From the NCBI RefSeq assembly GCF_024172085.1, contig NZ_JAMZDZ010000001.1:6448001-6512000 (forward strand): 64,000 nucleotides of DNA. The letters run 5' to 3'. This stretch comes from Hamadaea flava (GTDB lineage: Bacteria; Actinomycetota; Actinomycetes; Mycobacteriales; Micromonosporaceae). This document shows positions 1-64,000 of this stretch, piece after piece. Every line of letters starts with the position of its first letter. The stretch's first letter is position 1. The notes beneath the pieces were generated by a model that did no database searches, was not told the origin of the DNA, and saw only the letters and a program-made list of their open reading frames with translations. Both the position numbers and the translations under genes were made by a program.

Positions 1-182
1 CGCTGGTTCGTCCGTTGGCATACGCATCTCCGCTGTGGCATGGCGTCGTGCTGTCCCGGGAGGCGACCCTCGGCTGGCCGACACCGTGGCCGATCTGGAT
101 CCACGTCGGCTACCTGATCGTCTGGACGGCGATCGGCGTGGCCCTGGCGGTCTGGCGTTTCCGCAAGCGGCTGGAGGACTGA
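1..182 (+). CDS. ABC-2 type transporter permease, C-terminal end (partial)
   Basis: The window begins inside this gene. The last 59 codons can be read, ending in TGA at 180-182. The peptide contains SPLWHGVVLSRE, the conserved C-terminal segment of DrrB/NodJ-like ABC-2 permeases (compare PLYHAVEMVRD in the next gene). A hydrophobic helix (HVGYLIVWTAIGVALAVW) and a basic tail RFRKRLED follow. The next permease starts 4 bp downstream, so the two form one operon and probably a heteromeric export channel. An ATPase gene would be expected further upstream, outside the window. Substrate unknown. Confidence 0.8.
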   Translation, partial: LVRPLAYASPLWHGVVLSREATLGWPTPWPIWIHVGYLIVWTAIGVALAVWRFRKRLED

Positions 183-186
183 AGCG

Positions 187-1005
187 ATGGTCACGACACT
201 CGTCGCCGCGGCGGTCACCCGGCCCGGCGTCGCGCCGGTGCGGGTCGGCGCCGTGGTCAACCGCAACATGGGCGCGCTGCGCTCGGGCGCGTCCTACTGG
301 CTGGTGCTCATCTCCGGCTTCTTCGAGCCGGTGTTCTACCTGCTGTCGATCGGCATCGGCGTCGGCGCACTGGTCGGCGACATCACGCTGATCGACGGGC
401 AGGTCCTGCCCTACGCGACGTTCGTCGCCCCGGCGATGCTGGCGACGTCGGCGATGAACGGGGCCATGGCCGAGACCACGTTCAACTTCTTCTTCAAGTT
501 CAAGTACGCCAAGACCTACGACGCCGTCCTCGCCACTCCGGTGCGGCCGGTGGAGATCGCGCTCGGTGAGCTGGTCTGGGCAATGATGCGGGGCTCGGTC
601 TACACGGCGGTGTTCCTCGGCGTGATGGTCGTGATGAAGTTGACGACGATCGGCTGGGCGCTGGCCGCGTTCCCCGCGACCATCCTGGTCGGATTCGCGT
701 TCGGCGCGGTCGGCATGATCTTCACGACGATGATGCGCGGCTGGCAGGACTTCGACCTGATGGCGACCGCTCAGTTCGCGCTGTTCCTGTTCTCGGCGAC
801 GTTCGCGCCGATCCAGAACTACCCGGTCGTGTTCCAGTGGATCATCCAGCTGACGCCGCTCTACCACGCCGTGGAGATGGTCCGGGACATCACGACCGGC
901 CACCCCGACTGGGGGACGGCGGTGCACGCGCTCTACCTCGTCGTGATGATGGCGGTCGGGCTGTACTTCACCGGACGCCGTCTGGAGAGGATGCTCCTCA
1001 AGTAG
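187..1005 (+). CDS. ABC-2 type transporter permease (DrrB/NodJ-like)
   Basis: A 272-residue integral membrane protein with about six hydrophobic segments. It carries the family's cytoplasmic signature around residues 85-125 (FKYAKTYDAVLATPV, the coupling-helix region) and the C-terminal PLYHAVEMVRD motif. ATG at 187 is preceded by GGAGG at 175-179, inside the end of the upstream permease gene, so translation is coupled. It ends in a basic tail RRLERMLLK. The tandem permease arrangement is typical of drug, lipid or polysaccharide exporters. Nothing in the sequence identifies the substrate. The TAG stop is the first part of a 21-bp tandem repeat. Confidence 0.88.
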   Translation: MVTTLVAAAVTRPGVAPVRVGAVVNRNMGALRSGASYWLVLISGFFEPVFYLLSIGIGVGALVGDITLIDGQVLPYATFVAPAMLATSAMNGAMAETTFNFFFKFKYAKTYDAVLATPVRPVEIALGELVWAMMRGSVYTAVFLGVMVVMKLTTIGWALAAFPATILVGFAFGAVGMIFTTMMRGWQDFDLMATAQFALFLFSATFAPIQNYPVVFQWIIQLTPLYHAVEMVRDITTGHPDWGTAVHALYLVVMMAVGLYFTGRRLERMLLK

Positions 1006-1149
1006 CCGAGCCGCCGATGCGGCAGCCGAGCCCAGGGAACAACCGGCCGAGCCCACGGAACGACCGGCCGAGCCGACGGCACAAGCGGCGGAGCCCGGGG
1101 AACAAGCAGCGTAGCCGCCGAAACGAGCAGCCGAGCCGGCGAGACGCTG
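1003..1149. repeat. 21-bp tandem repeat, seven degenerate units, starting at a stop codon
   Basis: Seven units of exactly 21 bp run from 1003 to 1149. Each begins with a variant of (A/G)GCCGAGCC and ends in AACRASC. The first unit begins with the TAG stop of the permease. Units begin at 1003, 1024, 1045, 1066, 1087, 1108 and 1129. The period is a multiple of three and one frame stays open across it (a basic, proline-rich peptide), but that frame differs from the permease frame and looks non-coding. The rest of 1150-1368 shows no gene or clear signal. Confidence 0.75.
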
Positions 1150-1368
1150 AGGACGGACCGGCCCGTGACAGCACCTGGCCGGACGGGCTACAACGAGTGG
1201 GCGGGCCTGCGATAACGTCGTCGTTGGCACGGCGAACTGTCGTTGATCCGACAGAAGACGGCGCCCGGCGTACGCGAGCATAAGATCTAGGGACCGGACG
1301 AACTAGACGATCCGAAATGGACGTTCAGTTGCGTTCCGGCCGCTCGCGACGGGTCCTGGGGGTGGCTG

Positions 1369-2640
1369 ATGCGGTTGCAGCATCGGGACGGCCAGACGGT
1401 CCACCTCGCCTACGGCACGAACGTACGGCCGGCCACCGATCTCCGGAGCATTCTCGCTCAGCTGGATTCGGACGCCGTACCGGTGCGCAAGTTGCTGGGC
1501 GTCGACGTGCTCGGCCTCGGGCTGTGGCTCGCCGCCCCGGTGGCGTCCGCGCTCGCGGCCTCCTTCTCGATGCGCCGACGGCTGCGTTCCGAGCTTTCCC
1601 TGCGTGGCCTGGAAGTAGTGACCCTCAACGGGTTCCCCTACCGAGACCCGGCCGGGCCCCACGAAAGCCCGCCGCGAGGCGGCGTTCCCCCAGCAGCGGA
1701 GCCGGCCGACGCCGGCTCTTCGCGTAGCCGCCTCAGTCCGGCCAAGCGAGCCGTCTACCGGCCGGACTGGACTCAGCGAGAGCGCCTGGAATACACCTTG
1801 GACCTGGCCCGCGTGCTGTGCGACCTCATGCCGGACGACGCCGAGCGCGGCTCGGTCTCCACCGTGCCGGTCGCCTGGCGGGAACCGTGGGACTCCGACC
1901 GCGCCGACCGCGCCGACCGGCTGCTGGAGGACCTGGCCGACGGACTGGCCGAGATCACCTGGCACACCGGGCGGCTGGTCCGGGTCGGCTTCGAGCCCGA
2001 GCCGGGTTGCCTCATCGAGACGAGTGCCCAGGCGATCGAGCACCTCTCCGACGTCGACCCGACCTTCCTCGGGATCTGCCTCGACCTCGCCCACCTCGCA
2101 TGCGCGTGGGAGTCACCGGCCGACGCCGTGCAAGCCCTGCGGGAACATCGGCTGCAGATCGTGAAGGTGCAGGTCTCGGCCGCGCTCGTCGCCCCGGATC
2201 CGACGGCCGCGTGGCCTGTCCTCGAGAGCTTCGCCGAACCCCGGTTCCCCCATCCGACGCGGACGCCGTCCGGCGCTGGAACCGATGATCTCCCCGAAGC
2301 CCTCGACGCTGACCTGACCGGTCCGTTGCGCGTACACGTGCATGTGCCCTTGCACTCGCGGCCGCCCGCGCCGCTGACGACGACCCTGCCCGTCGCGCGG
2401 GCGGCGTTGGCCGAACTCTTCGCGGGGCCTGAGGCGCTCACGGACCACGTGGAAGTGGAGACCGCGACCTGGGCCTATCGGCTGCCCGCCGGCGAGCACA
2501 GCGAGGACGCGGCGGCCGAGGTGGAGTTCGCGCACGCGGAACTGGGCGAGCTAGGGCTGCGCGGCCCGGCGCAAGCGCCGGACCGCGCGTCGCGGGCGCC
2601 TCGCCGAGCGGCGGACGACCCGCAGGTGACCCACTGCTGA
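1369..2640 (+). CDS. eboE: EboE-like TIM-barrel protein (metabolite traffic family)
   Basis: A 423-residue protein resembling EboE, a sugar-phosphate-isomerase-like TIM barrel of the ebo gene cluster, which has been linked to movement or attachment of small metabolites. Family landmarks are an N-terminal HLAYGTNVRP, VTLNGFPYRD near residue 85-94, YRPDW, SVSTVP, FEPEPGCLIET (about residue 205), LGICLDLAHLACAWE, VKVQVSAAL, HVHVPLHS and HVEVETATWAY. ATG at 1369 follows a GGGGGTGG sequence. No other ebo genes (eboA, eboC, eboD, UbiA-like prenyltransferase) are next to it, so this is a stand-alone copy. Specific substrate unknown; family call fairly sure, gene symbol less so. Confidence 0.72.
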   Translation: MRLQHRDGQTVHLAYGTNVRPATDLRSILAQLDSDAVPVRKLLGVDVLGLGLWLAAPVASALAASFSMRRRLRSELSLRGLEVVTLNGFPYRDPAGPHESPPRGGVPPAAEPADAGSSRSRLSPAKRAVYRPDWTQRERLEYTLDLARVLCDLMPDDAERGSVSTVPVAWREPWDSDRADRADRLLEDLADGLAEITWHTGRLVRVGFEPEPGCLIETSAQAIEHLSDVDPTFLGICLDLAHLACAWESPADAVQALREHRLQIVKVQVSAALVAPDPTAAWPVLESFAEPRFPHPTRTPSGAGTDDLPEALDADLTGPLRVHVHVPLHSRPPAPLTTTLPVARAALAELFAGPEALTDHVEVETATWAYRLPAGEHSEDAAAEVEFAHAELGELGLRGPAQAPDRASRAPRRAADDPQVTHC

Positions 2641-2641
2641 G

Positions 2642-2914
2642 TCAGCTCGCCAGTCGGCTCTGCGCGTTGGCGAGCTTCCGGTTGGCCTTGTCTGCCGTCG
2701 TCTCGATCTTGTCGGCGGTCAGGCCCACCTTGTCCCGAGCGGTGTCCACGAGTCTGCCCGTCTGCGCCTGCACGACGCCGGCGGCCTCCTGAACGGTCGG
2801 GTTCTCCCAGATCTGCTTGGCGGTACGCGCGATCTGGTCGTAGGTCTCCCGACCCGCGCGGGCGCCGAGCACATAGCCGACGGCGAGGCCGGCGACGAAC
2901 CACATCTTGCCCAT
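2642..2914 (-). CDS. Small YtxH-like membrane-anchored protein
   Basis: A 90-residue protein with one N-terminal membrane helix (MWFVAGLAVGYVLGARAGRETYDQI), then an amphipathic, Ala/Lys/Asp-rich helical tail suited to coiled-coil packing. The GYVLGARAGRE block is common to small actinobacterial membrane proteins resembling YtxH/general stress proteins. It is convergent with the EboE-like gene (stops 1 bp apart), and a GGAGG-like SD sits before its ATG. Role unknown; envelope stress is a guess from the family. Confidence 0.7.
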   Translation of the reverse strand: MGKMWFVAGLAVGYVLGARAGRETYDQIARTAKQIWENPTVQEAAGVVQAQTGRLVDTARDKVGLTADKIETTADKANRKLANAQSRLAS

Positions 2915-3173
2915 TGGTGTGCTCCCTCCTCCAACTCCCGTAGACCATGCCCGCTTTTGCCCCCGAGTACACCTTCATCCGGATGACTGATCTCGCCGAG
3001 CACTGGTCGTCTGGGAAAATTGTCTCCTTTGACCGCTCTGGAAGGCCAGGCGACCCGCCCGTACGGGAGACACGGACGCGGCATGACATACCCGCTCGCG
3101 CGGTGGCCGGTGGGTTGTGTACTCTTGTGCAGTCGCCAGGGCGAGAGGAGATCCTCACCGCCCTGACCTGCGA

Positions 3174-3246
3174 TCCCCGATAGCTCAATTGGCAGAGCAG
3201 CCGGCTGTTAACCGGCAGGTTCTTGGTTCGAGTCCAAGTCGGGGAG
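3174..3246 (+). tRNA. tRNA-Asn (GTT)
   Basis: A complete cloverleaf. The acceptor stem TCCCCGA (3174-3180) pairs with TCGGGGA (3239-3245), the discriminator is G3246, and CCA is encoded at 3247-3249. The anticodon stem GCCGG/CCGGC encloses the loop CTGTTAA with anticodon GTT at 3207-3209. The T arm holds TTCGAGT. A perfect 10-bp terminator follows 12 nt after the CCA. Confidence 0.97.
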
Positions 3247-3261
3247 CCAGTTGGATCACGA

Positions 3262-3285
3262 AGCCGGTCGGTTCGCCGACCGGCT
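3262..3285 (+). terminator. Intrinsic terminator after tRNA-Asn
   Basis: AGCCGGTCGG, a TTCG tetraloop and CCGACCGGCT form a perfect 10-bp stem, followed by TTCTCGTCTT. It is placed 12 nt after the tRNA CCA. Confidence 0.9.
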
Positions 3286-3361
3286 TTCTCGTCTTATTCC
3301 GCCGTTGTGGTCGCCCGACCCCTCTCCAGCAGGTTCAGTAGGGGAGGAAGGGGGAATCACC

Positions 3362-3727
3362 ATGACCCAGACGATGGACGCCGATGCGCCCGTCCTTGAG
3401 AAAGTCCGCGAGGTAATCGATCACGCCAAGGCCGATCAGGTCTTCGGCGCGCCGATCTCGGAGAACGGCGTGACCATCCTGCCCGCGGCCAAGATGCGCG
3501 GTGGCGGTGGGGGAGGCGGCGGCACCGGACCCGAAGACCAGGGCAAAGGCAGCGGCGGTGGGGTCGGCGTATCGGCGAAGGCGCTCGGCGTCTTCGTCGT
3601 CCGAGAGGGCCAGGTCAGCTGGCGACCGGCCGTCGACGTCACCAAGATCGTGCTCGGCGGGCAGGTGGTGCTGATCACGGCCCTCCTGGTCGCTCGCGCG
3701 CTGATCGGCTCCCGGCGCCAGCGGTAA
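3362..3727 (+). CDS. GerW/YtfJ family sporulation-type protein
   Basis: A 121-residue protein. The open frame extends upstream to 3251 through the tRNA terminator, but the true start is ATG 3362, with an AGGAAGGGGG Shine-Dalgarno at about 3344-3353. Features are VFGAPISENGVTILPAAKMRGGGG (about 27-50), a glycine-rich loop, GVSAKALGVFVVREGQVSWRPAVD, and a hydrophobic C-terminus. This is the GerW/YtfJ family architecture. Homologues in Bacillus spores are needed for germination; in actinomycetes they are widespread and poorly defined. The Gly-rich run is a slippage-prone region. Confidence 0.82.
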   Translation: MTQTMDADAPVLEKVREVIDHAKADQVFGAPISENGVTILPAAKMRGGGGGGGGTGPEDQGKGSGGGVGVSAKALGVFVVREGQVSWRPAVDVTKIVLGGQVVLITALLVARALIGSRRQR

Positions 3728-3735
3728 GCCGGGCG

Positions 3736-4809
3736 TCAGGGGTAGGCGCAGGCTGCTTTGCTCGCGGCGGCGTACTCGGCGGTGCTGAGCGTCGCCGACT
3801 GCGCCGCGCCCGGATAGCGCCTGGCATCGATCAACCCGGTCGGCCCGCCGCCGCCGAAACAGGCGGCGGCGGCCACCACGACCTGCTCGCCCGGCGTCAT
3901 GGACACCGACGTCGTGAACTTCTCGGTCAGCCCGAGCGGACGCCAGGCGCCGGTCGAGCGGCGTACGGCGAACCCGACGATCTCCAGGTTGTGACCGCTC
4001 GCGGTGGCCTTCAGCCCGCCGGGCTTCGCGCTGTCGGCCGAGAGCACGAGCGCGATGCCGTCCGGCACCGGCCGGCCCTTCGCGCAGGCGACCGGGGTCA
4101 ACGCGGCCGGCGGGTTGCCGTGCACCAACGCGGACGGGACGACCTTGCCGTCCGGCAACACGAACCAGCGAACGTCGGGCGTACCGCCGGTGGCGTCGTG
4201 CACCCGTTGTCCCACACAGAAACCGGTGAAGCCGAGCGTGCATCCACTCGGGACGGTGGAGAGCACGGGATCGGCGAGTGAGGCGGCTGCGCGTACCGGT
4301 GCGCCCTTGCCGTAGGTCACGGCCGTGAAGGTGCGATGCGACGGCATGGCCGGGCAGCCGTTCGCGTCGGCCTTCGGCGCCGGGTCGCCGAGCACCAGGA
4401 CGATCGTGGTCGCCGCCACGATCAGGGCCAGCGCGCCGCCGGCCAGGATCGGCCACCGCAAGCTCCTCCGCCTGCCGGGCGCTGCGATGGGCCCTTCGTC
4501 CGGCCCCGCGTCGAGATCCGTGCCGGGTTCCGGATCAGGCTCCGCGATCTCGCGGTCCAACTGCTCCCAGCGGCGCCGCCAGGCCTCGACGTCGCCACCG
4601 CAGGCCCCCACGTACGCGAGGACGACGTCCAGCGACGGTTTGCGGAGTCCGGCCGCCGCCTCGGAAAGCGTGGTGGGACTGTAGCCCGCCGTTCTGGCCA
4701 GCGAGCGATAGGTCGGATTGCCCGCCTCGATCCGGACCTTGCGAAGGTCGTACGCGAAGGACTGGAGCGGGCCGGCGAAGGGATCGACAGGATTCTCCTG
4801 ACGCGCCAC
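3736..4809 (-). CDS. HTH-domain membrane protein with extracytoplasmic domain
   Basis: The N-terminal part (about residues 10-85, FAYDLRKVRIEAGNPTYRSLARTAGYSPTTLSEA) is the XRE-like HTH frequent in Micromonosporaceae. An acidic stretch, one membrane helix (RWPILAGGALALIVAATTIVLVL) and an outer domain of about 200 residues with paired cysteines follow. The frame is open back to 4908, but GTG at 4809 is preceded by GGGAGGA at the correct distance and gives the usual family N-terminus (ARQENPVDPFAGPLQ), so it is preferred over the ATG at 4839. Possibly a membrane-bound sensor or regulator; its ligand is unknown. Confidence 0.7.
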   Translation of the reverse strand: MARQENPVDPFAGPLQSFAYDLRKVRIEAGNPTYRSLARTAGYSPTTLSEAAAGLRKPSLDVVLAYVGACGGDVEAWRRRWEQLDREIAEPDPEPGTDLDAGPDEGPIAAPGRRRSLRWPILAGGALALIVAATTIVLVLGDPAPKADANGCPAMPSHRTFTAVTYGKGAPVRAAASLADPVLSTVPSGCTLGFTGFCVGQRVHDATGGTPDVRWFVLPDGKVVPSALVHGNPPAALTPVACAKGRPVPDGIALVLSADSAKPGGLKATASGHNLEIVGFAVRRSTGAWRPLGLTEKFTTSVSMTPGEQVVVAAAACFGGGGPTGLIDARRYPGAAQSATLSTAEYAAASKAACAYP

Positions 4810-4880
4810 GACATCCTCCCAGCGTTCGGAAGGGATCATCGTGCCGAGCCGCGAGCCTGTCGTCAAGCCGATGAGCAGCG

Positions 4881-4912
4881 CACTGTGGATAACCCGAGGA
4901 CTATCCACAGTG
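4881..4912. promoter_or_regulatory. Perfect inverted repeat made of two DnaA-box-like 9-mers
   Basis: CACTGTGGATA (4881-4891) and TATCCACAGTG (4902-4912) form an 11-bp perfect dyad with a 10-nt loop. The left arm read on the minus strand contains TTATCCACA, identical to the classical DnaA box, and the right arm contains CTATCCACA. It lies between two minus-strand genes, 38 bp after the stop of the NlpC/P60 gene, so it could equally be that gene's transcription terminator. Structure is seen; the binding role is inference. Confidence 0.45.
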
Positions 4913-4949
4913 CACTCACTTGGTTACGGACAGGTGCCGCCGGGCTTCG

Positions 4950-6731
4950 TCAGCCCAGGACCCGGACGACCGAGGCGTGCGAGCCGTACACCGAGGTCTG
5001 ATGCACGCTCGACGAACCCCGCGGCGGCGCGGCCTCCAGCATCTGGTTGTTGCCGAGGTAGATCGCCACGTGGACGCTCACCCCGCCGGAGAACCAGAAG
5101 ATGAGGTCGCCCGGCTTACGCTGGCTGTACGGCAGGATCCGGCCGGATCCCCACTGGCTGCCGGTGTTCGGGCCGATGTCGACGCCCGCCCCGACCCAGT
5201 ACGCGTACAGCGTGTAACCGGAGCAGTCGAAGCCGTAGCGGTTGTAGTCGATGTGACCACCTGGGCTGGGCGAGCTGATGCCGCACGAGGGCCCGCCCTT
5301 GCCGCCGCCGCCCCACGAGTAGGACAGGCCCTTGCCCGTCATGGCCTTGGCCGCGGCGATGACCCGGGCGACCTTCTGCGCGGCGGTGCCGGCCGTCGAA
5401 CCCTTCGCGCCGCCGATCCGGCCGTGCCCGTCCCGGCAGTCGCCGTAGTGCGAGCCCGTGCCGGTGCTCGTCGACGGCCCGCCGGTCGGCTTGTCGTCGT
5501 CGCAGCGCGCCAAGTCCGACACGAAGCCGTCGGTGCCCGTCTTCAGGTAGTAGTCGGCGACCCACAGCCCGTCGCTCGTCTTGTCCCAGATGTAGGACCC
5601 GTACGCGTATGCGCCGTACGCCTGGCAGACGACGCGCACCTTGCTGCCGGACGCGTACGTCTTGACCTCGGCCGACGACGTCGACTTCGACTTGCGTCCG
5701 GCGAGGTCCACCTTGGCTGGGAAGGTCGTGCCACCGGTCGCGGCGGCCGTCGGGCTGGGCGACGCCACCGGTGTGCCCGCACACTTCGGTACGCCCGGCG
5801 TGAAGTTGTCGAAGCCGGTCTTCAGGTAGTGGTCGGCGACCCAGAGGTTGTCGACCGTCTTGTCCCAGATGTTCGAGCCGTAGGCGTTGGCCCCGATCGT
5901 CTGGCAGGTGATGTAGACGGTGCTGCCCGCGGCGTACGTCTTGACCTCCTTGGCCGAGACGGACTTGGCGTCCCGCCCGGCGAGGTCCACGGAGGCCTTG
6001 AAGCCGAATCGCGCGGGCGCCGTGTCGGTGCAGCGGGCGATCCCGGGCGCGAAGTTCTTCTCGGTGCCCGTCTTCACGTACGCGTCGGGGACGTAGACCC
6101 CGTCGTCGGTCTTGTCCCAGATGGTCGACCCGTACGCGACGGAGCCGGCGATCTGGCAGACGATGACGACCTTCTCGCCCTTGCGGTACATGTTCTCCTC
6201 GACCACCCGGGCGGTGAGCGACGGCCCGGCCCGGCCGTTGAGATCGGCGGTCGCCGGGTACGCCTTGCCGCTCTGGGCGAGGTCGGTGCAGCGGGCGACG
6301 CCGGGGGCGAAGCCGTCGGCGCCCGTCTTGACGTACGCGTCCGGCACGTAGACGCCGTCGGACGTGCGATCCCAGATCGCCGACCCGTACGCCATGTCGC
6401 CGCGGTCCTGGCAGACGACCTTGATGGTCGCGCCCGCCTTGTACATGTCCTTCTTGACGACGTTGGCGTCCATCGAGGCGCCGTCGCGTCCGTTCAGCGT
6501 CTCCTTGGCGGTGAACGAGACCGCCGAATGCGTCGCGGCGGCGGCCTTGCCCTCGGCCACGAAGGTCATGTCGGCGGCGGCCTCGTCGGCCACCGCGCTC
6601 GGTTCGGCCGAGGTGGGGGTGAAGGTCGCCGGGTCCCCGCCCGATCTCAGCGCGACCGCCGTGCCGACGGCCACCGCGAGAACGGCGGCGGAACCGATGA
6701 GGAACCAGGGTTTCTTGAGCACATTTGCCAC
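4950..6731 (-). CDS. Secreted NlpC/P60 hydrolase with four SH3-like repeats
   Basis: A 593-residue protein. Residues 8-29 form a signal or anchor helix. Four homologous repeats of about 75 residues follow (roughly 75-145, 155-227, 237-307 and 332-405), each with DLxGR..., K(V/I)xxxCQ, AYGSxIWDKT and GxxVPDAYVKTG or LWVADxYLKTG, a bacterial SH3-like wall-binding module. Residues 450-593 are an NlpC/P60 domain with catalytic Cys503 (YGFDCSGYT) and His554 (SVHVAIYLG). Expected to cut peptidoglycan stem peptides. The third and fourth repeats are more alike than the first two, which suggests stepwise duplication. A long repeat-bearing intergenic region lies upstream. Confidence 0.9.
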   Translation of the reverse strand: MANVLKKPWFLIGSAAVLAVAVGTAVALRSGGDPATFTPTSAEPSAVADEAAADMTFVAEGKAAAATHSAVSFTAKETLNGRDGASMDANVVKKDMYKAGATIKVVCQDRGDMAYGSAIWDRTSDGVYVPDAYVKTGADGFAPGVARCTDLAQSGKAYPATADLNGRAGPSLTARVVEENMYRKGEKVVIVCQIAGSVAYGSTIWDKTDDGVYVPDAYVKTGTEKNFAPGIARCTDTAPARFGFKASVDLAGRDAKSVSAKEVKTYAAGSTVYITCQTIGANAYGSNIWDKTVDNLWVADHYLKTGFDNFTPGVPKCAGTPVASPSPTAAATGGTTFPAKVDLAGRKSKSTSSAEVKTYASGSKVRVVCQAYGAYAYGSYIWDKTSDGLWVADYYLKTGTDGFVSDLARCDDDKPTGGPSTSTGTGSHYGDCRDGHGRIGGAKGSTAGTAAQKVARVIAAAKAMTGKGLSYSWGGGGKGGPSCGISSPSPGGHIDYNRYGFDCSGYTLYAYWVGAGVDIGPNTGSQWGSGRILPYSQRKPGDLIFWFSGGVSVHVAIYLGNNQMLEAAPPRGSSSVHQTSVYGSHASVVRVLG

Positions 6732-6805
6732 GCGTCGTTTGTAGACCGGGCGGCGGCGCGCAGGAAGCCCTTGACCTGCCGATCAATCAATTCCGAACAA
6801 CGGAC

Positions 6806-6949
6806 GCCCCCACCCTCACCGCGCCTCGCCTCACCGCGCCTCGCCTCGCCTCACCGCGCCGCGCCGCGCCGCGCCCCGGCTTCAGCGCTGGATCAGGGTT
6901 CTCGGTCGAATCTTGGCCCAAGATTCGACACAGATCCCTGATCCAGCGC
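6806..6949. repeat. CGC-rich short repeats plus 65-bp palindrome (dispersed element, copy 1)
   Basis: From about 6806 to 6880 there are short direct repeats of CCTCACCGCG/CCTCGCC and CGCCGCGC type. They run into a near-perfect palindrome at 6885-6949 centred on 6917. Its outer arms are GCGCTGGATCAGGG and CCCTGATCCAGCGC; its inner arms are GTCGAATCTTGG and CCAAGATTCGAC. The same outer and inner blocks recur at 45474-45532 and partly at 15381-15440. It sits in the 423-bp divergent gap between the NlpC/P60 gene and the xylanase. I infer a dispersed repeat of REP/MITE type; no transposase is nearby. Confidence 0.7.
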
Positions 6950-7035
6950 GGAACGGGCGGTGGCAGCGCTGAGCGGGCGGCGACGCGGACTGCGGCCGCG
7001 TGCTGACGCCGGGATGCGATAACGATTCCGATAAT

Positions 7036-7043
7036 TTCCGGAA
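7036..7043. promoter_or_regulatory. Candidate operator TTCCGGAA upstream of xylanase
   Basis: ATAATTTCCGGAAGG around 7031-7045, just after AACGATTCCG, is an AT-flanked palindrome about 110 bp before the xylanase start. The same TTCCGGAA core, again followed by G, recurs at 13094-13101 before the GH3 gene next to a LacI regulator. A shared glycan-responsive regulator is inferred. Confidence 0.35.
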
Positions 7044-7154
7044 GGTCATTGACGTGTTGTTCGGCACCCTCAATACTGGGGTCGCTTCCATTGATGCGCG
7101 CCTGTCCGCTCCTCGCTGACCAGCGCGAACGCCCCATCAACGCAGGGAGGAACA

Positions 7155-8837
7155 ATGCCACTCCGTACCCGCCGGCTCGGTGCAGCGACGCTCGCGCTGA
7201 CCGCGTTGGCCGGTTTCACCGTCAGCCTCTTGTCGGCTCAGCCCGCCGCGGCCGCCGACCCGTTGCGTACGCTCGCGGCGGCCAAGGGCAAGTTCATCGG
7301 GACCGCCGTCGCGACCAGTCCGCTGGCCAACGAGACGGCGTACCGGACGATCGCGGCTCAAGAGTTCAACCAGGTCACCGCCGAGAACGCGATGAAGTGG
7401 GACGCCACCGAGCCGAGTGACAACCAGTACAACTTCACCGGCGCCGATCAGGTGGTCGCCTTCGCCCAGGCGAACAACCAGATCGTCCACGGGCACACGC
7501 TCGTCTGGCATTCGCAGACGCCGAGCTGGGTGCAGAGCTTGTCGGCGACCGCGATGAAGGCGGCGATGCTGGACCACATCGCGACCGTGGTCGGCCACTT
7601 CGCCAACAACTCGGCTGTCCAGTCCTGGGACGTCGTCAACGAGGTGTTCGACGAGAGCGGCGGCTACCGGACCAGCTTCTGGTACAACACGCTGGGTTCG
7701 AGCTTCATCGCCGACGCCTTCCGGGCCGCGCGGGCCGCCGACCCCGACGCCAAGCTGTGCATCAACGACTACAACGTCGAGGGGATCAACGCCAAGTCGA
7801 CGGCGATGTACAACCTGGTGTCGACGTTGAAGTCGCAGGGCGTCCCGATCGACTGCGTCGGATTCCAGTCGCATCTGGCCACCCAGTACGGCTTCCCGGG
7901 CCAGGTCACCGAGAACGTCGCCCGGTTCGCCGCGCTCGGGGTGCAGGTCCGCTTCACCGAGCTGGACGTCCGCATCGTCCTGCCGGCCGACGCCAGCGAG
8001 ATCACCACGCAGAACCAGTACTACACGAACATCATCAACGCCTGCCTGGCGTCGACGGCCTGCCCCGGCGTGACGATCTGGGGCTTCACCGACAAGTACT
8101 CGTGGGTGCCCGACACCTTCCCCAGCGAGGGTCAGGCGCTCATCTACGACGCCGGCTACAACGCCAAGGCGGACTACACGGCGATCGCGACCGCGTTGGG
8201 CGGCACGCCCAGCGGTGACACCACCGCGCCGAGCGCGCCGACCAACCTCGCCGCGTCCGGCACCACTTCGAGCGGCACGACGCTGTCGTGGACGGCGTCC
8301 ACGGACAACACCGCCGTCACCGGCTACGACATCCTTCGCGCGCCCGGCGCCAGCGGCGGCGCGTTCGCCGTCGTCGGCAGCTCGACGTCGACGTCCTATG
8401 CCGACAGCGGGCTCTCCGCGTCCTCGACCTACCGCTACCAGGTCCGGGCGAAGGACGCGGCCGGCAACCTGTCGGCCGTCTCGGCCACGGTCAGCGTCAC
8501 CACGCTGGCCGGCGGCGGCGGACCCGGCGGCTGCTCGGCCGTGGGCACCACCCAGACGCAGTGGCAGGGCGGCTACGTGATCCAGCCGGTCACGGTGACC
8601 AACACCGGCTCGGGCCAGATCACCTCCTGGACCGTGACCTTCACGCTGCCCGCGGGCCACACGATCACCGGCTCGTGGAACGCGGTGCTCACGGTCAGCG
8701 GCCAGACCGTGACCGCCAAGAACGCGAACTACAACGGCACGCTGGGGGCCGGTGCGAGCACCTCCTTCGGCTTCCAGGTCGCGCGGCCCACGAGCAACAC
8801 GGCATTGCCCAGCGGGTACGCCTGCGCAGCGCCCTGA
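7155..8837 (+). CDS. Secreted endo-1,4-beta-xylanase GH10 with Fn3 and CBM2
   Basis: A 560-residue protein. A signal peptide (to AQPAAAA, about residue 34) precedes the GH10 barrel (36-350). Catalytic residues are Glu163 in DVVNEVFDE (acid/base) and Glu269 in VRFTELDVRI (nucleophile), with WHSQTP and FTDKYSWVPDTF also present. A fibronectin type III module (about 358-450), a Gly-rich linker and a C-terminal CBM2 (about 457-560, CSAVGTTQTQWQGGY... SWTVTFTLPAGHTI) follow. ATG follows an AGGGAGGA Shine-Dalgarno. It should hydrolyse xylan outside the cell, with CBM2 binding cellulose or xylan. The CBM2-bearing esterase follows in the same direction. Confidence 0.95.
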   Translation: MPLRTRRLGAATLALTALAGFTVSLLSAQPAAAADPLRTLAAAKGKFIGTAVATSPLANETAYRTIAAQEFNQVTAENAMKWDATEPSDNQYNFTGADQVVAFAQANNQIVHGHTLVWHSQTPSWVQSLSATAMKAAMLDHIATVVGHFANNSAVQSWDVVNEVFDESGGYRTSFWYNTLGSSFIADAFRAARAADPDAKLCINDYNVEGINAKSTAMYNLVSTLKSQGVPIDCVGFQSHLATQYGFPGQVTENVARFAALGVQVRFTELDVRIVLPADASEITTQNQYYTNIINACLASTACPGVTIWGFTDKYSWVPDTFPSEGQALIYDAGYNAKADYTAIATALGGTPSGDTTAPSAPTNLAASGTTSSGTTLSWTASTDNTAVTGYDILRAPGASGGAFAVVGSSTSTSYADSGLSASSTYRYQVRAKDAAGNLSAVSATVSVTTLAGGGGPGGCSAVGTTQTQWQGGYVIQPVTVTNTGSGQITSWTVTFTLPAGHTITGSWNAVLTVSGQTVTAKNANYNGTLGAGASTSFGFQVARPTSNTALPSGYACAAP

Positions 8838-8844
8838 TCGGCAA

Positions 8845-8878
8845 CGTGCCGACGGTGTCCCCGGGCGCCGTCGGCACG
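8845..8878 (+). terminator. Hairpin after the xylanase gene
   Basis: CGTGCCGACGG and CCGTCGGCACG (11-bp stem, 12-nt loop) start 8 nt after the xylanase stop. There is no U-tract, so it may reduce rather than stop transcription into the esterase gene. Confidence 0.55.
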
Positions 8879-8941
8879 CTCGCCGACCGCTTGTCCCGCC
8901 GGCGTCGCCACGGATGCCGGCTCTCCACGGAAGAGGTGATC

Positions 8942-10282
8942 ATGCAAACCCGCGTGAAAGCCCTACTCGCCCTCGTCACCGCCGCCCTGGTCGCGGTGAC
9001 GGCGGCGATGATCAGCGCCCCGCCCGCCCAGGCGGCGACGCTCACCGAGGTCACCGGCTTCGGTACCAATCCCACCAACCTGCGGATGTACCTCTACGTC
9101 CCCGACACCGTGCGTACGCGGCCCGCCGTGCTGCTCGCCCTGCACTACTGCACCGGCACCGGACCGGCCTTCTACTCCGGTACGCAGTTCGCGTCCCTGG
9201 CCGACCAGTACGGCTTCATCGTCATCTACCCGTCGGCGACCCGCAGCGGCAGCTGCTGGGACGTCTCGTCGCCGCAGGCGTTGTCGCACAACGGCGGCAG
9301 CGACCCGGTCGGGCTGATGTCGATGGTCAACTACGTGCTCCAGAACCGTGGGGCCGACGCCAGCCGGGTCTACGTCACCGGGGCCTCCTCCGGCGGCATG
9401 ATGACCAACGTCATGCTGGGCGACTACCCGGACGTCTTCAAGGCCGGGGCGTCGTTCATGGGCGTACCGTTCGGGTGTTTCGCCACCACCGACGGGTCCA
9501 GCTGGAACAGCGCCTGCGCCAACGGCACGATCACGAAGACGCCACAGCAGTGGGGCGACCTCGTACGCGCGGCGTACCCGGGCTATTCCGGGGCGCGCCC
9601 CCGGATGCAGATCTGGCACGGCACCGACGACACCACGCTGCGCTACCCGAACTTCGGGGAACAGGTCAAGCAGTGGACCAACGTCCTCGGCGTCAGCCAA
9701 ACCCCCGTCTTGACCGACACTCCGCAGTCGGGCTGGACCCGGACGCGCTACGGGACCAACAGCGTCACGGCACCCGTCGAGGCGATCAGCGTGCAAGGCG
9801 TCGGGCACAGCCTGCCGCTGAGCGGGCAGGCCGCGATGGCGGTCGCCTTCTTCGGCCTGAACGTTCAGCCCACGTCCTCGCCGACGACGTCACCGTCCAC
9901 CTCGCCGTCGACTTCACCCTCGACTTCGCCGTCCACGTCTCCGACGACTTCGCCGCAGCCCGGCGGGGGTTGCAAGGTCGTGGACACGGTCAACGCCTGG
10001 AACACCGGCCTGACCTCGGACATCGCGATCACCAACACCGGCACGACGGCGATCAGCGGCTGGACGCTGACCTTCACGTTGCCGTCCGGGCAGACCATCA
10101 CCGGCGGCTGGAACGCGACCTACGCGCCGGCCAGCGGCGCAGTGACGGCCCGCAACGTTAGTTACAACGGGACCATCGCGCCGGGCGGCTCGACGAGCAT
10201 CGGCTTCCAGGCCACCCACACAGGTAACACCGCCAAACCGGCGTCGTTCGCGCTCAACGGCGTGACCTGCACCGTCGGTTAG
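8942..10282 (+). CDS. Secreted PHB-depolymerase/CE1-like esterase with CBM2
   Basis: A 446-residue protein. The start is ATG 8942 behind a GGAAGAGGTG Shine-Dalgarno, although the frame is open far upstream. A signal peptide to AQAA (about residue 32) precedes an alpha/beta-hydrolase of the PHB-depolymerase/LpqC family. It has LLALHYCTGTG (oxyanion region), nucleophile Ser149 in VTGASSGGMM, an Asp in WHGTDDTTLRYPN, and His in GVGHSLPLSG. A TSPS-type repeat linker and a CBM2 (about 345-446) follow. In such enzymes this architecture usually means acetylxylan or feruloyl esterase, consistent with the neighbouring xylanase. The substrate is inferred. Confidence 0.9.
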   Translation: MQTRVKALLALVTAALVAVTAAMISAPPAQAATLTEVTGFGTNPTNLRMYLYVPDTVRTRPAVLLALHYCTGTGPAFYSGTQFASLADQYGFIVIYPSATRSGSCWDVSSPQALSHNGGSDPVGLMSMVNYVLQNRGADASRVYVTGASSGGMMTNVMLGDYPDVFKAGASFMGVPFGCFATTDGSSWNSACANGTITKTPQQWGDLVRAAYPGYSGARPRMQIWHGTDDTTLRYPNFGEQVKQWTNVLGVSQTPVLTDTPQSGWTRTRYGTNSVTAPVEAISVQGVGHSLPLSGQAAMAVAFFGLNVQPTSSPTTSPSTSPSTSPSTSPSTSPTTSPQPGGGCKVVDTVNAWNTGLTSDIAITNTGTTAISGWTLTFTLPSGQTITGGWNATYAPASGAVTARNVSYNGTIAPGGSTSIGFQATHTGNTAKPASFALNGVTCTVG

Positions 10283-10294
10283 GCGTCGCGGACA

Positions 10295-10329
10295 GCGAGG
10301 TCCCGGGAAGCGTCCACCCGGGACCTCGC
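10295..10329. terminator. Bidirectional terminator between convergent genes
   Basis: GCGAGGTCCCGGG and CCCGGGACCTCGC form a perfect 13-bp stem with a 9-nt loop, exactly in the 72-bp gap between the convergent esterase and aminopeptidase genes. Confidence 0.85.
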
Positions 10330-10354
10330 CTCGCGGCGTCGATCAGGTACGCGG

Positions 10355-11812
10355 CTACGGCTTGGCGGGCTTCTTCGTGCCGAACAGCCAGGCCTGGAAC
10401 ACCGAGTCGAGCTGCTTGCCGGAGACCTGCTCGGCGAGCGTGACGAACTCGTCCGTCGTCGCGACGCCGTCCGCCTTCTGCTCGGCCCACTTCTTCAGGA
10501 TCTCGAAGAACGCCTTGTCGCCGACCGCCTTGCGCAGCGCGTGCAGTGCCATCGCGCCCCGGTCGTAGGGCGAGTCGCCGAACAGCTCCTTCTTGCCCGG
10601 CTTGGCCGGAGGCGTACGCCAGATCGACGCGTCGGAGTTCTTGTAGACGTTGTCGAAGATCGCCTGAGCGGTGGACTCGTGCTTGTGCTCGGCCCACAGC
10701 CACTCCGCGTACGAGGCGAACCCCTCGTTCAGCCAGATGTCCTGCCAGGTCTTGACCGAGACACTGTCGCCGAACCACTGGTGGGCCAGTTCGTGCACCA
10801 CGACGCTGTCGTTCACGCCGCGCCGGAAGAACCCGGCCGAGTAGACCGGCCGGCTCTGGCATTCGAGCGCGAAGTGGAGGTCGTCGTCCTTCACCACCAC
10901 GCCGCCGTAGGAGTCGAACGGGTACGCCCCGAAGACCGACTCGAGATAGTCGGCGATCGCGACGGTGTGGCTCATGGAGGTGTCCGCCGCCCCCTTGGCA
11001 AGCTGCTTCGTCACGCCGAGCACGACCGGCTTGCCCTTGTGGGTGGAGTTCACGACGCGGTAGTCGCCGATGGCGAGCGTGGTCAGATAGCTGGCCATCG
11101 GCTTGCTCTCCGACCATTTCCAGGTCGTCCAGCCCGCCTCGGTCTGCTGCGGCCCCTGTACGCCGTTGCTGATGGCGGTCAGCCCCGCCGGGACGGTGAT
11201 CTGCACGTCGTAGGTGGCCTTGTCCTGCGGATGGTCGTTGACGGGGAACCACAGGCTGGCCGATTCGGGCTCACCGACCACGAACGCACCGTCGGCGGTG
11301 TGGAAGAAGCCCATCTTGCCGACCTCGGGATCGGTCACCGAGCCCGGTACGCCGTCGTAGACGACGCGTACGGTGAACTTCACGCCGGTCGCCAAGCCGT
11401 GGTCCGGGGTGATCACGAGCTCGTTGCCCGTGCGAGTCTGCGTCGCGGGCTTCTCGTCCACGGCGACCGACCGCACCGTCATACCGCGCAGATCGAGATT
11501 GAACGTCGACAGGTCGGCGGTCGCCGAAGCGGTCACCGTCACGTCGCCGTTCAGCCGATTCGTCTTCGGGTCGTACTTGACCTTGATCGCGTACGACGCG
11601 ACGTCATAGCCGCCGTTGCCATAGGTCGGGTAGTAGGGATCCCCGATGCCGGCCGCACCCGCCTGGAAGTTCAGGCTCGGCGTCGGCGACGCGGCCGGCG
11701 CGGACGAGGCGGACGTCGGCGAACCCGTGTCGTGGCTGGTGCACCCGGTCGCGGTCGCGGCCAGTGCCGCCGCCGCGAGGGCAGCCCAAACCGTCTTCCC
11801 CCGTGTGTTCAA
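10355..11812 (-). CDS. M1 family metallo-aminopeptidase, lipoprotein
   Basis: A 485-residue protein. A lipobox at AATATGC with Cys24 precedes an S/T/P-rich linker. The M1 N-terminal beta domain occupies about 65-250 and the thermolysin-like domain 255-470. The zinc site is HELAHQWFGD (His340, Glu341, His344) and NEGF (Glu363). The exopeptidase GxMEN position reads FALECQ, a variant that retains the Glu. It lacks the large C-terminal helical domain of PepN-like enzymes, as do many secreted actinobacterial relatives. It should remove N-terminal residues from peptides at the cell surface. Confidence 0.9.
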   Translation of the reverse strand: MNTRGKTVWAALAAAALAATATGCTSHDTGSPTSASSAPAASPTPSLNFQAGAAGIGDPYYPTYGNGGYDVASYAIKVKYDPKTNRLNGDVTVTASATADLSTFNLDLRGMTVRSVAVDEKPATQTRTGNELVITPDHGLATGVKFTVRVVYDGVPGSVTDPEVGKMGFFHTADGAFVVGEPESASLWFPVNDHPQDKATYDVQITVPAGLTAISNGVQGPQQTEAGWTTWKWSESKPMASYLTTLAIGDYRVVNSTHKGKPVVLGVTKQLAKGAADTSMSHTVAIADYLESVFGAYPFDSYGGVVVKDDDLHFALECQSRPVYSAGFFRRGVNDSVVVHELAHQWFGDSVSVKTWQDIWLNEGFASYAEWLWAEHKHESTAQAIFDNVYKNSDASIWRTPPAKPGKKELFGDSPYDRGAMALHALRKAVGDKAFFEILKKWAEQKADGVATTDEFVTLAEQVSGKQLDSVFQAWLFGTKKPAKP

Positions 11813-11897
11813 CTCTTCCTCCTGGTCGAACGAAGTCCGCCGAGCATTCGGCGGACTTCGAGGAGGTTAAGCCGATGAGATCACACCCGGATCACGG

Positions 11898-12914
11898 TCA
11901 CTGGCCAGCGCGGGTGGTGCTGTCCCGGACGACCAGTTCGGTGGCCAGTTCGACGCGCGGGCTCTCGACCTCCTCACCTCGGGCCAGCCGGAGCACGGTA
12001 CGCGCGGCGAGCATCCCCATCTCGGCCAGCGGCTGCCGGACGGTGGTCAGCGGCGGCGACGCCCAGCGGGCCTCGGGCAGATCGTCGAAGCCGACCACGC
12101 TGATGTCGTCCGGCACGCGCAAACCCTTACGGCGTACGGCTTCGTAGACGCCGAACGCCATCTGGTCGCTCGACGCGAACACCGCCGTCGGCGGGTCCGG
12201 CAGTTCCAGGAGCGCGGTTCCGCTGGTGAAGCCGGACTCGTGGTAGAAGTCGCCCGGCTGGATCAGGGAGTCGTCCACCTCGATCCCGGCGGCCTCCAAT
12301 CCGGCGCGGTAGCCGTCCAGCCGGGCGCGGCTGCACAGCAGGCGACGCGGTCCGGCGACGAAGCCGATCCGCCGGTGGCCCAGCGAGATCAGGTGCTCGG
12401 TCGCGGCCAGCCCGCCCGCCCAGTTGGTCGCGCCGATGGTGGGCACGTCGAACGACGGCACCCCGGCCGGGTCGATGACGACCAGGTGCACGTCGAGCCG
12501 CCGCAGTTCGGCCTGCACGGGCGGGTCGAGCACCGAGGTGACCAGGATGACGCCGTCGCTGGCCCGGGCGCGCAGGTTCTGCAGCCACTGCCGGGTCGAC
12601 GAGGTACGCCGGTGGATGGCGGACACCACGGTGCCCGCCCCGCTGGTGTGGGCGACGTCCTCCACCCCGCGGATGATCTCGACCGCCCAGGGGCTGTCCA
12701 AGTCGTTGAAGACGAGGTCGATCAGGTCCGCCCGATCGCGCGTACGCCCGATGCGCCGCCGGTATCCGTGCCGCCGCAGCAAGTCCTCGACGCGCTGGCG
12801 CGTCTCGGGCGCCACATCCGCTCGCCCGTTCACCACCCGCGACACCGTCGGCACCGAGACGCCGGCCTCCCGTGCGATCGCGGTGATGGTGATCCTCTGC
12901 TCGTCCGCCGCCAC
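11898..12914 (-). CDS. LacI family transcriptional regulator
   Basis: A 338-residue protein with an N-terminal LacI HTH (ITAIAREAGVSVPTVSRVVNGRADVAPETRQRV, about residues 9-42), then a periplasmic-binding-protein-like effector domain (LIDLVFNDLDSPW ... TAVFASSDQMAFGVYEAVRRKG ... DISVVGFDDLPEARW). The frame is open to 12992; GTG 12914 is preferred because GAGGAGA lies just upstream, and ATG at 12929 is an alternative. It is divergent from the GH3 glycosidase across about 200 bp holding repeated TTTCGG/TTCCGG motifs, so it probably represses that gene and itself until a xylo- or gluco-oligosaccharide is present. Confidence 0.88.
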   Translation of the reverse strand: MAADEQRITITAIAREAGVSVPTVSRVVNGRADVAPETRQRVEDLLRRHGYRRRIGRTRDRADLIDLVFNDLDSPWAVEIIRGVEDVAHTSGAGTVVSAIHRRTSSTRQWLQNLRARASDGVILVTSVLDPPVQAELRRLDVHLVVIDPAGVPSFDVPTIGATNWAGGLAATEHLISLGHRRIGFVAGPRRLLCSRARLDGYRAGLEAAGIEVDDSLIQPGDFYHESGFTSGTALLELPDPPTAVFASSDQMAFGVYEAVRRKGLRVPDDISVVGFDDLPEARWASPPLTTVRQPLAEMGMLAARTVLRLARGEEVESPRVELATELVVRDSTTRAGQ

Positions 12915-13001
12915 TACCTGTCTCCTCATCATTCGTCGGTTCAGCGTACGACCGGAATGTTGCGGAAGGCCACGGCCGCCCCAGTGAGCCAAAGTTTCGG
13001 A

Positions 13002-13101
13002 GGACTATCGTTAATTTTCGGTCCCATGACGTACGCTATGTCGGCCCGTCGGTCCGTCACAAGCGTTGCCATGACGAAAACTCGGACCAAAAGTTCCGGA
13101 A
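13002..13101. promoter_or_regulatory. Clustered AAAGTTTCGG-like sites in the LacI/GH3 divergent region
   Basis: Four related sites occur within 100 bp: AAAGTTTCGG near 13002-13012, TTAATTTTCGG near 13025, CGAAAACTCGG near 13077 and CAAAAGTTCCGGAAG ending near 13102. The motif resembles the CGAAA..TTTCG elements described upstream of actinomycete xylanase genes. A LacI-type operator set is inferred; the exact boundaries are not certain. Confidence 0.45.
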
Positions 13102-13117
13102 GACAGGCAGGAGCCGC

Positions 13118-15373
13118 ATGCTCACGGACAAGGCCACCGGCGACACCGCCCGCGAAATCTGGCAGGACGTCGCCCGACCGGCCGCCGACCGGGCCGCCGA
13201 TCTGCTCGCCCGGATGACCCTCGAGGAGAAGGTCGCCCAGCTGGGCTCGGCCTGGGTGGCATCGTCGCCGAACCCGGGCGCCGAGGTCGCGCCGCACCAG
13301 TACGAGTTCGCCGAGTCGACCATCGACTGGGCCAAGCTGGTCCAGCATGGCCTCGGCCAGCTCACCCGGCCCTACGGCACCGCTCCGGTCGAGCCCGTCG
13401 AGGGCGCGCAGTGGCTGCGCCGCCGCCAGGCCGAGATCGTCGAGGCCAGCCGCTTCGGCATCCCCGCCCTCGTCCACGAGGAGTGCCTCGTCGGGTTCAT
13501 GACCTGGCGGGCCACCGTCTTCCCGACGCCGCTCGCCTGGGGCGCCACCTTCGACCCGGCGCTGATCGAGCTGATGGCCACGCACATCGGCGCGACGATG
13601 CGATCCGCCGGAGTCCATCAAGGACTCGCACCGGTCCTCGACGTCGTCCGCGACCCCCGGTGGGGCCGGACCGAGGAGACCGTCGGCGAAGACCCGTACC
13701 TCGTCGCCACCGTCGGCTCGGCCTACGTGCGCGGCCTCCAGCAAGCCGGGATCATCGCCACCCTCAAGCATTTCGCGGCCTACTCGGCCTCGCGCGCCGG
13801 GCGCAACTTCGGGCCGGTCGCGGTCGGCCCCCGCGAACTCGCCGACGTGCTCCTGCCGCCGTTCGAACTCGCGTTGCGCGAGGGCGCCGGCTCCGTCATG
13901 CACTCGTACGCCGAAATCGACGGAGTGCCGGCCGCGGCCGACGTCCGCCTGCTCACCGGACTCCTTCGCGACGAGCTGGGGTTCACCGGCACCGTCGTCG
14001 CCGACTACTTCGGAGTGTCGTTCCTCCAGACCCTGCACGGTGTCGCCGCCGACCCGGCGGCCGCGGCCGCGCTCGCCCTGGCCGCCGGCGTCGACGTCGA
14101 ACTGCCCGCCACCCGCTGCTACGGCGAACCGCTGCTGGACGCCGTACGCTCCGGCGCGATCTCCGAAACGCTGATCGACCGGGCCGCGGATCGCGTACTG
14201 CGGCAGAAGATCGACCTCGGCCTGCTCGACCGGCTGGACCCGCCCACCGCCGTCGACTTCGACCCGGCTGCCAGCCGAGACCTGGCCCGACGCGTCGCCG
14301 AGGAATCCGTCGTGCTGCTCGCCAACGACGGCACCCTCCCACTCCGGGCCGCCAAGATCGCCCTCGTCGGCCCGTACGCCGACGACGTGGCCGCGATGCT
14401 GGGCTGCTACTCGTTCGCCGCCCACCACGGCCTCCAAGCCGACCCGGGCGTGGACGTGCCGACGCTGCGGACGGCGTTGCCCGCCGAACTCCCGGCGGCG
14501 ACCTTCACCGACGACATCGCCGACGCCGACGTCTGCGTAGCCGTCGTGGGGGACACCTCGGGACTCTTCGGCCGGGGCACCACCGGCGAAGGCTGCGACG
14601 TCGAAGACCTCAGCCTTCCCGGCGACCAAGACCGGTTCCTGAGCGAACTGCTCGACATCGGGACCCCGGTCGTCCTCGTCCTGCTGACCGGACGGCCCTA
14701 CGCGCTCGGGGCGTACGCCGACCGCTGCGCGGCCATCGTGCAAGCCTTCCTCCCCGGCGAAGAAGGCGCCTCCGCCGTCGCCGGAGTGCTCAGCGGACGG
14801 GTCAACCCCTCCGGCCGCCTCCCGATCGGCATCCCGCGTGGCCCCGGCGGACAGCCTGCTGCGTACCTGGGACCTCGATTGGCCCACCGCACCGGCGTCA
14901 GCAGCGTCGACCCCACACCCCTGTACGCGTTCGGCCACGGTTTGGCGTACACGTCCTTCAGCTGGAGCGACGTGACCCCAGCCGAACCCACCGAGCTGGC
15001 CGCCGACGAGACGATCACGGTGTCCCTGACAGTGACCAACGATGGCGACCGGCCCGGCGCGGAGATCGTGCAGCTCTACCTCCACGACCCGGTGGCGCAG
15101 GTCACCCGGCCGGTCCAACGCCTCGTCGGGTACGCCCGCGTGCCCCTCGACGCCGGACGATCGACCCGAGTCAGCTTCCGCTTCCACCCCGACCTCGCCG
15201 CGTTCACCGGCCTGGACGGCCGCCGCATCGTCGAACCCGGCGACCTCGAACTCCGCCTCGCCGCCTCCAGCACCGATCTCCGGGCGACGATCCCGCTCCA
15301 CCTCACCGGCCCCGAACGCGTGGTCGGCCACGATCGGGTCATGGTCGCCGACGTGACCCTGGGGGTTCGCTGA
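13118..15373 (+). CDS. GH3 family beta-glycosidase (beta-glucosidase/beta-xylosidase)
   Basis: A 751-residue protein without a signal peptide, so probably cytoplasmic. The GH3 barrel (about 20-330) has VLDVVRDPRWGRTEETVGEDPYL, KHF at 217-219 and nucleophile Asp296 in GTVVADYFGV, a variation on the usual SDW. The alpha/beta sandwich domain follows (IALVGPYADD... VLVLLTGRPYAL... PGEEGASAVAGVLSG). A C-terminal Fn3-like domain occupies about 635-751. ATG has a GGCAGGAG Shine-Dalgarno. It likely cleaves imported oligosaccharides released by secreted GH10 and LPMO enzymes; whether glucosides or xylosides cannot be told from motifs. Confidence 0.92.
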   Translation: MLTDKATGDTAREIWQDVARPAADRAADLLARMTLEEKVAQLGSAWVASSPNPGAEVAPHQYEFAESTIDWAKLVQHGLGQLTRPYGTAPVEPVEGAQWLRRRQAEIVEASRFGIPALVHEECLVGFMTWRATVFPTPLAWGATFDPALIELMATHIGATMRSAGVHQGLAPVLDVVRDPRWGRTEETVGEDPYLVATVGSAYVRGLQQAGIIATLKHFAAYSASRAGRNFGPVAVGPRELADVLLPPFELALREGAGSVMHSYAEIDGVPAAADVRLLTGLLRDELGFTGTVVADYFGVSFLQTLHGVAADPAAAAALALAAGVDVELPATRCYGEPLLDAVRSGAISETLIDRAADRVLRQKIDLGLLDRLDPPTAVDFDPAASRDLARRVAEESVVLLANDGTLPLRAAKIALVGPYADDVAAMLGCYSFAAHHGLQADPGVDVPTLRTALPAELPAATFTDDIADADVCVAVVGDTSGLFGRGTTGEGCDVEDLSLPGDQDRFLSELLDIGTPVVLVLLTGRPYALGAYADRCAAIVQAFLPGEEGASAVAGVLSGRVNPSGRLPIGIPRGPGGQPAAYLGPRLAHRTGVSSVDPTPLYAFGHGLAYTSFSWSDVTPAEPTELAADETITVSLTVTNDGDRPGAEIVQLYLHDPVAQVTRPVQRLVGYARVPLDAGRSTRVSFRFHPDLAAFTGLDGRRIVEPGDLELRLAASSTDLRATIPLHLTGPERVVGHDRVMVADVTLGVR

Positions 15374-15380
15374 CCCCCTC

Positions 15381-15440
15381 CCAGGGCCAGGGTTATCCAT
15401 GCGATCTTGGGTCTGGATCGCATGGATAACCCTGATCCGC
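15381..15440. repeat. Palindrome after the GH3 gene; relative of the dispersed element (copy 3) and likely terminator
   Basis: AGGGTTATCCATGCGATC (15389-15406) and its exact reverse complement (15416-15433) enclose a TTGGGTCTG loop. The hairpin starts 16 nt after the GH3 stop and can act as a terminator. The blocks ATCTTGG (15404-15410) and CCCTGATCC (15430-15438) match, in order and spacing, the blocks of the palindromes at 6885-6949 and 45476-45532. Confidence 0.65.
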
Positions 15441-15538
15441 TGAAAAGCACGGGACGGTGGATGAAATCGGCTGGCCCCGACGGCTACTCTAGGGACCACG
15501 CGAAGGTCAACCGGCCCGCCCGGCCGACCGCCGTGCCA

Positions 15539-15612
15539 GGGGCCGTAGCTCAGCCGGTCAGAGCAGGGGACTCATAATCCCTCGGTCGCGGGTTCGAGCC
15601 CCGCCGGCCCCA
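15539..15612 (+). tRNA. tRNA with CAT anticodon, probably tRNA-Ile2
   Basis: A 74-nt cloverleaf. The acceptor GGGGCCG (15539-15545) pairs with CGGCCCC (15605-15611), the discriminator is A15612, the anticodon CAT is at 15573-15575, and the T arm is GCGGG/CCCGC. The anticodon arm GGGGACTCATAATCCCT and the GGTCGC variable region resemble tRNA-Ile2, whose C34 becomes lysidine, more than elongator or initiator tRNA-Met. CCA is not encoded. The Ile2 assignment is inference from arm similarity. Confidence 0.9.
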
Positions 15613-15671
15613 CACATTCGTCTTGAGCTGCCCGAGCGCGCGCGGCGTTGTGTCAGCATTCGAAATGCGCG

Positions 15672-16028
15672 TCAGTTGGAAGCCAGCCAGATCACACCGT
15701 CCGGGCCGGGCAGGTGCTTCTCCGCCAGCAGCGCTTCGAGAGCATCGCCCAGCCTGACGAGGCCGTTACTCGTACGCGGGAATCGTTGTGCGGACACGAA
15801 GACGATGCCGGCGTGGGCGGCCCCCTGTGCGGCGAGACGGGCGAAGTCGCTGACGTTCTCGGTTACGACGCATCGGTTGTTACGCGCGGCCCACGCCAGC
15901 ACATCGTCGTCAGACCGGGAGGCTAAGCCAACCTCGACGTCCAGTGCGGCGAGCACATCGTGGCCTTTGTCGCGCAGTCGCTTCGCAAGAGCAGGCGGAT
16001 ACATCTCGTCAAGCAGTACGCCAGTCAC
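15672..16028 (-). CDS. PIN-like toxin (DUF5615, VapC45-like)
   Basis: A 118-residue protein. GTG 16028 overlaps the antitoxin stop by GTGA, so translation is coupled. It starts GVLLDEMYPPALAKRLRDKGHDV, the DUF5615/Mut7-C-like PIN signature. RSDDDVLAWAARNNRCVVTENVSDFARLA follows, carrying the conserved acidic residues (Asp/Glu near 6-8, Asp near 43, Asp near 64) of the metal-dependent RNase fold. It probably cleaves RNA and is neutralised by the upstream DUF433 protein. Placed just after a tRNA gene, a frequent location for acquired modules. Confidence 0.82.
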   Translation of the reverse strand: MTGVLLDEMYPPALAKRLRDKGHDVLAALDVEVGLASRSDDDVLAWAARNNRCVVTENVSDFARLAAQGAAHAGIVFVSAQRFPRTSNGLVRLGDALEALLAEKHLPGPDGVIWLASN

Positions 16029-16471
16029 GACTTCCGTCGCAGAAGCGCCTGTTGGGCCGCCCACAGCTGCTCCTCTCGCTCGGAGACCTCAGCGTTGCTG
16101 GCGATTCGTTCGTCGATCTCTCCCGGGTAGGCAGCGTAGTAGCGGAGTGCGACACCGACTCGAGCCGAGCTTAGGCCGGTAACGGCTGCGAGCTCGGAGG
16201 CGAGGGCGTTCCCGTCCAGGTCGGGACTCTCCGCGCGGATGGCGTTGAGCGCCGCGACGACCTCCCAGACATCCGGGCCACCCGCTAGTGCGGCTCGGCG
16301 GCCGGCTGGACCGGGGCGGAAGACGATGCCGGGATGTTCGTACGCACGCAGCGACTCGTCGATGAACATGTTGGCGACCGATGAGGAGGACGATCCCGGG
16401 TGCTCCTTGACGTACTTGTCCAGCCGGGAGAGCACCTCTTCATCGAACCGCACAGAACGCGGAGCAGTCAT
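16025..16471 (-). CDS. DUF433-family antitoxin (VapB45-like)
   Basis: A 148-residue protein. The N-terminal part (PRSVRFDEEVLSRLDKYVKEHPGSS) looks like a ribbon-helix-helix or dimerisation segment. HPGIVFRPGPAGRRAALAGGPDVWEVV and the C-terminal LSSARVGVALRYYAAYPGEIDERI are the DUF433 domain that partners DUF5615 toxins. The frame is open to 16534, but ATG 16471 gives the family N-terminus and overlaps an inverted repeat likely used for autorepression. It is transcribed before the toxin, as is standard for type II systems. Confidence 0.82.
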   Translation of the reverse strand: MTAPRSVRFDEEVLSRLDKYVKEHPGSSSSSVANMFIDESLRAYEHPGIVFRPGPAGRRAALAGGPDVWEVVAALNAIRAESPDLDGNALASELAAVTGLSSARVGVALRYYAAYPGEIDERIASNAEVSEREEQLWAAQQALLRRKS

Positions 16472-16496
16472 GACTACAGCGTAGTCGATCGTAGTC
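16472..16496. promoter_or_regulatory. Probable autoregulatory operator of the PIN/DUF433 pair
   Basis: GACTAC-AGC-GTAGTC (16472-16486) is an inverted repeat, and a further GTAGTC at 16491-16496 follows GATC. It covers the antitoxin start region, where type II antitoxins usually bind. The binding role is inference. Confidence 0.5.
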
Positions 16497-16551
16497 ACGG
16501 AGGGAGGAGTTTCGCGGACCCAAGTCGCCGGCACCGGGGTGCCATGATCCT

Positions 16552-17385
16552 GTGGTGGCGCGCACGACCGACTCTTCGAATCATGGCCTGTCCCCGGTGG
16601 GGTACCTGGTCGCAGGTGCTCTGTGGTTCAGCCTGATCGGATGCTTCCGGGGTGTCTTGGGCGACGAGGGTGTCGCCGAGTCAGCAGCGGTCGGAGCTTT
16701 GACGGGACTTCCGATCGGCCTGTTGTGGTACGCGGAGGCGCGACGGGCACGGCGGTATCGCTCGTCAGTTGACCCGGACGCTCGATCACTACGCCCCCCT
16801 GAGCCGTCGGCTGTGGTGAGGCCCTGGCACGGAAGTCGCCGCTTTCGGCATTCGGTCGGGCTTCGCGCCTTCGTGATGACGAGTGCCTTGATCGGCTCGG
16901 CTGTCGCCGTCTGGGCCACCTTCGCGCCCGACGTCGCGCCCGCTGGCATCGCGGTCGGTCTTTGGGGCTTGGCGGCTGTCCCTGTCGCCTTCGCCTGGAG
17001 CCTCCACATGACGTTCACCGAAGTTGGCGCCGACGGTCTCGTTGTCCGTACACCGATCCGAAAGCAGGCGATCGGATGGAACGAACTGGACTTCGTCCGA
17101 TGGCAGAGGGAGTCGAGCCATGACGTCCTGGTGTTTTGCGCCATCGACGGCCGGGAGGTCAAAGCTGCTGGTGTCGCGGTCGCTGTGGCCGGGCAGGGCG
17201 AGCGACGGATGCTGCGGCTGCGGGGCGCTGTGCAGATGGCGTGGGCTGCTGGTTCGGCGCCGCGGCAACGTCGCCGACTTGTGATCCGCCTGGCCGAGGC
17301 GCTGAGGGCGCGTCGGGCTCAGATGGCGCCGACCGAGTGCGAGGTGCCCGGCTCTCCATCCGGACTGGCAATGGATCACCTGTGA
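16552..17385 (+). CDS. Membrane protein with PH-like domain
   Basis: A 277-residue protein starting at one of two adjacent GTG codons (16552 or 16555); no good Shine-Dalgarno is seen. Hydrophobic helices lie near residues 17-36, 43-60, 107-128 and 132-151. The segment about 153-205 (HMTFTEVGADGLVVRTPIRKQAIGWNELDFVRW) has the strand pattern of bacterial PH domains found in actinobacterial membrane proteins. The C-terminus is Arg-rich. Function unknown. It is divergent from the toxin-antitoxin pair and closed by a strong terminator. Confidence 0.6.
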   Translation: MVARTTDSSNHGLSPVGYLVAGALWFSLIGCFRGVLGDEGVAESAAVGALTGLPIGLLWYAEARRARRYRSSVDPDARSLRPPEPSAVVRPWHGSRRFRHSVGLRAFVMTSALIGSAVAVWATFAPDVAPAGIAVGLWGLAAVPVAFAWSLHMTFTEVGADGLVVRTPIRKQAIGWNELDFVRWQRESSHDVLVFCAIDGREVKAAGVAVAVAGQGERRMLRLRGAVQMAWAAGSAPRQRRRLVIRLAEALRARRAQMAPTECEVPGSPSGLAMDHL

Positions 17386-17451
17386 TCATTGGTACGCGTT
17401 TCGCGTTCTGACGCTGCGGCCCCACCCGCAAACGGGAAATGTCCGATTAAG

Positions 17452-17483
17452 GAAAGCCCAGCTCATTAGTGAGCTGGGCTTTC
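17452..17483 (+). terminator. Strong intrinsic terminator
   Basis: GAAAGCCCAGCTCA, loop TTAG and TGAGCTGGGCTTTC form a perfect 14-bp stem, 67 bp after the PH-like membrane protein gene. Confidence 0.9.
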
Positions 17484-17651
17484 GCTCGTCTGAGGCGGAG
17501 CCGACCTGCGAGGCCGGATGTGGGGTACGCGCGCCTAGGCCTTCGGCCGCCGCAGACGGGGCCACGAACGGGACAGTGGCGATTGTCGGGCCGTGGCACG
17601 ATGCTTCCGCGATACCGCACATCGCGGTTGAGTTGTGCACGGGGAGTTCCC

Positions 17652-20075
17652 ATGAGATTGCGTTTCCTGGCCGCTGGTGCCGCCGGCGGACTGCTGGCGG
17701 CATTGCTGCCACTCCTGCCCGCATCAGCGTCGGCCACTGCCGTCCCGCCGCCCGTAGTCAACGGCACTACGACGGCCAACGCCGCCACGCCGACGGCCAG
17801 CGCCGTTACCACGACAGCAGGCGCCGTTACCACGGCAGAGGTCGACACTTCCTCGACACGGTGCGAAGGCAACCTGGCCTTCGGCGCGGTTGTCGTGTGC
17901 CGCTCTATCACGGGCACACGCAAGGATCTTTTCAAGATCCATACAAGCGTGGCTAACGACACCCTGTACACCCTGCTCGGTCGGTCGTCGGGGGACGGGG
18001 TCAGCGCCTCGATCGCCGACTCGCATGGAACAGTCGTCTGCGGCGTCTCCACTGACGCAGGTTCGTGCCAGCTCGGTGCGGCCGGGCTCTACACGCTGAC
18101 GGTCTGGCTCTACTCCGGCGGAAGCGGCAACTACACGATCTCGGTCGAGTCGATGCGTACGCCGTCGTCCTGCTCCGCGCTCGCGGACTCGTTCTTCTCC
18201 TTCGCCTCACCGGGCGTGGCCAGGACCTTGCCGACGGGTTCGGCGGGTCAGTGCTACGCGTTCGACCAGCCGCAGGGTTCGGTGCTCTACCTGTCCGCTC
18301 CGGGAGGCGGTGACGTTCAAGGGCCCATCTTGGACGCGCAGTACCAACCGGTCTGCTTCGTTCGGTACGCCGCGAACTGCACGCTGAGCCGGCCCGGCCC
18401 GTATCACTTGTTCCTGCACGAGTTCTACGGCAACCAGGCGGCGTACACGCTTTACCTGCCACGGATCTCGAACTCCGTCGGCTGCCCGGCGGCGACGGCC
18501 GGCCCCTTCGGCGACCAGGGCAGCGCCGTGGCCTCCGGAACCGTCACCAGCAGGATCGCCTGCCACCAGCTGAGCGTCGCGAACCCCGAAACCGTCGGCG
18601 TACGCTTCAGCCAGTTCGAGGACCAGTACCTGTGGTGGTGGATCTACGACAACGCCGGTCGGCAGGTCTGCGAGAAGTACAGCAACGCCGACGGCTGTCC
18701 GTTGTCGGCGGCCGGCCAGTACACGATGGTCGTGCTGAACCAGAGTTGGGAGCCCTCGCTCACCTACGAGCTGGGGATCACGAACCTGTCTGGAAGCGCC
18801 GGCTGCGGTTCGGCCACCGCCACGAACTGGGACCAGCCGGCACTGGTGCTCCATGTGACATCGCCGGTGCAGATCAATTGCGTACCGGTGACAGGACGGG
18901 CGGGCGACCGGATTCTCACCTACGTCGCCCCGACGGCGTACAACGAGGCGCGCGCACTGCTCGTCGACGGCTCCGGCACGCTTGTCTGCACGGGCTACTC
19001 CAGTGAGGACGGTTGTCAATTGCCGGCGGACGGGACCTACCGGGTGCTGTCCTACCTTCGCAACTGGGACAGCGGGAGCACCGATCTGACCTACAAACTG
19101 CAGGTACGCCGACTCAACGAGCCGATCGGATGCCCGACGGTGACACCGGGGGCCTACAACGCCGCTCCGGCAGGCTCACTGGCGGGCAACCGGTGCCGAG
19201 TTCTGCGGATCCCGGCGGCCGGCAGCTACCGGATCAAGCCCGTGGACGCCGGCGGTTATGAGGCGTACGGCCAGATCTACGACGCCGCGGGGATCAAGGT
19301 CTGTACCACGCAGATGTGTACCTTCCCGGCGGGGGGCAGCTACACCTTGGTCCTGAACGGTTCGGTGCCAAGCACTGTCCTCGACGAAGATTACAAGTAC
19401 GCCCTGGCGGTGCTGCCGACGGTGCCGTTCGGCTGTCCCCAGGTCTCCGACGACTTGGGGTCGCTGGCGGCGTATCAGGGGCAGTTCGGTTCCCCGGCGC
19501 AGTTCGACTGCGTACAACTGGCCAGCCCGGCGGGCGCGAAGATTATGGAGGTGCTGCCGGGTAACGCGAGCGGTGCTGGACGGCCCTCGGTGACCGTTGT
19601 GGACGCGGACGGAAACTACGTGTGCGACTCCACCTACTCGCTCCGGCAGTACTCGTGTGAGCTCACCGGAGCCGCACCGTTCTACGCGGTCATGACTGGC
19701 GCCAACGGCAATCCGGCCAGTAGCTACACCGTGAGCTTCCCCCGGGTGAGCGGGACCAACTCCTGTGCCGTGCTGCCGCAGGGCGCCACGGGCGCGTCGA
19801 TCACGACCAGCCATGACCACTTCGCGGCCTGCTTCTCGGTCCCGGCCGACCAGCATGGCGCAAAGGAGGTCTTCACCTACACCCGGACCTCGGGCACCGG
19901 TGACGCCGGCTTCACCGTGGTTGACGCCAACGGGGTTGTGTGGTGCGGGTACTTGGGCTCACCGTCGATCAACCGCAGCACCACGTGCACTCTGCCGGCC
20001 GGGCCGGTGACGGTGGTGCTGGAGGCCGACGCGGTCGATGCCACCTACCAGATCTCGCACGTGGCTGGGGCGTAG
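17652..20075 (+). CDS. Large secreted protein of seven Cys-rich modules
   Basis: An 807-residue protein. ATG 17652 follows GGGGAG; the frame is open upstream through the terminator, but that part is not coding. A signal peptide to ASASA (about residue 28) precedes a Thr/Ala-rich linker with short repeats (TTTAxAVTT). Seven modules of about 100-110 residues follow. Each has an opening Cys, a second Cys about 25 residues later, then DxxGxxVC....C.LPAxGxYT near its end, with small variations. Four cysteines per module suggest two disulfides each. No catalytic motif is recognised, so a surface-exposed adhesive or binding role is possible but unproven. Closed by a strong terminator. Confidence 0.75.
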   Translation: MRLRFLAAGAAGGLLAALLPLLPASASATAVPPPVVNGTTTANAATPTASAVTTTAGAVTTAEVDTSSTRCEGNLAFGAVVVCRSITGTRKDLFKIHTSVANDTLYTLLGRSSGDGVSASIADSHGTVVCGVSTDAGSCQLGAAGLYTLTVWLYSGGSGNYTISVESMRTPSSCSALADSFFSFASPGVARTLPTGSAGQCYAFDQPQGSVLYLSAPGGGDVQGPILDAQYQPVCFVRYAANCTLSRPGPYHLFLHEFYGNQAAYTLYLPRISNSVGCPAATAGPFGDQGSAVASGTVTSRIACHQLSVANPETVGVRFSQFEDQYLWWWIYDNAGRQVCEKYSNADGCPLSAAGQYTMVVLNQSWEPSLTYELGITNLSGSAGCGSATATNWDQPALVLHVTSPVQINCVPVTGRAGDRILTYVAPTAYNEARALLVDGSGTLVCTGYSSEDGCQLPADGTYRVLSYLRNWDSGSTDLTYKLQVRRLNEPIGCPTVTPGAYNAAPAGSLAGNRCRVLRIPAAGSYRIKPVDAGGYEAYGQIYDAAGIKVCTTQMCTFPAGGSYTLVLNGSVPSTVLDEDYKYALAVLPTVPFGCPQVSDDLGSLAAYQGQFGSPAQFDCVQLASPAGAKIMEVLPGNASGAGRPSVTVVDADGNYVCDSTYSLRQYSCELTGAAPFYAVMTGANGNPASSYTVSFPRVSGTNSCAVLPQGATGASITTSHDHFAACFSVPADQHGAKEVFTYTRTSGTGDAGFTVVDANGVVWCGYLGSPSINRSTTCTLPAGPVTVVLEADAVDATYQISHVAGA

Positions 20076-20092
20076 GCGACGGCGTATGAGAC

Positions 20093-20129
20093 GAGATGCC
20101 CGGCCGGTCCGCGACCGGCCGGGCATCTC
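20093..20129 (+). terminator. Strong intrinsic terminator
   Basis: GAGATGCCCGGCCGGTC, loop CGC and the exact complement form a perfect 17-bp stem, 18 nt after the stop of the large secreted protein. Confidence 0.9.
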
Positions 20130-20227
20130 AGGTTCAGCGCCACCCAGACGCCGCCACGCTAGCCGCCACAGTTCGTCGGGCTTGTTCCATGTGGCGGTGG
20201 GCGTCATGCAGTATGTATCGGATCCCC

Positions 20228-20670
20228 CTACGGTCCGGCGGTGCTGGGGAAGCCGGTCCAGCGCAGGTCGGGTGGGAGGGTGGCTTTGGTCGTTGAATGT
20301 GATGATGGCTGGGGCAGGGCCGTTCGGTACTCGATGAGTGTCAGGGCGGTGTTGGCGCTGTTGAGGTCAAGCCAGCGGGTTGGGGGCGCGTCTAGTGCGT
20401 AGCGGACCAGCCAGGCGATCGGGTGGGCGTGGGTGACCAGGTCCTCGTGTGTGTCGAGGGAGGGCCTGGGCGCCGTTGCGAAACGGGCGGTCAAGGATTC
20501 AGCGAGCCTGCGGCCCGAGGCAGCCTCGGTGGCGTCGTAGCCGTCGAAGAATCCAGCCCCAGTGCGGGGGGCGTTTCGGCGGGGCTGAGGACGTATGGCA
20601 TATGGTCGATGAGTTCGGCGGCCTCGCCCACGGGCACGTCCGGCAGATGCCGGGCGATCGTGCGGTGACC
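20228..20670 (-). pseudogene. Histidine phosphatase family remnant, truncated and frameshifted
   Basis: The downstream part reads FFDGYDATEAASG ... DTHEDLVTHAHPIAWLVRYALDAPPTRW ... ANTALTLIEYR, the C-terminal half of a phosphoglycerate-mutase-like histidine phosphatase (catalytic His in VTHAHPI). The middle part, RTIARHLPDVPVGEAAELIDHMPY, lies in a different frame, so a frameshift falls near 20550-20570. Upstream of about 20665 a TGA closes that frame. The N-terminal RHG catalytic motif and roughly 60 residues are missing, so this is a decayed gene. It belongs to a degraded patch with a membrane fragment and an orphan AbiEi gene. Confidence 0.78.
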
Positions 20671-20680
20671 TCACCGATAA

Positions 20681-20797
20681 GGTCGCATCGACCGGCTACC
20701 CAGGGGGAGTCGCCTGGGGGTCGTCCTATTGGTGGGCACCGCCGTCGTCGGTGTGCTCGCCGTCGCGCGGGCGCGGCGGCTGTTCCAGCTTCGATGA
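20681..20797 (+). pseudogene. Possible fragment of a membrane protein
   Basis: A 38-codon stretch between TAA and TGA reads a basic segment (GRIDRLPRGSRL), one clear membrane helix (VVLLVGTAVVGVLAVARA) and a short basic tail. It has no start codon with a ribosome site. It looks like the C-terminal remnant of a membrane protein. The rest of 20680-20940 shows no gene. Confidence 0.25.
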
Positions 20798-20961
20798 CAG
20801 CCCTCGAGGTCAGGCGGGCTCCGGGCCTGTGCCCGGGACTTGCCGGCCGCGGCCCACTCCATCATCCTGAGCCGTCAAACGAGGTGGCGCTTGTGTCTTT
20901 ATGCGAAGCCCGCCGGTCCCTACTCAGCGCTTGACTGATTGCCCCCGCGTTTTGCGGCTAA

Positions 20962-20983
20962 CGTACCGTTGAGGGGTACGGTA
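20962..20983. promoter_or_regulatory. Overlapping inverted repeats before the AbiEi gene
   Basis: CGTACC (20962-20967) pairs with GGTACG (20975-20980), and TACCG (20964-20968) pairs with CGGTA (20979-20983). AbiEi antitoxins bind inverted repeats in their own promoter, so an autoregulatory operator is inferred. Confidence 0.45.
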
Positions 20984-21017
20984 GCCGTAGGAATGATGGG
21001 TATCGAAGGAGTATCCG

Positions 21018-21659
21018 ATGGTGGCGAGGCAGGCGGGGCTGCCGCCTGAGCTGACTCGGGCACCGATGCGGACGGTCCGCCCGCGGGATGTCACGGTCTA
21101 TGCCCATGCACGCCCGCAGCTTGCCCGGCTGGCTGAAAGCGGGTTGCTCCACCGGCTCGCTCCTGGTTTCTACGCGATCGTTCCGCAAGACCGCGTCGGC
21201 GACAATTGGCTTCCTTCGCTTGAAGGGGCTGCGGCCGGAATCGCCGCCGCAGAGTTCGGCGTCGGCCGTTACGCGTTGATGGGGATGACCGCGGCTCGGC
21301 TACATCACGCCATCCCGCGTGCCGTCGCTGTCGCCAATGTGGCTGCTCCTCGACGGAGGGAGCCGCTGAGGCTCACCGATCGTCCGGCGACGATCCGGTT
21401 CTACGTTCGCGACGTCGAATCGATGCGAGTGGAGAGGCTTCAAACGGACATGGGCGCGTGTCTGGTGACGACGCCGGAGCAGACGGTGCTCGACCTCGTG
21501 CATCTCGCCGTCGGCGAAGGGTCAGGACAGGAGGCGGAGGCGGCGATCCGGATGCTGCTGCCGCGTTGTGATCGGCAGATGCTCGGCGAGATCGCTGCGG
21601 GTCAGCGACTGAAGCGGGCGTTGGATCGCGTGCTGGCGCTGGAGGTGACGTGGCGTTAG
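21018..21659 (+). CDS. AbiEi-like antitoxin / winged-helix regulator, orphan
   Basis: A 213-residue protein with AAGGAG before ATG. The N-terminal winged helix (RDVTVYAHARPQLARLAESGLLHRLAPGFYAIVP) and the body (GRYALMGMTAARLHHAIPRAVAVANVAAPRRREPLRL ... TTPEQTVLDLVHL) follow the AbiEi_4 pattern of type IV toxin-antitoxin and phage-abortive systems. Its usual partner, an AbiEii nucleotidyltransferase, normally overlaps the 3' end. Here a convergent response-regulator gene overlaps instead (the TTA of its stop is shared), and no nucleotidyltransferase is seen. Either an orphan regulator or what remains after toxin loss. Confidence 0.75.
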   Translation: MVARQAGLPPELTRAPMRTVRPRDVTVYAHARPQLARLAESGLLHRLAPGFYAIVPQDRVGDNWLPSLEGAAAGIAAAEFGVGRYALMGMTAARLHHAIPRAVAVANVAAPRRREPLRLTDRPATIRFYVRDVESMRVERLQTDMGACLVTTPEQTVLDLVHLAVGEGSGQEAEAAIRMLLPRCDRQMLGEIAAGQRLKRALDRVLALEVTWR

Positions 21660-22300
21660 ACGCCGACGTGGCGGAGGACGGCCAGGACCCGACGGTTGTC
21701 GCTATCCGAGGACGGCAACCTGAGTTTCGCGAAGATGTTCGCCACATGCTTCTCCACCACTCCGGGGGTGATGACAAGAGCCGCCGCGATCCCGGCGTTG
21801 GATCGTCCCTCGGCCATCAGCGAAAGCACCTCACGCTCCCGTGGGGTCAGCGACGCCAGCCCGGCCGTGTCCTGCCCGGCCCGCATCAGGTGGCCGACCA
21901 CCTCCGGATCCAGTGCGGTACCACCGGATGCCACGCGGGTCAGTGCGTCCACGAAATCGGCGACGTCAGCGACGCGATCCTTGAGCAGGTATCCGACGCC
22001 GGTCGGTCGATCGGCGAGCAGGCGGGTCGCGTAGCGGGTCTCCACGTACTGCGAGAACACCAGCACACCGACGTCGGGATGGTCGCGTCGGATGTCGATG
22101 GCAGCGCGCAGTCCCTCGTCGGTGTGCGTCGGCGGCATCCGGATATCGATGATGGCCACATCCGGTACGACGGCGGCGATCGCGGAATGCAACGCGTCCG
22201 CGTCGGCCACCGCCGCACACACCTCGAAGCCGCGGTCGGTGAGCAGCCGGACCAACCCTTCGCGCATCATCGCGGCATCCTCCGCGATCACCACCCGCAT
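21656..22300 (-). CDS. NarL/LuxR family response regulator
   Basis: A 214-residue protein with a receiver domain (1-120; acidic pair near Glu7-Asp8, phosphoacceptor Asp52 in AIIDIRMPP, Lys in YLLKDRV) and a LuxR HTH at about 145-205 (LTPREREVLSLMAEGRSNAGIAAALVITPGVVEKHVANIFAKL). ATG 22300 has GGAGG upstream, 14 bp after the kinase stop. It is the last gene of the operon ATPase-permease-kinase-regulator and likely controls that exporter. Its 3' end overlaps the AbiEi gene by 4 bp, tail to tail. Confidence 0.92.
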   Translation of the reverse strand: MRVVIAEDAAMMREGLVRLLTDRGFEVCAAVADADALHSAIAAVVPDVAIIDIRMPPTHTDEGLRAAIDIRRDHPDVGVLVFSQYVETRYATRLLADRPTGVGYLLKDRVADVADFVDALTRVASGGTALDPEVVGHLMRAGQDTAGLASLTPREREVLSLMAEGRSNAGIAAALVITPGVVEKHVANIFAKLRLPSSDSDNRRVLAVLRHVGV

Positions 22301-22314
22301 GCTGTCGCCTCCGT

Positions 22315-23661
22315 TCACACCTGTGTGGGCAGCTCGATCTCGACCCGGGTCGGACCGCCGCTCGGACTGTGTACGCGCATTCGGCCATCCACGACGGCGA
22401 TGCGGCGGGCGAGGCCGGACAGGCCGGGACCGTCCGGGTTCGCCCCGCCGATGCCGTCGTCCGCGACGGTCAGCGTCACGTGCTCGCCGGATCGAACTAC
22501 GCCGAGCCGGATGCGAGTCGCCCGGCTGTGTTTGGCTGCGTTCGCGAGAAGCTCGGAGGCGCAGAAGTAGGCGATGGTCTCGATCGCGGGCGCCGGCCGC
22601 TCCGGCAGCTCGACGTCTGCCGTGACCGGGAGGGCGGTGCTCGTCGCGAGCGTGGCCAGCGCGTCGCCGAGCCCGTTGTCGAGGACCGGCGGGTGGATAC
22701 CGCGGACCAGGTCGCGCAGGTCGGCGAGGGCATCCTTCGCTCCGGCGCGGGCGAGCGCGACCAGTTCGCGGGCTTGGGCGAGGTCGGGTGGCGGGCCGTC
22801 GACGCCGAGCTTCTCGGTCGCCATGCCGAGGTTCATCGCCACCGTAGCCAGCCGGATCTGCGCGCCGTCGTGCAGGTCCCGTTCCAGGCGGCGCATCATC
22901 GCGGCCGCGTCGTCGATCGCGTGGGCCCGGCTGACCTGCAGTTCGCGGACGCGCTCGGCGAGCCGGCGCGGACCGAGCAGGCGTCGCATCGCAGCAAGGT
23001 CCAGTGCCGTCCCGGCCCGCATCAACCATGGTGCGACCAGCAGCATGGCGAAGCCAGCCGCGGCGATGAGCAACGTCCCGGCGAACGTCCGCGTACTGAT
23101 CATGCCGAACGGCGTCAGCGCCCGCACCGGCCCGAGCAGAGTGCCGGCCGGGTGGTTACGGAACAGCGGCCACCACACCGGGTAGCTGAGGTTGATCAGG
23201 CCGAACACATAGCAGAAGGCGCCGTAGCCCTCGGGGATGGCCAGTGGCACCTTGAGCAGGCCGTACCCGACGGCACGCCAACCCGGTCCGTCGGAGACCA
23301 GGGCACCGATCCGCTTGGAGGGCCGGGGCGGCGGGGCGTCCACCTGCACGGCGAGTAGCCGTTCCGCGAGTGAGCGCTGCACGGCTCCCATCGCGCGCCC
23401 GATCGGGGCGGCCAGGACGACCAGGAGCGCGATGGTGACCGTGAACAGGACTACGAACAACGGTGCGACGCCCGGTCCGGGCCGATGGGCCAAAGCCCCG
23501 GTCGCCCACAGGATGAGGACGCCCGCGGCCGGCACGACCGCCGGTACGGCCAGGATCGCGACGGCCCCGACCGCGCCGGCGACGCAGAACACCGCCTGGC
23601 GCAGGGCCAGCGTGGTGAACGGAGCGCGCAGCACGGTCATCAGCCCATTGTCGCTGGTCAC
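22315..23661 (-). CDS. Two-component sensor histidine kinase (HisKA_3 type)
   Basis: A 448-residue protein. GTG 23661 overlaps the permease stop (GTGA). The N-terminal half has about six membrane helices with a cytoplasmic loop (residues 85-130). HisKA_3 carries phosphoacceptor His264 in ERDLHDGAQIRL. HATPase motifs are NAAKHSRATRI and VADDGIGGANPDGPGLSGLARRI. It signals to the adjacent NarL-type regulator. Like many actinobacterial kinases co-transcribed with ABC exporters, it may sense a cell-envelope-active compound or the transporter's state (inference). Confidence 0.92.
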   Translation of the reverse strand: MTSDNGLMTVLRAPFTTLALRQAVFCVAGAVGAVAILAVPAVVPAAGVLILWATGALAHRPGPGVAPLFVVLFTVTIALLVVLAAPIGRAMGAVQRSLAERLLAVQVDAPPPRPSKRIGALVSDGPGWRAVGYGLLKVPLAIPEGYGAFCYVFGLINLSYPVWWPLFRNHPAGTLLGPVRALTPFGMISTRTFAGTLLIAAAGFAMLLVAPWLMRAGTALDLAAMRRLLGPRRLAERVRELQVSRAHAIDDAAAMMRRLERDLHDGAQIRLATVAMNLGMATEKLGVDGPPPDLAQARELVALARAGAKDALADLRDLVRGIHPPVLDNGLGDALATLATSTALPVTADVELPERPAPAIETIAYFCASELLANAAKHSRATRIRLGVVRSGEHVTLTVADDGIGGANPDGPGLSGLARRIAVVDGRMRVHSPSGGPTRVEIELPTQV

Positions 23662-24428
23662 GCGTCGCGAAGGCGGAGCAGCACGCCGCCGAACAGGACG
23701 GCCACCGCTGCGTACCCGAACATCAGCAGCGTGCTGATCCAGGCGGAGAACACCCCGGGTATCGGCGAGGTCACCGCGATCGAGTTGAGCAGCATCAGCA
23801 GCGGGACAAACCGCCCGACCGAGATTCCACTCTCGCCGAACAGCCCGGCCACGATCATCGGGACGAACATCAGACCGAACAGAATGCCGATCGCGGCGCC
23901 CGAGTGCCGCACGATCGTTCCGATCCCGACCCCAATCAGCGCGGTGGAGCCCAGGTACACGCCGGTCAGCAGGACCGCGCGCAGGACCGCCGGGTCACCG
24001 ACGGAGGCGGCCGGGATCGCGGTGCCGCGGATCGCGAGTTGCCCGCTCAGGTAGCCAGCGAAGCTCGCGACCAGGCCGACGGTCAGCGCCGCGCCGCCGC
24101 ACACGGCGACCTTCGCGGCCAGGACGATCCGACGTCGCGGCACCGCGGCGAACGTCGAGCGGATCATCCCGGTGCCGTATTCACCGGTCACCATCAGGAC
24201 GCCGAGCGCTCCCAGGAGCAGCTGGGCCACAATGGCACCGCCGAGGCTGTTGTTCAGGATCTGGGCGACGGTGGCGAGCGGGGTGTGCGACCGGTACCCG
24301 AGGCCCACCCCGGCGCCGGTCGCGGCCATCGAGACCACCGCCGCGACGGCCAGCCACCACGTCGACCGGACGCTGCGCATCTTGATCCGCTCCATCCGGG
24401 CCGCGTGCCGGAATCCGTACCTGCTCAT
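23658..24428 (-). CDS. ABC-2 family transporter permease
   Basis: A 256-residue protein with six predicted membrane helices and the typical N-terminal basic segment followed by STWWLAVAAVV, QLLLGALGVLMVTGEYGTGMIRSTFAAVPRRR (the GEY-type motif of ABC-2 permeases) and alternating hydrophobic segments. ATG 24428 overlaps the restored stop of the ATPase gene (ATGA). With the ATPase it forms an exporter in an operon with a two-component system. Confidence 0.88.
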   Translation of the reverse strand: MSRYGFRHAARMERIKMRSVRSTWWLAVAAVVSMAATGAGVGLGYRSHTPLATVAQILNNSLGGAIVAQLLLGALGVLMVTGEYGTGMIRSTFAAVPRRRIVLAAKVAVCGGAALTVGLVASFAGYLSGQLAIRGTAIPAASVGDPAVLRAVLLTGVYLGSTALIGVGIGTIVRHSGAAIGILFGLMFVPMIVAGLFGESGISVGRFVPLLMLLNSIAVTSPIPGVFSAWISTLLMFGYAAVAVLFGGVLLRLRDA

Positions 24429-25149
24429 GGCGCTCCTACTCCGCGATAGTCGGTGGCCTGCGAGGTGAGCCGGAAGAACGCGTCCTCCAGGCTGTCTTCG
24501 CCGGCGGCGAGTTCGGCGACGGTTGTCTCGGCCAGCAGCCGGCCGCGCCCGATGACCACCAGCCGGTCGGCGTCAGCGCCATCTCGGCGATGAGGTGGCT
24601 GGACACGAACACCGTCCGGCCCTCGGCAGCGAGTCCGCGCAGCAGGTCCCGGATCCAGCGGATGCCCTCCGGGTCCAGCCCGTTGACCGGCTCGTCGAGC
24701 AGGAGGACACCCGGATCGCCGAGCAGAGCCACAGCGACGCCGAGCCGCTGGCGCATGCCGAGCGAGTAGGTGCCGGCGCGCCGCGTCGCCGCGTCGGACA
24801 GCCCGACGATGCGCAGCACCCGCTCGACCCGGGAAGCGGGAATGTCGTTGCTCGCGGCCAGCGCGGCCAGGTGCGCACGGGCGCTGCGGCCGGGATGGAA
24901 CGCCCCGGCCTCCAGCAGCGCGCCGGCCGTCTTCAGCGGCCAGTTCAGCTCCGGGTACCGGACGCCGCCGATCAGTGCCTCGCCATGGTCCGGGGCATCC
25001 AGGCCGAGGATCATCCGCATCGTCGTGGACTTGCCGGATCCGTTCGGGCCGAGGAAGCCGGTCACCACCCCTGGCTGGACCCGGACGCTCAGCCCGTCGA
25101 CGGCGACCTGGTCGCCGTAGCGTTTGGTCAGCTCACGTAGTTCGATCAC
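24425..25149 (-). pseudogene. ABC transporter ATP-binding protein with a one-base frameshift
   Basis: GTG 25149 starts IELRELTKRYGDQVAVDGL. Walker A is GPNGSGKST, the signature YSLGMRQRLG, Walker B VLLLDEP and the H-loop SSHL. After EMALT the frame breaks near 24570-24576. Dropping to the next frame gives DRLVVIGRGRLLAETTVAELAAGEDSLEDAFFRLTSQATDYRGVGAP, the normal C-terminus, whose stop overlaps the permease ATG. As written, the protein runs instead into a Trp/Ser/Pro-rich non-family tail ending at 24436. Either a real recent mutation or a sequencing error; all catalytic motifs precede the break. Confidence 0.82.
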
Positions 25150-25341
25150 ACCATCGACGCTAGGCAACGCCGTCGGCGGTCGGAAGCCGGAAACCATCCG
25201 ACTCCGCGTGGGGGTTTCCACCCCTATCGCGGCAGCTCGAGTTCGTCTCGTTCCTCAGCGCGAAGATCACGGACTTTCTCCGCGACCAGCGCCGCGCGGC
25301 TGAGGCGACGGACGCTCACCGACGAGCGGCCAGGGACCAGC

Positions 25342-25818
25342 TCAGCCCGTCGTGCGGGTGTCCGTCGCCACCCAGGTGAGCTCCCAGGTCTTGCCGCTGT
25401 CGGCGGAGTAGGACTGTTCGAAACGCGCCGAGTCGTCGCTGATCTTCAGGATGACGAAACGGACGAGGACCGCACGTCCGCGCAGCGTGTCGACGCCGAA
25501 GAACTCGCCTCGTTCGTCGGTGAACTCTCCGAATGTCGGTGGGGTGAGCAAGCCGTCGCCCATGTTGGCGAAGTTCAGGCTCCACTGTCGAGCCTCGGGG
25601 TTATAGAGCCGCAGCGAGACGCCCTGAATTCTGCCCGACGCGCCCGCGACGTCCAGCTCGACGAGATTGGAGCCGCCTTCGCAGAAGGAATGAACAACGG
25701 ACGTCCCGTCGAACTCGATCCAAGTCGCCTCAGGTGAGAACGCACCCCGCAGCACTCTGACGTGGGTCGCCCAGGCGCCGATCTCCCAATCGAAATCCCG
25801 GCTGCCGTCGCGACTCAC
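25342..25818 (-). CDS. Conserved calycin-like protein of unknown function
   Basis: A 158-residue protein. Start GTG 25818 overlaps the stop of a short upstream frame (GTGA). The sequence DFDWEIGAWATHVRVL ... TWIEFDGTSVV ... LRLYNPEARQWSLNFANMGDG ... GRAVLVRFVILKISDDSARFEQSYSADSGKTWELTWVATDTR is typical of a conserved family with alternating beta strands resembling lipocalin/DUF1579 folds. Cofactor and substrate unknown. An in-frame start further upstream (25872) would add a low-complexity basic leader and is less likely. Confidence 0.7.
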   Translation of the reverse strand: MSRDGSRDFDWEIGAWATHVRVLRGAFSPEATWIEFDGTSVVHSFCEGGSNLVELDVAGASGRIQGVSLRLYNPEARQWSLNFANMGDGLLTPPTFGEFTDERGEFFGVDTLRGRAVLVRFVILKISDDSARFEQSYSADSGKTWELTWVATDTRTTG

Positions 25819-25937
25819 CGTCCACACCCGCCGATCCGATGGGCGGCATCGTCGGCTACGAGCCGGCCGCAATGGTCAAGCATCGGCATCAGCAGCCCAT
25901 TCAGCACGTGCACCTCGGCTTGCAGTGGCAAACTCAC
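25815..25937 (-). CDS. Short open frame upstream of and overlapping the calycin-like gene
   Basis: A 40-codon frame from GTG 25937 (AGGGTGG 5 nt before) reads SLPLQAEVHVLNGLLMPMLD and ends in TGA that overlaps the next GTG by GTGA. It may be a leader peptide, a small subunit, or the N-terminus of a gene broken by deletion. Coding appearance is moderate; unrecognised. Confidence 0.3.
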   Translation of the reverse strand: MSLPLQAEVHVLNGLLMPMLDHCGRLVADDAAHRIGGCGR

Positions 25938-26026
25938 TCGGCCACCCTAGCGGACCGGACTTCTGCCGGCGCACCATCTCGACTTGCGGTTTCGGACGCC
26001 TTCCGACCGATCTTCGTCGACCCGTC

Positions 26027-26872
26027 CTACCGGAATGCCGAGATGTGGTCGCGGACCCAGTCGGCGAAGGTGCGTGGTGCGCGGCCGAGTAACTGCTCGA
26101 CAACAGGGCTGACCTCCCGCTCGGCCGGTGTCGGCTCGCCGAGGACGGCGAGCGTGGTCTCGACCGCCCACTCGGGCATGAACCGCAGCATCTGTGCGCG
26201 TGCCTCCTCGCGGGTCTGCTCGATGAACTGGACGGGCTCGCCGAGTGCGTCGGCAATCGCCTTGGCACGCTGTCGCGGCGTACTGACCGCCGGCCCGGTC
26301 AGCTCGTAGATCGCTCCGGCGTGTCCGTCGTCGCCTAACGCGATAGCGGCGACTTCAGCGATGTCGGAGGGATCTACCGTCGGCATGCCGACGTCACCGA
26401 ACGGCGCGATGACCGTCCGTTGATGACGGATCGAATCCGCCCAGGCGTACGCGTTGGAGTTGAATCCGCCGGGCCGCAGAACGGTCCAGTCCAGGCCCGA
26501 TTGCTGTACAGCGTCCTCGGTGGAGCGCATCAGGACGCCGTGGGAGTGAGAATCGGGGCGAGTGCGGACCCCTTGCGACGACAGCAACACGACCCTGGTC
26601 ACTCCGGCGGACGTGGCCAGGCTCAGGATGTCCCGCGGCTTCAGCATCTCGGCGCTATTGCTGCCGTCGTGGAGAAAGAGCGCCTCGGCGTTGTCGAAGG
26701 CGGGCCGCAGGCCCCGCAGGTCGGTGAGGTCCGCGGCCACGACGCGTACGCCCTCCGGCACGGCATCTTCACGGATCTGGCGGGACACCGCGGTCACCTT
26801 GTGTCCTGCGGCTGTGAGTGCTCGGAGGAGCGGTCGGCCGACGTTGCCGGTCGCTCCTGTAACGACGATCAT
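26027..26872 (-). CDS. NmrA-like NAD(P)H-binding protein
   Basis: A 281-residue Rossmann protein with IVVTGATGNVGRPLLRAL (nucleotide motif, residues 2-19), LSSQGVRT and TVLRPGGFNSNAYAWADSIR. It is an atypical SDR of the NmrA/QorB group: quinone oxidoreductase or redox-sensing NADP binders. ATG 26872 follows AGGGAGAAC; an in-frame upstream extension is not used. It is divergent from an HxlR regulator with a palindrome between them, an arrangement seen for QorR-qorB-type pairs, so regulation by redox or electrophile stress is likely. Confidence 0.85.
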   Translation of the reverse strand: MIVVTGATGNVGRPLLRALTAAGHKVTAVSRQIREDAVPEGVRVVAADLTDLRGLRPAFDNAEALFLHDGSNSAEMLKPRDILSLATSAGVTRVVLLSSQGVRTRPDSHSHGVLMRSTEDAVQQSGLDWTVLRPGGFNSNAYAWADSIRHQRTVIAPFGDVGMPTVDPSDIAEVAAIALGDDGHAGAIYELTGPAVSTPRQRAKAIADALGEPVQFIEQTREEARAQMLRFMPEWAVETTLAVLGEPTPAEREVSPVVEQLLGRAPRTFADWVRDHISAFR

Positions 26873-26949
26873 CGAAAGTTCTCCCTGGTCAGAGCGATCA
26901 GTTCTGGCCTGGCGGCCGGGACGGGATGACGCTAACACCGCCGATATAG

Positions 26950-26959
26950 TAGGTACCTA
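26950..26959. promoter_or_regulatory. Palindromic operator candidate TAGGTACCTA
   Basis: A perfect 10-bp palindrome in the divergent HxlR/NmrA promoter region, within GTAGGTACCTAGGAG. HxlR proteins bind such short symmetric sites as dimers. The binding role is inferred. Confidence 0.5.
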
Positions 26960-26989
26960 GGAGAAAGTGACTATGCCGAAGGGATATAC

Positions 26990-27382
26990 ATGCCAACCAA
27001 GCCGACCTGGACCGCACGGGCGTCGAACGTCCCCGAGGAGGCATGCCCGATCGGCCCGGTCGTAGACATCGTGTTCAGCCGGTGGACCACCCCGATCCTG
27101 TGGAGTCTGCATGAACACGGCCGCCAGCGCTTCGTCGAGCTGGAACGGCGGATCGGCACGATCACGCCGAAGGTGTTGACTCAGCGGCTGCGCCAACTCG
27201 AACGGGACGGCCTGATCGTGCGTACCTATCACCCCGAAGTCCCGCCCCGAGTCGAGTACGAGATCAGCGATCTCGGCCGTAGCCTCGCCCCCCTCTTCGC
27301 GCACCTGGCGACCTGGGCGAGCACCAACCTCGACACGGTGGAGCGGTCCCGGCACGACTACGACGCCAAGTCGGCCCGATAG
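26990..27382 (+). CDS. HxlR family transcriptional regulator
   Basis: A 130-residue protein: EEACPIGPVVDIVFSRWTTPILWSLHEHGRQRFVELERRI, TPKVLTQRLRQLERDGLI and the wing YEISDLGRSLAPLF. The Cys in EACPIG is the conserved N-terminal Cys that senses thiol-reactive or redox signals in several HxlR/DUF24 proteins. GAAGGG lies before ATG 26990. Likely repressor of the divergent NmrA-like gene. Confidence 0.9.
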   Translation: MPTKPTWTARASNVPEEACPIGPVVDIVFSRWTTPILWSLHEHGRQRFVELERRIGTITPKVLTQRLRQLERDGLIVRTYHPEVPPRVEYEISDLGRSLAPLFAHLATWASTNLDTVERSRHDYDAKSAR

Positions 27383-27466
27383 CCGGAACACCGTCACCGC
27401 CGGGCCGGTTTCGGGCAGCGCGACCCGTTAGCATCTCGACATCCAAAGTCGACAGAGGGAATCGAG

Positions 27467-28495
27467 ATGTCACGCCTGCGCCTGCTCCTCCCGCTGACGC
27501 TGCTGGCCGTCGTCGCGGCCGGATGCACGACGCCGGAACCGGAATCGGAGCCGACGCCGTCCGGACCGGCGGCCGAGGTGGTCGCGCCGGACTACGTCCG
27601 CATGGCCCAGAACTCGCCGAGCGAGGCCAGCCCGCTGCTGCGGCAGAAACATCCGCTGGCTTCGGCCGACGCGGCGATCATCGGTCCCGAGTACGCCGCG
27701 GCCTTCGACTGGACGGCGACGGCGCCGCGAATCGACGAGGACGACGCGACCCGGATGGGTCTGCCGGGGGCGATCGTCGCGCAGTCGGGCGCCGAGCTCT
27801 TCCTGGTTCACGTGGCGCAGCCGTCGCCGCGTCCCGTCGGCAAATCCGGCGCGTTGACGCCGGCGACGCAGGTGGTCGTCGCCGGACAGGCTCGATCGTC
27901 GTCCGTCCGCTTCGGCCGCAACGGCGTACTCGTCATCTCCGCTCCCATGGGCGCGCCGGTTCTGCTGAAGATGACCGACAAGGGGCGTACGCAGACTCTC
28001 GATCTGCGTACGGGGAAACGGGGTTCGGATGCGAATCCGTTGTTCTACACCCGCTATGCCATGAAGGACTTCGACGTCCGGACGAATATCCGGCCGCCGG
28101 AACCGGGCCGGATCGGGATGTCGGGCTCGCTGGCCCTGCTGCCTTGGTCCGAGGACCGTGGCTGGGCGCCCGCCGGGAAGGCGTGGCTGCGTTTCGAGGG
28201 GTCGCTGTATCAGATGCTCGCCGACACCGACGGCCAAGTGACCCTGGACCTGTCGCACAGCATCACGGTCACGGTGGGTGGGAAGGCGTACCCGGCTCCG
28301 GCGGAGAAGCGGCAGCTCTCCGAAGCGCTGAACGGCACCCCCACCTCCGAATCGCTGGACATCGAGGTGCCGGTCGGCTTCCGCACCGGCGTACTGCGAC
28401 TGAAGCCCGTGGTGACCTGCGGTGACTGCCATCCCGGTACGCAGTCGAGCGTGCGCGTGACCTTGGTGGCGTCGCCCGTGCCGATGGAGCCGTGA
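27467..28495 (+). CDS. Lipoprotein of unknown function
   Basis: A 342-residue protein. The signal peptide and lipobox VVAAGC (Cys20) precede an acidic/Pro linker. The body has alternating strand-like segments and one CGDC pair near the C-terminus (VVTCGDCHPGTQ), resembling a redox or metal CxxC site. No recognised domain. A plausible surface protein; the start is firm because of the lipobox. Neighbours give no functional hint. Confidence 0.6.
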   Translation: MSRLRLLLPLTLLAVVAAGCTTPEPESEPTPSGPAAEVVAPDYVRMAQNSPSEASPLLRQKHPLASADAAIIGPEYAAAFDWTATAPRIDEDDATRMGLPGAIVAQSGAELFLVHVAQPSPRPVGKSGALTPATQVVVAGQARSSSVRFGRNGVLVISAPMGAPVLLKMTDKGRTQTLDLRTGKRGSDANPLFYTRYAMKDFDVRTNIRPPEPGRIGMSGSLALLPWSEDRGWAPAGKAWLRFEGSLYQMLADTDGQVTLDLSHSITVTVGGKAYPAPAEKRQLSEALNGTPTSESLDIEVPVGFRTGVLRLKPVVTCGDCHPGTQSSVRVTLVASPVPMEP

Positions 28496-28602
28496 CGCCA
28501 CGCTGGCCAATATGCCGATAACCGGCAGGATCTCGCATGAGCGGCCATTATGAGGGAATTGAGCAGCAATTGGCCTGACTGCCGAGGAAGGGAACGCCGA
28601 CG

Positions 28603-29250
28603 ATGTCAGTCACCCGAGTCCACAACTTCTCCATCTCGCTCGACGGGTTCGGGACCGGCGAGGGGCTGAGTCTGGACGCCCCGTTCGGTCACGCGGGCGA
28701 ACGGCTGCACGAGTGGATGTTCGCCACCCGGTTCTGGGGCGAGATGGTCGGCCAACCCGGCGGTGGCCACGGCGTCGACAACGCCTTCGCCCAACAGCAC
28801 GGTCCCGGTATCGGTGCCGAGATCATGGGCGCCGGAAAGTACGGTTACCCGGGATGGCACAAGGACCCGGAATGGCAGGGCTGGTGGGGCCCCAACCCGC
28901 CGTTCCACACGCCGACCTTCGTCCTCACCCACCACACGCGTGAGCCGATCGACATGGCGGGCGGCACGACGTTCTACTTCCTCGACACCTCGCCGGCCGA
29001 GGCGCTCAAGGCAGCCCGCGAGGCTGCGGGCGAGCTGGACATACGCATCGGCGGAGGCGTCACCGTGGTCCGCGATTTCCTCGCGGCCCGGTTGATCGAC
29101 CACATGCACGTCGTGGTGGTCCCGATCCTGCTCGGGCGAGGCGTACGCCTCTGGGACGGGCTGGAAGGCATCGAGGAGGACTACCAGATCGAGGCCACGG
29201 CTTCGCCCAGCGGAGTCACTCACCTGACGTTCACGCGTTCGGTTCGCTGA
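28603..29250 (+). CDS. Dihydrofolate reductase-like (RibD C-terminal) protein
   Basis: A 215-residue protein: VHNFSISLDGFGTG at the N-terminus, a central GAEIMGAGKYGYPGW, and IRIGGGVTVVRDFLAARLIDHMHVVVVPILLGRGVRLW, the nucleotide-binding and dimer motifs of the family. Members reduce small heterocycles with NADPH, but most have unknown substrates. GAGGAAGG lies upstream. The last 20 bp overlap the convergent FAD monooxygenase gene. Confidence 0.88.
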   Translation: MSVTRVHNFSISLDGFGTGEGLSLDAPFGHAGERLHEWMFATRFWGEMVGQPGGGHGVDNAFAQQHGPGIGAEIMGAGKYGYPGWHKDPEWQGWWGPNPPFHTPTFVLTHHTREPIDMAGGTTFYFLDTSPAEALKAAREAAGELDIRIGGGVTVVRDFLAARLIDHMHVVVVPILLGRGVRLWDGLEGIEEDYQIEATASPSGVTHLTFTRSVR

Positions 29251-30418
29251 ACCGCGTCATTTCCGCCGGCCCGCACAGCGCCTCGTCACTCGTCGGTTCC
29301 GCCGGCGTCGGCTTGGCGGGCCGGCGGGTGAAGAAGCGGACGATGTCGTCGGCCGCGGTGGGGGACAGCATCATCGCCTGGATTCGGGCGGACCGCTCGG
29401 CGATCGGGTGGATTCTGGCGTACATCGCCTCCTCGTACGCCCGGATCGCCGAGTCGGGGTCGGCGGGGTTGGCGGCCAGTTCGGTGGCGAGTTCGGCGGC
29501 GTCGAGCATGGCTTGGTTGGCACCCTCGCCGACCGGCGGCATGAGGTGCGCGGCGTCGCCGATGAGGGTGATCCCCGGTTGGTTCGCCCAGCGCGTACCG
29601 GTGGGCGTCGCTTCGACCACGCGAGGCGTCGGCCCGCTGTCGCCCGCTTCGATGAGTGCGATGAGGCTGGGGTCCCAGCCGTCGAACAGGTCGAGCAGGG
29701 CGCCCTTGCTCCGGTACGCGTCGACGGTGCGATCTTCCGCGCGCAGTGAGATCCCGACTCGGATTGTGCCGTCGCCGAGGCGTTGCGCCGCCAGGATCTG
29801 GTTCACGCCGATGCTCCACAGGTTCCCGGGGCCGACCAGTTCGGCGATCGCCGGGTGGCGCCGATCGGCGTCGCTGATGCTCAGCTCCACCAGAGTAGCT
29901 ACATAGGACAGTGGCGCGTCGGTCAACAGCCGCCGAACGACCGAGCGTGCGCCGTCGGCACCGATGAGGACGTCGCAGTCGACGCGCCGGGCACCTTCGA
30001 ACTCCAGCCCGAAGCCCTCGCCCGATCGTGGCGTCGCCGCGACGAGCCGGTGCTGCCAGCGGACTGTGCCGAGGGGAAGTGAATCGAGCAGGAGATCACG
30101 CAGCGCGCTCCGGTCGATCTCGGGGCGTCCGGAGAACGAGCCGGGCGTGGGCATGTGGTGCACGAGGACGCGACCGGCCGGATCGAGGATGCGGTGCTCC
30201 TCGCCTTCCGGTCGCGCTTCAGCCTGAAACCGGACGGACAGGCCCGCCTCGGCCAGTGCCCGCTGCCCGGACTCCGGGTGCAGGTCGAGCATTCCGCCTT
30301 GTGACCGGGCGGATGGGTTCGCCTCGCGCTCGTACACCACCGCGTCGATGCCGTGCAGGTGCAGAATCCGGGCCAAGGTCAGGCCGCCGAGGCCGCCACC
30401 GGCGATCGCGATTCGCAT
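29231..30418 (-). CDS. FAD-dependent monooxygenase (TetX-like)
   Basis: A 395-residue protein with GGGLGGLTLARILHLHGIDAVVYERE (FAD ADP-binding, residues 7-32), QGGMLDLHPESGQRAL (as in TetX relatives), DVLIGADGARSVVRR and GITLIGDAAHLMPPVGEGANQAMLDA. Class A flavoprotein hydroxylase. Related enzymes inactivate tetracyclines or hydroxylate aromatics; the substrate here is unknown. It is divergent from a TetR regulator 30 bp away, with a 37-bp palindrome covering the regulator's start, so probably drug- or metabolite-inducible. Confidence 0.88.
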   Translation of the reverse strand: MRIAIAGGGLGGLTLARILHLHGIDAVVYEREANPSARSQGGMLDLHPESGQRALAEAGLSVRFQAEARPEGEEHRILDPAGRVLVHHMPTPGSFSGRPEIDRSALRDLLLDSLPLGTVRWQHRLVAATPRSGEGFGLEFEGARRVDCDVLIGADGARSVVRRLLTDAPLSYVATLVELSISDADRRHPAIAELVGPGNLWSIGVNQILAAQRLGDGTIRVGISLRAEDRTVDAYRSKGALLDLFDGWDPSLIALIEAGDSGPTPRVVEATPTGTRWANQPGITLIGDAAHLMPPVGEGANQAMLDAAELATELAANPADPDSAIRAYEEAMYARIHPIAERSARIQAMMLSPTAADDIVRFFTRRPAKPTPAEPTSDEALCGPAEMTRFSEPNA

Positions 30419-30430
30419 CAGGGTCTCCCT

Positions 30431-30467
30431 TACCGTACGCTGTATCTTATGGATACGCCGTACGGTA
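30431..30467. promoter_or_regulatory. Large palindromic operator between FAD monooxygenase and TetR genes
   Basis: TACCGTACG (30431-30439) and CGTACGGTA (30459-30467) flank inner arms GTATC (30442-30446) and GATAC (30452-30456), centred on 30449, which is the A of the regulator's ATG. The dyad overlaps the start codon and lies 13 bp from the monooxygenase start, so one TetR dimer could block both genes. Confidence 0.75.
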
Positions 30468-31174
30468 GCGAATCAGTGCCCGTTTGGGAACGGCCGGAGC
30501 CGCAGCCCCGAGCGGCGCCAGTGCCGCTGAGCCGGGCGAAGATCGTCGCCACAGCGATTCACCTGGCCGACGACCAAAGCCTCGACGTGCTGTCGGTTCG
30601 CAAGATCGCCAAGGAACTCGGGGTCGGCCCGATGCGGCTCTACGACTACGTGGCCAGCCGATCCGAGCTGCTCGACCTGATGGTCGACGCCGTCTACGCC
30701 CAGATCGCCGAGGCTGCCCAGCACGCCGAGTGGCGGGCCACGGTGCTGGCCGTCGTGCACCGGACCCGTACTGCCGCCCTGGACCACGAGTGGTTCGCCG
30801 ACCTGCTCGGCGGACGGCCACACCTGGGACCTCATGCGCTCGCGGTGGGCGAGACGACCGCGGCGGCGCTCGACCAGGCCCCCGGCATACGCGATGTCGA
30901 CGGGCTTCAGCGGGCCTTGGGCGCCCTCAACTCCTTCATGATCGGAGCGATTCGCCGAGAGGTGACCGAGCGGCGTACCGCCCGGTCCACCGGCACCGAG
31001 TTGGCCGCGTGGCAAACCAGCCTCGGGCCCTACCTGACCCGCATGCTGAATACGGGCCGCTATCCCACCGTGGCTCGGCTAGTGATCGACGGCGCTCACC
31101 TCGACGCCGAGGAGACCTTCCACCACAACCTGACCACGATCTTGGACGGCATCACCAGCCATTCCGCCGTGTGA
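30449..31174 (+). CDS. TetR/AcrR family regulator (TetR_C type)
   Basis: A 241-residue protein. HTH region: LSRAKIVATAIHLADDQSLDVLSVRKIAKELGVGPMRLYDYVASRSELLDLMVDAVY (about 30-87). The C-terminal all-helical ligand domain (RATVLAVVHRTRTAALDHEWFADLLGG ...) resembles tetracycline-repressor C-terminal domains. ATG 30449 lies inside its operator; longer in-frame starts would pass through the divergent gene's promoter. Likely represses the TetX-like monooxygenase and itself. Confidence 0.88.
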   Translation: MDTPYGSESVPVWERPEPQPRAAPVPLSRAKIVATAIHLADDQSLDVLSVRKIAKELGVGPMRLYDYVASRSELLDLMVDAVYAQIAEAAQHAEWRATVLAVVHRTRTAALDHEWFADLLGGRPHLGPHALAVGETTAAALDQAPGIRDVDGLQRALGALNSFMIGAIRREVTERRTARSTGTELAAWQTSLGPYLTRMLNTGRYPTVARLVIDGAHLDAEETFHHNLTTILDGITSHSAV

Positions 31175-31190
31175 CTCACCGTCCCAGGTC

Positions 31191-31745
31191 TCAAGCGGAC
31201 GGTTGCCAATCGCGGCGGAGCAGGCCGAAGATCCACGAGTCGGAGACATCGCCGTTCACGATGCAGTCTTCCCGCAGCGTCCCCTCGCGCTCGAACCCGA
31301 GCTTCTCCAGGACACGCGCGGATGCCACGTTGCGCGTGTCGGTCTCGGCCTGGACCCGGTTCAGGTCCAGCGTGTCGTACGCCCATCGCAGCAAGGCGCG
31401 CGCTGCCTCCGTTGCGTAGCCGTGGCCCCAGGCCGCCTCGCTGAAGCAGTAGCCCAGCGACGCGCTGCGGAACTCCGGGTTCCATTGGTTCAGAGTGCAC
31501 CAGCCGATGAATGCCCCATCGGATGCTCGATCCACGGCCAGCCGCGCCCCGGTGCCCTCTTCGGCCATCTGCCGGCAGGCCGCGATGAACCGCTCAGCGC
31601 GTACGCGCTCGCTCCACGGTGGCGAGTCCCAGAAGCGCAACACGTAGGCGTTGCTCTGGAGCGCGAAGATGTCGTCGGCGTCCGCGTCGTCGAAGGGCCG
31701 CAGCTTCAGGCGAGTCGTGTGCAGCGTGGGAGTGGGCAGCAACAT
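31191..31745 (-). CDS. GNAT acetyltransferase (RimJ/RimL type)
   Basis: A 184-residue protein: TTRLKLRPFDDADADDIFAL, GWCTLNQWNPEFRSASLGYCFSEAAWGHGYATEAARALLRWAY (acetyl-CoA loop) and AETDTRNVASARVLEKLGFEREGTLRED. Acetyl-CoA-dependent N-acetylation of protein N-termini or small amines; target unknown. Convergent with the TetR gene, 16 bp apart. Confidence 0.9.
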   Translation of the reverse strand: MLLPTPTLHTTRLKLRPFDDADADDIFALQSNAYVLRFWDSPPWSERVRAERFIAACRQMAEEGTGARLAVDRASDGAFIGWCTLNQWNPEFRSASLGYCFSEAAWGHGYATEAARALLRWAYDTLDLNRVQAETDTRNVASARVLEKLGFEREGTLREDCIVNGDVSDSWIFGLLRRDWQPSA

Positions 31746-31805
31746 GGCCCGATCAGACCCTTGATGTCGGTCGGTCGCAACGGGTTTTTACCGGAAGACA
31801 GTTTT

Positions 31806-31831
31806 GGGGCGGGCCGATGACGGCCCGCCCC
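31806..31831 (-). terminator. Hairpin after the C39-like gene
   Basis: GGGGCGGGCC, loop GATGAC and GGCCCGCCCC form a perfect 10-bp stem, 23 bp past the stop of the minus-strand C39-like gene. No clear U-tract in that direction. Confidence 0.6.
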
Positions 31832-31854
31832 ATGTCGCACTACGCGATCAAGCG

Positions 31855-32649
31855 TCAGTGGCTGTAGCCCCGGGTGGCGATCCAGTTGGCCAGATCGGTG
31901 GTGTTGATCCAGTAGCTGGCGCTGTTCGGGTCGGCGGAGTCGGCGATCTCGACCTGACGACCGTCGTTGCGGTAGCCGTGGACGGCGATGTAGTGACCGC
32001 CCTCGTAGCTGTGGGCTCCGCCGTTGGCGTCCCTGGCGGTGCCGGCGACGTTGGCGACAACAGCCCGGTTGTCGTCGATGGTGGCGACGATGTCCTTCTT
32101 GAGGGTGTCGGCCTGCTTGCTCGTGGCCGACGACTTGGGGATCTCGGTGGTGCGGTACTTGTTGCCGCCCATGATCTTGTTGAGGGCGGAGGTGATCTCG
32201 TAGGCGCTGTCGGTACCGGCCTCAGTGGTGCCCATCGTCTTCGCGAGGCTGGCCATGGTGACGTTGTGCCCCATGGCGCTGAGGGCGTTACGGGTGGCGG
32301 CCGGGCCGCACCAGTAGAAGTTCGGCTGGGACTGGTAGTTGACCTTCAGCACCTTGTAGGTGGCGCGCTTCGTGGTGGAGGTGGCCGCCTTCTTGGTGTC
32401 GGCCTTCTTGCTGGGGGTGGACTGCTTGCTGGGGGCGGTCATCGCGGCGGTCGCTACGGAGGCCGCGGCCGCGGGGGTGGCTGCTTCGGTGGTAGCCGGG
32501 GCGGCGGACAGCGCGAGGGCTCCGGCGCCTACTACCGCGAGCAGGCCGTACGACGCTGCGCGTCGAGGGGACAGGATGTGGGCACGGACGAAGTTGAAGG
32601 CCTTGGCACGGATGGTGGTCATGGCATTGACGTCGTTGTCGTGTCGCAT
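31855..32649 (-). CDS. Secreted C39-like peptidase domain protein
   Basis: A 264-residue protein. A signal sequence (to about residue 56, APATTEA) precedes an Ala/Thr/Lys-rich linker (58-95). The papain-like C39_2 domain (97-264) has Cys114 in FYWCGPAATRNAL and His219 in YEGGHYIAVHGYR followed by an Asp in IADSAD, the expected catalytic set. Probably an extracellular cysteine peptidase or peptidoglycan-related enzyme. ATG 32622 is an alternative start. The 525-bp gap upstream (32650-33175) holds no gene I can support. Confidence 0.82.
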   Translation of the reverse strand: MRHDNDVNAMTTIRAKAFNFVRAHILSPRRAASYGLLAVVGAGALALSAAPATTEAATPAAAASVATAAMTAPSKQSTPSKKADTKKAATSTTKRATYKVLKVNYQSQPNFYWCGPAATRNALSAMGHNVTMASLAKTMGTTEAGTDSAYEITSALNKIMGGNKYRTTEIPKSSATSKQADTLKKDIVATIDDNRAVVANVAGTARDANGGAHSYEGGHYIAVHGYRNDGRQVEIADSADPNSASYWINTTDLANWIATRGYSH

Positions 32650-33175
32650 GCCGACAACGATAGGGGCCAGAAGTCCAGTGCCAACCAGGCAAGATAGAAA
32701 TACTTCTCTGTGTCAGAGATTGACTTCGGAAATGATGGGCCGCCTGGGGTCTGTCGGGTTAAGTCCGGCAAACACCTCGTAGACTTCGCAATCAACGCTC
32801 AAAGCCGGAGTCGGGCATGAATCGGGCGGACAATCAGCCCGAAACCTCGCGATCGTCACGGCATGATCAACACGGTGATGTGGCCTCATGCGACCGTGAC
32901 CTGGGTAACATCCAAAGTGGATCCAAGGAGCCGACAAGGCGCAATTCCGTTGCGTTACAAGGGGTTCACGAAGGGTAGCGTCATTTGCTCACTGGCCGTG
33001 TTGGCCCGATTGCGTACCGGAGTTGCGTGATGACGTGCTGACTGTCGGTGGTCGGCCAGGGCTTCGCGTCGAGCGGTCTAACCTCCGGTGATTTCGGCGA
33101 GATGGGGACCTGCTGTCCGGTTCGGCCGCTGCCGGATCTGCTGCGGCCGTGGCTCGACCTTTGCCACCGGAGGGC

Positions 33176-34495
33176 TCAGGAGGCGGTGGAGGCCGCTTCG
33201 ACCTTGTCGGTCGCGGGCCCGTCGACGATGCCCTCGCGCGTCAGGAAGCGCTCAGCCATGCGTACCGACGGGTGGAACCCCGCCACCGCGAGCAGTGAGA
33301 TGCCGGCGATCACCAGCCAGCCGGCGCTGGGCAGGCCGGCGGGATGCCACGACATGGCAAGGAACGTGTACAAGGCCGGTGCCCAGCGGCCGCCCAGCGT
33401 GCTGAACACCTCGGCGACGCCGCCGTACTCGCCGCGTCGGGCCGGATCCATGAGTTTGGCCTGGAACGCCCAGCCGGCGCCCGAGAAGTACAACTCCGCG
33501 CCGGTCACGGCCACGTGCCCCAGCCAGACCAAGAAGATGGTCAGCAAACCGGCTGTGTTGTGCGTGGCCATGGTGATCAGGCAGGAGGCGACGAAGAAGG
33601 CGCCGGAGATGCGTACGGAGCGCAGCGCGTCGGAGACTGTCTTGACCCCACGGGAGGTGTACGCGGGCAGGAAGATGCACAGGACCGTGTTGGTGCCGAA
33701 CAACCAGGCCAGCAGCCAATGGGGCGCATCCGTCGCCTGCACCAGCCACAGTGGAATGACGACGTTGAGGAGCACCTGGTTAGTCCACATGGTGCCGCTG
33801 AAGAAACTGCTCAGCATCCAGCCGACGTTGTGCAGCGGTCCGCGCCCCGTCGGCCGTACGCCGGTGGACTTCCGGCCGGAGGACGACCGCGCGATGTCAT
33901 GAGGCGCCCTCGGCAGCCGCGCGATGAACACGGCGTTGAACAAGCCGATGACCAGCGTGAACAGGGGCATCCACCGGATGAGGGTCAAGTCGTCGACGGC
34001 AAGCGCGATGCCGCCGATGATCGCGCCGAGGGTGAAGCCGACGTTCAGCGCCGAATACATGTACGCCTGCGTCGCCACCCGTTCCTCCTCGGGCATGACG
34101 TCGAGGATGTAGGCGTTCCGGCCGGCCCCGGCGGCGTTCTCGATGATCTCGAAGCAGATGACCATCGCGAGGTAGCCGGCGAAGCTGCCGATGAACGGCC
34201 AGGCGCCGAACAGGACGGCGGCCACCAACGCGCCGACAGCCCACATGCGTTTCGGCCCGATCCGGTCGGTCAGCTTGCCGGCGGGATAGGCCAGCAGGAA
34301 CGACACGACGCCGGCCGCGGTGAGGCCAAGCCCCACCTGCGCCGCCCGCAGGCCCACGACCTGGGTGAAGAAGACTGCCGAACCGGTGAGGAACGTTCCC
34401 TCCGCGGTCGCGAACAACAGAGACTGGGTCGCCAGCCGCCGGGACAGCGGTGTCGGGGGGATCAGCCGGCGGAGGGACGCTCGGAGGTGAGACAC
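33176..34495 (-). CDS. Major facilitator superfamily transporter
   Basis: A 439-residue protein with twelve predicted helices and the MFS loop 2-3 motif GKLTDRIGPKRMW (about residues 73-85). The central loop contains SSSGRKSTGVRPTGRGP. The first half shows AGAGRNAYILDVMPEEERV. Likely a drug or metabolite exporter; the substrate cannot be inferred. No paired regulator is adjacent. Confidence 0.9.
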   Translation of the reverse strand: MSHLRASLRRLIPPTPLSRRLATQSLLFATAEGTFLTGSAVFFTQVVGLRAAQVGLGLTAAGVVSFLLAYPAGKLTDRIGPKRMWAVGALVAAVLFGAWPFIGSFAGYLAMVICFEIIENAAGAGRNAYILDVMPEEERVATQAYMYSALNVGFTLGAIIGGIALAVDDLTLIRWMPLFTLVIGLFNAVFIARLPRAPHDIARSSSGRKSTGVRPTGRGPLHNVGWMLSSFFSGTMWTNQVLLNVVIPLWLVQATDAPHWLLAWLFGTNTVLCIFLPAYTSRGVKTVSDALRSVRISGAFFVASCLITMATHNTAGLLTIFLVWLGHVAVTGAELYFSGAGWAFQAKLMDPARRGEYGGVAEVFSTLGGRWAPALYTFLAMSWHPAGLPSAGWLVIAGISLLAVAGFHPSVRMAERFLTREGIVDGPATDKVEAASTAS

Positions 34496-34550
34496 GGGTC
34501 TATCTGACCAGGAACAGTCGCGGTCTTCACCTGATTATCACGCCCGGAGG

Positions 34551-36524
34551 TCACTCGGCGTTCGGTCGCCTCGTCCACGCGACGGCGTCTTCGTGTGACA
34601 TCGGCCGGGCGAACAGAAAGCCCTGGCCGTAGCCGCAACCGATGGACATCGAGATGGCCCGCTGGCGCTCGGTCTCGATCCCTTCCGCCACCACCGTCAG
34701 GCCGAGCGTCCTGGTCAGCTGCACGATGCCCCGCACCAGTTCGCGTTGTCGCGTGGAGGTGGCCATCGTGCTGATGAAGATCCGATCGAGCTTGACGATG
34801 TCGAGCGGAACCTGGCGAAGGTAGCCCAGGGCGGAGTAGCCGGTGCCGAAGTCGTCGATCGCCATCCGGATGCCCCACTGCCGCAATCGCTTCAGGTCGT
34901 TCCAGACCTTGTCGTCGTCGCGCAGCAGGAGGCTCTCGGTGATCTCCAGGACGAGCCGGGCCGGGGGCAGGCCGGTCTCGGTCAGCAGACGGAGCACCGT
35001 GTCCACGAAACCGGTGGAGCGGAACTGTTGGACCGACACGTTGATGCTTATGTACGGGTACGTGTTGGACGCGGTTCGCGGCCACTCCAGGGCGTCGCGG
35101 ATCGCCGTGGCGAGCACCCAGTCGCCGATCGGGGTGATCAGGCCGGACTCCTCGGCGATGTCGATGAACTCGCCCGGTGACAGTACGCCCCGGGTGGGGT
35201 GCCGCCAGCGGACCAGAGCCTCGAACCCGGCGGTGTGACCGGTGCCGAGCGCGATGATCGGCTGATACTCCACCATCAGCGCGTCGTCCTGAAGCGCCTG
35301 CCGAAGCGCCGTACGCAACTCCAGCCGGTAGCCGACGGCGGTCGACGTCGCGGGATCGTACCGTCGCCAGTTGCCCCGGCCCGTGGCCTTGGCCGAGTCG
35401 AGGGCGAGGTCGGCGTGCCGCAGCAGTTCCTCGGCCGTACCGGCGTTCATCGTCGTGGCCACTCCGATGCTCGCGGTGCACGACAACATGTCGGCGCTGT
35501 CGAGGATCGGGGTGGCGAAGGCGTCGATGAGCCTGGCCGCCAGCTCGTCGACGATCTCGACGCCCGAGACGTTCGCCGCGAGTACGGCGAACTCGTTTCC
35601 GCCGACCCTGGCGATGAGGCAGTCTTCGGCGGCGTCGCCCAGCCGTTTCGCCACCGCTTGCAGAACCGCGTCCCCCGTCTCGCGGCCGAGGGCCTCGTTG
35701 ATCGCCCGGAAGTTGTCCAGATCGATGAGGAGGACGCCGGTGACGTCGAGGTCCGCGGCGATGGCCTCGCTGACCCGCTCGTCGAAGAACAGCCGATTCG
35801 GCAACCCGGTGAGCGCGTCCCGAAACAGCCGCCGGGTCAGCTCGTGCTCCAGGCGGCGTTGGTTGGTGACGTCCCGGAGCGTCACCACCACGCCGCGAAT
35901 CGACTCGTCGGTACGCAGATCGCGACACGAAACCTCGACCCGGACGGTTCGGCCGTCATCGGCGCGCAGGGTCCAGTCGGCTCGGCTGCCCCCGGCGACG
36001 GCCCGGGGGTCGATCGATCGGGCATAACGCAGCAGATACCCGGCCTGTCGCCGCTCGGACGAATCAACCAGGTCGACGAGCGAAGCTCCGGACAGTGCCG
36101 AGGTGCCCAGCAGGACGCGGGCGGACGGGCTCGCGTACCGGATCCGGTCGTCGTCGTCGATGATCAGGATGACGTCGCTCGTCTGCTCCACCAGCGTGTT
36201 CAGCCGATCATGGTGGCGCTCCATGATCTCCTCGGTCAGGCGTACCCGCTCGAGTGCGAAGGTGGCTTGGGACGCGAGCACTTCGAGAGCGACCGAGAGG
36301 TCCGGCCGATCGGCCGTGTCGCGGTCGAGGACCAATGCCCCTCGACGCACGGCGGCGGTGGGAGGCGTCCTCGTGGGCGGGAAGAGATCTGCGAAGACGG
36401 CGGGCCCGTCGCGGCGCTCGGCCAGGCGTGCGACGGCGCGTGCGACGACTGTGGCGATATCTTTGCGGCTGGCAGCGGTCAGGAACTCCGCCCCGGCGTC
36501 GCGTAACACGTCCAGCACCGACAT
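34551..36524 (-). CDS. PAS-GGDEF-EAL cyclic-di-GMP protein, degenerate GGDEF
   Basis: A 657-residue protein. The start is taken as ATG 36524, 12 bp after the GAF gene stop. An N-terminal GAF-like remnant (1-100), PAS (105-225, DVILIIDDDDRIRYASPSARVLLG), GGDEF (230-390) and EAL (400-650) domains are present. The GGDEF active site reads GGNEF (308-312), which should abolish or weaken diguanylate cyclase activity. The EAL side is intact: EAL at 435-437, ITES, DDFGTGYS, KLDRIFI and AEGIETE. So phosphodiesterase is the likely net activity, perhaps GTP-modulated. Co-transcribed with the upstream GAF protein. Confidence 0.9.
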   Translation of the reverse strand: MSVLDVLRDAGAEFLTAASRKDIATVVARAVARLAERRDGPAVFADLFPPTRTPPTAAVRRGALVLDRDTADRPDLSVALEVLASQATFALERVRLTEEIMERHHDRLNTLVEQTSDVILIIDDDDRIRYASPSARVLLGTSALSGASLVDLVDSSERRQAGYLLRYARSIDPRAVAGGSRADWTLRADDGRTVRVEVSCRDLRTDESIRGVVVTLRDVTNQRRLEHELTRRLFRDALTGLPNRLFFDERVSEAIAADLDVTGVLLIDLDNFRAINEALGRETGDAVLQAVAKRLGDAAEDCLIARVGGNEFAVLAANVSGVEIVDELAARLIDAFATPILDSADMLSCTASIGVATTMNAGTAEELLRHADLALDSAKATGRGNWRRYDPATSTAVGYRLELRTALRQALQDDALMVEYQPIIALGTGHTAGFEALVRWRHPTRGVLSPGEFIDIAEESGLITPIGDWVLATAIRDALEWPRTASNTYPYISINVSVQQFRSTGFVDTVLRLLTETGLPPARLVLEITESLLLRDDDKVWNDLKRLRQWGIRMAIDDFGTGYSALGYLRQVPLDIVKLDRIFISTMATSTRQRELVRGIVQLTRTLGLTVVAEGIETERQRAISMSIGCGYGQGFLFARPMSHEDAVAWTRRPNAE

Positions 36525-36535
36525 CGGCGCGACGG

Positions 36536-37150
36536 TTAGTTCGGCGACATCGCGTCCGCTGGGGCCGGCGACTCTGCGATCGAGCTGTCCATCCGGGCAA
36601 ACGCCGCTGCGGCGGCGGCCGCAAGCTCTTCCAGTGCGGCGACTTCGTCGGCGGACGCGCGGTGCAGATCGGCCCAGTAGGCGCCAATCGCTCCGATCGG
36701 AGACTGCGGACGGATCGGCACCATCACCAGACTCCGCACGAAAGTGGGCCGGTACGCCTCCTGCGGGATGCGACCGTCGACGCGAATGTCCGGAACGACC
36801 ACGGTCTGGCCGTGCATCATGGCCCACCCGCTGATGCACCGGTCGACCGGGAAGCGTTGCCCCTTCCACAGCGGGCTCATCGCGTCCTCGTCGGCGTAAT
36901 GGCAGTGCCCGTCGTCGTCGAGCCGGACGATCGTGACACCCTGGGCGTTCACGCCGGCTCGGGCGCTGCCCTTGAGAATGTGCTGAACCTCCTCGACGCT
37001 CTCGGCGTCCTCAAGCATCTGGACCGCCCATCCGATCGTATGCATCTCCGGGCTCCCCTCCGCTGCGCTCGATCCGCCGATCGCCTGCTCACCACGGCCA
37101 GCACCGATAGCGGTCTCGCCATACTCGACCAAAGCCATCATATCAGACAA
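36536..37150 (-). CDS. GAF domain protein
   Basis: A 204-residue soluble protein. The GAF domain at about 45-185 has GVTIVRLDDDGHCHYADEDAMSPLWKGQRFPVDRCISGWAMMHGQTVVVPDIRVDGRIPQEAYRPTFVRSLVMVPI. The Cys in DRCISGW is at a position often used for ligand binding. It is followed after 12 bp by the GGDEF-EAL gene, so it probably supplies or modulates sensory input. Ligand unknown. Confidence 0.87.
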   Translation of the reverse strand: MSDMMALVEYGETAIGAGRGEQAIGGSSAAEGSPEMHTIGWAVQMLEDAESVEEVQHILKGSARAGVNAQGVTIVRLDDDGHCHYADEDAMSPLWKGQRFPVDRCISGWAMMHGQTVVVPDIRVDGRIPQEAYRPTFVRSLVMVPIRPQSPIGAIGAYWADLHRASADEVAALEELAAAAAAAFARMDSSIAESPAPADAMSPN

Positions 37151-37282
37151 ACCGAGTCATCCTCACGATCCGATCCCGCACCGAAGTGAGCGGTCCAGAG
37201 TGGGAATGCATCCAGCTCCCACGGGAATCCAGATGCCCGGCGGCGATGAGTTTCGCCGTCGCACTCGGTCTCTATCAATAAC

Positions 37283-37336
37283 TTCCCAGGACGTCACAGA
37301 TTCCCGGGGACGCACAGATTTCCAGGACGCATCGGA
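37283..37336. repeat. Three 18-bp direct repeats in the 5' leader of the DHFR-like gene
   Basis: Units at 37283-37300, 37301-37318 and 37319-37336 read TTCCCAGGACGTCACAGA, TTCCCGGGGACGCACAGA and TTTCCAGGACGCATCGGA. The third merges into the Shine-Dalgarno (CGGAGGAA) 12 bp before ATG 37349. Either iterated regulator sites or duplication in the leader. The remaining part of 37151-37282 shows a GTGGGA/TCCCAC dyad only. Confidence 0.65.
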
Positions 37337-37348
37337 GGAAAGATCATC

Positions 37349-37927
37349 ATGACCGCGACCTACACGTTCGACGTCTTCTCCAGCCTCGACGGCTTCGGTT
37401 CCGTCAACGGCGGAGACTGGGGTGGATACTGGGGCAAGCAAGGCCCCGAGCTGCTCGAACACCGTCTCGCCCTGTACGCGGGCGAGCAGCGGATGGTCTT
37501 CGGGGCCACCACGTATCGGGTCTTCACCCAACTACTCGCCGAGGGCGCCGAGGAGACCGTGCGTGACCCGTGGGTCACCCGGATGACGCACCTGCCGGCC
37601 GTCGTCGTGTCGAGCACGCTGGACGGCGCCCCCGACTGGCCGGACGCGACCGTGATGAGCGGCGACGCCGTCGACGTCGTCGCCCGGCTCAAGGCAGAGT
37701 CCGACGTGCCGTTGCGCTCGCACGGCAGTCTGTCGATGAACCGGGCACTCATGGCCGCCGGCCTGGTGGACCGGGTCCAGGTCACGATCTTCCCGGTGAT
37801 CACCGGTCAGACCGGTGCGGAGCCCATCTTCCAAGGGGCGGCCGATTTCGATCTCGAACTGATCGAGAGCCGTACGCTCGACGGCAACATCCAGGAGCTG
37901 ATCTACCACCCCGCCCTGCACGGCTGA
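37349..37927 (+). CDS. Dihydrofolate reductase-like (RibD C-terminal) protein
   Basis: A 192-residue protein: TFDVFSSLDGFGSVNGGDWGGYWGKQGPELLEHRL, RMVFGATTYRVF, and VPLRSHGSLSMNRALMAAGLVDRVQVTIFPVITGQTGAEPIF. Same family as the gene at 28603 but the two are diverged, so not a recent duplication. An excellent Shine-Dalgarno (CGGAGGAA) is preceded by three direct repeats. NADPH-dependent reductase of unknown substrate. Confidence 0.9.
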   Translation: MTATYTFDVFSSLDGFGSVNGGDWGGYWGKQGPELLEHRLALYAGEQRMVFGATTYRVFTQLLAEGAEETVRDPWVTRMTHLPAVVVSSTLDGAPDWPDATVMSGDAVDVVARLKAESDVPLRSHGSLSMNRALMAAGLVDRVQVTIFPVITGQTGAEPIFQGAADFDLELIESRTLDGNIQELIYHPALHG

Positions 37928-37975
37928 GCACATGATCGAGCTGAGCCGTACCGCCCATCAACAGGTTCTCAGGCA

Positions 37976-38620
37976 TTAGGCGGAGAGCGGGCGTGCGCGG
38001 TCGGCGAGCATCCGCACCGCCAAGACGCCCAGCACCGACGCCATCAGATAGCGCTGGACGCGTATCCACCTCGGCCGGGCCGCCAGGAATGTCGCGACCT
38101 TCCCGGCGGCCAGCACGATGAGCCCATTGCCGATCAGCGCGATCGCGATCTGTACCAGGCCCAACAGCACCGCCTGTACCGCGACGTGGCCGCGGGCGGG
38201 CTCGATGAACTGCGGCAGCAGCGCCACGTAGATCATCGCGATCTTCGGATTGAGCAGGTTGGTCAGTAAGCCCATCGTGAAAAGCCGCCAGGTGGGGTCA
38301 TTCGGCAACTGCTGGGACTCGAACGGTGAACCCTTGCGACCCCGGAGCGCCTGAAAGGCCAGATACAACAGGTACGCCGCGCCGCTGACCTTGAGCGCTG
38401 TGTAGAGCACCGGAACGGCGGCGAAGACGGCGACGAGCCCGGCGGCCGTGGCGAGCAGGTAGACACCGAATCCGGCGGCCGTTCCGAGCAGCGAGGTCAG
38501 CCCGGCAGTACGCCCCTGGGCCAGGGTGCGCGAGACGAGATAGAACATGTTCGGCCCGGGGATCGCGACCATTGTGAGCTCGACGAGTGCGACGCCGAGG
38601 ACGGCACCGGTGCTGATCAT
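37976..38620 (-). CDS. LysE family amino-acid/metabolite exporter
   Basis: A 214-residue protein with six helices: VALVELTMVAIPGPNMFYLVSRTLAQGRTAGLTSLLGTAAGF (the PGPN signature), AYLLYLAFQALRGR, and RLFTMGLLTNLLNPKIAMIYVALLPQFI. Belongs to the RhtB/LysE translocators that export amino acids or homoserine-lactone-like compounds. Start ATG 38620. Confidence 0.92.
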   Translation of the reverse strand: MISTGAVLGVALVELTMVAIPGPNMFYLVSRTLAQGRTAGLTSLLGTAAGFGVYLLATAAGLVAVFAAVPVLYTALKVSGAAYLLYLAFQALRGRKGSPFESQQLPNDPTWRLFTMGLLTNLLNPKIAMIYVALLPQFIEPARGHVAVQAVLLGLVQIAIALIGNGLIVLAAGKVATFLAARPRWIRVQRYLMASVLGVLAVRMLADRARPLSA

Positions 38621-38733
38621 GAACAGAGCTTTTCAGCGAGCCCATGACCAGGCAAGTCAGTGCGATCCACGGCACCATACGGCCGACCTACGGCACCGGC
38701 CGGATCGGACGGTCGAGGCTTCGGCCCGCCCGC

Positions 38734-39090
38734 TTACCGGGCGTCGCCGTCGCCGTGGAGTACGCCGCGCGAGGCCCGGTCGGCGAGCTTGGCGATGTTC
38801 CGGGCGGCGACGTCCTCCAGCCGGATGTCTAGCCGGGTGCACAGCTCGGACAGGTACCACAGCACATCGCCCAGCTCCATGGTCAGCGCCTCCCGATCCG
38901 CGTCGGTGACCACGCCCTGCCGATCACGGAAGATCTTCTTCACCTTCCCGGCGACCTCGCCCGCCTCGTTGGCCAGGCCCAGCGTGGGATAGACGATGGG
39001 GTGGTCGGTCGCGATCGGCGCCCCGGTACGCGCGGCGGCCGCCTGGTAGGCGCTGAAGTCGAAGGCGTCTGAGCTGTTCTGGTCCGTCAC
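38734..39090 (-). CDS. MazG-like nucleotide pyrophosphohydrolase
   Basis: A 118-residue protein starting at GTG 39090. LGLANEAGEVAGKVKKIFRD and LTMELGDVLWYLSELCTRLDI give the ExxE and ExxD metal-binding pairs of the all-alpha NTP-PPase (MazG) fold. Single-domain form as in housecleaning enzymes. Cleaves NTPs to NMP and PPi; preference unknown. Confidence 0.9.
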   Translation of the reverse strand: MTDQNSSDAFDFSAYQAAAARTGAPIATDHPIVYPTLGLANEAGEVAGKVKKIFRDRQGVVTDADREALTMELGDVLWYLSELCTRLDIRLEDVAARNIAKLADRASRGVLHGDGDAR

Positions 39091-39113
39091 GGTGCTTAGT
39101 GTGGCCCAAGCGA

Positions 39114-39143
39114 GCTGTCCCGGTTCCCGGCAGCCGGGACAGC
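39114..39143 (-). terminator. Hairpin between the conserved hypothetical and MazG genes
   Basis: GCTGTCCCGG and CCGGGACAGC form a perfect 10-bp stem with a 10-nt loop, 22 bp past the stop of the 113-residue gene on the minus strand. Confidence 0.6.
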
Positions 39144-39164
39144 CCTGCCGACAGCGGCCGAGGG

Positions 39165-39506
39165 TCAGTTCCAGACCCAGGCCGCGCCGTGCCGATGCTG
39201 CGACGGCGCGGGCTCGGCGTCCACCGGACCGCCGTCGCGATGCTCCTTGACCGCTTCGAGCAGCGTCAGGCGTACGGTCAAGCGCTGCCGGCTGGTCCAG
39301 TAGTCCCGGACGAACCACGCCGGCGGATGGTCCGGCCGCCAGGGCGCAGGCAGCCAACGGCACTCGGCGTACTTGCCGAACTGCCGATGTCTCGGGGGAG
39401 CGTCCGGCAGCGCGCATTCGCCGCGGCCGGACAGGCACTCCGGCGTGTGCCGGGGCTCCCGTTCGCGGCCCAGCCAGGCCGGGGCGTCCTTGTCGGTACG
39501 AGACAC
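39165..39506 (-). CDS. Conserved actinobacterial hypothetical protein
   Basis: A 113-residue protein: PAWLGREREPRHTPECLSGRGECALPD, YAECRWLPAPWRPDHPPAWFVRDYWTSRQRLTVRLTLLEAVKEH and C-terminal QHRHGAAWVW. The spaced Cys and His residues and Trp-rich core are shared with a group of small actinobacterial proteins of unknown function; metal binding is possible. GTG 39506 start. Confidence 0.65.
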   Translation of the reverse strand: MSRTDKDAPAWLGREREPRHTPECLSGRGECALPDAPPRHRQFGKYAECRWLPAPWRPDHPPAWFVRDYWTSRQRLTVRLTLLEAVKEHRDGGPVDAEPAPSQHRHGAAWVWN

Positions 39507-39597
39507 AATCGAACCCTGCTTCGAACCACGCGATGTGGCCCTAAGGAGGGTGAGAAGTCGAGGTCACGGCATCAGAGTAGCGATTCGGCCCGCTGTG

Positions 39598-40167
39598 TCA
39601 GCCGAGTATTTCGCGGCGTCGGCGCTCCGACTCCGGCGTGTCCAGTTCGAGCGTCGTCTCGCTGAAGACGTTGTAGAGCTGAAGTTTCCGGCCGTTGTCG
39701 AAGACCAGTTCGAGTCCGGCCAGCAACCACGCCTGGGCCCGTTGCCCGTCCACCCGATCGAGGTGGAAGTCGTTCTCCAGCACGGCGACCTGCTGGACCG
39801 CCGCGCCGAGGACGGCGTCCAGTTCCGGCCTGCCCGGGTCGGCCCAGGCCAGCGCCAGGTCCGGGTCCGGGTCGGCAGAGTCGGCGGGGTCGGCAGGATC
39901 TGCCGTGTCGATCGGTACGCCGGAGTCGATCGTGTTCCAGCTCAGGTACAGCTGGTCGAAGCCGTCGAAGACGAGCTCCAGGCGCGTACCGCCGAAGTCG
40001 AGGATGAGCGGATAGGTGCTGCACCATTGCCCGTCGACGGTGAAGCACAGGCCGAGTACGGAGTCGAGCCGTCGCCCGAGGAGCGCCCGCAGGTTCGGGC
40101 CGTGGGTGCTGAGCGTCGCGCCGACGGTGTCCGTCACGACGGGCCGGTAACCGGCGATTCCGAACAT
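39598..40167 (-). CDS. Hypothetical protein with Ala-Asp-Pro repeats
   Basis: A 189-residue protein, not recognised. The N-terminal half is beta-rich (LCFTVDGQWCSTYPLILDFGGTRLELVFDGFDQLYLSWNTID). A central low-complexity ADPADPADSADPDP stretch precedes a second domain with WLLAGLELVFDNGRKLQLYNVFSETTLE. The two halves show similar LELVFD motifs, perhaps an internal duplication. Soluble, no signal peptide. Confidence 0.6.
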   Translation of the reverse strand: MFGIAGYRPVVTDTVGATLSTHGPNLRALLGRRLDSVLGLCFTVDGQWCSTYPLILDFGGTRLELVFDGFDQLYLSWNTIDSGVPIDTADPADPADSADPDPDLALAWADPGRPELDAVLGAAVQQVAVLENDFHLDRVDGQRAQAWLLAGLELVFDNGRKLQLYNVFSETTLELDTPESERRRREILG

Positions 40168-40191
40168 CGGGGCCTCCCCGCGAGGGTGGAA

Positions 40192-40222
40192 CCAGGGGCC
40201 ACCGGCAGTCGGTGGCCCCTGG
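40192..40222 (-). terminator. Strong hairpin after the DUF2089-SHOCT operon
   Basis: CCAGGGGCCACCG, loop GCAGT and CGGTGGCCCCTGG form a perfect 13-bp stem in the 180-bp gap between the SHOCT-like gene stop and the next minus-strand start. Confidence 0.75.
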
Positions 40223-40347
40223 CCAGAGCGGTCGATTCGGTTAGGATTCAGGTCGGCAGTTCCATCGTGCTCTGCTGTTGCGGGCGCGAACCTCGGGGAG
40301 GTGTTCCAGCACCTTCCCGGGGGCCCGTCCGATCATCCGGACGGCGT

Positions 40348-40773
40348 CTACTCGCAGAAGATGCGGACCTTGGCGTCCGGCTGGTCGACGTCGACCGTCA
40401 GCTCGTCCAGGTGCTCGATGAGGGTTTCGAGCTGGTCGGGCTTGAGCTGGGTCAGGTCGAACGGGATGCCCGACCGGGAGAGTTCCTTGTTGGCCTCGCC
40501 GAGCGCCTGCGGAGGGATCAACGCCGCGAGGCGTACGCCGGCGCGGAGCAGTTGCAGGGGAACCCGGATGTTGACCCGGCTGGGCGTGCCGTCGTCCGTC
40601 GCGTCGACGACGACGCGCAGATACTTCGGCTTCCCCTTCGGACGGACATCCGCGGCCGGGGCGGCCGGGGCGGGCTGATCGCGGTCGAGGGCGGCGAGGA
40701 GCTGGTCGGCCTCCTCCGCCGTGAGCTTGCCCTCGGCGAGCATCTGCAGAATGTCCTTGCGCTGTTCGTTCAC
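40348..40773 (-). CDS. SHOCT-like domain protein
   Basis: A 141-residue protein. The N-terminal ILQMLAEGKLTAEEADQLLAALDRD is the short SHOCT-like helical hairpin. The C-terminal part (YLRVVVDATDDGTPSRVNIRVPLQLLRAGVRLAALIPPQA) matches proteins that travel with DUF2089 regulators. GTG 40773. Third gene of a three-gene operon with the DUF2089 protein and a small membrane protein; probably an anti-regulator or envelope-stress component (inference). Confidence 0.85.
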   Translation of the reverse strand: MNEQRKDILQMLAEGKLTAEEADQLLAALDRDQPAPAAPAADVRPKGKPKYLRVVVDATDDGTPSRVNIRVPLQLLRAGVRLAALIPPQALGEANKELSRSGIPFDLTQLKPDQLETLIEHLDELTVDVDQPDAKVRIFCE

Positions 40774-40795
40774 GGTGCACTTCCTTTCCGGGTGA

Positions 40796-41056
40796 CTAAC
40801 TGATGGTCACGAGTACTGCCGTGCGCCCGTGCTCGACGTCGAGCCGGGTGCCGGGGAGGGCGGACACGATCCGCCAGCCGGAGCCGAGCGCCCGCAGCAT
40901 GTTGATGCGGTACACCAGGCACGCGACCGCTGCCACGCCCACCGCCAGCACGATCAGCGGCGACAGGACGAGCAGAACGGGGAGCACCGGAATCCAGATC
41001 CGGATGGGGCGACGGTTGTGACGCGTGGTCTTCACCGTCAGAAGCTGTGGCATCAT
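40796..41056 (-). CDS. Small membrane protein of the DUF2089 operon
   Basis: An 86-residue protein. ATG 41056 (or the next ATG, 41053) overlaps the DUF2089 stop. RHNRRPIRIWIPVLPVLLVLSPLIVLAVGVAAVACLVYRINMLRAL gives one long or two short membrane helices, then a short hydrophilic C-terminus. No domain recognised. The operon position suggests a membrane partner of the DUF2089/SHOCT proteins. Confidence 0.8.
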   Translation of the reverse strand: MMPQLLTVKTTRHNRRPIRIWIPVLPVLLVLSPLIVLAVGVAAVACLVYRINMLRALGSGWRIVSALPGTRLDVEHGRTAVLVTIS

Positions 41057-41427
41057 GGGCGACCCTCCAACTCGCGCAATGCCTGCTGGGCGTCGATCTC
41101 GCCGCGGCGCAGCCGATCGATGACATCGGCTCGCGACGGCGCCGGATCGGTCTCGACGAAGGCGAGTGTCTGCGTGATCCGGTTGAGCCGGGATTTGATC
41201 GTCGGGTAGCTCACCCCGAAGATCCGCTCCATCTCCTTGATGGAACCGTGGCACCGGACGAACGCCGTGACGAACACCTGGTCCTCCAGGCTGAGCTGGC
41301 CCAGTTGCGGGGGCTCGAACGCGCCTTCGATCGCCACGCCGCTGGCCAGGCGTACCCGCTCGACCACGAAGGGCTGGCCCCGGGTCAGGTTGGTGAGTTC
41401 TTGCCAGTCCATCGTCCGTGCTGTCAT
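41053..41427 (-). CDS. DUF2089 family regulator
   Basis: A 124-residue protein: LGQLSLEDQVFVTAFVRCHGSIKEMERIFGVSYPTIKSRLNRITQTL is the helix-turn-helix-like core of DUF2089. The C-terminal helix SRADVIDRLRRGEIDAQQALRELEG repeats the SHOCT-like motif of the third gene. The AT-richer promoter (41428-41485) has TTGAGTATCTTGAACTT-type repeats, candidate self-binding sites. Confidence 0.87.
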   Translation of the reverse strand: MTARTMDWQELTNLTRGQPFVVERVRLASGVAIEGAFEPPQLGQLSLEDQVFVTAFVRCHGSIKEMERIFGVSYPTIKSRLNRITQTLAFVETDPAPSRADVIDRLRRGEIDAQQALRELEGRP

Positions 41428-41578
41428 AACTAAAGTTGTACCTTGAGTATCTTGAACTTACAAGGAGCAGATCTTAATTTTCTGAAACCCGACATCATGT
41501 GAGACGGCGGGACACGGTCCGGGTGTCGAGGGCCTCGGGGACGGCGGACGTGCGCGCCATGGCGCCTGGGTGGCAGAC

Positions 41579-42400
41579 ATGCGGGACGATCGCCGAGTGG
41601 AACCCCAGGCGTTGCATGACACGGCCCGGCGCTACCTGACCGACCGGTACGCCGAACTGTGGGCCGACGACAGCCGGCCGTTCCCTCGGTACCACGTCGT
41701 CAACGCGATGCTGGCCGAGATCGAACGCCTCGACGCCGACGATCTGCCGCCCGCACCCGAGCTGGCGGTCCTGCTCCGGCGGGCGGCGTTCGAGGCCGAT
41801 TCCCTGTTCACCCGCCCGTCCGACGAGACTCAGGCGCAAGCGATGGCCGACGAGCGCGGACTGTTCGCCACCCGCGTACGCGACTGGGCGGCGCAGCCGG
41901 ATCTCCATGCCGAACCGGTCGGCTATCGGCGCGTGCTGACGAAGGACGAGTCCACGGAGTGGCGTGAACGGGTGGAGATCCGGTGGGGCGTGGCCAACCT
42001 CGTCTGGTACCCGATGCTCTTCTCCGACGTGCCACGTGACGTGCTGATCGTCCAGGGAAGCACGATGTGGGAGGAGCCGAAGGCCGAGCTGATCCGCCAG
42101 CTCCTCCGGGAACTCGGGGCGCAGCGGGTGATCGAACTACGCGAAGGCGGCCAGGACCTTGCGATCGAACTATCCCTGATGGCACCGCGCTATTACGGCG
42201 GCGAGGAAGCAGTCTGGGTCGACGAGTCACTGGCCTGGATCGCGTACGCCTCACACGAGGACACGGTGGCGTTCGGCGGCACGCTGGCCGACCGGCTCCG
42301 GCTGCCGTCGAACGAGCTATTGCTGGACGAGAGCCGTGACTACCGTTACTGGAATGGTCGCCATGCCGATGTCGTTGCTGACGATGAACATCCGGCGTGA
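41579..42400 (+). CDS. Conserved hypothetical protein
   Basis: A 273-residue soluble protein, not recognised. It is acidic, with ARRYLTDRYAELWADDSRPFPRYHVVNAMLAEIERL, VLIVQGSTMWEEPKAELIRQLLRELGAQRVIELREGG and WVDESLAWIAYASHEDTVAFGGTLADRL. ATG 41579 is preceded by GGGTGG; GTG 41570 is also possible. The last 84 bp overlap the convergent signal peptidase gene, an unusually deep tail-to-tail overlap. Confidence 0.65.
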   Translation: MRDDRRVEPQALHDTARRYLTDRYAELWADDSRPFPRYHVVNAMLAEIERLDADDLPPAPELAVLLRRAAFEADSLFTRPSDETQAQAMADERGLFATRVRDWAAQPDLHAEPVGYRRVLTKDESTEWRERVEIRWGVANLVWYPMLFSDVPRDVLIVQGSTMWEEPKAELIRQLLRELGAQRVIELREGGQDLAIELSLMAPRYYGGEEAVWVDESLAWIAYASHEDTVAFGGTLADRLRLPSNELLLDESRDYRYWNGRHADVVADDEHPA

Positions 42401-42907
42401 GTCGTTGGAGTTCTCCCGGTTGTCGCCCATGACCCACAGCCGCCCGTCGGGGACGACGATGTCGAAGGGCCGCTCCGTGCCGGGCGTCTTGAGGTAGGGC
42501 TCGGCCAGCGGCTGCCCGCCGACGAGCCACCGCCCGGTGCTGTCGCAGCAGGACAGCCGGTCGCCCGGCAACCCGATCACCCGCTTCATGATCGTCTGGT
42601 TGGTGTCGCTGGAGAGCCAGCTCGCCGGAGCGGGGAACGCGATGATGTCGCCGCGCTTCGGCCGGTACTTTCCGGCGGCGACCTTCTCGGCGGTCACGGT
42701 CTGCCCGGCACGGATGGCCGGCTCCATGCTGATGCCGGTCGCCTTGAGCTGCATCGTGTCGGCGCCGAACACCGAGCTGCCGAGAACGACCGCCGCCACC
42801 ACGACCAGGATCAGCGTCAGCCCGCCCGCGACGATGCCGACGACGGCGCCCGTGGACAAGCCGCGGCGGGGTGGGACGACTGGAGTGGTCACCGGGGCGT
42901 AGGTCAC
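42317..42907 (-). CDS. lepB: Signal peptidase I
   Basis: A 196-residue protein. GTG 42907 is preceded by GGAGA. One N-terminal membrane helix (19-45) precedes box B GISMEPAI with catalytic Ser60, box D IMKRVIGLPGD with general base Lys108, and box E VMGDNRENSNDSR. A CC pair (DRLSCCDSTG) lies in the variable loop. It removes signal peptides of exported proteins, many of which are encoded in this window. Symbol by function; other lep paralogues may exist. Confidence 0.92.
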   Translation of the reverse strand: MTYAPVTTPVVPPRRGLSTGAVVGIVAGGLTLILVVVAAVVLGSSVFGADTMQLKATGISMEPAIRAGQTVTAEKVAAGKYRPKRGDIIAFPAPASWLSSDTNQTIMKRVIGLPGDRLSCCDSTGRWLVGGQPLAEPYLKTPGTERPFDIVVPDGRLWVMGDNRENSNDSRRMFIVSNDIGMATIPVTVVTALVQQ

Positions 42908-42986
42908 TGGACTGTCTCCACATTCGAACGCCGACGCTGGACTCGGGCACGGTACCCCAGCGGGCGGGGTGTCGCTCGGCCGCGAC

Positions 42987-43982
42987 TCAGTCCATGACGA
43001 CGACCAGCTTGCCGGTCTTGTGCGTACCGGCGAAGTCGGCGAGCGCCTGAACTGCCTGGTCCAGCGGATAACGACGGCTGATCGTCGCGGGCAGGCGACC
43101 GGCCGCGGCCAGCTCGGCGACCTTCGCCATGCCGCCGTGGACGCCCTCCATGTCCAGCACGAACCGCGTACGCACATCGGCCCGGCCGAGGGCCGCCGGA
43201 TCGGGCACCGGCCCGGTGATGCTGATCAGGAGGCCACCCGGAATCAGGGTCGAAGCCAGTCCAGCCAGGGATTCGAGGCTCGGAACGGCGTTCACCACGA
43301 GGTCGACCCCCGCGGGATGGCGGCGCAGCACCTCCTCGACGGTGTCGACGGCGCGGTAATCGACGGTTTCCGCCGCGCCCAGCTTGAGGAGCAGCTCGGC
43401 CTCGGCCGAAGTGGTGGTCGCGACGACATGCGCGCCCGCCGCTGCCAGCAGCGGCACGACAGCGGTGCCCGCACCGCCCGAAGCGCCGACGACCAGGGCC
43501 GTCTGACCGGGGCGAAGATCGGCGACGGCGGCGACCGCGACGGCGGTGAACCCGGTCGTCGCCAGCGCAGCGGCGTCCACAGCAGTCAGCCCGGCCGGTC
43601 GGTGGGCGACCAGCGGGGTGTCCGCCTCGACCACCACGTACTCGGCCAGCGATCCGGTGCCTAGGGAAGGCCGCGTCGGCGAGGCCATCGAGCGCATCAC
43701 CCGGGGCAAGGCCACTCCGAACACCTCGTCGCCCACGGCGTACCCGTTGGTGCCGAGGCCGACCTCGGTGATCTGGCCGGCGAAGTCGTTGCCTGGGATG
43801 TGCGGGAAGTCGAGCTCGACCATCGCGCGGAAGTCGCCGCGCGGGAGCAGGACGTCGGCGGGGTTGATCGAGGCCGCCTTGACGCGGACCTGGAGCTGGC
43901 CGGGGCCGGGCCGGGGGATCGGCATCTCGCGGACGGTGAGCTGGTCGACGGGGCGGTAGGCGGTGGCGACGACGGCCTTCAT
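42987..43982 (-). CDS. NADP-dependent quinone oxidoreductase (zinc-independent MDR)
   Basis: A 331-residue protein: PGPGQLQVRVKAASINPADVLLPRG, DFPHIPGNDFAGQI, and Rossmann TALVVGASGGAGTAVVPLLAAAGAHVVATTTSAEAELLLKLGAAETVDYR. MDR family of the QOR type, lacking zinc ligands. Divergent from a TetR gene with two operator-like repeats between, so likely induced by electrophiles or quinones. Confidence 0.9.
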   Translation of the reverse strand: MKAVVATAYRPVDQLTVREMPIPRPGPGQLQVRVKAASINPADVLLPRGDFRAMVELDFPHIPGNDFAGQITEVGLGTNGYAVGDEVFGVALPRVMRSMASPTRPSLGTGSLAEYVVVEADTPLVAHRPAGLTAVDAAALATTGFTAVAVAAVADLRPGQTALVVGASGGAGTAVVPLLAAAGAHVVATTTSAEAELLLKLGAAETVDYRAVDTVEEVLRRHPAGVDLVVNAVPSLESLAGLASTLIPGGLLISITGPVPDPAALGRADVRTRFVLDMEGVHGGMAKVAELAAAGRLPATISRRYPLDQAVQALADFAGTHKTGKLVVVMD

Positions 43983-44000
43983 GAGGGTCCTCCCATTAAA

Positions 44001-44059
44001 CGGACCGGATGGTCACGTTAGGTCGGACCGTAGCCTAACCGGACCGGGCGGTCAACTTA
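44001..44059. promoter_or_regulatory. Two direct operator repeats between oxidoreductase and TetR genes
   Basis: CGGACCGGATGGTCACGTTA (44001-44020) and CGGACCGGGCGGTCAACTTA (44040-44059) are 39 bp apart. Each contains its own dyad GACCG-N2-(C/T)GGTC. Two stacked TetR dimer sites on the divergent promoters are inferred. Confidence 0.7.
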
Positions 44060-44071
44060 AGGTACGCTCGC

Positions 44072-44686
44072 GTGGTGACCCGACCGCTGCGCGCAGACGC
44101 CGCACGCAACCGCCGTGAGCTGCTGCGCGCCGCCGCCGAGGAGTTCCGCGAGCACGGGATCGGGGCGTCGATCGCCGACATCGCGCGCCGGGCGGGCATC
44201 GGCAAGGGCACGGTGTTCCGGCACTTCGCGACCAAGGAGCAACTGCTGGCCGCGATCGTCATCGACCGCCTGGACACCCTGAGTGAGCTGGGCGAATCGC
44301 TGGCCGGCGCGGCCGACGCCGAGGCGGCGCTGCACGAGTTCCTCGCGGCCAGCGTCGAGCAGCAGCAGGATCAGAACATCTCGTTCCTGTACGCCGCCAG
44401 CCCAGACGTCCTGGCGACCGCCGACGTGACCCGAGCGCGGCAACGCATGTTCGACTCGGTGTACGCGCTGGTCGAGCGAGCAAAACGGCAAGGCGCCATC
44501 CGGGCGGACGTCACGGGGCCGGACGTGGTGCTGCTGATGTGCGCGCCGGGACACGTAGCCGAGCCGCTGGCCCAGCAGTCGCCACAGCTGTGGCGGCGCT
44601 ACCTCGCCGTGCTGCTCGACGGACTGCGCCCCGAAGGCGCGCGCGACCTGCCCCATCCGCCGCCCGCGCAGCCGATGCCGGTCTGA
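44072..44686 (+). CDS. TetR/AcrR family transcriptional regulator
   Basis: A 204-residue protein. HTH: RRELLRAAAEEFREHGIGASIADIARRAGIGKGTVFRHFATKEQLLAAIV (13-62). The C-terminal ligand domain is of the type typical for this group (LYAASPDVLATADVTRARQRMFDSVYALVERAKRQGAIRADV). GTG start at 44072 or 44075. Expected to repress the divergent oxidoreductase and itself through the 44001/44040 repeats. Confidence 0.9.
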   Translation: MVTRPLRADAARNRRELLRAAAEEFREHGIGASIADIARRAGIGKGTVFRHFATKEQLLAAIVIDRLDTLSELGESLAGAADAEAALHEFLAASVEQQQDQNISFLYAASPDVLATADVTRARQRMFDSVYALVERAKRQGAIRADVTGPDVVLLMCAPGHVAEPLAQQSPQLWRRYLAVLLDGLRPEGARDLPHPPPAQPMPV

Positions 44687-44726
44687 GGGGGCATCGCCGG
44701 CGATCATTGGCGCGTACCCTGACCGG

Positions 44727-45278
44727 ATGTCGAGCGACTCCGTCCCCGTACGCGCGGTCTGGCCGGCGGCTGGACTTCCGTTGGCGGCGTGGCTGCCGAC
44801 GATGTTCCTCTGTGTACTCCTCGCGCACGGCCTGCAGACCGAGTACGTCCCGATCGAGGCCGCGACCGTCGGGCTCTGGGCCGCCGGGATGGCGCTGACC
44901 GGCCTGCTGACGGTGTGGCTCCGCCGCCGAGCCCACCCGGTGCCGGCGGTCGTCGCACTGATCGCCGGGGCGCTCGTGTCGATCGACCTTGCGGTGATCC
45001 TCGACAGCCACCTCATCTACGGCGTCTACCACTATTGGACGCTCAACTACGACGCCGCCCTGCCGTACGCCTATGCCCCGATGTGGTTCCCGGCCTCGCT
45101 GATCCCGGTGGACACGTTCGGCTTCGCGACGCAGGCCCAGATCACCGCGGGCGACTTCGAATGGCAGGACGAGCACGTCCGGCCGGTCGCGGTCGTGCTG
45201 TCCCTCGCGTCGGCGGCGGTCGGCGTCCTGCTCTTCCGCGCCACGCGCCCCGCTGCGCCGCTCGTCGCTCCCCGCTGA
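44727..45278 (+). CDS. Integral membrane protein of unknown function
   Basis: A 183-residue protein with four hydrophobic helices (about 12-36, 44-63, 72-93 and 153-170) and an extracytoplasmic loop rich in Tyr and Trp (GVYHYWTLNYDAALPYAYAPMWFP). Not recognised. Its TGA stop sits inside the first of two identical 20-bp repeats, and the large repeat element lies just downstream. Confidence 0.65.
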   Translation: MSSDSVPVRAVWPAAGLPLAAWLPTMFLCVLLAHGLQTEYVPIEAATVGLWAAGMALTGLLTVWLRRRAHPVPAVVALIAGALVSIDLAVILDSHLIYGVYHYWTLNYDAALPYAYAPMWFPASLIPVDTFGFATQAQITAGDFEWQDEHVRPVAVVLSLASAAVGVLLFRATRPAAPLVAPR

Positions 45279-45305
45279 CTCGCTTCGCTCCCCGCTGACT
45301 CGCTT
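45266..45305. repeat. Two perfect 20-bp tandem copies spanning a stop codon
   Basis: CGCTCCCCGCTGACTCGCTT occurs at 45266-45285 and again at 45286-45305. The TGA at 45276-45278 in the first copy is the stop codon of the membrane protein. Confidence 0.85.
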
Positions 45306-45329
45306 TCGCGCCGTGCTGCTGCGCGCCGC

Positions 45330-45532
45330 GCGTTCATTCGCGCCGCGCCGAGCGTTCAGTCGCGCCGCGCCGAGCGTTCAGTCGCGCCGCGCCGAGCGTT
45401 CAGTCGCGCCGCGCCGAGCGTTCAGTCGCGCCGCGCCGAGCGTTCAGTCGCGCCGCGCCGCGCGTTCATTCGCGCTGGATCAGGGATATAAGTCGAATCT
45501 TGGCTCAAGATTCGACTTATATCCCTGATCCA
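45330..45532. repeat. 22-bp tandem repeats plus 57-bp palindrome (dispersed element, copy 2)
   Basis: Six near-identical 22-bp units start at 45330, 45352, 45374, 45396, 45418 and 45440 (each GCGTTCA(G/T)TCGCGCCGCGCC plus two bases), with a seventh partial unit at 45462. They lead directly into a palindrome at 45476-45532, centred on 45504. Its arms TGGATCAGGGATATAAG and GTCGAATCTTG are matched by exact complements (27 of 28 pairs). The outer and inner blocks match copy 1 at 6885-6949. It lies between two plus-strand genes and could fold as a very stable RNA stem. 45540-45662 holds only a GGGGGCGCG-rich run. Confidence 0.85.
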
Positions 45533-45662
45533 ATGCCCAAGGCGGGGCGGCCGGAGCCGGGGGCGCGTGGCGGGCGGCGGGGGCACGCGGTGCGGGGGCA
45601 CGCGGGGCGGGGGCGCGGAAAATCGCCTCCGCGTGGGTGGGTGGCGCGGGTAGGGTGCCGGG

Positions 45663-46277
45663 ATGCGGATGCCGCCCTTGCCCGAGCCTTCGCCGGAGGT
45701 CACGGAGGAGTGGCTGCGCCAGCGCAACGCGGGCGGGGTGTTGCCGCGACCGGCCGGGGTCATCGAGATCCGGGACTACGATCCCGCCTGGCCGGAGATG
45801 TTCGCCGCGCATGAGAAGCGGCTGCGTGCCGCGCTCGGCCCGGCTGCGCTGCTGGTTGAGCACGTCGGCTCGACGTCCGTGCCGGGTCTGGCCGCGAAAC
45901 CCCGGATCGACATCGACGTGATCGTGGCCGATCCGGCTGATGAGCCCGCGTACCTTCCGGCGTTGGAGGCAGCGGGCTATGTCCTGCGGGTACGCGAACC
46001 CGACTGGTACGAGCACCGTTGCCTGCACGGCTTCGATCCGACGGCGAACGTGCACGTCTTCGGCCCGGATTGTGACGAGTTCTTGCGGCATGTGATCTTC
46101 CGCGACTGGCTGCGCGATCACCCCGCCGACCGGGAGCGGTACGCCGCCGAGAAGCGCCGGATCGCCGCCGCCGGGGTCACCTTCATGGCCGAGTACGCGG
46201 CCCAGAAGTCGGGCGTCGTGATCGACACCCTGCGTAAAGCCGGGCTGACCGTATCGAATGAGGAGAAGCGCGCGTGA
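45663..46277 (+). CDS. GrpB/UPF0157 family protein
   Basis: A 204-residue protein: VIEIRDYDPAWPEMFAAHEKRLRAALGPAALLVEHVGSTSVPGLAAKPRIDIDVIV is the GrpB nucleotidyltransferase-like core with GSTSVPG and the DID acidic pair. FLRHVIFRDWLRDHPADRERYAAEK closes the domain. Biochemical role unresolved in the family. Its stop overlaps the next gene's GTG (GTGA). Confidence 0.92.
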   Translation: MRMPPLPEPSPEVTEEWLRQRNAGGVLPRPAGVIEIRDYDPAWPEMFAAHEKRLRAALGPAALLVEHVGSTSVPGLAAKPRIDIDVIVADPADEPAYLPALEAAGYVLRVREPDWYEHRCLHGFDPTANVHVFGPDCDEFLRHVIFRDWLRDHPADRERYAAEKRRIAAAGVTFMAEYAAQKSGVVIDTLRKAGLTVSNEEKRA

Positions 46278-47008
46278 CAAGCAGCGACCTGTGGGACCAG
46301 GCGGCGGCCGAGCGGTACGAGGAGACCTCCGCCGCGATGTACGCCCCGGAGGTCCTCGGACCAGCCGTGGACTTCCTCGCCGAGCTGGCCGGATCGGGTC
46401 CCGCGCTGGAGTTGGCGATCGGCACGGGGCGGGTCGCCGTGCCGCTCGCTGCGCGGGGCGTACGGGTGTCGGGGATCGAGCTGTCCCAGCCGATGGTCGA
46501 CCAGCTGCGGAAGTCGGCTTCCGCCGAACAGATCCCGGTCGTGGTCGGCGACATGGCCTCGGCGACCGTCCCCGGCGAGTTCTCGCTCGTCTACGTCGTG
46601 TGGAACAGCATCGGCAATCTGCGTACGCAGGACGAACAGGTCGAGTGTTTCCGCAACGCGGCTCGGCACCTCGCGCCCGGCGGCCATTTCGTCATCGAGC
46701 TGTGGGTGCCGGGCATCCGCCGGTTCCCGCCGGGCCAGTCCGCGGTGCCGTTCGACGTCTCGGAGGAGCACGTCGGCTTCGACACCTACGACATGGTGAC
46801 GCAGCAGGGCACCTCGCACCACTACTACCGGTACGCCGACGGCAGTGCCCGATACGGCGCCAGCAACTTCCGGTACATCTGGCCGGCCGAGTGCGACCTC
46901 ATGGCGCGGCTCGCCGGGCTGGAGCCGGTACGCAGACTGGCCGACTGGCGTGGCGCGCCGTTCACCAATGACAGCGAAAGTCATGTCTCGGTCTGGCGTA
47001 AGCCCTGA
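46274..47008 (+). CDS. Class I SAM-dependent methyltransferase
   Basis: A 244-residue protein: ALELAIGTGRVAVPLAARGVRVSGIELSQPMVDQLR (motif I and the acidic residue that holds SAM), VVVGDMASATVPGEFSLVYVVWNSIGNL (motif II) and HLAPGGHFVIELWVP (motif III). Small-molecule methyltransferase fold; acceptor unknown. Translationally coupled to the GrpB gene. Confidence 0.9.
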   Translation: MTSSDLWDQAAAERYEETSAAMYAPEVLGPAVDFLAELAGSGPALELAIGTGRVAVPLAARGVRVSGIELSQPMVDQLRKSASAEQIPVVVGDMASATVPGEFSLVYVVWNSIGNLRTQDEQVECFRNAARHLAPGGHFVIELWVPGIRRFPPGQSAVPFDVSEEHVGFDTYDMVTQQGTSHHYYRYADGSARYGASNFRYIWPAECDLMARLAGLEPVRRLADWRGAPFTNDSESHVSVWRKP

Positions 47009-47038
47009 TTGTCGGCGGTCGCCGGTAGCCTCGCCGAC

Positions 47039-47395
47039 ATGGCTATCGCACGGTTTCCCAGCCTCGTGATCGACTGTCCGGACGCGGCCGCGCTCGGCGC
47101 GTTCTACGGGGCGATGCTGGATTGGAAGGTCGAAACCCGGGAGGACTGGGTCGAGATCCGGGCCGATTACGGCCAGTGCATCTGCTTCCAGCAGGTCGAG
47201 GACTACGTCGCGCCGAGGTGGCCCAGTCAGGAGGCGCCGCAGCAGATGCACCTCGACGTGGTCGTGGCGGATCTCGACGAGGCCGAGGCGGCGGTGATCG
47301 CCCTCGGCGCGACCAAGCCCGATCATCAGCCGGGCACCACGTTCCGCGTCTTCCTGGACCCGGCCGGTCACCCCTTCTGCGTCTGCCTCAGCTGA
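47039..47395 (+). CDS. VOC/glyoxalase-like domain protein
   Basis: A 118-residue protein: FPSLVIDCPDAAALGAFYGAMLDWKVE, ICFQQVEDYVAPRWP, QQMHLDVVVADLDEAEAAVIALGATK and FRVFLDPAGHPFCVCLS form the paired beta-alpha-beta3 modules of the VOC fold. Many relatives confer resistance or bind small ligands. ATG 47039 gives the family N-terminus; an in-frame TTG at 47009 is less likely. The C-terminal codons and the stop are the first unit of a 26-bp tandem repeat. Confidence 0.85.
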   Translation: MAIARFPSLVIDCPDAAALGAFYGAMLDWKVETREDWVEIRADYGQCICFQQVEDYVAPRWPSQEAPQQMHLDVVVADLDEAEAAVIALGATKPDHQPGTTFRVFLDPAGHPFCVCLS

Positions 47396-47500
47396 CCCCG
47401 GGAAGCGTCTGCTCAGCTGACCCCGGGAAGCGTCTGCCTCAGCTGACCCCGGGAAGCGTCTGCCTCAGCTGACCCCGGGAAGCGTCTGCCTCAGCTGACA
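47381..47500. repeat. 26-bp tandem repeat, five copies, seeded by the 3' end of a CDS
   Basis: Units start at 47381, 47407 (one C shorter), 47432, 47458 and 47484 (partial). Each begins GTCTGCCTCAGCTGACCCCG and ends GGAAGC. The first unit includes the last four sense codons and the TGA of the VOC gene, so the array arose by duplicating the gene end. CAGCTG palindromes in each unit can pair between units and form hairpins at the mRNA 3' end. Confidence 0.9.
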
Positions 47501-47516
47501 ACCGGCACGTGAGGAC

Positions 47517-48401
47517 TCAGAGTCGGGTCACCGCGGTCTCCTGGGAGACCCGGGAGAGCTTCTGGGGATTGCGGACGGCGTAAAGGCCGGTGATGCGCCC
47601 GTCGTCCACCCGCAGCCCGAGGACGGTGTCGACGTCGCCGTCCACGCGCAGGATCAGCGCCGGATAGCCGTTGATCTGGGCTGGGAGCAGCTTGGTGGTG
47701 GCGGAGATCTTCGTCATGCCGGTGAGGAAGACGCGCGCGATGCGGTCGGCGCCGATGATGGGCTGTGGCACCGCCTGCACGATTCCGCCGCCGTCGCCGA
47801 GGAAGACGACGTCGGGCGCCAGGATGTCGAGCAGGCTTTGGAGATCGCCGGTCTCCACCGCCCGATGAAAGGCGTCCAGCACCGTCCGAGCCTGCGTCGG
47901 GGTCACCTCGCCCCGGGGCCGGCGGGCGGCGACGTGTTCCCTCGCCCGGTGGGCGATCTGGCGTACGGCGGCTTGGGTCTTGCCGACGGCCTCCGCGATC
48001 TCCTCGTATTCCACGTCGAACACCTCCCGCAGCACGAACACCGCCCGTTCGGTCGGCGTGAGCGTCTCCAGGACCAGCAGCATCGCCATCGAGACGCTGT
48101 CGGCCAGCTCGACGTCCTCGGCCACGTCGGGCGCGGTCAGCAACGGCTCGGGCAGCCATGGGCCGACGTAGGACTCCTTGCGGCGGCGCAGCGTACGCAG
48201 CCTGGTCAGGGCGAGCCGGGTGGTGATCCGCACGAGGTACGCCCGTTGATCCTGGACGACGCCGAGGTCGACGCCCGACCAGCGCAGCCAGGTCTCCTGC
48301 AGGACGTCCTCGGCGTCCGCCGCCGAGCCGAGCATCTCGTACGCCACGGTGAACAGCAGGCTGCGGTAACTGACGAAGGCGTCGGTGGCGGTGTCGGTCA
48401 T
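47517..48401 (-). CDS. sigJ: ECF41 family RNA polymerase sigma factor (SigJ-like)
   Basis: A 294-residue protein from ATG 48401. Sigma region 2 (FVSYRSLLFTVAYEMLGSAADAEDVLQETWLRW), region 4 (LTPTERAVFVLREVFDVEYEEIAEAVGKTQAAVRQIAHRAREHV) and a C-terminal SnoaL-like domain (about 180-290). Hallmarks of ECF41 are YVGPWLPEP in the linker and the DGGG motif (VFLGDGGGIVQAV), where the extension regulates activity without an anti-sigma factor. The ECF41 promoter motif lies just upstream and puts the mRNA start at about the ATG (leaderless), which is why 48401 is chosen over 48407 or 48476. Divergent SDR is the likely target. Confidence 0.9.
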   Translation of the reverse strand: MTDTATDAFVSYRSLLFTVAYEMLGSAADAEDVLQETWLRWSGVDLGVVQDQRAYLVRITTRLALTRLRTLRRRKESYVGPWLPEPLLTAPDVAEDVELADSVSMAMLLVLETLTPTERAVFVLREVFDVEYEEIAEAVGKTQAAVRQIAHRAREHVAARRPRGEVTPTQARTVLDAFHRAVETGDLQSLLDILAPDVVFLGDGGGIVQAVPQPIIGADRIARVFLTGMTKISATTKLLPAQINGYPALILRVDGDVDTVLGLRVDDGRITGLYAVRNPQKLSRVSQETAVTRL

Positions 48402-48409
48402 ACGCATTC

Positions 48410-48436
48410 GACGCCGATCCCCGTGATCGTGTGACC
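48410..48436 (-). promoter_or_regulatory. ECF41-type promoter of the sigma factor gene
   Basis: On the minus strand GGTCACA (-35, 48436-48430), exactly 16 bp, then CGTC (-10, 48413-48410). This matches the ECF41 consensus TGTCACA-N16-CGTC with one mismatch, implying positive autoregulation. Confidence 0.7.
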
Positions 48437-48470
48437 TCGACGGGCGGTGGTCCTCGTCACGCCGCCCGCC

Positions 48471-48497
48471 CGTCACAAGCCCTGGAGCAGCGGCATC
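48471..48497 (+). promoter_or_regulatory. ECF41-like promoter of the divergent SDR gene
   Basis: CGTCACA (48471-48477), 16 bp, then CATC (48494-48497). Compared with TGTCACA-N16-CGTC there is one mismatch in each element. It predicts a start about 45 nt before the SDR ATG. Confidence 0.5.
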
Positions 48498-48547
48498 TCC
48501 AGGTCAGTAGGCGCCAGAAACGCTGGCCGAGAGAGCAGGGACTGACC

Positions 48548-49300
48548 ATGGACAAGAAGATCGCACTGGTGACCGGGGCGAACAAGGGCATCGGCCGGGC
48601 CGTCGCCGAACAACTCGCCGAGGCGGGGATGACGGTGGTGATCGCCGCCCGGAGCGCGCAGCGGGGCGAGGAAGCCGCCGCCGCGCTGCGCGCGGCCGGT
48701 CGTGACGCGTACGCCGTCACGCTGGATGTCACCGATCCGGGAACCGTCACGGCGGCGGCTGCCGAGGTCGAGGCCCGGTTCGGCCACCTCGACGTGCTCG
48801 TCAACAACGCGGGGATCTCCGGGGCCGCCCCGGACGCGCCGATGGACGTCCGCGCTCAGCTCCCCAGCCTGGCCGACCTGGACGTCGTACGCGCGGTGTT
48901 CGAGACCAACGTCTTCGGCGTGATCATGGTGACCAACGCGCTGCTGCCGTTGCTGCGGCGGGCCGAGGCGGGGCGCATCGTGAACCTGAGCAGCGACGCG
49001 GCCTCGCTGACCTGGACGAGCGACCAGGAGGGCAAGTTCGGGTCGCTGCCCCCGGCGATCGCGTACGCCCCGTCGAAGACCGCGGTGAACGCGGTGACCG
49101 TCCAGTACGCCCATGAGCTGCGCGAGCATGGAATCCTCGTCAACGCGGCCGCGCCTGGGTTCTGCGCGACCGACATCAACGCCCACCTCGGGCACCGGAC
49201 AGCCGCACAGGGTGCCGCCGTCGTCGTACGCCTGGCGACACTCGACGCGGACGGCCCCACCGGCGGCTTCTTCAGCGAAGACGGCCCGCTGCCCTGGTGA
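48548..49300 (+). CDS. SDR family oxidoreductase (carbonyl-reductase-like)
   Basis: A 250-residue protein: IALVTGANKGIGRAVAEQL (NAD(P) motif), DVLVNNAGISG, IVNLSSDAAS, YAPSK (catalytic Tyr-x3-Lys) and VNAAAPGFCATDIN. Classical SDR. ATG 48548 has AGGGA upstream; longer in-frame starts run into the promoter. ECF41 operons usually carry a carboxymuconolactone decarboxylase, oxidoreductase or epimerase gene, and this SDR fits that slot, so it is probably SigJ-dependent. Confidence 0.9.
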   Translation: MDKKIALVTGANKGIGRAVAEQLAEAGMTVVIAARSAQRGEEAAAALRAAGRDAYAVTLDVTDPGTVTAAAAEVEARFGHLDVLVNNAGISGAAPDAPMDVRAQLPSLADLDVVRAVFETNVFGVIMVTNALLPLLRRAEAGRIVNLSSDAASLTWTSDQEGKFGSLPPAIAYAPSKTAVNAVTVQYAHELREHGILVNAAAPGFCATDINAHLGHRTAAQGAAVVVRLATLDADGPTGGFFSEDGPLPW

Positions 49301-49318
49301 CGGCCACTATGGACACAG

Positions 49319-50089
49319 CTACTGTGCCGGATCCGTGACCAGGGATGCGAGAAGGGAAGCGAGGACGGAAGCCAGCCGCTCCGCCGTCGCGCGATCGAAT
49401 TCGGGCCGCGCCAGCGAGATCGGCGTACCACGGCGTAAAGCTGTGAGAGGCGCGGCTGGCGGGTCGGCGAGCAGATCCGCCAGCCGCCGGGCCATTGAGG
49501 TGACACTGGTGCCGAAGACTTTGGCCGCCCCGCCGACCAGTGCGCGGGTGGGCTGGCTGAAGTAGCGGTGTTGGCCGCTGTCGACGAAGAGCGGGTTGTA
49601 GAGGACGTAGCGGATGCGGCTGCCCGGGTCCTGCGCCGCGAAGTGCACGCCGAGCAGGTCGTTGGCCCGCGCGCCTTGCATGGTGGCCTGGAGCAGGCTG
49701 TAGCCCTGGGTGAGCTGGAGGTCGTCCCAGTGGAGGTGGCCTTGCCGGCCGCCGGTGCCGCAGAGGTTGAGGACGACGGGTTTCTCGGCCCGGTCGAGGG
49801 CGGGCCGGAGCCGTTCCGCGAGCAGATAGCGGGCGAGGACGTAGATGGCGAAGCTCTGCTCGAAGCCTTCTGCGGTCACGACGCGGCGCGGGGTGAACCG
49901 GCCCGCGGCGAACACGAGGGCGTCGATCCGGTCGGGGAGCCGATCGGCGAGGGCGGCGGTCTGGCGTACGGAGGTCAGGTCTGCGTCGGCGCTGCCGATC
50001 GCGATCACCTGGTCGCCGGCCGTTCGCAGCCGGGCCGCGAGGCCGCCGCCGATGCCGCGGGTGCCGCCGAGGATCACTACTGTGCGCAT
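49319..50089 (-). CDS. SDR-like Rossmann protein with atypical active site
   Basis: A 256-residue protein: VVILGGTRGIGGGLAARLRTAGDQVIAIGS (nucleotide binding), ALVFAAG, VVLNLCGTGG, then GYSLLQATMQGARANDLL at the place where SDRs have YxxxK; Lys is Gln here. So it may bind NAD(P) but lack normal dehydrogenase chemistry. Divergent from an HxlR regulator 50 bp away, the common target arrangement. Role unknown. Confidence 0.82.
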   Translation of the reverse strand: MRTVVILGGTRGIGGGLAARLRTAGDQVIAIGSADADLTSVRQTAALADRLPDRIDALVFAAGRFTPRRVVTAEGFEQSFAIYVLARYLLAERLRPALDRAEKPVVLNLCGTGGRQGHLHWDDLQLTQGYSLLQATMQGARANDLLGVHFAAQDPGSRIRYVLYNPLFVDSGQHRYFSQPTRALVGGAAKVFGTSVTSMARRLADLLADPPAAPLTALRRGTPISLARPEFDRATAERLASVLASLLASLVTDPAQ

Positions 50090-50138
50090 ACTTGATCCTG
50101 TGCTGACGACTGCGTTGCCCGACAGAAGGCACATTGAT

Positions 50139-50513
50139 GTGCCCTCCACTCCGGCCGACCGGGAGGTGTGCGCGGCGACCGAGGTGCTGCGGCGAGTCGG
50201 CGAGAAGTGGAGCGTCCTGTTGCTGGCGCTGCTCGACGAGCGGGCGTACGGCTTCAACGAGCTGGATCGGGCGGTCGACGGGCTGAGCCGCCGCATCCTC
50301 ACGCGTACGCTGCGGACGCTGGCGGCGGACGGGCTCGTGGCCCGCGAGGAGAAGCTCGATCGGGTGGAGTACGCGCTGACCGGGTTGGGCCGCTCGTTCC
50401 TGCCCCTGGTCATCGCAATCGGCGAATGGGCCGAGGCGCACGCTCCGGAGATCGCCGAGGCGCGGGCGCGTACGCGGGTCGACGGTCGTACTTTGGGCGG
50501 ATACGCAGTCTGA
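50139..50513 (+). CDS. HxlR family transcriptional regulator
   Basis: A 124-residue protein from GTG 50139 (AGAAGG 8 bp before). DREVCAATEVLRRVGEKWSVLLLALLDERAYGFNELDRAV, LSRRILTRTLRTLAADGLV, and wing VEYALTGLGRSFLPLV. The N-terminal Cys is conserved as in redox-sensing members. Longer GTG starts (50083, 50101) are possible but lie in the divergent promoter region. Likely controls the divergent SDR-like gene. Confidence 0.88.
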   Translation: MPSTPADREVCAATEVLRRVGEKWSVLLLALLDERAYGFNELDRAVDGLSRRILTRTLRTLAADGLVAREEKLDRVEYALTGLGRSFLPLVIAIGEWAEAHAPEIAEARARTRVDGRTLGGYAV

Positions 50514-50535
50514 TCCTCGCTCGTACCATCGGGCC

Positions 50536-51651
50536 GTGATGCACCTCCCACGCGCGATCTGGGCCGAGCCGCGGCCGCCGGACGCACCGCCGCGCGGCCG
50601 GCGCGACTGGGTGTTCGTCGGCCTGGTCGTCGTCTTGGCGGTCGTCGAGTTCGCGGCGCGGCCGAGTCTGCGCGGGCATCCGCTCGCGCTGCTGGTGACG
50701 CTCGGGCTCGCGCCCACCCTCCTCTGGCGACGGTCGCGTCCGCTCCTGGCGCTGGCTGCCGCGTTCGTGGTGTCCGGGCTGGTGGCGGCGCTCGCACCGG
50801 AGGTGCCGGACTCGTACGTCATGATCTACGTGCTGGTGCTGCCCTACGCCTTGTTCCGCTGGGGTTCCGGGCGCGAGATGGTCGCCGGGCTCGTCCTGAT
50901 GGCGGCCAACCTGGCCGTCTCGGTGGCCGTCGACCGGCTGAGCCGCACCGACGCGTTCGGCGGGGCGGCGATCCTGTGCACGGCGCTCGCGCTCGGGGCC
51001 GCGCTGCGCTTCCGGGTCAAGGCCCGGACCCGGGAGCTGGAGCAGGTCCGGCTCGTGGAGCGCGAACGGCTCGCCCGGGACCTGCATGACACCGTCGCCC
51101 ACCATTTCTCCGCGATCGTGATCCGCGCCCAGGCCGGGCTCGCGGTCGCGCCCGTCCAGCCGGAGGCGCCGATGGAAGCGTTGCGGATCATCGAGACCGA
51201 GGCCACCCGGGCGCTGGGGGAGATGCGGACCATCGTCCGCGTACTGCGCCGGGACGAGGCGGCCGAACTGGCGCCCAACCCCGGCATCGCCGACCTCCCC
51301 GGGCTCGCGGACCACCCCGGCCCGCCCGTGGCGATCACCGTCGAGGGAGACCTCCGCGAGCTGCCCACGGCCGTGGGCGCGGCGCTCTACCGGCTCGCGC
51401 AGGAGTCGGTCACCAACGCCCGCCGCCACGCGCGGCACGCCAGCCGCATCGAGGTCCAGCTCCACGCCGACGACCAGGTGGTACGCCTGACGGTGCGCGA
51501 CGACGGGGAGATGGCTGGCGCGGCGTCGCCTGGATTCGGCGTACTGGGCATGATCGAGCGGGCCGAGCTGCTGGGCGGCGAATGCCAGGCTGGACCCGAC
51601 GGGCAACGGGGTTGGGTCGTGTCCGCCGTGCTACCGAGGAGCGGGCGATGA
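50536..51651 (+). CDS. Two-component sensor histidine kinase (HisKA_3 type)
   Basis: A 371-residue protein starting at GTG 50536 or ATG 50539. Four or five helices lie in residues 24-155. HisKA_3 has His184 in ERLARDLHDTVAHHFSAI. HATPase: SVTNARRHARHASRI, VRDDGEMAG, GFGVLGMIERAELLGG. The usual DDG(R/I)G N/G1 box is altered to DDGEMAGAASPG. Partner is the overlapping response regulator. Confidence 0.92.
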   Translation: MMHLPRAIWAEPRPPDAPPRGRRDWVFVGLVVVLAVVEFAARPSLRGHPLALLVTLGLAPTLLWRRSRPLLALAAAFVVSGLVAALAPEVPDSYVMIYVLVLPYALFRWGSGREMVAGLVLMAANLAVSVAVDRLSRTDAFGGAAILCTALALGAALRFRVKARTRELEQVRLVERERLARDLHDTVAHHFSAIVIRAQAGLAVAPVQPEAPMEALRIIETEATRALGEMRTIVRVLRRDEAAELAPNPGIADLPGLADHPGPPVAITVEGDLRELPTAVGAALYRLAQESVTNARRHARHASRIEVQLHADDQVVRLTVRDDGEMAGAASPGFGVLGMIERAELLGGECQAGPDGQRGWVVSAVLPRSGR

Positions 51652-52307
51652 GCGTACGCGTGATCGTGGCCGACGATCAGGAGATCGTCCGCACCGGACT
51701 GGTGATGATCCTCAACGCGCAGCCGGGCATCGAAGTCGTCGGGGAAGCGGCCGACGGCGTGGCCGCCGTGCGCCTGGCCCGCCGCGTACGCCCGGACGTG
51801 TGCCTGTTCGACATCCGGATGCCGGAACTGGACGGCATCTCGGCCACCCGGGCGCTGGCCGGGCCGGAGGTCGCCGATCCGCTCGCCGTCGTCGTCATCA
51901 CGACGTTCGACCTCGACGAGTACGTCTACGCGGCGTTGCGCGCCGGGGCCAAGGGGTTCCTGCTCAAGGACGCCGGCGCCATGCTGTTGGCGCAGGCCGT
52001 GCACGCGGCGGCCGACGGCGACGCGCTCATCGCCCCGGCCGTCACCGCACGGCTGCTCAAGGCCTTCGCCGAGACCGGCCCCAGCGCCCCGCCCGCCCAG
52101 CCGATCGATCCGCTGACCGACCGGGAGGAGCAGGTGCTCGCGTCTGTCGCACGTGGACGGACGAACGCCGAGATCGCCGCCGAGCTGCGGATCACGCTCA
52201 GCACGGTGAAGAGCCACATCGCGAGCCTGATGACGAAGCTGGGCGTACGCAATCGCGTGGAGATCGCGATGTGGGCGTACGAGACGCAGCGCGTCCGCCC
52301 GAAGTAG
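51648..52307 (+). CDS. NarL/LuxR family response regulator
   Basis: A 219-residue protein. ATG 51648 overlaps the kinase stop (ATGA). Receiver: VIVADDQEIVRTG, phosphoacceptor Asp55 in CLFDIRMPELDG, GAKGFLLKDAG. The LuxR HTH at about 150-212 is LTDREEQVLASVARGRTNAEIAAELRITLSTVKSHIASLMTKLGVRNRVEIAMWAYE. Regulon unknown. Confidence 0.94.
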   Translation: MSVRVIVADDQEIVRTGLVMILNAQPGIEVVGEAADGVAAVRLARRVRPDVCLFDIRMPELDGISATRALAGPEVADPLAVVVITTFDLDEYVYAALRAGAKGFLLKDAGAMLLAQAVHAAADGDALIAPAVTARLLKAFAETGPSAPPAQPIDPLTDREEQVLASVARGRTNAEIAAELRITLSTVKSHIASLMTKLGVRNRVEIAMWAYETQRVRPK

Positions 52308-52400
52308 CCGGAAGTACTACGGGCGAGCCGTTCCGGGGTACGCCTTCGTCGCGACCTGATTGCCGATGAGTCATCCGCCCGCCGTCGCGACCATCGAATC

Positions 52401-53111
52401 GTGACCTCTTCGTGGAAATCCCAGTGGCCGGCTCCGGCCGGACTGATCGTGCTCAGCCTCGTTCCGGTGATCGCGGCCTTCGTCCGCGGCGCCGAACTGG
52501 CCTCGCGTCCGGAGGTGACGCCGGACAACGCGCGCTTCGTCACCGCGCCATTGCCGATCGTGCTGCACATCGTCGGCAGCATCCTGTTCTCCGTGCTGGG
52601 AGCGCTGCAGTTCGCGCCGAGCCTGCGCCGCCGCCGCTGGCACCGGTACGCCGGACGCCTGGTCGTGCCGAGCGGCATCGCGGTGGCCGGCTCCGGCCTG
52701 TGGATGACGCTGACGTACGCGATGCCGCCGATCGAGGACTCCGGGCTGAGCGTCATCCGGGTGGTCGTCTCCACCGGGATGCTGCTCTGCCTCGTCCTCG
52801 GCTTCGTGGCCGTCCGGCGGCGCGACTTCACCACGCATCGCGCCTGGATGATGCGCGCGTACGCGCTCGGCCTCGGCGCGGGCACGCAGGCGTTCACCTT
52901 CGGGTTCTGGACGGTGGCCGTCGGTGAGCCCGGCGTCGGAGCGTACGCCCTCTTGATGCTGGCCGCCTGGCTGATCAATCTCGCCGTGGCGGAATGGTTC
53001 ATCGCACGACGGAAGCCCCGCCGTCTGGCGGGGCTTTCCGGGTCGGGTGAGATCACCGGCGACGCAGGTGACGGGCGGCCAGTGCCGAGATCCACAGCAT
53101 CGAGGGGATGA
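52401..53111 (+). CDS. DUF2306 family membrane protein
   Basis: A 236-residue protein with seven hydrophobic segments: ALQFAPSLRRRRWHRYAGRLVVPSGIAVAGSGLWM and RRRDFTTHRAWMMRAYALGLGAGTQAFTF are DUF2306 hallmarks (conserved His pairs, possibly haem or metal ligands). Family proteins end about where WFIARRKPRR appears here. This frame then runs on 28 codons through a terminator hairpin and overlaps the convergent DUF998 gene by 59 bp, suggesting a lost stop codon. Confidence 0.85.
   Translation: MTSSWKSQWPAPAGLIVLSLVPVIAAFVRGAELASRPEVTPDNARFVTAPLPIVLHIVGSILFSVLGALQFAPSLRRRRWHRYAGRLVVPSGIAVAGSGLWMTLTYAMPPIEDSGLSVIRVVVSTGMLLCLVLGFVAVRRRDFTTHRAWMMRAYALGLGAGTQAFTFGFWTVAVGEPGVGAYALLMLAAWLINLAVAEWFIARRKPRRLAGLSGSGEITGDAGDGRPVPRSTASRG
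53011..53039 (+). terminator. Intrinsic terminator lying inside the DUF2306 frame
   Basis: GGAAGCCCCGCC, loop GTCT and GGCGGGGCTTTCC. It falls before the in-frame stop at 53109-53111, so transcripts ending here would lack a stop codon. Confidence 0.7.
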
Positions 53112-53730
53112 CGCCGAGGGCGAGGGTCAGCGAGCCGGCCTTGCCGCCGGTCATCGCCCACAGGTTGCCCACGAGGGTGGCGGTTCCGGTGATCCGGGAG
53201 ACGATCGCCCGGCCGCGGTCGCCGTCCCGGCTGAACTCCCGGCCCAGCACGTAGCAGGCCGCGATCAGGGCGGCGAACGCGATCGTGCCGGACGCGAAGT
53301 GACCGTAGCTGTGCCAGCTCAACGAGGCGGGGATGCCGGCCGGCGTACCGGCGGGGAAGCCGTCCGCCGGGTCCATCACGAAGACTCCGGCGGCCATCAT
53401 CCCGAGGCCGTTGATCCGGACCAGGCGCGGCGCCCACTTGCTGCGGACGACCCGGCGCAGCCCGGCCGCGCCGATGACGGTGAGCAGCCCGGCGACGAGG
53501 AAGTTGGTGATCTGGAGCCAGCCGAGCGAGCCGGTGCTCAGCTGGCTCAGCGGGTGGCGGGTCAGGTCGAAGCCTGCCCGGGTGGCGGCCTGGATCAGGC
53601 TCACCGCCGCCCACAGCGGGGCGCTCACTGCCGCACAGATGAGCAGTACGCGAGTGCCGGCCGACGAGGCGGCGGCCGACGGGGCGACGGTGGCGGCGGT
53701 GGACGAGGCGGTGGTGACGCTGGCGGTCAT
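53053..53730 (-). CDS. DUF998 family membrane protein
   Basis: A 225-residue protein with six hydrophobic segments: TRHPLSQLSTGSLGWLQITNFLVAGLLTVIGAAGLRR, MAAGVFVMDPADGFPAGTP, and LSWHSYGHFASGTIAFAALIAACYVLGREF, as in DUF998. GAAGGAG lies before ATG 53730. Divergent from the YciI-ECF42 pair, which often has a DUF998-like or membrane target nearby; an ECF42 target is a possibility. Confidence 0.88.
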   Translation of the reverse strand: MTASVTTASSTAATVAPSAAASSAGTRVLLICAAVSAPLWAAVSLIQAATRAGFDLTRHPLSQLSTGSLGWLQITNFLVAGLLTVIGAAGLRRVVRSKWAPRLVRINGLGMMAAGVFVMDPADGFPAGTPAGIPASLSWHSYGHFASGTIAFAALIAACYVLGREFSRDGDRGRAIVSRITGTATLVGNLWAMTGGKAGSLTLALGVIPSMLWISALAARHLRRR

Positions 53731-53781
53731 GTCGGGCTCCTTCAGCCGTGAGGACTTGTTTCACTGACACGTCGATCGGAT

Positions 53782-53817
53782 GATGTGACAGAGAACAAGG
53801 CAGTTACCTGTCACATC
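53782..53817. promoter_or_regulatory. Inverted repeat between DUF998 and YciI genes
   Basis: GATGTGACAG (53782-53791) and CTGTCACATC (53808-53817) form a perfect 10-bp dyad with a 16-nt spacer. Each arm is followed outward by a CGACGT-like sequence. It may carry back-to-back -35 elements or a repressor site. Role not determined. Confidence 0.5.
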
Positions 53818-53872
53818 GGCCATCCGACGTCCTGTCAGACACGCCCTTTCACACCGGAATGGAGACCACGTC

Positions 53873-54202
53873 ATGCGGTTCCTGATGACGGCCCTGGCCG
53901 ACGACAACAAGCCCGACGAGAAGCTGTTCACCGAGATGGCGAAGTTCATCGACGAGACGACCGCGGCCGGCATCCTGCTGGCCACCGGCGGCCTCGAAGC
54001 CGGCGGGGTCCGGCTGACCTCGGCCGGCGACGAGATCACGGTCACCGACGGCCCGTTCACGGAGGCGAAGGAGGCGGTCGCCGGCTTCGCGCTGATCGAG
54101 GTGCGCTCGCGCGAGGAGGCGATCGAACTGGGCCGCCGGTTCCGGCAGATCGTCGGCGACGGCGTCAGCGTGATTCAGCAGGTCTACGGGCCGCAGGGCT
54201 GA
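53873..54202 (+). CDS. YciI/DGPF domain protein, ECF42 partner
   Basis: A 109-residue protein: FLMTALADDNKP, AGILLATGGLEAGGVRLTSAGDEITVTDGPFTEAKEAVAGFALIEVRSREEAIELGRRF. TDGPFTEAKE is the DGPF signature. These small ferredoxin-fold proteins are the conserved neighbours and targets of ECF42 sigma factors. The sigma gene begins 10 bp downstream. Confidence 0.93.
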   Translation: MRFLMTALADDNKPDEKLFTEMAKFIDETTAAGILLATGGLEAGGVRLTSAGDEITVTDGPFTEAKEAVAGFALIEVRSREEAIELGRRFRQIVGDGVSVIQQVYGPQG

Positions 54203-54212
54203 TCGCCCACCA

Positions 54213-56126
54213 GTGACCGCCGTACATCGGACGGTCGACGCCGTCTGGAAGCTGGAGTCGGCCCGGATCATCGCCGGGCTGACCCGGCTTGTCCACGACG
54301 TCGGACTCGCCGAGGAGTTCGCCCAGGACGCCCTGGTCGCGGCGTTGGAGCAGTGGCCGTCGGCCGGGGTGCCGGACAATCCGGGGGCCTGGCTGACGAC
54401 GATCGCGAAGCGTCGCGCGATCGACCACATTCGACGGTCGGAGCGGCTCGACCGCAAGCACGAGGAACTGGCCCGGGACCTCGACCAGCAGCCGGATCAG
54501 CAGCCCGACGATGTCCTGCGGCTGATGTTCATCTCCTGCCACCCGGTGCTGCCCACCGCGGCCCGCGTCGCGTTGACGCTGCGGCTGATCGGCGGCCTGA
54601 CGGCGACCGAGATCGCGCGCGCCTTCCTCACCACCGAGGCCCGGATCACCCAGCGCATCGCGGCGGCCAAGCAGACGCTGGCCGACGAGCGCGTCCCGTT
54701 CGAGCTGCCGGCCGGTCCGGAACTGGCCGGGCGGCTGTCCTCGGTCCTCGAGGTCGTCTATCTGATCTTCAACGAGGGCTACGCCGCCAGCGCCGGCGAC
54801 GATCTGATCCGGGCCGACCTGTGTCTGGAAGCCCTCCGGCTCGGGCGGCAGCTGGCCGAGCTGGCCCCGGACGAGCCCGAGGTGCACGGGCTGGTGGCGC
54901 TGATGGAGATCCAGGCGTCCCGCAGCGCCGCCCGGATCGGCCCGAACGGGGAGCCGGTCCAGTTGCACGAGCAGAACCGGGGCCGCTGGGACCAGTTGCT
55001 CATCCGGCGTGGGTTCACCGCGATGCTGCGCGCCCGGGATCTCGGCCGCCCACCCGGTCCCTATGTGCTGCAGGCCGCGATCGCCGTCTGTCACGCGCAG
55101 GCACCGACGGCCGAGGACACCGACTGGCGGCAGATCGCCGCGCTCTACGGGGCGCTGGCCCGGCTGCTGCCGACGCCGATCGTCCAGCTGAACCGGGCCG
55201 TCGCCGTGGGCATGTCCGCCGGGCCGCAGGCGGGGCTGGACCTCGTCGACGCGCTGCTCACCGATCCGGCGTTGCAGAACTATCACCTGCTGCCGGGCGT
55301 ACGCGGAGATCTGCTGGCCCGGCTCGGCCGGCCGGCTGAGGCCCGGCGGGAGTTCGAGCGGGCCGCCGCGTTGACGGCGAACTCCGCCGAGCGGGAGTTC
55401 CTCCGTCGCCGAGCCGAACGCCTCGCCGACGACGCACCGCCGTCTCTGTCGCTCGGCCAAGCGACGGCGGATTTCCTGCGCCGGGAGGATCTCGACGCGC
55501 AGACCCTTCGGGCGTACGCGCAAACGCTGCGACGCCTGTGCCTCGCCGTCGGGGAGAGTCTGCCGCTGGCCGAGCTGACCCCGGATCGGGTGGCGCAGAC
55601 GTTCGAGCTGGCCTGGGCCGGGGCGGCGGCGCGTACCTGGAATCGGCATCGGGCGGCCGTCCGGTCGTTCAGCGCCTGGGCCGACCTCCCCGATCTCGCC
55701 CGTACGCTCGACCGCCGAACCGAGCCGCCGTCGCTGCGGCGTGGGCTCGATCTGGTCGAACTCTGGGCTCGCGAGTTGCCTCTGCGGGAACGCGTGCTGT
55801 GGCGGCTGCTGGCGGAGTCGTCGGCCGGGCCCCGGAGCGTGCTGGCGTTGAACGTCGACGACCTGGATCTCGACGAGCGCCGGGCGTGGACCGGGAAGAC
55901 CTGGATCACCTGGCGGTCGCAGACCGCGTCGCTGCTGCCCGGCCTGATCGCCGGGCGGGAGCGGGGGCCGGTGTTCCTCGCCGATCGGCGGCGCGGGCCG
56001 GGCCGGCCGCCCGCTGCGGCCGACGTCTGCCCGCATACCGGCCGGACGCGGTTGTCCTACGAGCGCGCCGAGTACCTGTTCAAGCAGGCCACCGGGCACA
56101 CGCTGCGGGACCTGCGAGAGTCCTGA
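54213..56126 (+). CDS. ECF42 sigma factor fused to a truncated tyrosine-recombinase-like domain
   Basis: A 637-residue protein. Residues 1-405 are a full ECF42 factor: region 2 (13-82, GLAEEFAQDALVAALEQWP and AWLTTIAKRRAIDHIRR), region 4 (105-160) and the long C-terminal TPR-like extension (EVVYLIFNEGYAAS, LGRPAEARREFERAAALTANSAEREFL). Residues about 412-495 are a SAM-like core-binding domain (LDAQTLRAYAQTLRRLCLAVG, RTWNRHRAAVRSFSAWA). Residues 505-637 follow an integrase catalytic domain (RVLWRLLAES, LNVDDLDLD, GPVFLADRR, CPHTGRTRLSYERAEYLF). Box II reads TLRDLRES: the usual His is Arg632 (Arg635 is kept), and the protein stops there, so the catalytic Tyr is absent. Recombinase activity is unlikely; DNA binding is possible. 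Confidence 0.85.
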   Translation: MTAVHRTVDAVWKLESARIIAGLTRLVHDVGLAEEFAQDALVAALEQWPSAGVPDNPGAWLTTIAKRRAIDHIRRSERLDRKHEELARDLDQQPDQQPDDVLRLMFISCHPVLPTAARVALTLRLIGGLTATEIARAFLTTEARITQRIAAAKQTLADERVPFELPAGPELAGRLSSVLEVVYLIFNEGYAASAGDDLIRADLCLEALRLGRQLAELAPDEPEVHGLVALMEIQASRSAARIGPNGEPVQLHEQNRGRWDQLLIRRGFTAMLRARDLGRPPGPYVLQAAIAVCHAQAPTAEDTDWRQIAALYGALARLLPTPIVQLNRAVAVGMSAGPQAGLDLVDALLTDPALQNYHLLPGVRGDLLARLGRPAEARREFERAAALTANSAEREFLRRRAERLADDAPPSLSLGQATADFLRREDLDAQTLRAYAQTLRRLCLAVGESLPLAELTPDRVAQTFELAWAGAAARTWNRHRAAVRSFSAWADLPDLARTLDRRTEPPSLRRGLDLVELWARELPLRERVLWRLLAESSAGPRSVLALNVDDLDLDERRAWTGKTWITWRSQTASLLPGLIAGRERGPVFLADRRRGPGRPPAAADVCPHTGRTRLSYERAEYLFKQATGHTLRDLRES

Positions 56127-56921
56127 TCAGCGCTCGACGAGGGCGTGGAGCTGGCTGTACAGCTGCCGGTCGGTGACCGAGCTGTGGAGAACGATCTCGC
56201 CTTCGGCCGGGACGATCGCCGCGGCCGGGCAGTCCTTCTCCGCCCCCGTCAGCCGGACGTCGAGAAGCTTCCGTCCCGTCGCCACCTCGTACGCCGTCAC
56301 CTTGTACACGCCTTCCGCGAAGGCCACGGTGGTGGGCTTGGGAGTGGTGAACTTGCACGTGCCGAGGGACTTCCCGGCGGCGGCGAAATCGACGCAGGCG
56401 ACGATCTGCGTCTTCGTGAGATCGGCCGGCTGCCAGGCGGCCCGCAAGGACTTGGCGGTCCCGTCGGGCACCTCGATGGAGCTGGGCTGGTTGCGGGTCT
56501 TGAAGACCTCGTCCAGCACGGTGACCGTGATGGGGTGGGGCGCCGAACCCGTCAGGGCGGGCGATTGCGGGTAGTACCAGCCTCGGCAGACGCCGTCGAG
56601 GTCGGCCGCGGTCGCCACGGGAAAGTCCCGAGCCCAGGCGCTGCCGGGGCTGGCCACCGTGGTCGGCTCGGGGGGTAAGCCGCTACCGGGTGCCGGGTGC
56701 CTGCGCAGCTTCATCAGGCCGAGGCCCCCGCCGACCAAGAGCGCCACACTGGCCACGATCGCCAGAATGGGCAGCCACGCGGCACCCCGTGGCGGAGTCG
56801 AGCCCGGCGGCGCCAGCCAGTCCGCCAGCGGATCGTCCGCCGTGGACAGTGATTCGTCCGCATCGGGCAGTGAACCGTCCATGTTGAACAGTGGCTCGTG
56901 CCCAGAGTTGTTCTGCTCCAC
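56127..56921 (-). CDS. Membrane-anchored protein of unknown function
   Basis: A 264-residue protein from GTG 56921 (GGGGGCG upstream). An acidic N-terminal cytoplasmic part (about 1-45) precedes one membrane helix (AAWLPILAIVASVALLVGGGLGLM) and an outer domain with DLDGVCRGWYYPQSP, QIVACVDFAAAGKSLGTCKFTTPKPTTVAFAEGVYKVTAYEVATGRKLLDVRLTGAEKDCPA: four cysteines, probably two disulfides. Its stop directly abuts the stop of the sigma-recombinase fusion (TGATCA), marking the junction where the recombinase was cut. Confidence 0.75.
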   Translation of the reverse strand: MEQNNSGHEPLFNMDGSLPDADESLSTADDPLADWLAPPGSTPPRGAAWLPILAIVASVALLVGGGLGLMKLRRHPAPGSGLPPEPTTVASPGSAWARDFPVATAADLDGVCRGWYYPQSPALTGSAPHPITVTVLDEVFKTRNQPSSIEVPDGTAKSLRAAWQPADLTKTQIVACVDFAAAGKSLGTCKFTTPKPTTVAFAEGVYKVTAYEVATGRKLLDVRLTGAEKDCPAAAIVPAEGEIVLHSSVTDRQLYSQLHALVER

Positions 56922-57014
56922 CGAACGCCCCCGTCGCGTCGAGTTTCGAGTTCCCGAGTCTACTGGCGAGGGCGTACGCGATGGGGCCGCGTTCAACGGG
57001 ATGAACACGGCCCC

Positions 57015-57050
57015 AGCTCAGCAATCAGCTCAGCGAATCAGCGGATCAGG
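57015..57050. repeat. CTGA-rich short repeats across the LPMO stop codon
   Basis: Read on the minus strand, CTGATCCG and CTGATTCG, then CTGAGCTGATTG and CTGAGCTG follow one another. The LPMO TGA stop lies in the first copy, and further TGA triplets recur in other frames. Confidence 0.5.
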
Positions 57051-58164
57051 TCGCGGCACAGGTGAAGACGGGTGGCGCGTTGGTCGTGCCGGAGTTCGCG
57101 AGGAACCCGAACGTCGTGCCGGCCCCGGCGGCCAGACTGCCGTTCCAGCTGGCGTTCGTCACCGTGGTGACCGTGCCGGCCGTGGTGGCCGTCCCGTTCC
57201 ACGCGCTGGTCACGACTTGGCCGTTGGGCCAGGTCATCGTGACCTTCCAGGTGCTGATGGCCGCGCCGCCGGCGGTCACCGCCACCTGACCTTGGAATCC
57301 GCCGGACCACTGGTTGACCACCGTGTACGCGGTCGAGCAGGACTTGGTTCCGCTCGACGAGGTGGGCGACGTGGACGCCGACGGGGAGGTGGAGGCGGAC
57401 GGGGACGTGGACGCGGACGGCGAGGTGGACGCCGAAGCCGACGTGGACGGCGACGGCGACGACGAGCCGCCGAAGTTCACGTCCGCGCAGAAGTAGTAGG
57501 ACTGGTCCATGTGGCTGGCCTGCCAGATGGTGTAGACCATGGCCCGGCCCGTACGCCCGGGGGCGCTCGCGCCGATCAGGGTCGACCAGCCGCCGGCCGA
57601 CTCGGTGGTCCACTGCGACACGGGGGTGTTGCCCTTCTGCCCGACGAGTTCGAGGTCGGACCATTTCAGGGCTTGGGTGACCGGGTTGAAGCCCGGTTTG
57701 CTGACGTACACGTAGACGTAGTCGGCGCCGTGACCGGCCTGGTCGAACAGCTTCACGTTGAACGTGTTCGCGATCGACTGGGCCTTCCAGTCGCCGATCG
57801 TGTCCATCGCGTTGTACCGGCCGCTCTGCGTGTGACCGGCGCTGCACAACTGGCCGTCCGGGACGGCGGCCTGGTGGTTGCCGGCGACGCCCTCGCGGTA
57901 GAGGCCGTTCCAGTTCCACATGGCGTTGGTGTCGTACTGCCAGGCTTGCCAGCACATCGGGTCCTCGGTGGCCATCACCGGGTCCTGGAAGCGCGAGCCC
58001 CAGCGGAGCCAGCAACCGTAGTTGCGGGAGGCGGGATCGACGGTGGTGCCGTGGGCGTCGGCGACCTTCGCGAGGCCGGTGGTCAGGAGCACGACTGCGA
58101 GGGCGGCGACGATCGCCAGGGAGAGGGCGATGGACAGCCACCGCCGGTAGGTGTGGGCGGTCAT
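57046..58164 (-). CDS. AA10 lytic polysaccharide monooxygenase with CBM2
   Basis: A 372-residue protein. ATG 58164 has AAGGAG upstream. The signal peptide is cleaved after ADA so that His38 (HGTTVDPASRNYGCW) becomes the N-terminal copper ligand. The second histidine-brace residue is His111 in LCSAGHTQSGRY. The catalytic domain covers 38-235 (WKAQSIANTFNVKLFDQ, YYFCADVNFG), followed by a SPSAST repeat linker and a CBM2 (about 270-372). Oxidatively cleaves cellulose or chitin; with CBM2, cellulose or xylan-coated cellulose is likely, complementing GH10 and GH3 enzymes. Confidence 0.95.
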   Translation of the reverse strand: MTAHTYRRWLSIALSLAIVAALAVVLLTTGLAKVADAHGTTVDPASRNYGCWLRWGSRFQDPVMATEDPMCWQAWQYDTNAMWNWNGLYREGVAGNHQAAVPDGQLCSAGHTQSGRYNAMDTIGDWKAQSIANTFNVKLFDQAGHGADYVYVYVSKPGFNPVTQALKWSDLELVGQKGNTPVSQWTTESAGGWSTLIGASAPGRTGRAMVYTIWQASHMDQSYYFCADVNFGGSSSPSPSTSASASTSPSASTSPSASTSPSASTSPTSSSGTKSCSTAYTVVNQWSGGFQGQVAVTAGGAAISTWKVTMTWPNGQVVTSAWNGTATTAGTVTTVTNASWNGSLAAGAGTTFGFLANSGTTNAPPVFTCAAT

Positions 58165-58331
58165 GCGATGACTCCTTGTCCGTGGAGTGCCCGGAGCGAC
58201 ACTTGGGCGAGTGGGAGTCGCGGCCACGCCGGCCGCGCCCTTTGCTCCGGACGTATTCATCTATGGGAAACGATTCAACCGTCCCGCGCCGGTTTTGGGA
58301 AGAGGCGGCGGGACTGAGGCACACTACGAGG

Positions 58332-58955
58332 GTGAAAGACCTGGATGCGGTGGCCGCGCTGCACGACCCGGTGCGCCGGGCGCTCTACGAGTTCGTCGCG
58401 GCTTCCGGTCGCGACGTCGGGCGCAACGAGGCCGCCGAAGGGGTCGGCGTCTCGCGTACGCTGGCCGCTTTTCACCTCGACAAACTCGCCGAGGTCGGGC
58501 TTCTGGAGACCGGCTTCGCGCGCCTGGGCGAGCTTCGGCCAGGCCCGGGCGCAGGGCGACCGGCCAAGGTCTACCGCCGTGCGCGTACAAGTCGATCTGT
58601 CACGGTGCCCGAGCGGGACTACCGCGAGCTGGCGTCGCTGCTCGCGGAGGTGGTCCACGGACTGGACGCCGCCGACGGCGCGATCGCCGCGGCGGCGCGC
58701 GCGGGCAAGAGACTGCACGAGCCCGGCGGGTGGTTGGCCACGCTGCGTGAGCGCGGCTACGAGCCCTACGAGCAAGACCAGGTGGTACGCCTCAGGAACT
58801 GCCCGTTTCAGCAGGTCGCGGACGAGCAGCCGCTGTTGGTCTGCGCGATGAATCTGGCGTTGTGCCAAGGCGTCGCGGGCGACGACGCGACCGCCGAACT
58901 TGACCCGAAGCCGGGCGAGTGCTGCGTCTCGTTTTCTAAAAACAATTCTCATTGA
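58332..58955 (+). CDS. ArsR/SufR-like winged-helix regulator with C-terminal cysteines
   Basis: A 207-residue protein from GTG 58332; no strong ribosome site, perhaps leaderless. HTH: DPVRRALYEFVAASGRDVGRNEAAEGVGVSRTLAAFHLDKLAEVGLLE (about 11-58), GRPAKVYRRA. The C-terminal part holds LRNCPFQQVADEQPLLVCAMNLALCQG and GECCVSF: five cysteines arranged like Fe-S or metal-sensing regulators (SufR/MarR-like). Divergent from the LPMO gene, though this is probably not functional linkage. An AT-rich AAAACAATTCTCATTGACA follows. Confidence 0.83.
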   Translation: MKDLDAVAALHDPVRRALYEFVAASGRDVGRNEAAEGVGVSRTLAAFHLDKLAEVGLLETGFARLGELRPGPGAGRPAKVYRRARTSRSVTVPERDYRELASLLAEVVHGLDAADGAIAAAARAGKRLHEPGGWLATLRERGYEPYEQDQVVRLRNCPFQQVADEQPLLVCAMNLALCQGVAGDDATAELDPKPGECCVSFSKNNSH

Positions 58956-58987
58956 CATAGAAGTGCCCGGTCGGCCATGCTGCTGCC

Positions 58988-59455
58988 ATGCATCTCGCGC
59001 AACTGAACGTCGGGCATCTCCTCGCCCCGGTCGAGGCGCCCGAGCTGGCCGAGTTCGTCGCCCTGCTGGAGCCGATCAACGCGCTGGCCGATGTCGCGCC
59101 CGGATTCGTCTGGCGGCTCAAGGAGTCGGAGACCGATCCGACCGCGACCGTCCAGCACGACTTCGGCGACGACCTACTGATCAACATGTCGGTGTGGCGG
59201 ACGCGCGACGACCTCTGGAACTACGTCTACCGGTCGCGGCATCTGGGTGTGCTGCAACGGCGCCGTGAATGGTTCACCAAGGCGGTGGAGGTCTACAGCG
59301 TGATGTGGTGGATCCCCGAGGGGCACCTGCCGACGGCGGCCGAGGGGATGGCCCGGCTCGACCTTCTCCGGGAAAAGGGAGCCGGGCCGGAAGCCTTTAC
59401 CTTCAAGGAGTTCTCCGAGTCTCCGGACACCTCTCCGGTCACCGTGGACGGCTGA
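58988..59455 (+). CDS. DUF3291 family protein
   Basis: A 155-residue protein: HLAQLNVGHLLAPVEAPELAEFVALLEPINALADVAPGFVWRLK, NMSVWRTRDDLWNYVYRSRHLGVLQRRREWF and MWWIPEGHLPTAAEGMARLDLLREKG define DUF3291, a monooxygenase-like ferredoxin fold (antibiotic biosynthesis monooxygenase relatives). Function unknown. TTGACA lies at 58951-58956 before it. Overlaps the convergent DinB gene by 17 bp. Confidence 0.9.
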   Translation: MHLAQLNVGHLLAPVEAPELAEFVALLEPINALADVAPGFVWRLKESETDPTATVQHDFGDDLLINMSVWRTRDDLWNYVYRSRHLGVLQRRREWFTKAVEVYSVMWWIPEGHLPTAAEGMARLDLLREKGAGPEAFTFKEFSESPDTSPVTVDG

Positions 59456-60014
59456 CCGGCCGCCAGTCCGCGGGCGGGTCCTCGCCGGTCCGCCCGTCCA
59501 CCGCCTCCCGCAGCAGGTCGGCGTGCCCGGTGTGACGGCCGTACTCCTCGATCAGGTCGCACAGCAGCCTACGGAGGCTGGCCTTGCGCCCATCCGGCCA
59601 ACCGGTGTGCACGGGCTGGTCGAGCCCGCCGTTCTGCAGGGCCGCGGCCAGCCGGGCCCGGGACCGGTCGACCGCCCCGTCCCAGTACGCGTACAGGGTC
59701 GCCGGGTCGTCCCTGGCGGCCGACGAGAACTCCCAGTCGTTGGTGCCGTCCCAGCCGGTGGCGTCCCATGGCGCACCGATCGGGTCGCCGGTCAGCTTCG
59801 CGGTGAACGTGTAGTCCTCCACGGCCGCCAGATGCTTCAGCAGACCGCCGAGGGTCAGCGTCGAAGCTCCGATCGAGGTACGCAGTCCCGCTTCGTCGAG
59901 GCCGTCGGCCTTGAACCGGAACGTCCAGCGCAATCGGTCCAACGCGCCAACCAGGTGTTCTTCCTCGGATCCGGCCAGCGGCGGCTCCCAGGGCGGAGCT
60001 GTCTTCTCACTCAT
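59439..60014 (-). CDS. DinB/DUF664 family protein
   Basis: A 191-residue protein from ATG 60014. VGALDRLRWTFRFKADGLDEAGLRTSIGASTLTLGGLLKHLAAVEDYTFTAKL and LRRLLCDLIEEYGRHTGHADLLREAVDG, with the three spaced His residues (KHL, RHTGH) that bind metal in the DinB four-helix bundle. Possibly thiol-dependent transferase or detoxification; specific role unknown. Confidence 0.9.
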   Translation of the reverse strand: MSEKTAPPWEPPLAGSEEEHLVGALDRLRWTFRFKADGLDEAGLRTSIGASTLTLGGLLKHLAAVEDYTFTAKLTGDPIGAPWDATGWDGTNDWEFSSAARDDPATLYAYWDGAVDRSRARLAAALQNGGLDQPVHTGWPDGRKASLRRLLCDLIEEYGRHTGHADLLREAVDGRTGEDPPADWRPVSRPR

Positions 60015-60076
60015 GAAGCCCAAGCTAGCGGCTATTCCCGACATCCTTTGTCGGGTACGTCTTTTATTGTGGCCGG

Positions 60077-60367
60077 ATGGAATTGGAGTTCACCGGCGAG
60101 ATCTTCCACTGGCGCGGTCCCGCCCCGCATCACTTCGTGACCGTGCCGACGGACGTGTGCCAGGAGATCCAGGAGGTCGCCGCCCGGCTGACCTATGGCT
60201 GGGGCGTCATCCCGGTCGGCGTACGCGTCGGCGACACCGACTGGACGACGTCGTTGTTCCCGAAGAACGGTGGGTATCTGGTGCCCGTGCGGGCCGACGT
60301 ACGCCGGGCCGAGAAGCTCGAACTGGGGGACACCGTGACGATCACGCTGATGCTCGATGCCGACTGA
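60077..60367 (+). CDS. DUF1905 domain protein
   Basis: A 96-residue protein: FTGEIFHWRGPAPHHFVTVPTDVCQEIQEVAARLTYGWGVIPVGVRVGDTDWTTSLFPKNGGYLVPVRADVRRAEKLELGDTVTITL is the whole DUF1905 beta-barrel family. Function unknown. The next gene's ATG lies 11 bp before its stop. Confidence 0.92.
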   Translation: MELEFTGEIFHWRGPAPHHFVTVPTDVCQEIQEVAARLTYGWGVIPVGVRVGDTDWTTSLFPKNGGYLVPVRADVRRAEKLELGDTVTITLMLDAD

Positions 60368-60830
60368 CCCTGCCGCTCCAGTACGCCGTGCGCGAGTCGC
60401 CGACGCGGCCGTCGTAGCCGTGCTGCTGGACGACTTCAATCGGGAATTCGACACCTACACCCCGGGGGCCGAGTGGCTCACGGAGCGCCTGACCAGGCTA
60501 CTTCCCGGCGACGACCTGGCAGTGTTCCTCATCGGGGAGCCCGCGGCCGGGCTGGCGGTGCTCTCGTTCCGGCCCAGCGTCTGGACGCCCGGCCCGGCGG
60601 TCGTGCTCGACGAACTCTACGTACGCCCGGAGCAGCGCAATCAGCGGCTCGGCCACGCTCTGCTGGAGGCGGCCTGCGCGCTGGCCGCGCAGCGGGGCGC
60701 GGAATCGCTGGAGGTCAACGTCGACGGGATCGACGTCGACGCCCGCCGGTTCTACGAGGCGCACGGGTTCAGCAACACCGAGCCGGGCGAGACCGAGCCG
60801 ATGTACTTCTACTACCGGGAACTCGCGTAG
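60357..60830 (+). CDS. GNAT family N-acetyltransferase
   Basis: A 157-residue protein: VRRARVADAAVVAVLLDDFNREF, VVLDELYVRPEQRNQRLGHALLEAACALAAQRGAESLEVNVDGIDVDARRFYEAHGFSN. The acetyl-CoA pyrophosphate loop is R-N-Q-R-L-G-H. Overlaps the DUF1905 gene, implying coupled expression. Acceptor unknown. Confidence 0.92.
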   Translation: MPTDPAAPVRRARVADAAVVAVLLDDFNREFDTYTPGAEWLTERLTRLLPGDDLAVFLIGEPAAGLAVLSFRPSVWTPGPAVVLDELYVRPEQRNQRLGHALLEAACALAAQRGAESLEVNVDGIDVDARRFYEAHGFSNTEPGETEPMYFYYRELA

Positions 60831-60879
60831 ATCTGTTCGGCTGATCCGATGACTTGACGCTTCATGTGATCATGCGCGC

Positions 60880-61302
60880 GTGGATTTCGCCGGAAAACGG
60901 CGAGGCATGGGCCTCGCGCTATACGTCATCGCCGCCGTCCTGGTCGTCTGGGGCGGATATCAGGTGATGCGCAGCTGGAACTGGGCCACCGCCGAGGGGA
61001 AGGTGGACCGGTGCCGGCTCCAGACCACCGGTAGTGGCAACGGCCGGACGTACACGCAGCACTGCGACGTGACGTGGACCGCCGACGGGGTGACGCACAA
61101 GGCCACCGTGGCCTTCGACGGCCGGCCGGACCGCACCGGTACGACGCAGAAGCTGCGGGTCAGCGGCGGTGAGGCGCAGGCGTACGAGGGGCGGCTGGGT
61201 TCGATGGCGACCGCCGGGCTGGGTGTGCTCCTCGCCGGGGTCGGGTCGCTGCTGCGCCGTCGTCTCGGGGACGCGACACGCATCGCCACCCAGGGCCGGT
61301 AG
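60880..61302 (+). CDS. DUF3592-like membrane protein
   Basis: A 140-residue protein from GTG 60880. Helix 1 (LALYVIAAVLVVWGGYQVM), an outer domain with WNWATAEGKVDRCRLQTTGSGNGRTYTQHCDVTWTADGVTHKATVAF (two Cys, a DUF3592-type strand pattern) and helix 2 (MATAGLGVLLAGVGSLL). Role unknown. Confidence 0.8.
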   Translation: MDFAGKRRGMGLALYVIAAVLVVWGGYQVMRSWNWATAEGKVDRCRLQTTGSGNGRTYTQHCDVTWTADGVTHKATVAFDGRPDRTGTTQKLRVSGGEAQAYEGRLGSMATAGLGVLLAGVGSLLRRRLGDATRIATQGR

Positions 61303-61308
61303 AACGCC

Positions 61309-62298
61309 TCAGGCCGCTGGTCCGACTTGGGCCGGGTTCGTCTCGGAGCTGGGGTAGTGCGCGGCCGCGGCGTGGATCTCGGCGGCGACCCGGTCGCGGA
61401 CCGACGGCGGAGCCAGCACCTCGATCGCGGAGCCGAAGCTGAGCAGCCCTTCGACGGCCCACCACTCCTCGTCGAAGGGCACCGTCACCTCGACGGGCTC
61501 GGTGGCGGCCACCGGCACTCTGTGCTGGCCGCGTACGGGGATCATGCGCCGAAGGCGCGGCAGCGCCTGCGGCGTGGCCCGCACCGTCACCTCCACCGCG
61601 ACGTGCTCGTCCTCCAACTCGGCTCGGGCCGCCGCCCACGCCTCGGCCAGGTCGAAGTCGGCGGGCCGGTGCGCCGCGTCGGCCAGCAGCTCGACCTCGC
61701 GTACGCGGGAAACCCGGTAAGTGCGGCGTACGCCGTCCCGCAATGCCAGCAGATACCAGTCGCCGGCCGCCAGCACCAGGCCCATCGGGTCGACGACGCG
61801 AGTCGACGCCTTCCCGCCGCGCACGTACTCCAGGCGTACGCGGCGGTCGAAGAAGGCCGCCTCGGCGAGCTGAGCCAGACAGGGCACCGGTTCGGGCGTG
61901 CTGTAGAACCGGACCGGGTCGAGGTGGAACCGTTCCGCCGTACGCCCCGCCCGCTGCCGCGCCTCGCCGGTGAGACTCGCCCAGACCTTGATCCGGGCGC
62001 CTTCGAGCAACTCGCCCAGGCCCAGCTGCTCGGCCGGGCCGGCGAGCCCGAGGAACGCCAGCGCGCCCGCCTCGTCCAGGCCCATCCCCGTCAGCCGGGT
62101 CCGATAGCCGCCGTCGAGGCGGTAGCCGCCGGCCGGGCCCCGGACCGAGCGGACGGGCACCCCGGCGGCGGCCAGCGCCTCGACGTCCCGCTGGACCGTA
62201 CGCTCACTGACCTCCAGCAAGTCGGCCAGCTCCTGACCAGTGGCCCGGCCGCGTACCTGAAGGTGCAGGAGCAGGGTCATCATCCGGGAGGCGCGCAT
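61309..62298 (-). CDS. WYL-domain HTH transcriptional regulator
   Basis: A 329-residue protein from ATG 62298. HTH_11: RMMTLLLHLQVRGRATGQELADLLEVSERTVQRDVEALAAAGVPVRSVRGPAGGYRL. WYL domain at about 120-210: RRVRLEYVRGGKASTRVVDPMGLVLAAGDWYLLALRDGVRRTYRVSRVREVELL. The C-terminal WCX domain follows. The family controls stress and DNA-damage responses and often senses nucleic acids or small ligands. Divergent from the alpha-toroid gene. Confidence 0.92.
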   Translation of the reverse strand: MRASRMMTLLLHLQVRGRATGQELADLLEVSERTVQRDVEALAAAGVPVRSVRGPAGGYRLDGGYRTRLTGMGLDEAGALAFLGLAGPAEQLGLGELLEGARIKVWASLTGEARQRAGRTAERFHLDPVRFYSTPEPVPCLAQLAEAAFFDRRVRLEYVRGGKASTRVVDPMGLVLAAGDWYLLALRDGVRRTYRVSRVREVELLADAAHRPADFDLAEAWAAARAELEDEHVAVEVTVRATPQALPRLRRMIPVRGQHRVPVAATEPVEVTVPFDEEWWAVEGLLSFGSAIEVLAPPSVRDRVAAEIHAAAAHYPSSETNPAQVGPAA

Positions 62299-62363
62299 GC
62301 CCCCATCTTCGCGTCTCGTCGGTCCGGCGGATTGTGTCGGTGGGTGCTGCCACACTTCGGCTC

Positions 62364-63221
62364 ATGACTCTCGTCGATTCCGCTCGCGCGTTCCTCGACC
62401 GGGAAGGGCGGCTGGTCGAACGCCGTCTCGCCGCCGTTCTGTTCGACGGGGCGGACCCGGCCGGAGCAGTCGCCGCCGTGGCGGCGTACCGCAACGCCGA
62501 CGGCGGCTTCGGCCACGGCCTCGAACCCGACAAACGCTGCCCGGCCAGCCTGCCCATCGACGTCGAGTGCGCGCTCGACGTCCTCGTCACGGCCGGGGCG
62601 CCCGCGCCGGACTGGGTGCGGGCGGCCTGCGACTGGCTCGGCTCGGTGGCGACGCCCGAGGGTGCGGTGCCGTTGGCGTTCCCGGTCATCGAGCGCTATC
62701 CCCGCGCCGACCACTGGTCCGACTGGACCTACGCGCCCGGCCTCAACCCGACCGCCGGCCTGGCCGGACGGCTGCACCGGCTCGGCGTCACGCATCCGTG
62801 GCTCGACCAGGCCACCGAGTGGACCTTCGGCCGGCTCGAAGCCGGGTTCGCCGAAGACGCACACTCGCTGAGCGAAGTGCTCGTCTTCCTCGCGGCGGCA
62901 CCCGATCGGGTACGCGCCGACGCGCTCGCCGCGCAGGTCGGCGGCTGGCTGGCGAAGCTCCAGTTCTTCCGCGCCGACCCGGACGATCCCGGCTACGGAC
63001 TCACTCCGCTGCACTTCGCGCCCACGCCCGACAGCCCGTGGCGGCCGTTGTTCACCGACGCCGCCGTCGACGGGCACCTCGACCGGCTCGCCCGCGACCA
63101 GCAGCCCGACGGCGGCTGGCCGATCACCTGGGAGCCGCCGAGCCAGGCGTCTACTGTGGAGTGGCGGGGGATCGAGACGCTCCGGGCGATGCGGGTGCTC
63201 CGGGCGTATGGCCGCCGCTGA
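62364..63221 (+). CDS. Alpha-toroid (prenyltransferase/cyclase-like) protein
   Basis: A 285-residue protein from ATG 62364. Repeated motifs AAYRNADGGFGHGLEPD, LAGRLHRLG, QPDGGWPITWEPPS resemble the QW/QxxDGGW repeats of squalene-hopene cyclase and prenyltransferase alpha/alpha toroids. There is no DxDD cyclase motif, so enzymatic function is uncertain. Soluble. WYL regulator is divergent, 65 bp away. Confidence 0.75.
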   Translation: MTLVDSARAFLDREGRLVERRLAAVLFDGADPAGAVAAVAAYRNADGGFGHGLEPDKRCPASLPIDVECALDVLVTAGAPAPDWVRAACDWLGSVATPEGAVPLAFPVIERYPRADHWSDWTYAPGLNPTAGLAGRLHRLGVTHPWLDQATEWTFGRLEAGFAEDAHSLSEVLVFLAAAPDRVRADALAAQVGGWLAKLQFFRADPDDPGYGLTPLHFAPTPDSPWRPLFTDAAVDGHLDRLARDQQPDGGWPITWEPPSQASTVEWRGIETLRAMRVLRAYGRR

Positions 63222-63237
63222 CCGCCGAGCGAACGAC

Positions 63238-63267
63238 AGCGGCGCCGCCCAGAGGGACGGCGCCGCT
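63238..63267. terminator. Bidirectional terminator between convergent genes
   Basis: AGCGGCGCCG and CGGCGCCGCT (10-bp perfect stem, 10-nt loop) in the gap between the toroid gene and the small minus-strand gene. Confidence 0.75.
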
Positions 63268-63290
63268 GTTCCGGTAAAGCTGCTCGGGGC

Positions 63291-63485
63291 TCAGATGTTG
63301 TTGTCCCAGCCCCGCTTGATCGCGCCCGACGACTGCGGCAGGCCGACGCGCAGCACGTCCCACCGGCGCGCGGGCTCCTCCGAAGACTTCAGAGTCACCT
63401 GGTCGCCGACGCGGACACGCGGCTCGACCCAGCAGGTGAGGTAGCGAGAGTCCGACCGAAGATCGACTTGAACCAGCATCGTCAT
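63291..63485 (-). CDS. Small conserved hypothetical protein
   Basis: A 64-residue protein from ATG 63485: VQVDLRSDSRYLTCWVEPRVRVGDQVTLKSSEEPARRWDVLRVG, then GAIKRGWDNNI. Beta-rich with one Cys; resembles small actinobacterial proteins of unknown function with TCWV and W(D)V(L)RVG. An alternative start lies 9 bp upstream. Confidence 0.65.
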   Translation of the reverse strand: MTMLVQVDLRSDSRYLTCWVEPRVRVGDQVTLKSSEEPARRWDVLRVGLPQSSGAIKRGWDNNI

Positions 63486-63590
63486 GACGATCACGGTAAG
63501 CGCCCCCCACCCCCCACGTCACCCGACTTTCCCCACCCCCGTTCCGGGCGGGTGGCCGGCGGTGCGGGCCTGAGCTGGGATGATCGGGGA

Positions 63591-64000
63591 GTGGGGCACT
63601 CGTACGCCGTCACCGCCGAGTTCTACGACCTGCTGCAGGCCGCCGAGTTCAGCCGCCTCGCCGAGCGGCTGCTCGGGCGCTGGCTGGGTACGCCGACCGT
63701 CGGCATCCTCGATGTCGGGGCGGGGACCGGGCTGGCCACCGCGCTCCTGGCGGAGCGGGCCGGGGTCGTCGTGCACGCCGTCGAGCCCAGCGCTCCCATG
63801 CGCGCCGTCCTGCTCAGCCGGTTGGCCGGGATGCCGCACCTGCTGGACCGTATCCGGGTTCATGCGATGGGCGTACAAGACGTGGGATTGACGGCGGTCG
63901 CTGACTTCGCGTGGTGCGTGAACACCATGGCGTGCCTCGACCCGGTGGAGCGGGCCGAGGTGCTGGCGGCGATCCGCGTGGCGCTGGTGCCCGGCGGGCG
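63591..64000 (+). CDS. Class I SAM-dependent methyltransferase, N-terminal part (partial)
   Basis: GTG 63591 opens SYAVTAEFYDLLQAAEFSRLAERLLGRWL, then GILDVGAGTGLATALLAERAGVVVHAVEPSAPMRAVLLSRL (SAM motif I and acidic residue), ADFAWCVNTMACLDPVERAEVLAAIRVALVPGG (motif III). It runs off the window after 136 codons. An ATG at 63580 is out of frame. Acceptor substrate unknown. Confidence 0.85.
   Translation, partial: MGHSYAVTAEFYDLLQAAEFSRLAERLLGRWLGTPTVGILDVGAGTGLATALLAERAGVVVHAVEPSAPMRAVLLSRLAGMPHLLDRIRVHAMGVQDVGLTAVADFAWCVNTMACLDPVERAEVLAAIRVALVPGG

What the first reader, a model, noticed from the sequence alone, without database searches (positions are those of the whole stretch)
54213..56126. 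ECF42 sigma factor fused in frame to a dead tyrosine-recombinase-like domain
Residues 1-405 are a full-length ECF42 sigma factor and 412-637 follow the fold order of a tyrosine integrase (SAM-like core-binding domain, then catalytic domain). The recombinase part is degenerate: box II His is Arg632, Arg635 is kept, and the chain ends two residues later, so no nucleophilic Tyr. The stop abuts the stop of the next, opposite gene (TGATCA), which looks like a rearrangement point. ECF42 normally ends with the TPR-like extension. If the fusion is conserved, the extra domain could serve as a sequence-specific DNA-binding tether for the sigma factor, a type of promoter targeting I do not know to be described.
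Basis: partly seen in the sequence, partly recalled or inferred. Interest (0 to 1): 0.75.

Follow-up and report, generated by a model that had tools for sequence, protein, structure and literature searches.

The report
Sigma factor with captured recombinase domain
Various actinobacteria carry a transcription-starting factor permanently joined to a dead DNA-recombining enzyme, and the promoter of its operon carries the same DNA word that is found beside living relatives of that enzyme, so the dead enzyme probably tells the factor where to start genes.

Summary
The fusion is real. An ECF42 sigma factor joined in frame to a catalytically dead tyrosine-recombinase domain occurs in 105 of 132 top-ranking loci classified, under purifying selection. 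100 of 105 stop just after box II; five keep the full domain but have Phe/Leu for the catalytic Tyr.

Beyond the finding: the promoter of the YCII-sigma operon carries a recombinase-type site (arm TTMCCTGTCACAT), often two inverted 13-bp arms 8-9 bp apart between divergent -10 elements (window 53770-53829). The strict arm lies upstream in 63 of 69 fused operons and 0 of 59 unfused ECF42 operons. Intact standalone recombinases carry identical arms beside their genes, spacer 7 bp. Of 394 sampled genomes, the 9 with the palindrome all encode this domain.

Where the arm sits at the -35 position (50 of 69), sigma4 Arg151 (72/72 unfused) is kept in 2; where a canonical -35 persists (12), in 12. On the tree this is one event.

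Best reading: a captured recombinase binds its old half-site and took over -35 recognition. Binding is unmeasured.

The parts
54213..56126 (+). Fused gene: ECF42 sigma factor (res 1-405) + dead tyrosine-recombinase-like domain (res ~410-637)
54273..54446 (+). Sigma region 2 (res 21-78)
   Evidence: Pfam PF04542, E 3.6e-10
54525..54680 (+). Sigma region 4 (res 105-156)
   Evidence: Pfam PF08281, E 5.2e-6
54642..54665 (+). Part of sigma4 taken as the recognition helix (res 144-151; position recalled from sigma4 structure); Arg151 of unfused ECF42 is Ala here
54732..55034 (+). DUF6596, start of the ECF42 C-terminal extension (res 174-274)
   Evidence: Pfam PF20239, E 6.7e-36
55440..56123 (+). Dead recombinase domain (core-binding domain + N-terminal part of catalytic domain, ends after box II)
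55491..55682 (+). Phage_int_SAM_1 match (res 427-490)
   Evidence: Pfam PF02899, E 5.2e-7
56049..56093 (+). RLSYERAEYLFKQAT helix (res 613-627); its R, L, S, Y, R, A are invariant in the 43 rows of A2 (38 fused, 5 standalone); proposed major-groove helix (role recalled from Cre-type recombinases, not tested)
53804..53816 (+). Right operator arm TTACCTGTCACAT, at the -35 position of the YCII-sigma promoter
53783..53795 (-). Left operator arm (ATGTGACAGAGAA on +), inverted relative to the right arm
53796..53803 (.). 8-bp spacer between the arms
53825..53829 (+). CGACG, proposed -10 core of the YCII-sigma operon, 8 bp after the right arm
53770..53774 (-). CGACG, proposed -10 core of the divergent DUF998 gene, 8 bp from the left arm
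53873..54202 (+). YCII-domain gene, first gene of the presumed operon
   Evidence: Pfam PF03795; directly upstream in 68 of 69 fused loci
53053..53730 (-). DUF998 protein, divergent gene on the other side of the palindrome
   Evidence: Pfam PF06197; divergent DUF998 in 53 of 69 fused loci

Best explanation
An ECF42 sigma factor captured a tyrosine recombinase, which lost catalysis but kept its DNA-binding specificity. The domain binds a 13-bp recombinase half-site (TTMCCTGTCACAT) in its target promoters. In one fused clade the half-site stands upstream of an ordinary ECF42 promoter, so the domain acts as a tether. In the larger clade, which holds the window, it lies at the -35 position, 8-9 bp before the CGACG -10, and has taken over from sigma4 in -35 recognition; two inverted half-sites there drive the YCII-sigma operon and the divergent DUF998 gene. 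Shown here: the fusion, its conservation and purifying selection, the loss of catalytic residues, the conserved sites, their identity with sites at intact relatives, their co-occurrence with the domain, and the loss of the sigma4 Arg. Inferred: physical binding, the take-over of -35 recognition, autoregulation, and the order of events.
For: (1) Fusion in 105 of 132 classified loci; dN/dS of the extra domain 0.24-0.46 in 16 of 16 chosen pairs. (2) Strict arm upstream in 63 of 69 fused operons (250 bp) against 0 of 59 unfused ECF42 operons (220 bp) and 0 of 72 whole unfused loci; 0.005 of 69 expected in resampled sequence. (3) CCTGTCACAT-N4-10-CGACG: 74 places in 61 fused genomes, 64 of them in the stretch around the fused gene, against 0 in 60 genomes without a match to the domain; with CCTGTCGCAT it is 6 against 11. 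(4) In an even sample of 394 genomes the palindrome occurs in 9, all among the 51 that match the domain (Fisher 5e-9). (5) Intact standalone recombinases L339 and L342 carry ATGTGACAGGGAA-N7-TTCCCTGTCACAT; 33 of 54 standalone loci carry a related inverted repeat, spacer 5-7. (6) Trans site: in G668 the fused gene has no YCII beside it, and a palindrome stands between YCII and DUF998 on another contig. (7) Sigma4 Arg151: 72/72 unfused, 12/12 fused with canonical -35, 2/50 fused with the arm at -35. (8) Fold: tyrosine recombinases.
Against: No binding or expression data. The promoter switch is one change on the sigma tree and gives one independent pair, so the link to sigma4 rests on one switch. 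7 of 69 promoters fit neither class; 15 of 65 loci with a right arm have no CGACG within 14 bp, 12 of them the canonical-promoter loci. Of the three standalone genes that are the fused clade's nearest kin on the tree (L341, L343, L344), only L344 has a strict arm, with an imperfect partner, and the other two show no site in the DNA fetched; 21 of 54 standalone loci show no such repeat. In the window alone, two arms with up to 2 mismatches are not beyond chance (0.78 expected; 17 of 100 shuffles reach 2): the case rests on conservation. The extra domain evolves faster than the sigma part in 13 of 16 pairs. The RNA start is unmapped and the signal unknown.
Confidence: 0.8

Rival explanations
1. 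The 13-bp element is just a new -35 sequence read by sigma4 of this clade; the recombinase remnant has another role, such as protein contact or stability.
For: The element overlaps the -35 position in 50 of 69 loci, and a right half-site alone is present in some.
Against: The same arms stand beside intact recombinases that have no sigma domain, and, in one or two direct copies, upstream of the canonical promoter in 12 of 12 canonical loci. Sigma4 residue 151 becomes variable (A, G, D, E, Q, T, S, V) rather than switching to one new residue.
Confidence: 0.1
2. A separate transcription factor binds the palindrome, and the fused domain does not touch DNA.
For: Palindromes are common operators of dimeric regulators.
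Against: In the sampled genomes the palindrome occurs only where the domain is encoded (9 of 9), also in genomes for which only standalone-type matches were listed (G431, G352). I did not search systematically for another shared regulator gene.
Confidence: 0.06
3. The domain is an autorepressor: it holds the sigma factor on its own operator and limits transcription, rather than aiding promoter recognition.
For: 64 of 74 CACAT-type places lie in the stretch around the fused gene itself; a dead recombinase, MrpR, is a repressor (PMC10516654, passages read).
Against: Where a CGACG follows the right arm within 14 bp, the gap is 8 or 9 bp in 50 of 50 (15 more have none), and sigma4's Arg151 is lost there in 48 of the 50 operator-type loci, as expected of promoter recognition.
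Confidence: 0.12
4. Pseudogene remnant or assembly artefact.
For: Dead active site; stop abuts the next gene.
Against: 105 of 132 loci fused in frame; dN/dS below 0.5 in 16 of 16 pairs.
Confidence: 0.01

Closest known systems
ECF42 sigma factors (e.g. RpoE10 of Sinorhizobium meliloti, Sven_0747 of Streptomyces venezuelae, ECF-10 of Pseudomonas putida)
   Same: Sigma2, sigma4, DUF6596/TPR-like extension, YCII gene upstream, CGACG -10.
   Different: Extra recombinase-derived domain; in the window's clade the TGTCGA -35 is gone and a recombinase half-site lies there; sigma4 Arg151 lost. Reviews PMC8999054 and PMC8103513 (passages read) describe the TPR extension; the word 'integrase' does not occur in either main text.
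MrpR (YopR), repressor of prophage SP-beta, and SroF of phi3T
   Same: Tyrosine-recombinase fold that lost recombination; MrpR works as a DNA-binding regulator (PMC10516654, passages read). SroF bound to DNA is among the structural matches of the domain (9rd5, E 3.4e-3).
   Different: Stand-alone phage repressors; here a truncated domain is fused to a sigma factor and its site is built into a promoter.
Xer/lambda-Int/Cre-type tyrosine recombinases and their core sites
   Same: Core-binding domain, start of catalytic fold, 13-bp inverted arms (arm geometry of lox-type sites recalled).
   Different: No catalytic Tyr in 105 of 105, box I Arg in 4 of 105, Lys-beta in 1 of 105; spacer mostly 8-9 instead of 6-7; site lies between two -10-like elements.
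[quoted passage not shown] ECF238 Cys-rich)
   Same: A fused C-terminal domain alters sigma activity.
   Different: In the passages read of PMC8999054 these are ligand, metal or protein-contact extensions or anti-sigma fusions; none is a sequence-specific DNA-binding domain.

Membership tests
ECF42 sigma factor | Sigma2 and sigma4 domains of ECF type | tested here: met
   TIGR02937 sigma70-ECF 48.8 bits, cut-off 42.9
ECF42 sigma factor | Long TPR-like C-terminal extension (DUF6596) | tested here: met
PF20239 E 6.7e-36; best-segment identity 56-69% over about residues 1-400 with the unfused loci kept.
ECF42 sigma factor | YCII gene upstream | tested here: met
   68 of 69 fused loci; window PF03795
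ECF42 sigma factor | Promoter TGTCGA -35 with CGACG/CGTCG -10 (found in 46 of 59 unfused operons) | tested here: not met
   -10 present, -35 absent in the window and in the 50 of 69 'operator at -35' loci; kept in 12 of 69
ECF42 sigma factor | Activity controlled through the TPR extension | not testable with these tools
   reported in PMC8999054 (passages)
Tyrosine recombinase (active enzyme) | Core-binding (SAM-like) domain | tested here: met
   PF02899; fold
Tyrosine recombinase (active enzyme) | Catalytic R, K, H, R, H and Tyr | tested here: not met
   fused: Tyr 0 of 105, box III His 5, box I Arg 4, box II His 13; standalone: Tyr 50 of 55, box I Arg 51 of 55 (the 55 include L340, a split fused copy)
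Tyrosine recombinase (active enzyme) | Binds inverted half-sites around a 6-8 bp spacer (recalled) | tested here: inconclusive
   such sites are present (8 bp in the window); binding not measured
Dead-recombinase regulators (MrpR/SroF) | Recombinase fold without recombination, acting on transcription | tested here: inconclusive
   fold and dead site met; effect on transcription not measured; no sequence comparison with MrpR made

The most novel reading that the evidence does not exclude
A bacterial sigma factor in which -35 promoter recognition has been handed from sigma4 to a captured, catalytically dead recombinase domain, so that a recombination half-site became a promoter element and two inverted half-sites form a bidirectional promoter.
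Probability: 0.62. Interest if true: 0.93.

Novelty: new variant of a known kind. Interest (0 to 1): 0.87.

Why it matters
Sigma70-family factors are thought to choose promoters mainly through their own sigma2 and sigma4 regions. Here comparative evidence points to a third, foreign DNA-reading module built into a sigma factor, with the loss of sigma4's own conserved Arg as its mark. It shows a path by which a mobile-element enzyme and its site could become a promoter system together, with likely intermediate forms still alive (intact recombinase; fused full-length with Tyr to Phe; fused truncated). It gives an orthogonal promoter logic that can be tested at the bench, and promoters of a kind that scans for sigma motifs alone could miss.

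Tried and rejected
Rearrangement point at the TGATCA stop: rejected, since a stop soon after box II occurs in 100 of 105 fused loci. Pseudogene: rejected by dN/dS. Unfused ECF42 as carriers of the site: none in 59 promoters or 72 loci; these loci come from many phyla, so the control is not confined to actinobacteria. A site at G000:C1:4331201 lies in a tandem repeat and is not taken as an operator. Ten CACAT-type places lie outside the fused stretch; G1206:C2 and G630:C1:7538947 were fetched but not interpreted. VIA-align: library absent. Two ECF42 papers (Wu 2019, Liu 2018) are not held, so their text was not seen. Searches for a described fusion of an ECF sigma factor with an integrase or recombinase: 0 papers held all terms; some searches listed ECF42 papers, of which I read passages of PMC8999054, PMC8103513 and PMC6180224 only. 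A survey of tyrosine recombinases, PMC8138268 (passages), has no 'sigma factor' in its main text. This is not proof of absence: most subscription papers are not held. A phylogenetically independent test of the promoter/sigma4 link lacked events: one pair. The domain tree and the sigma tree disagree on where the truncated copies with canonical promoters sit (L157 and L030; L258 and L264), so the number of truncation events is open.

Full report
WHAT IS THERE. The frame 54213-56126 encodes 637 aa without interruption: sigma region 2, region 4, DUF6596 and, at 427-490, the SAM-like core-binding domain of tyrosine recombinases. A model of residues 405-637 made from 43 relatives has mean pLDDT 91.6, pTM 0.58. 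Its best matches among solved structures are tyrosine recombinases: Brujita Int E 2.9e-6, Tn1549 Int on DNA, XerA, further down lambda Int and Cre; TM-scores are moderate, 0.41 by query for the first and about 0.6 for lambda Int. By sequence profile the best is XerD, E 9e-5. In the whole-protein model pLDDT is low across sigma4 and pTM is 0.46, so nothing is concluded about how the parts pack.

CONSERVATION. In 101 genomes (the window's own and 100 relatives), 19 match the C-terminal domain; in an even sample of the class, 51 of 394; in three family samples, 179 of 297, 74 of 300 and 134 of 297. These counts include standalone recombinases and weak partial matches. Of 132 loci in which I classified the match, 105 are fused in frame to the ECF42 part, in group-coded families f1, f13, f31 and f33 and in named loci; in 7 the sigma match begins at residue 28 or later. 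The loci are the top-ranking matches, so this is no population frequency. Named examples are Sphaerisporangium, Kitasatospora indigofera, Nonomuraea dietziae and N. typhae, Streptosporangium, Streptomyces anulatus, Herbidospora yilanensis and Microtetraspora niveoalba. dN/dS (Nei-Gojobori) of the extra domain is 0.24-0.46 in 16 of 16 chosen pairs; in 13 of 16 it is above that of the sigma part (0.09-0.42).

A DEAD ENZYME. In 105 fused against 55 standalone rows (the 55 include the split copy L340): catalytic Tyr 0 against 50; box III His 5 against 50; box II His 13 against 51; box II Arg 55 (Lys in 36) against 55; box I Arg 4 against 51; Lys-beta column Lys in 1 (Arg in 5, gap in 98) against 49. 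100 of 105 stop within 62 residues of the RLSY motif, mostly just after box II. Five (L033-L036, L046) keep the whole domain with Phe (4) or Leu (1) at the Tyr. Fused copies fall together on the domain tree (SH-aLRT 88), with L340 inside; the full-length clade is sister to the truncated one (a quick tree without bootstrap).

THE SITE. In 69 fused loci (68 with the YCII gene directly upstream) the DNA before YCII was read. In the window the arms are 53783-53795 and 53804-53816 with an 8-bp spacer; an 8-bp gap follows each arm to a CGACG, one facing YCII, the other facing the divergent DUF998 gene. In the window alone two arms with up to 2 mismatches are not beyond chance (0.78 expected). Palindromes with both arms at 10 of 13 or better occur in 43 of 69 loci: spacer 8 in 31, 9 in 10, 10 in one, 22 in one. 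Of 65 loci with a right arm, a CGACG follows within 14 bp in 50, at 8 or 9 bp in all 50. The strict arm occurs in 63 of 69 upstream regions; 5 of the other 6 have a degenerate form seen by eye, and L230 has none. Expectation in resampled sequence: 0.005 of 69. Unfused ECF42 operons: 0 of 59 with the arm, 46 of 59 with TGTCG[A/G] and CG[A/T]CG 14-19 bp apart, usually TGTCGA-N17.

GENOME SCALE. CCTGTCRCAT-N4-10-CGACG matches in 43 of 61 fused genomes, 80 places; 74 have CACAT and 64 of these lie in the stretch fetched around the fused gene; the reversed pattern gives 4. In 60 genomes without a match to the domain it gives 11 places, all CCTGTCGCAT, none CACAT. The stricter palindrome occurs in 9 of 394 sampled genomes, 0 for the reversed pattern; all nine are among the 51 (both draws appear to be the same set; Fisher 5e-9). 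Four lie at fused loci (spacer 8, 9, 8, 8). In four of the other five a standalone-type match lies within about 1 kb, and in G408 a weak partial match lies about 4.8 kb away (spacers 7, 7, 6, 7 and, in G408, 7).

ORIGIN OF THE SITE. Intact recombinases carry the identical arms: L339 and L342 have ATGTGACAGGGAA-N7-TTCCCTGTCACAT, L321 the CGCAT form. 33 of 54 standalone loci have a related inverted repeat with spacer 5 (1), 6 (18) or 7 (14). Against this, of the three standalone genes nearest the fused clade (L341, L343, L344), only L344 has a strict arm, with an imperfect partner; L341 itself lacks box I Arg and Lys-beta. The simplest reading is that the domain kept its DNA specificity and that promoters acquired its half-site. 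That these repeats are true recombination sites is inferred.

TRANS SITES. In G668 the fused gene has no YCII next to it; a palindrome stands between YCII and DUF998 on another contig, with no sigma match in the 6.5 kb fetched. In G654 a second YCII/DUF998 pair keeps the palindrome beside remnants of a sigma gene. Half-site promoters also precede a DUF1801-like gene (L312, L315) and a dihydrofolate-reductase-like gene (L313); these names are from recall of the sequences, not from a family search.

SIGMA4. In 72 unfused ECF42, residue 151 is Arg in 72 and residue 150 is Val in 92%. In the 69 fused loci, 12 have a canonical -35 and all 12 keep Gln147, Val150 and Arg151; their arms stand further upstream, two copies in 10 and one in 2. 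In 50 the arm lies at the -35 position: Ala150 in 49, Arg151 in 2. Seven fit neither class. The association is strong in counts (Fisher 4e-11) but the promoter class changes once on the sigma tree, so it is one natural experiment, not fifty. Within the operator clade residue 151 varies widely, as expected of a released constraint.

MECHANISM. Counting from the -10, the 13-bp arm would cover roughly -34 to -22 (inferred; start site unmapped). The recombinase domain would clasp the promoter there while sigma2 reads the -10. Two head-to-head arms 21-22 bp apart, about two helical turns, would give a two-way promoter; DUF998 is the divergent gene in 53 of 69 loci. The older state may be the upstream tether seen in the canonical clade. 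The TPR-like part would still receive the signal, which is unknown.

WHAT IS KNOWN. ECF42 factors are described with TPR extensions, an upstream partner gene and -35/-10 motifs (PMC8999054, PMC8103513, PMC6180224; passages read). A dead tyrosine recombinase acting as a repressor is known in MrpR (PMC10516654, passages read). I found no description of a recombinase-sigma fusion or of such a promoter in the held library with the searches made.

Noticed in passing
L040, L017, L038, L039, L042 and relatives, upstream of the integrase gene: Standalone recombinases of one subfamily have, besides the inverted repeat, a further single arm about 78 bp downstream, shortly before the gene; the spacing is nearly constant.
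   Followed up: partly
L019, L020, L023 (same-order genus g56): Standalone, short recombinase-like genes that also end soon after box II; L019 and L020 lack the Lys-beta strand in the alignment. L023 is in the genome that also has the fused copy L008 (G072).
   Followed up: no
L340 (G531): A split version: a sigma match (res 4-379) and the recombinase-like part lie in different open frames of one locus.
   Followed up: no
L315 around 3013-5273: A palindrome precedes a DUF1801-like gene, then a weak YCII match and a different, unfused ECF42-like sigma match (43% identity), hinting at cross-control between two sigma factors.
   Followed up: no
NZ_CP109414.1, NZ_CP109269.1, NZ_CP109402.1, NZ_CP108089.1: Streptomyces plasmids carry genes annotated as RNA polymerase sigma factor under a match to the recombinase domain; the fusion may be plasmid-borne.
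   Followed up: no
L056, L073, L259, L265: Mainly the arm facing DUF998 is kept here, and residue 151 is Lys (3) or Arg (1); the YCII-sigma side may use another promoter.
   Followed up: no
window 56127-57008 (-): The gene whose stop abuts the fused stop has no Pfam match at E 0.01.
   Followed up: no
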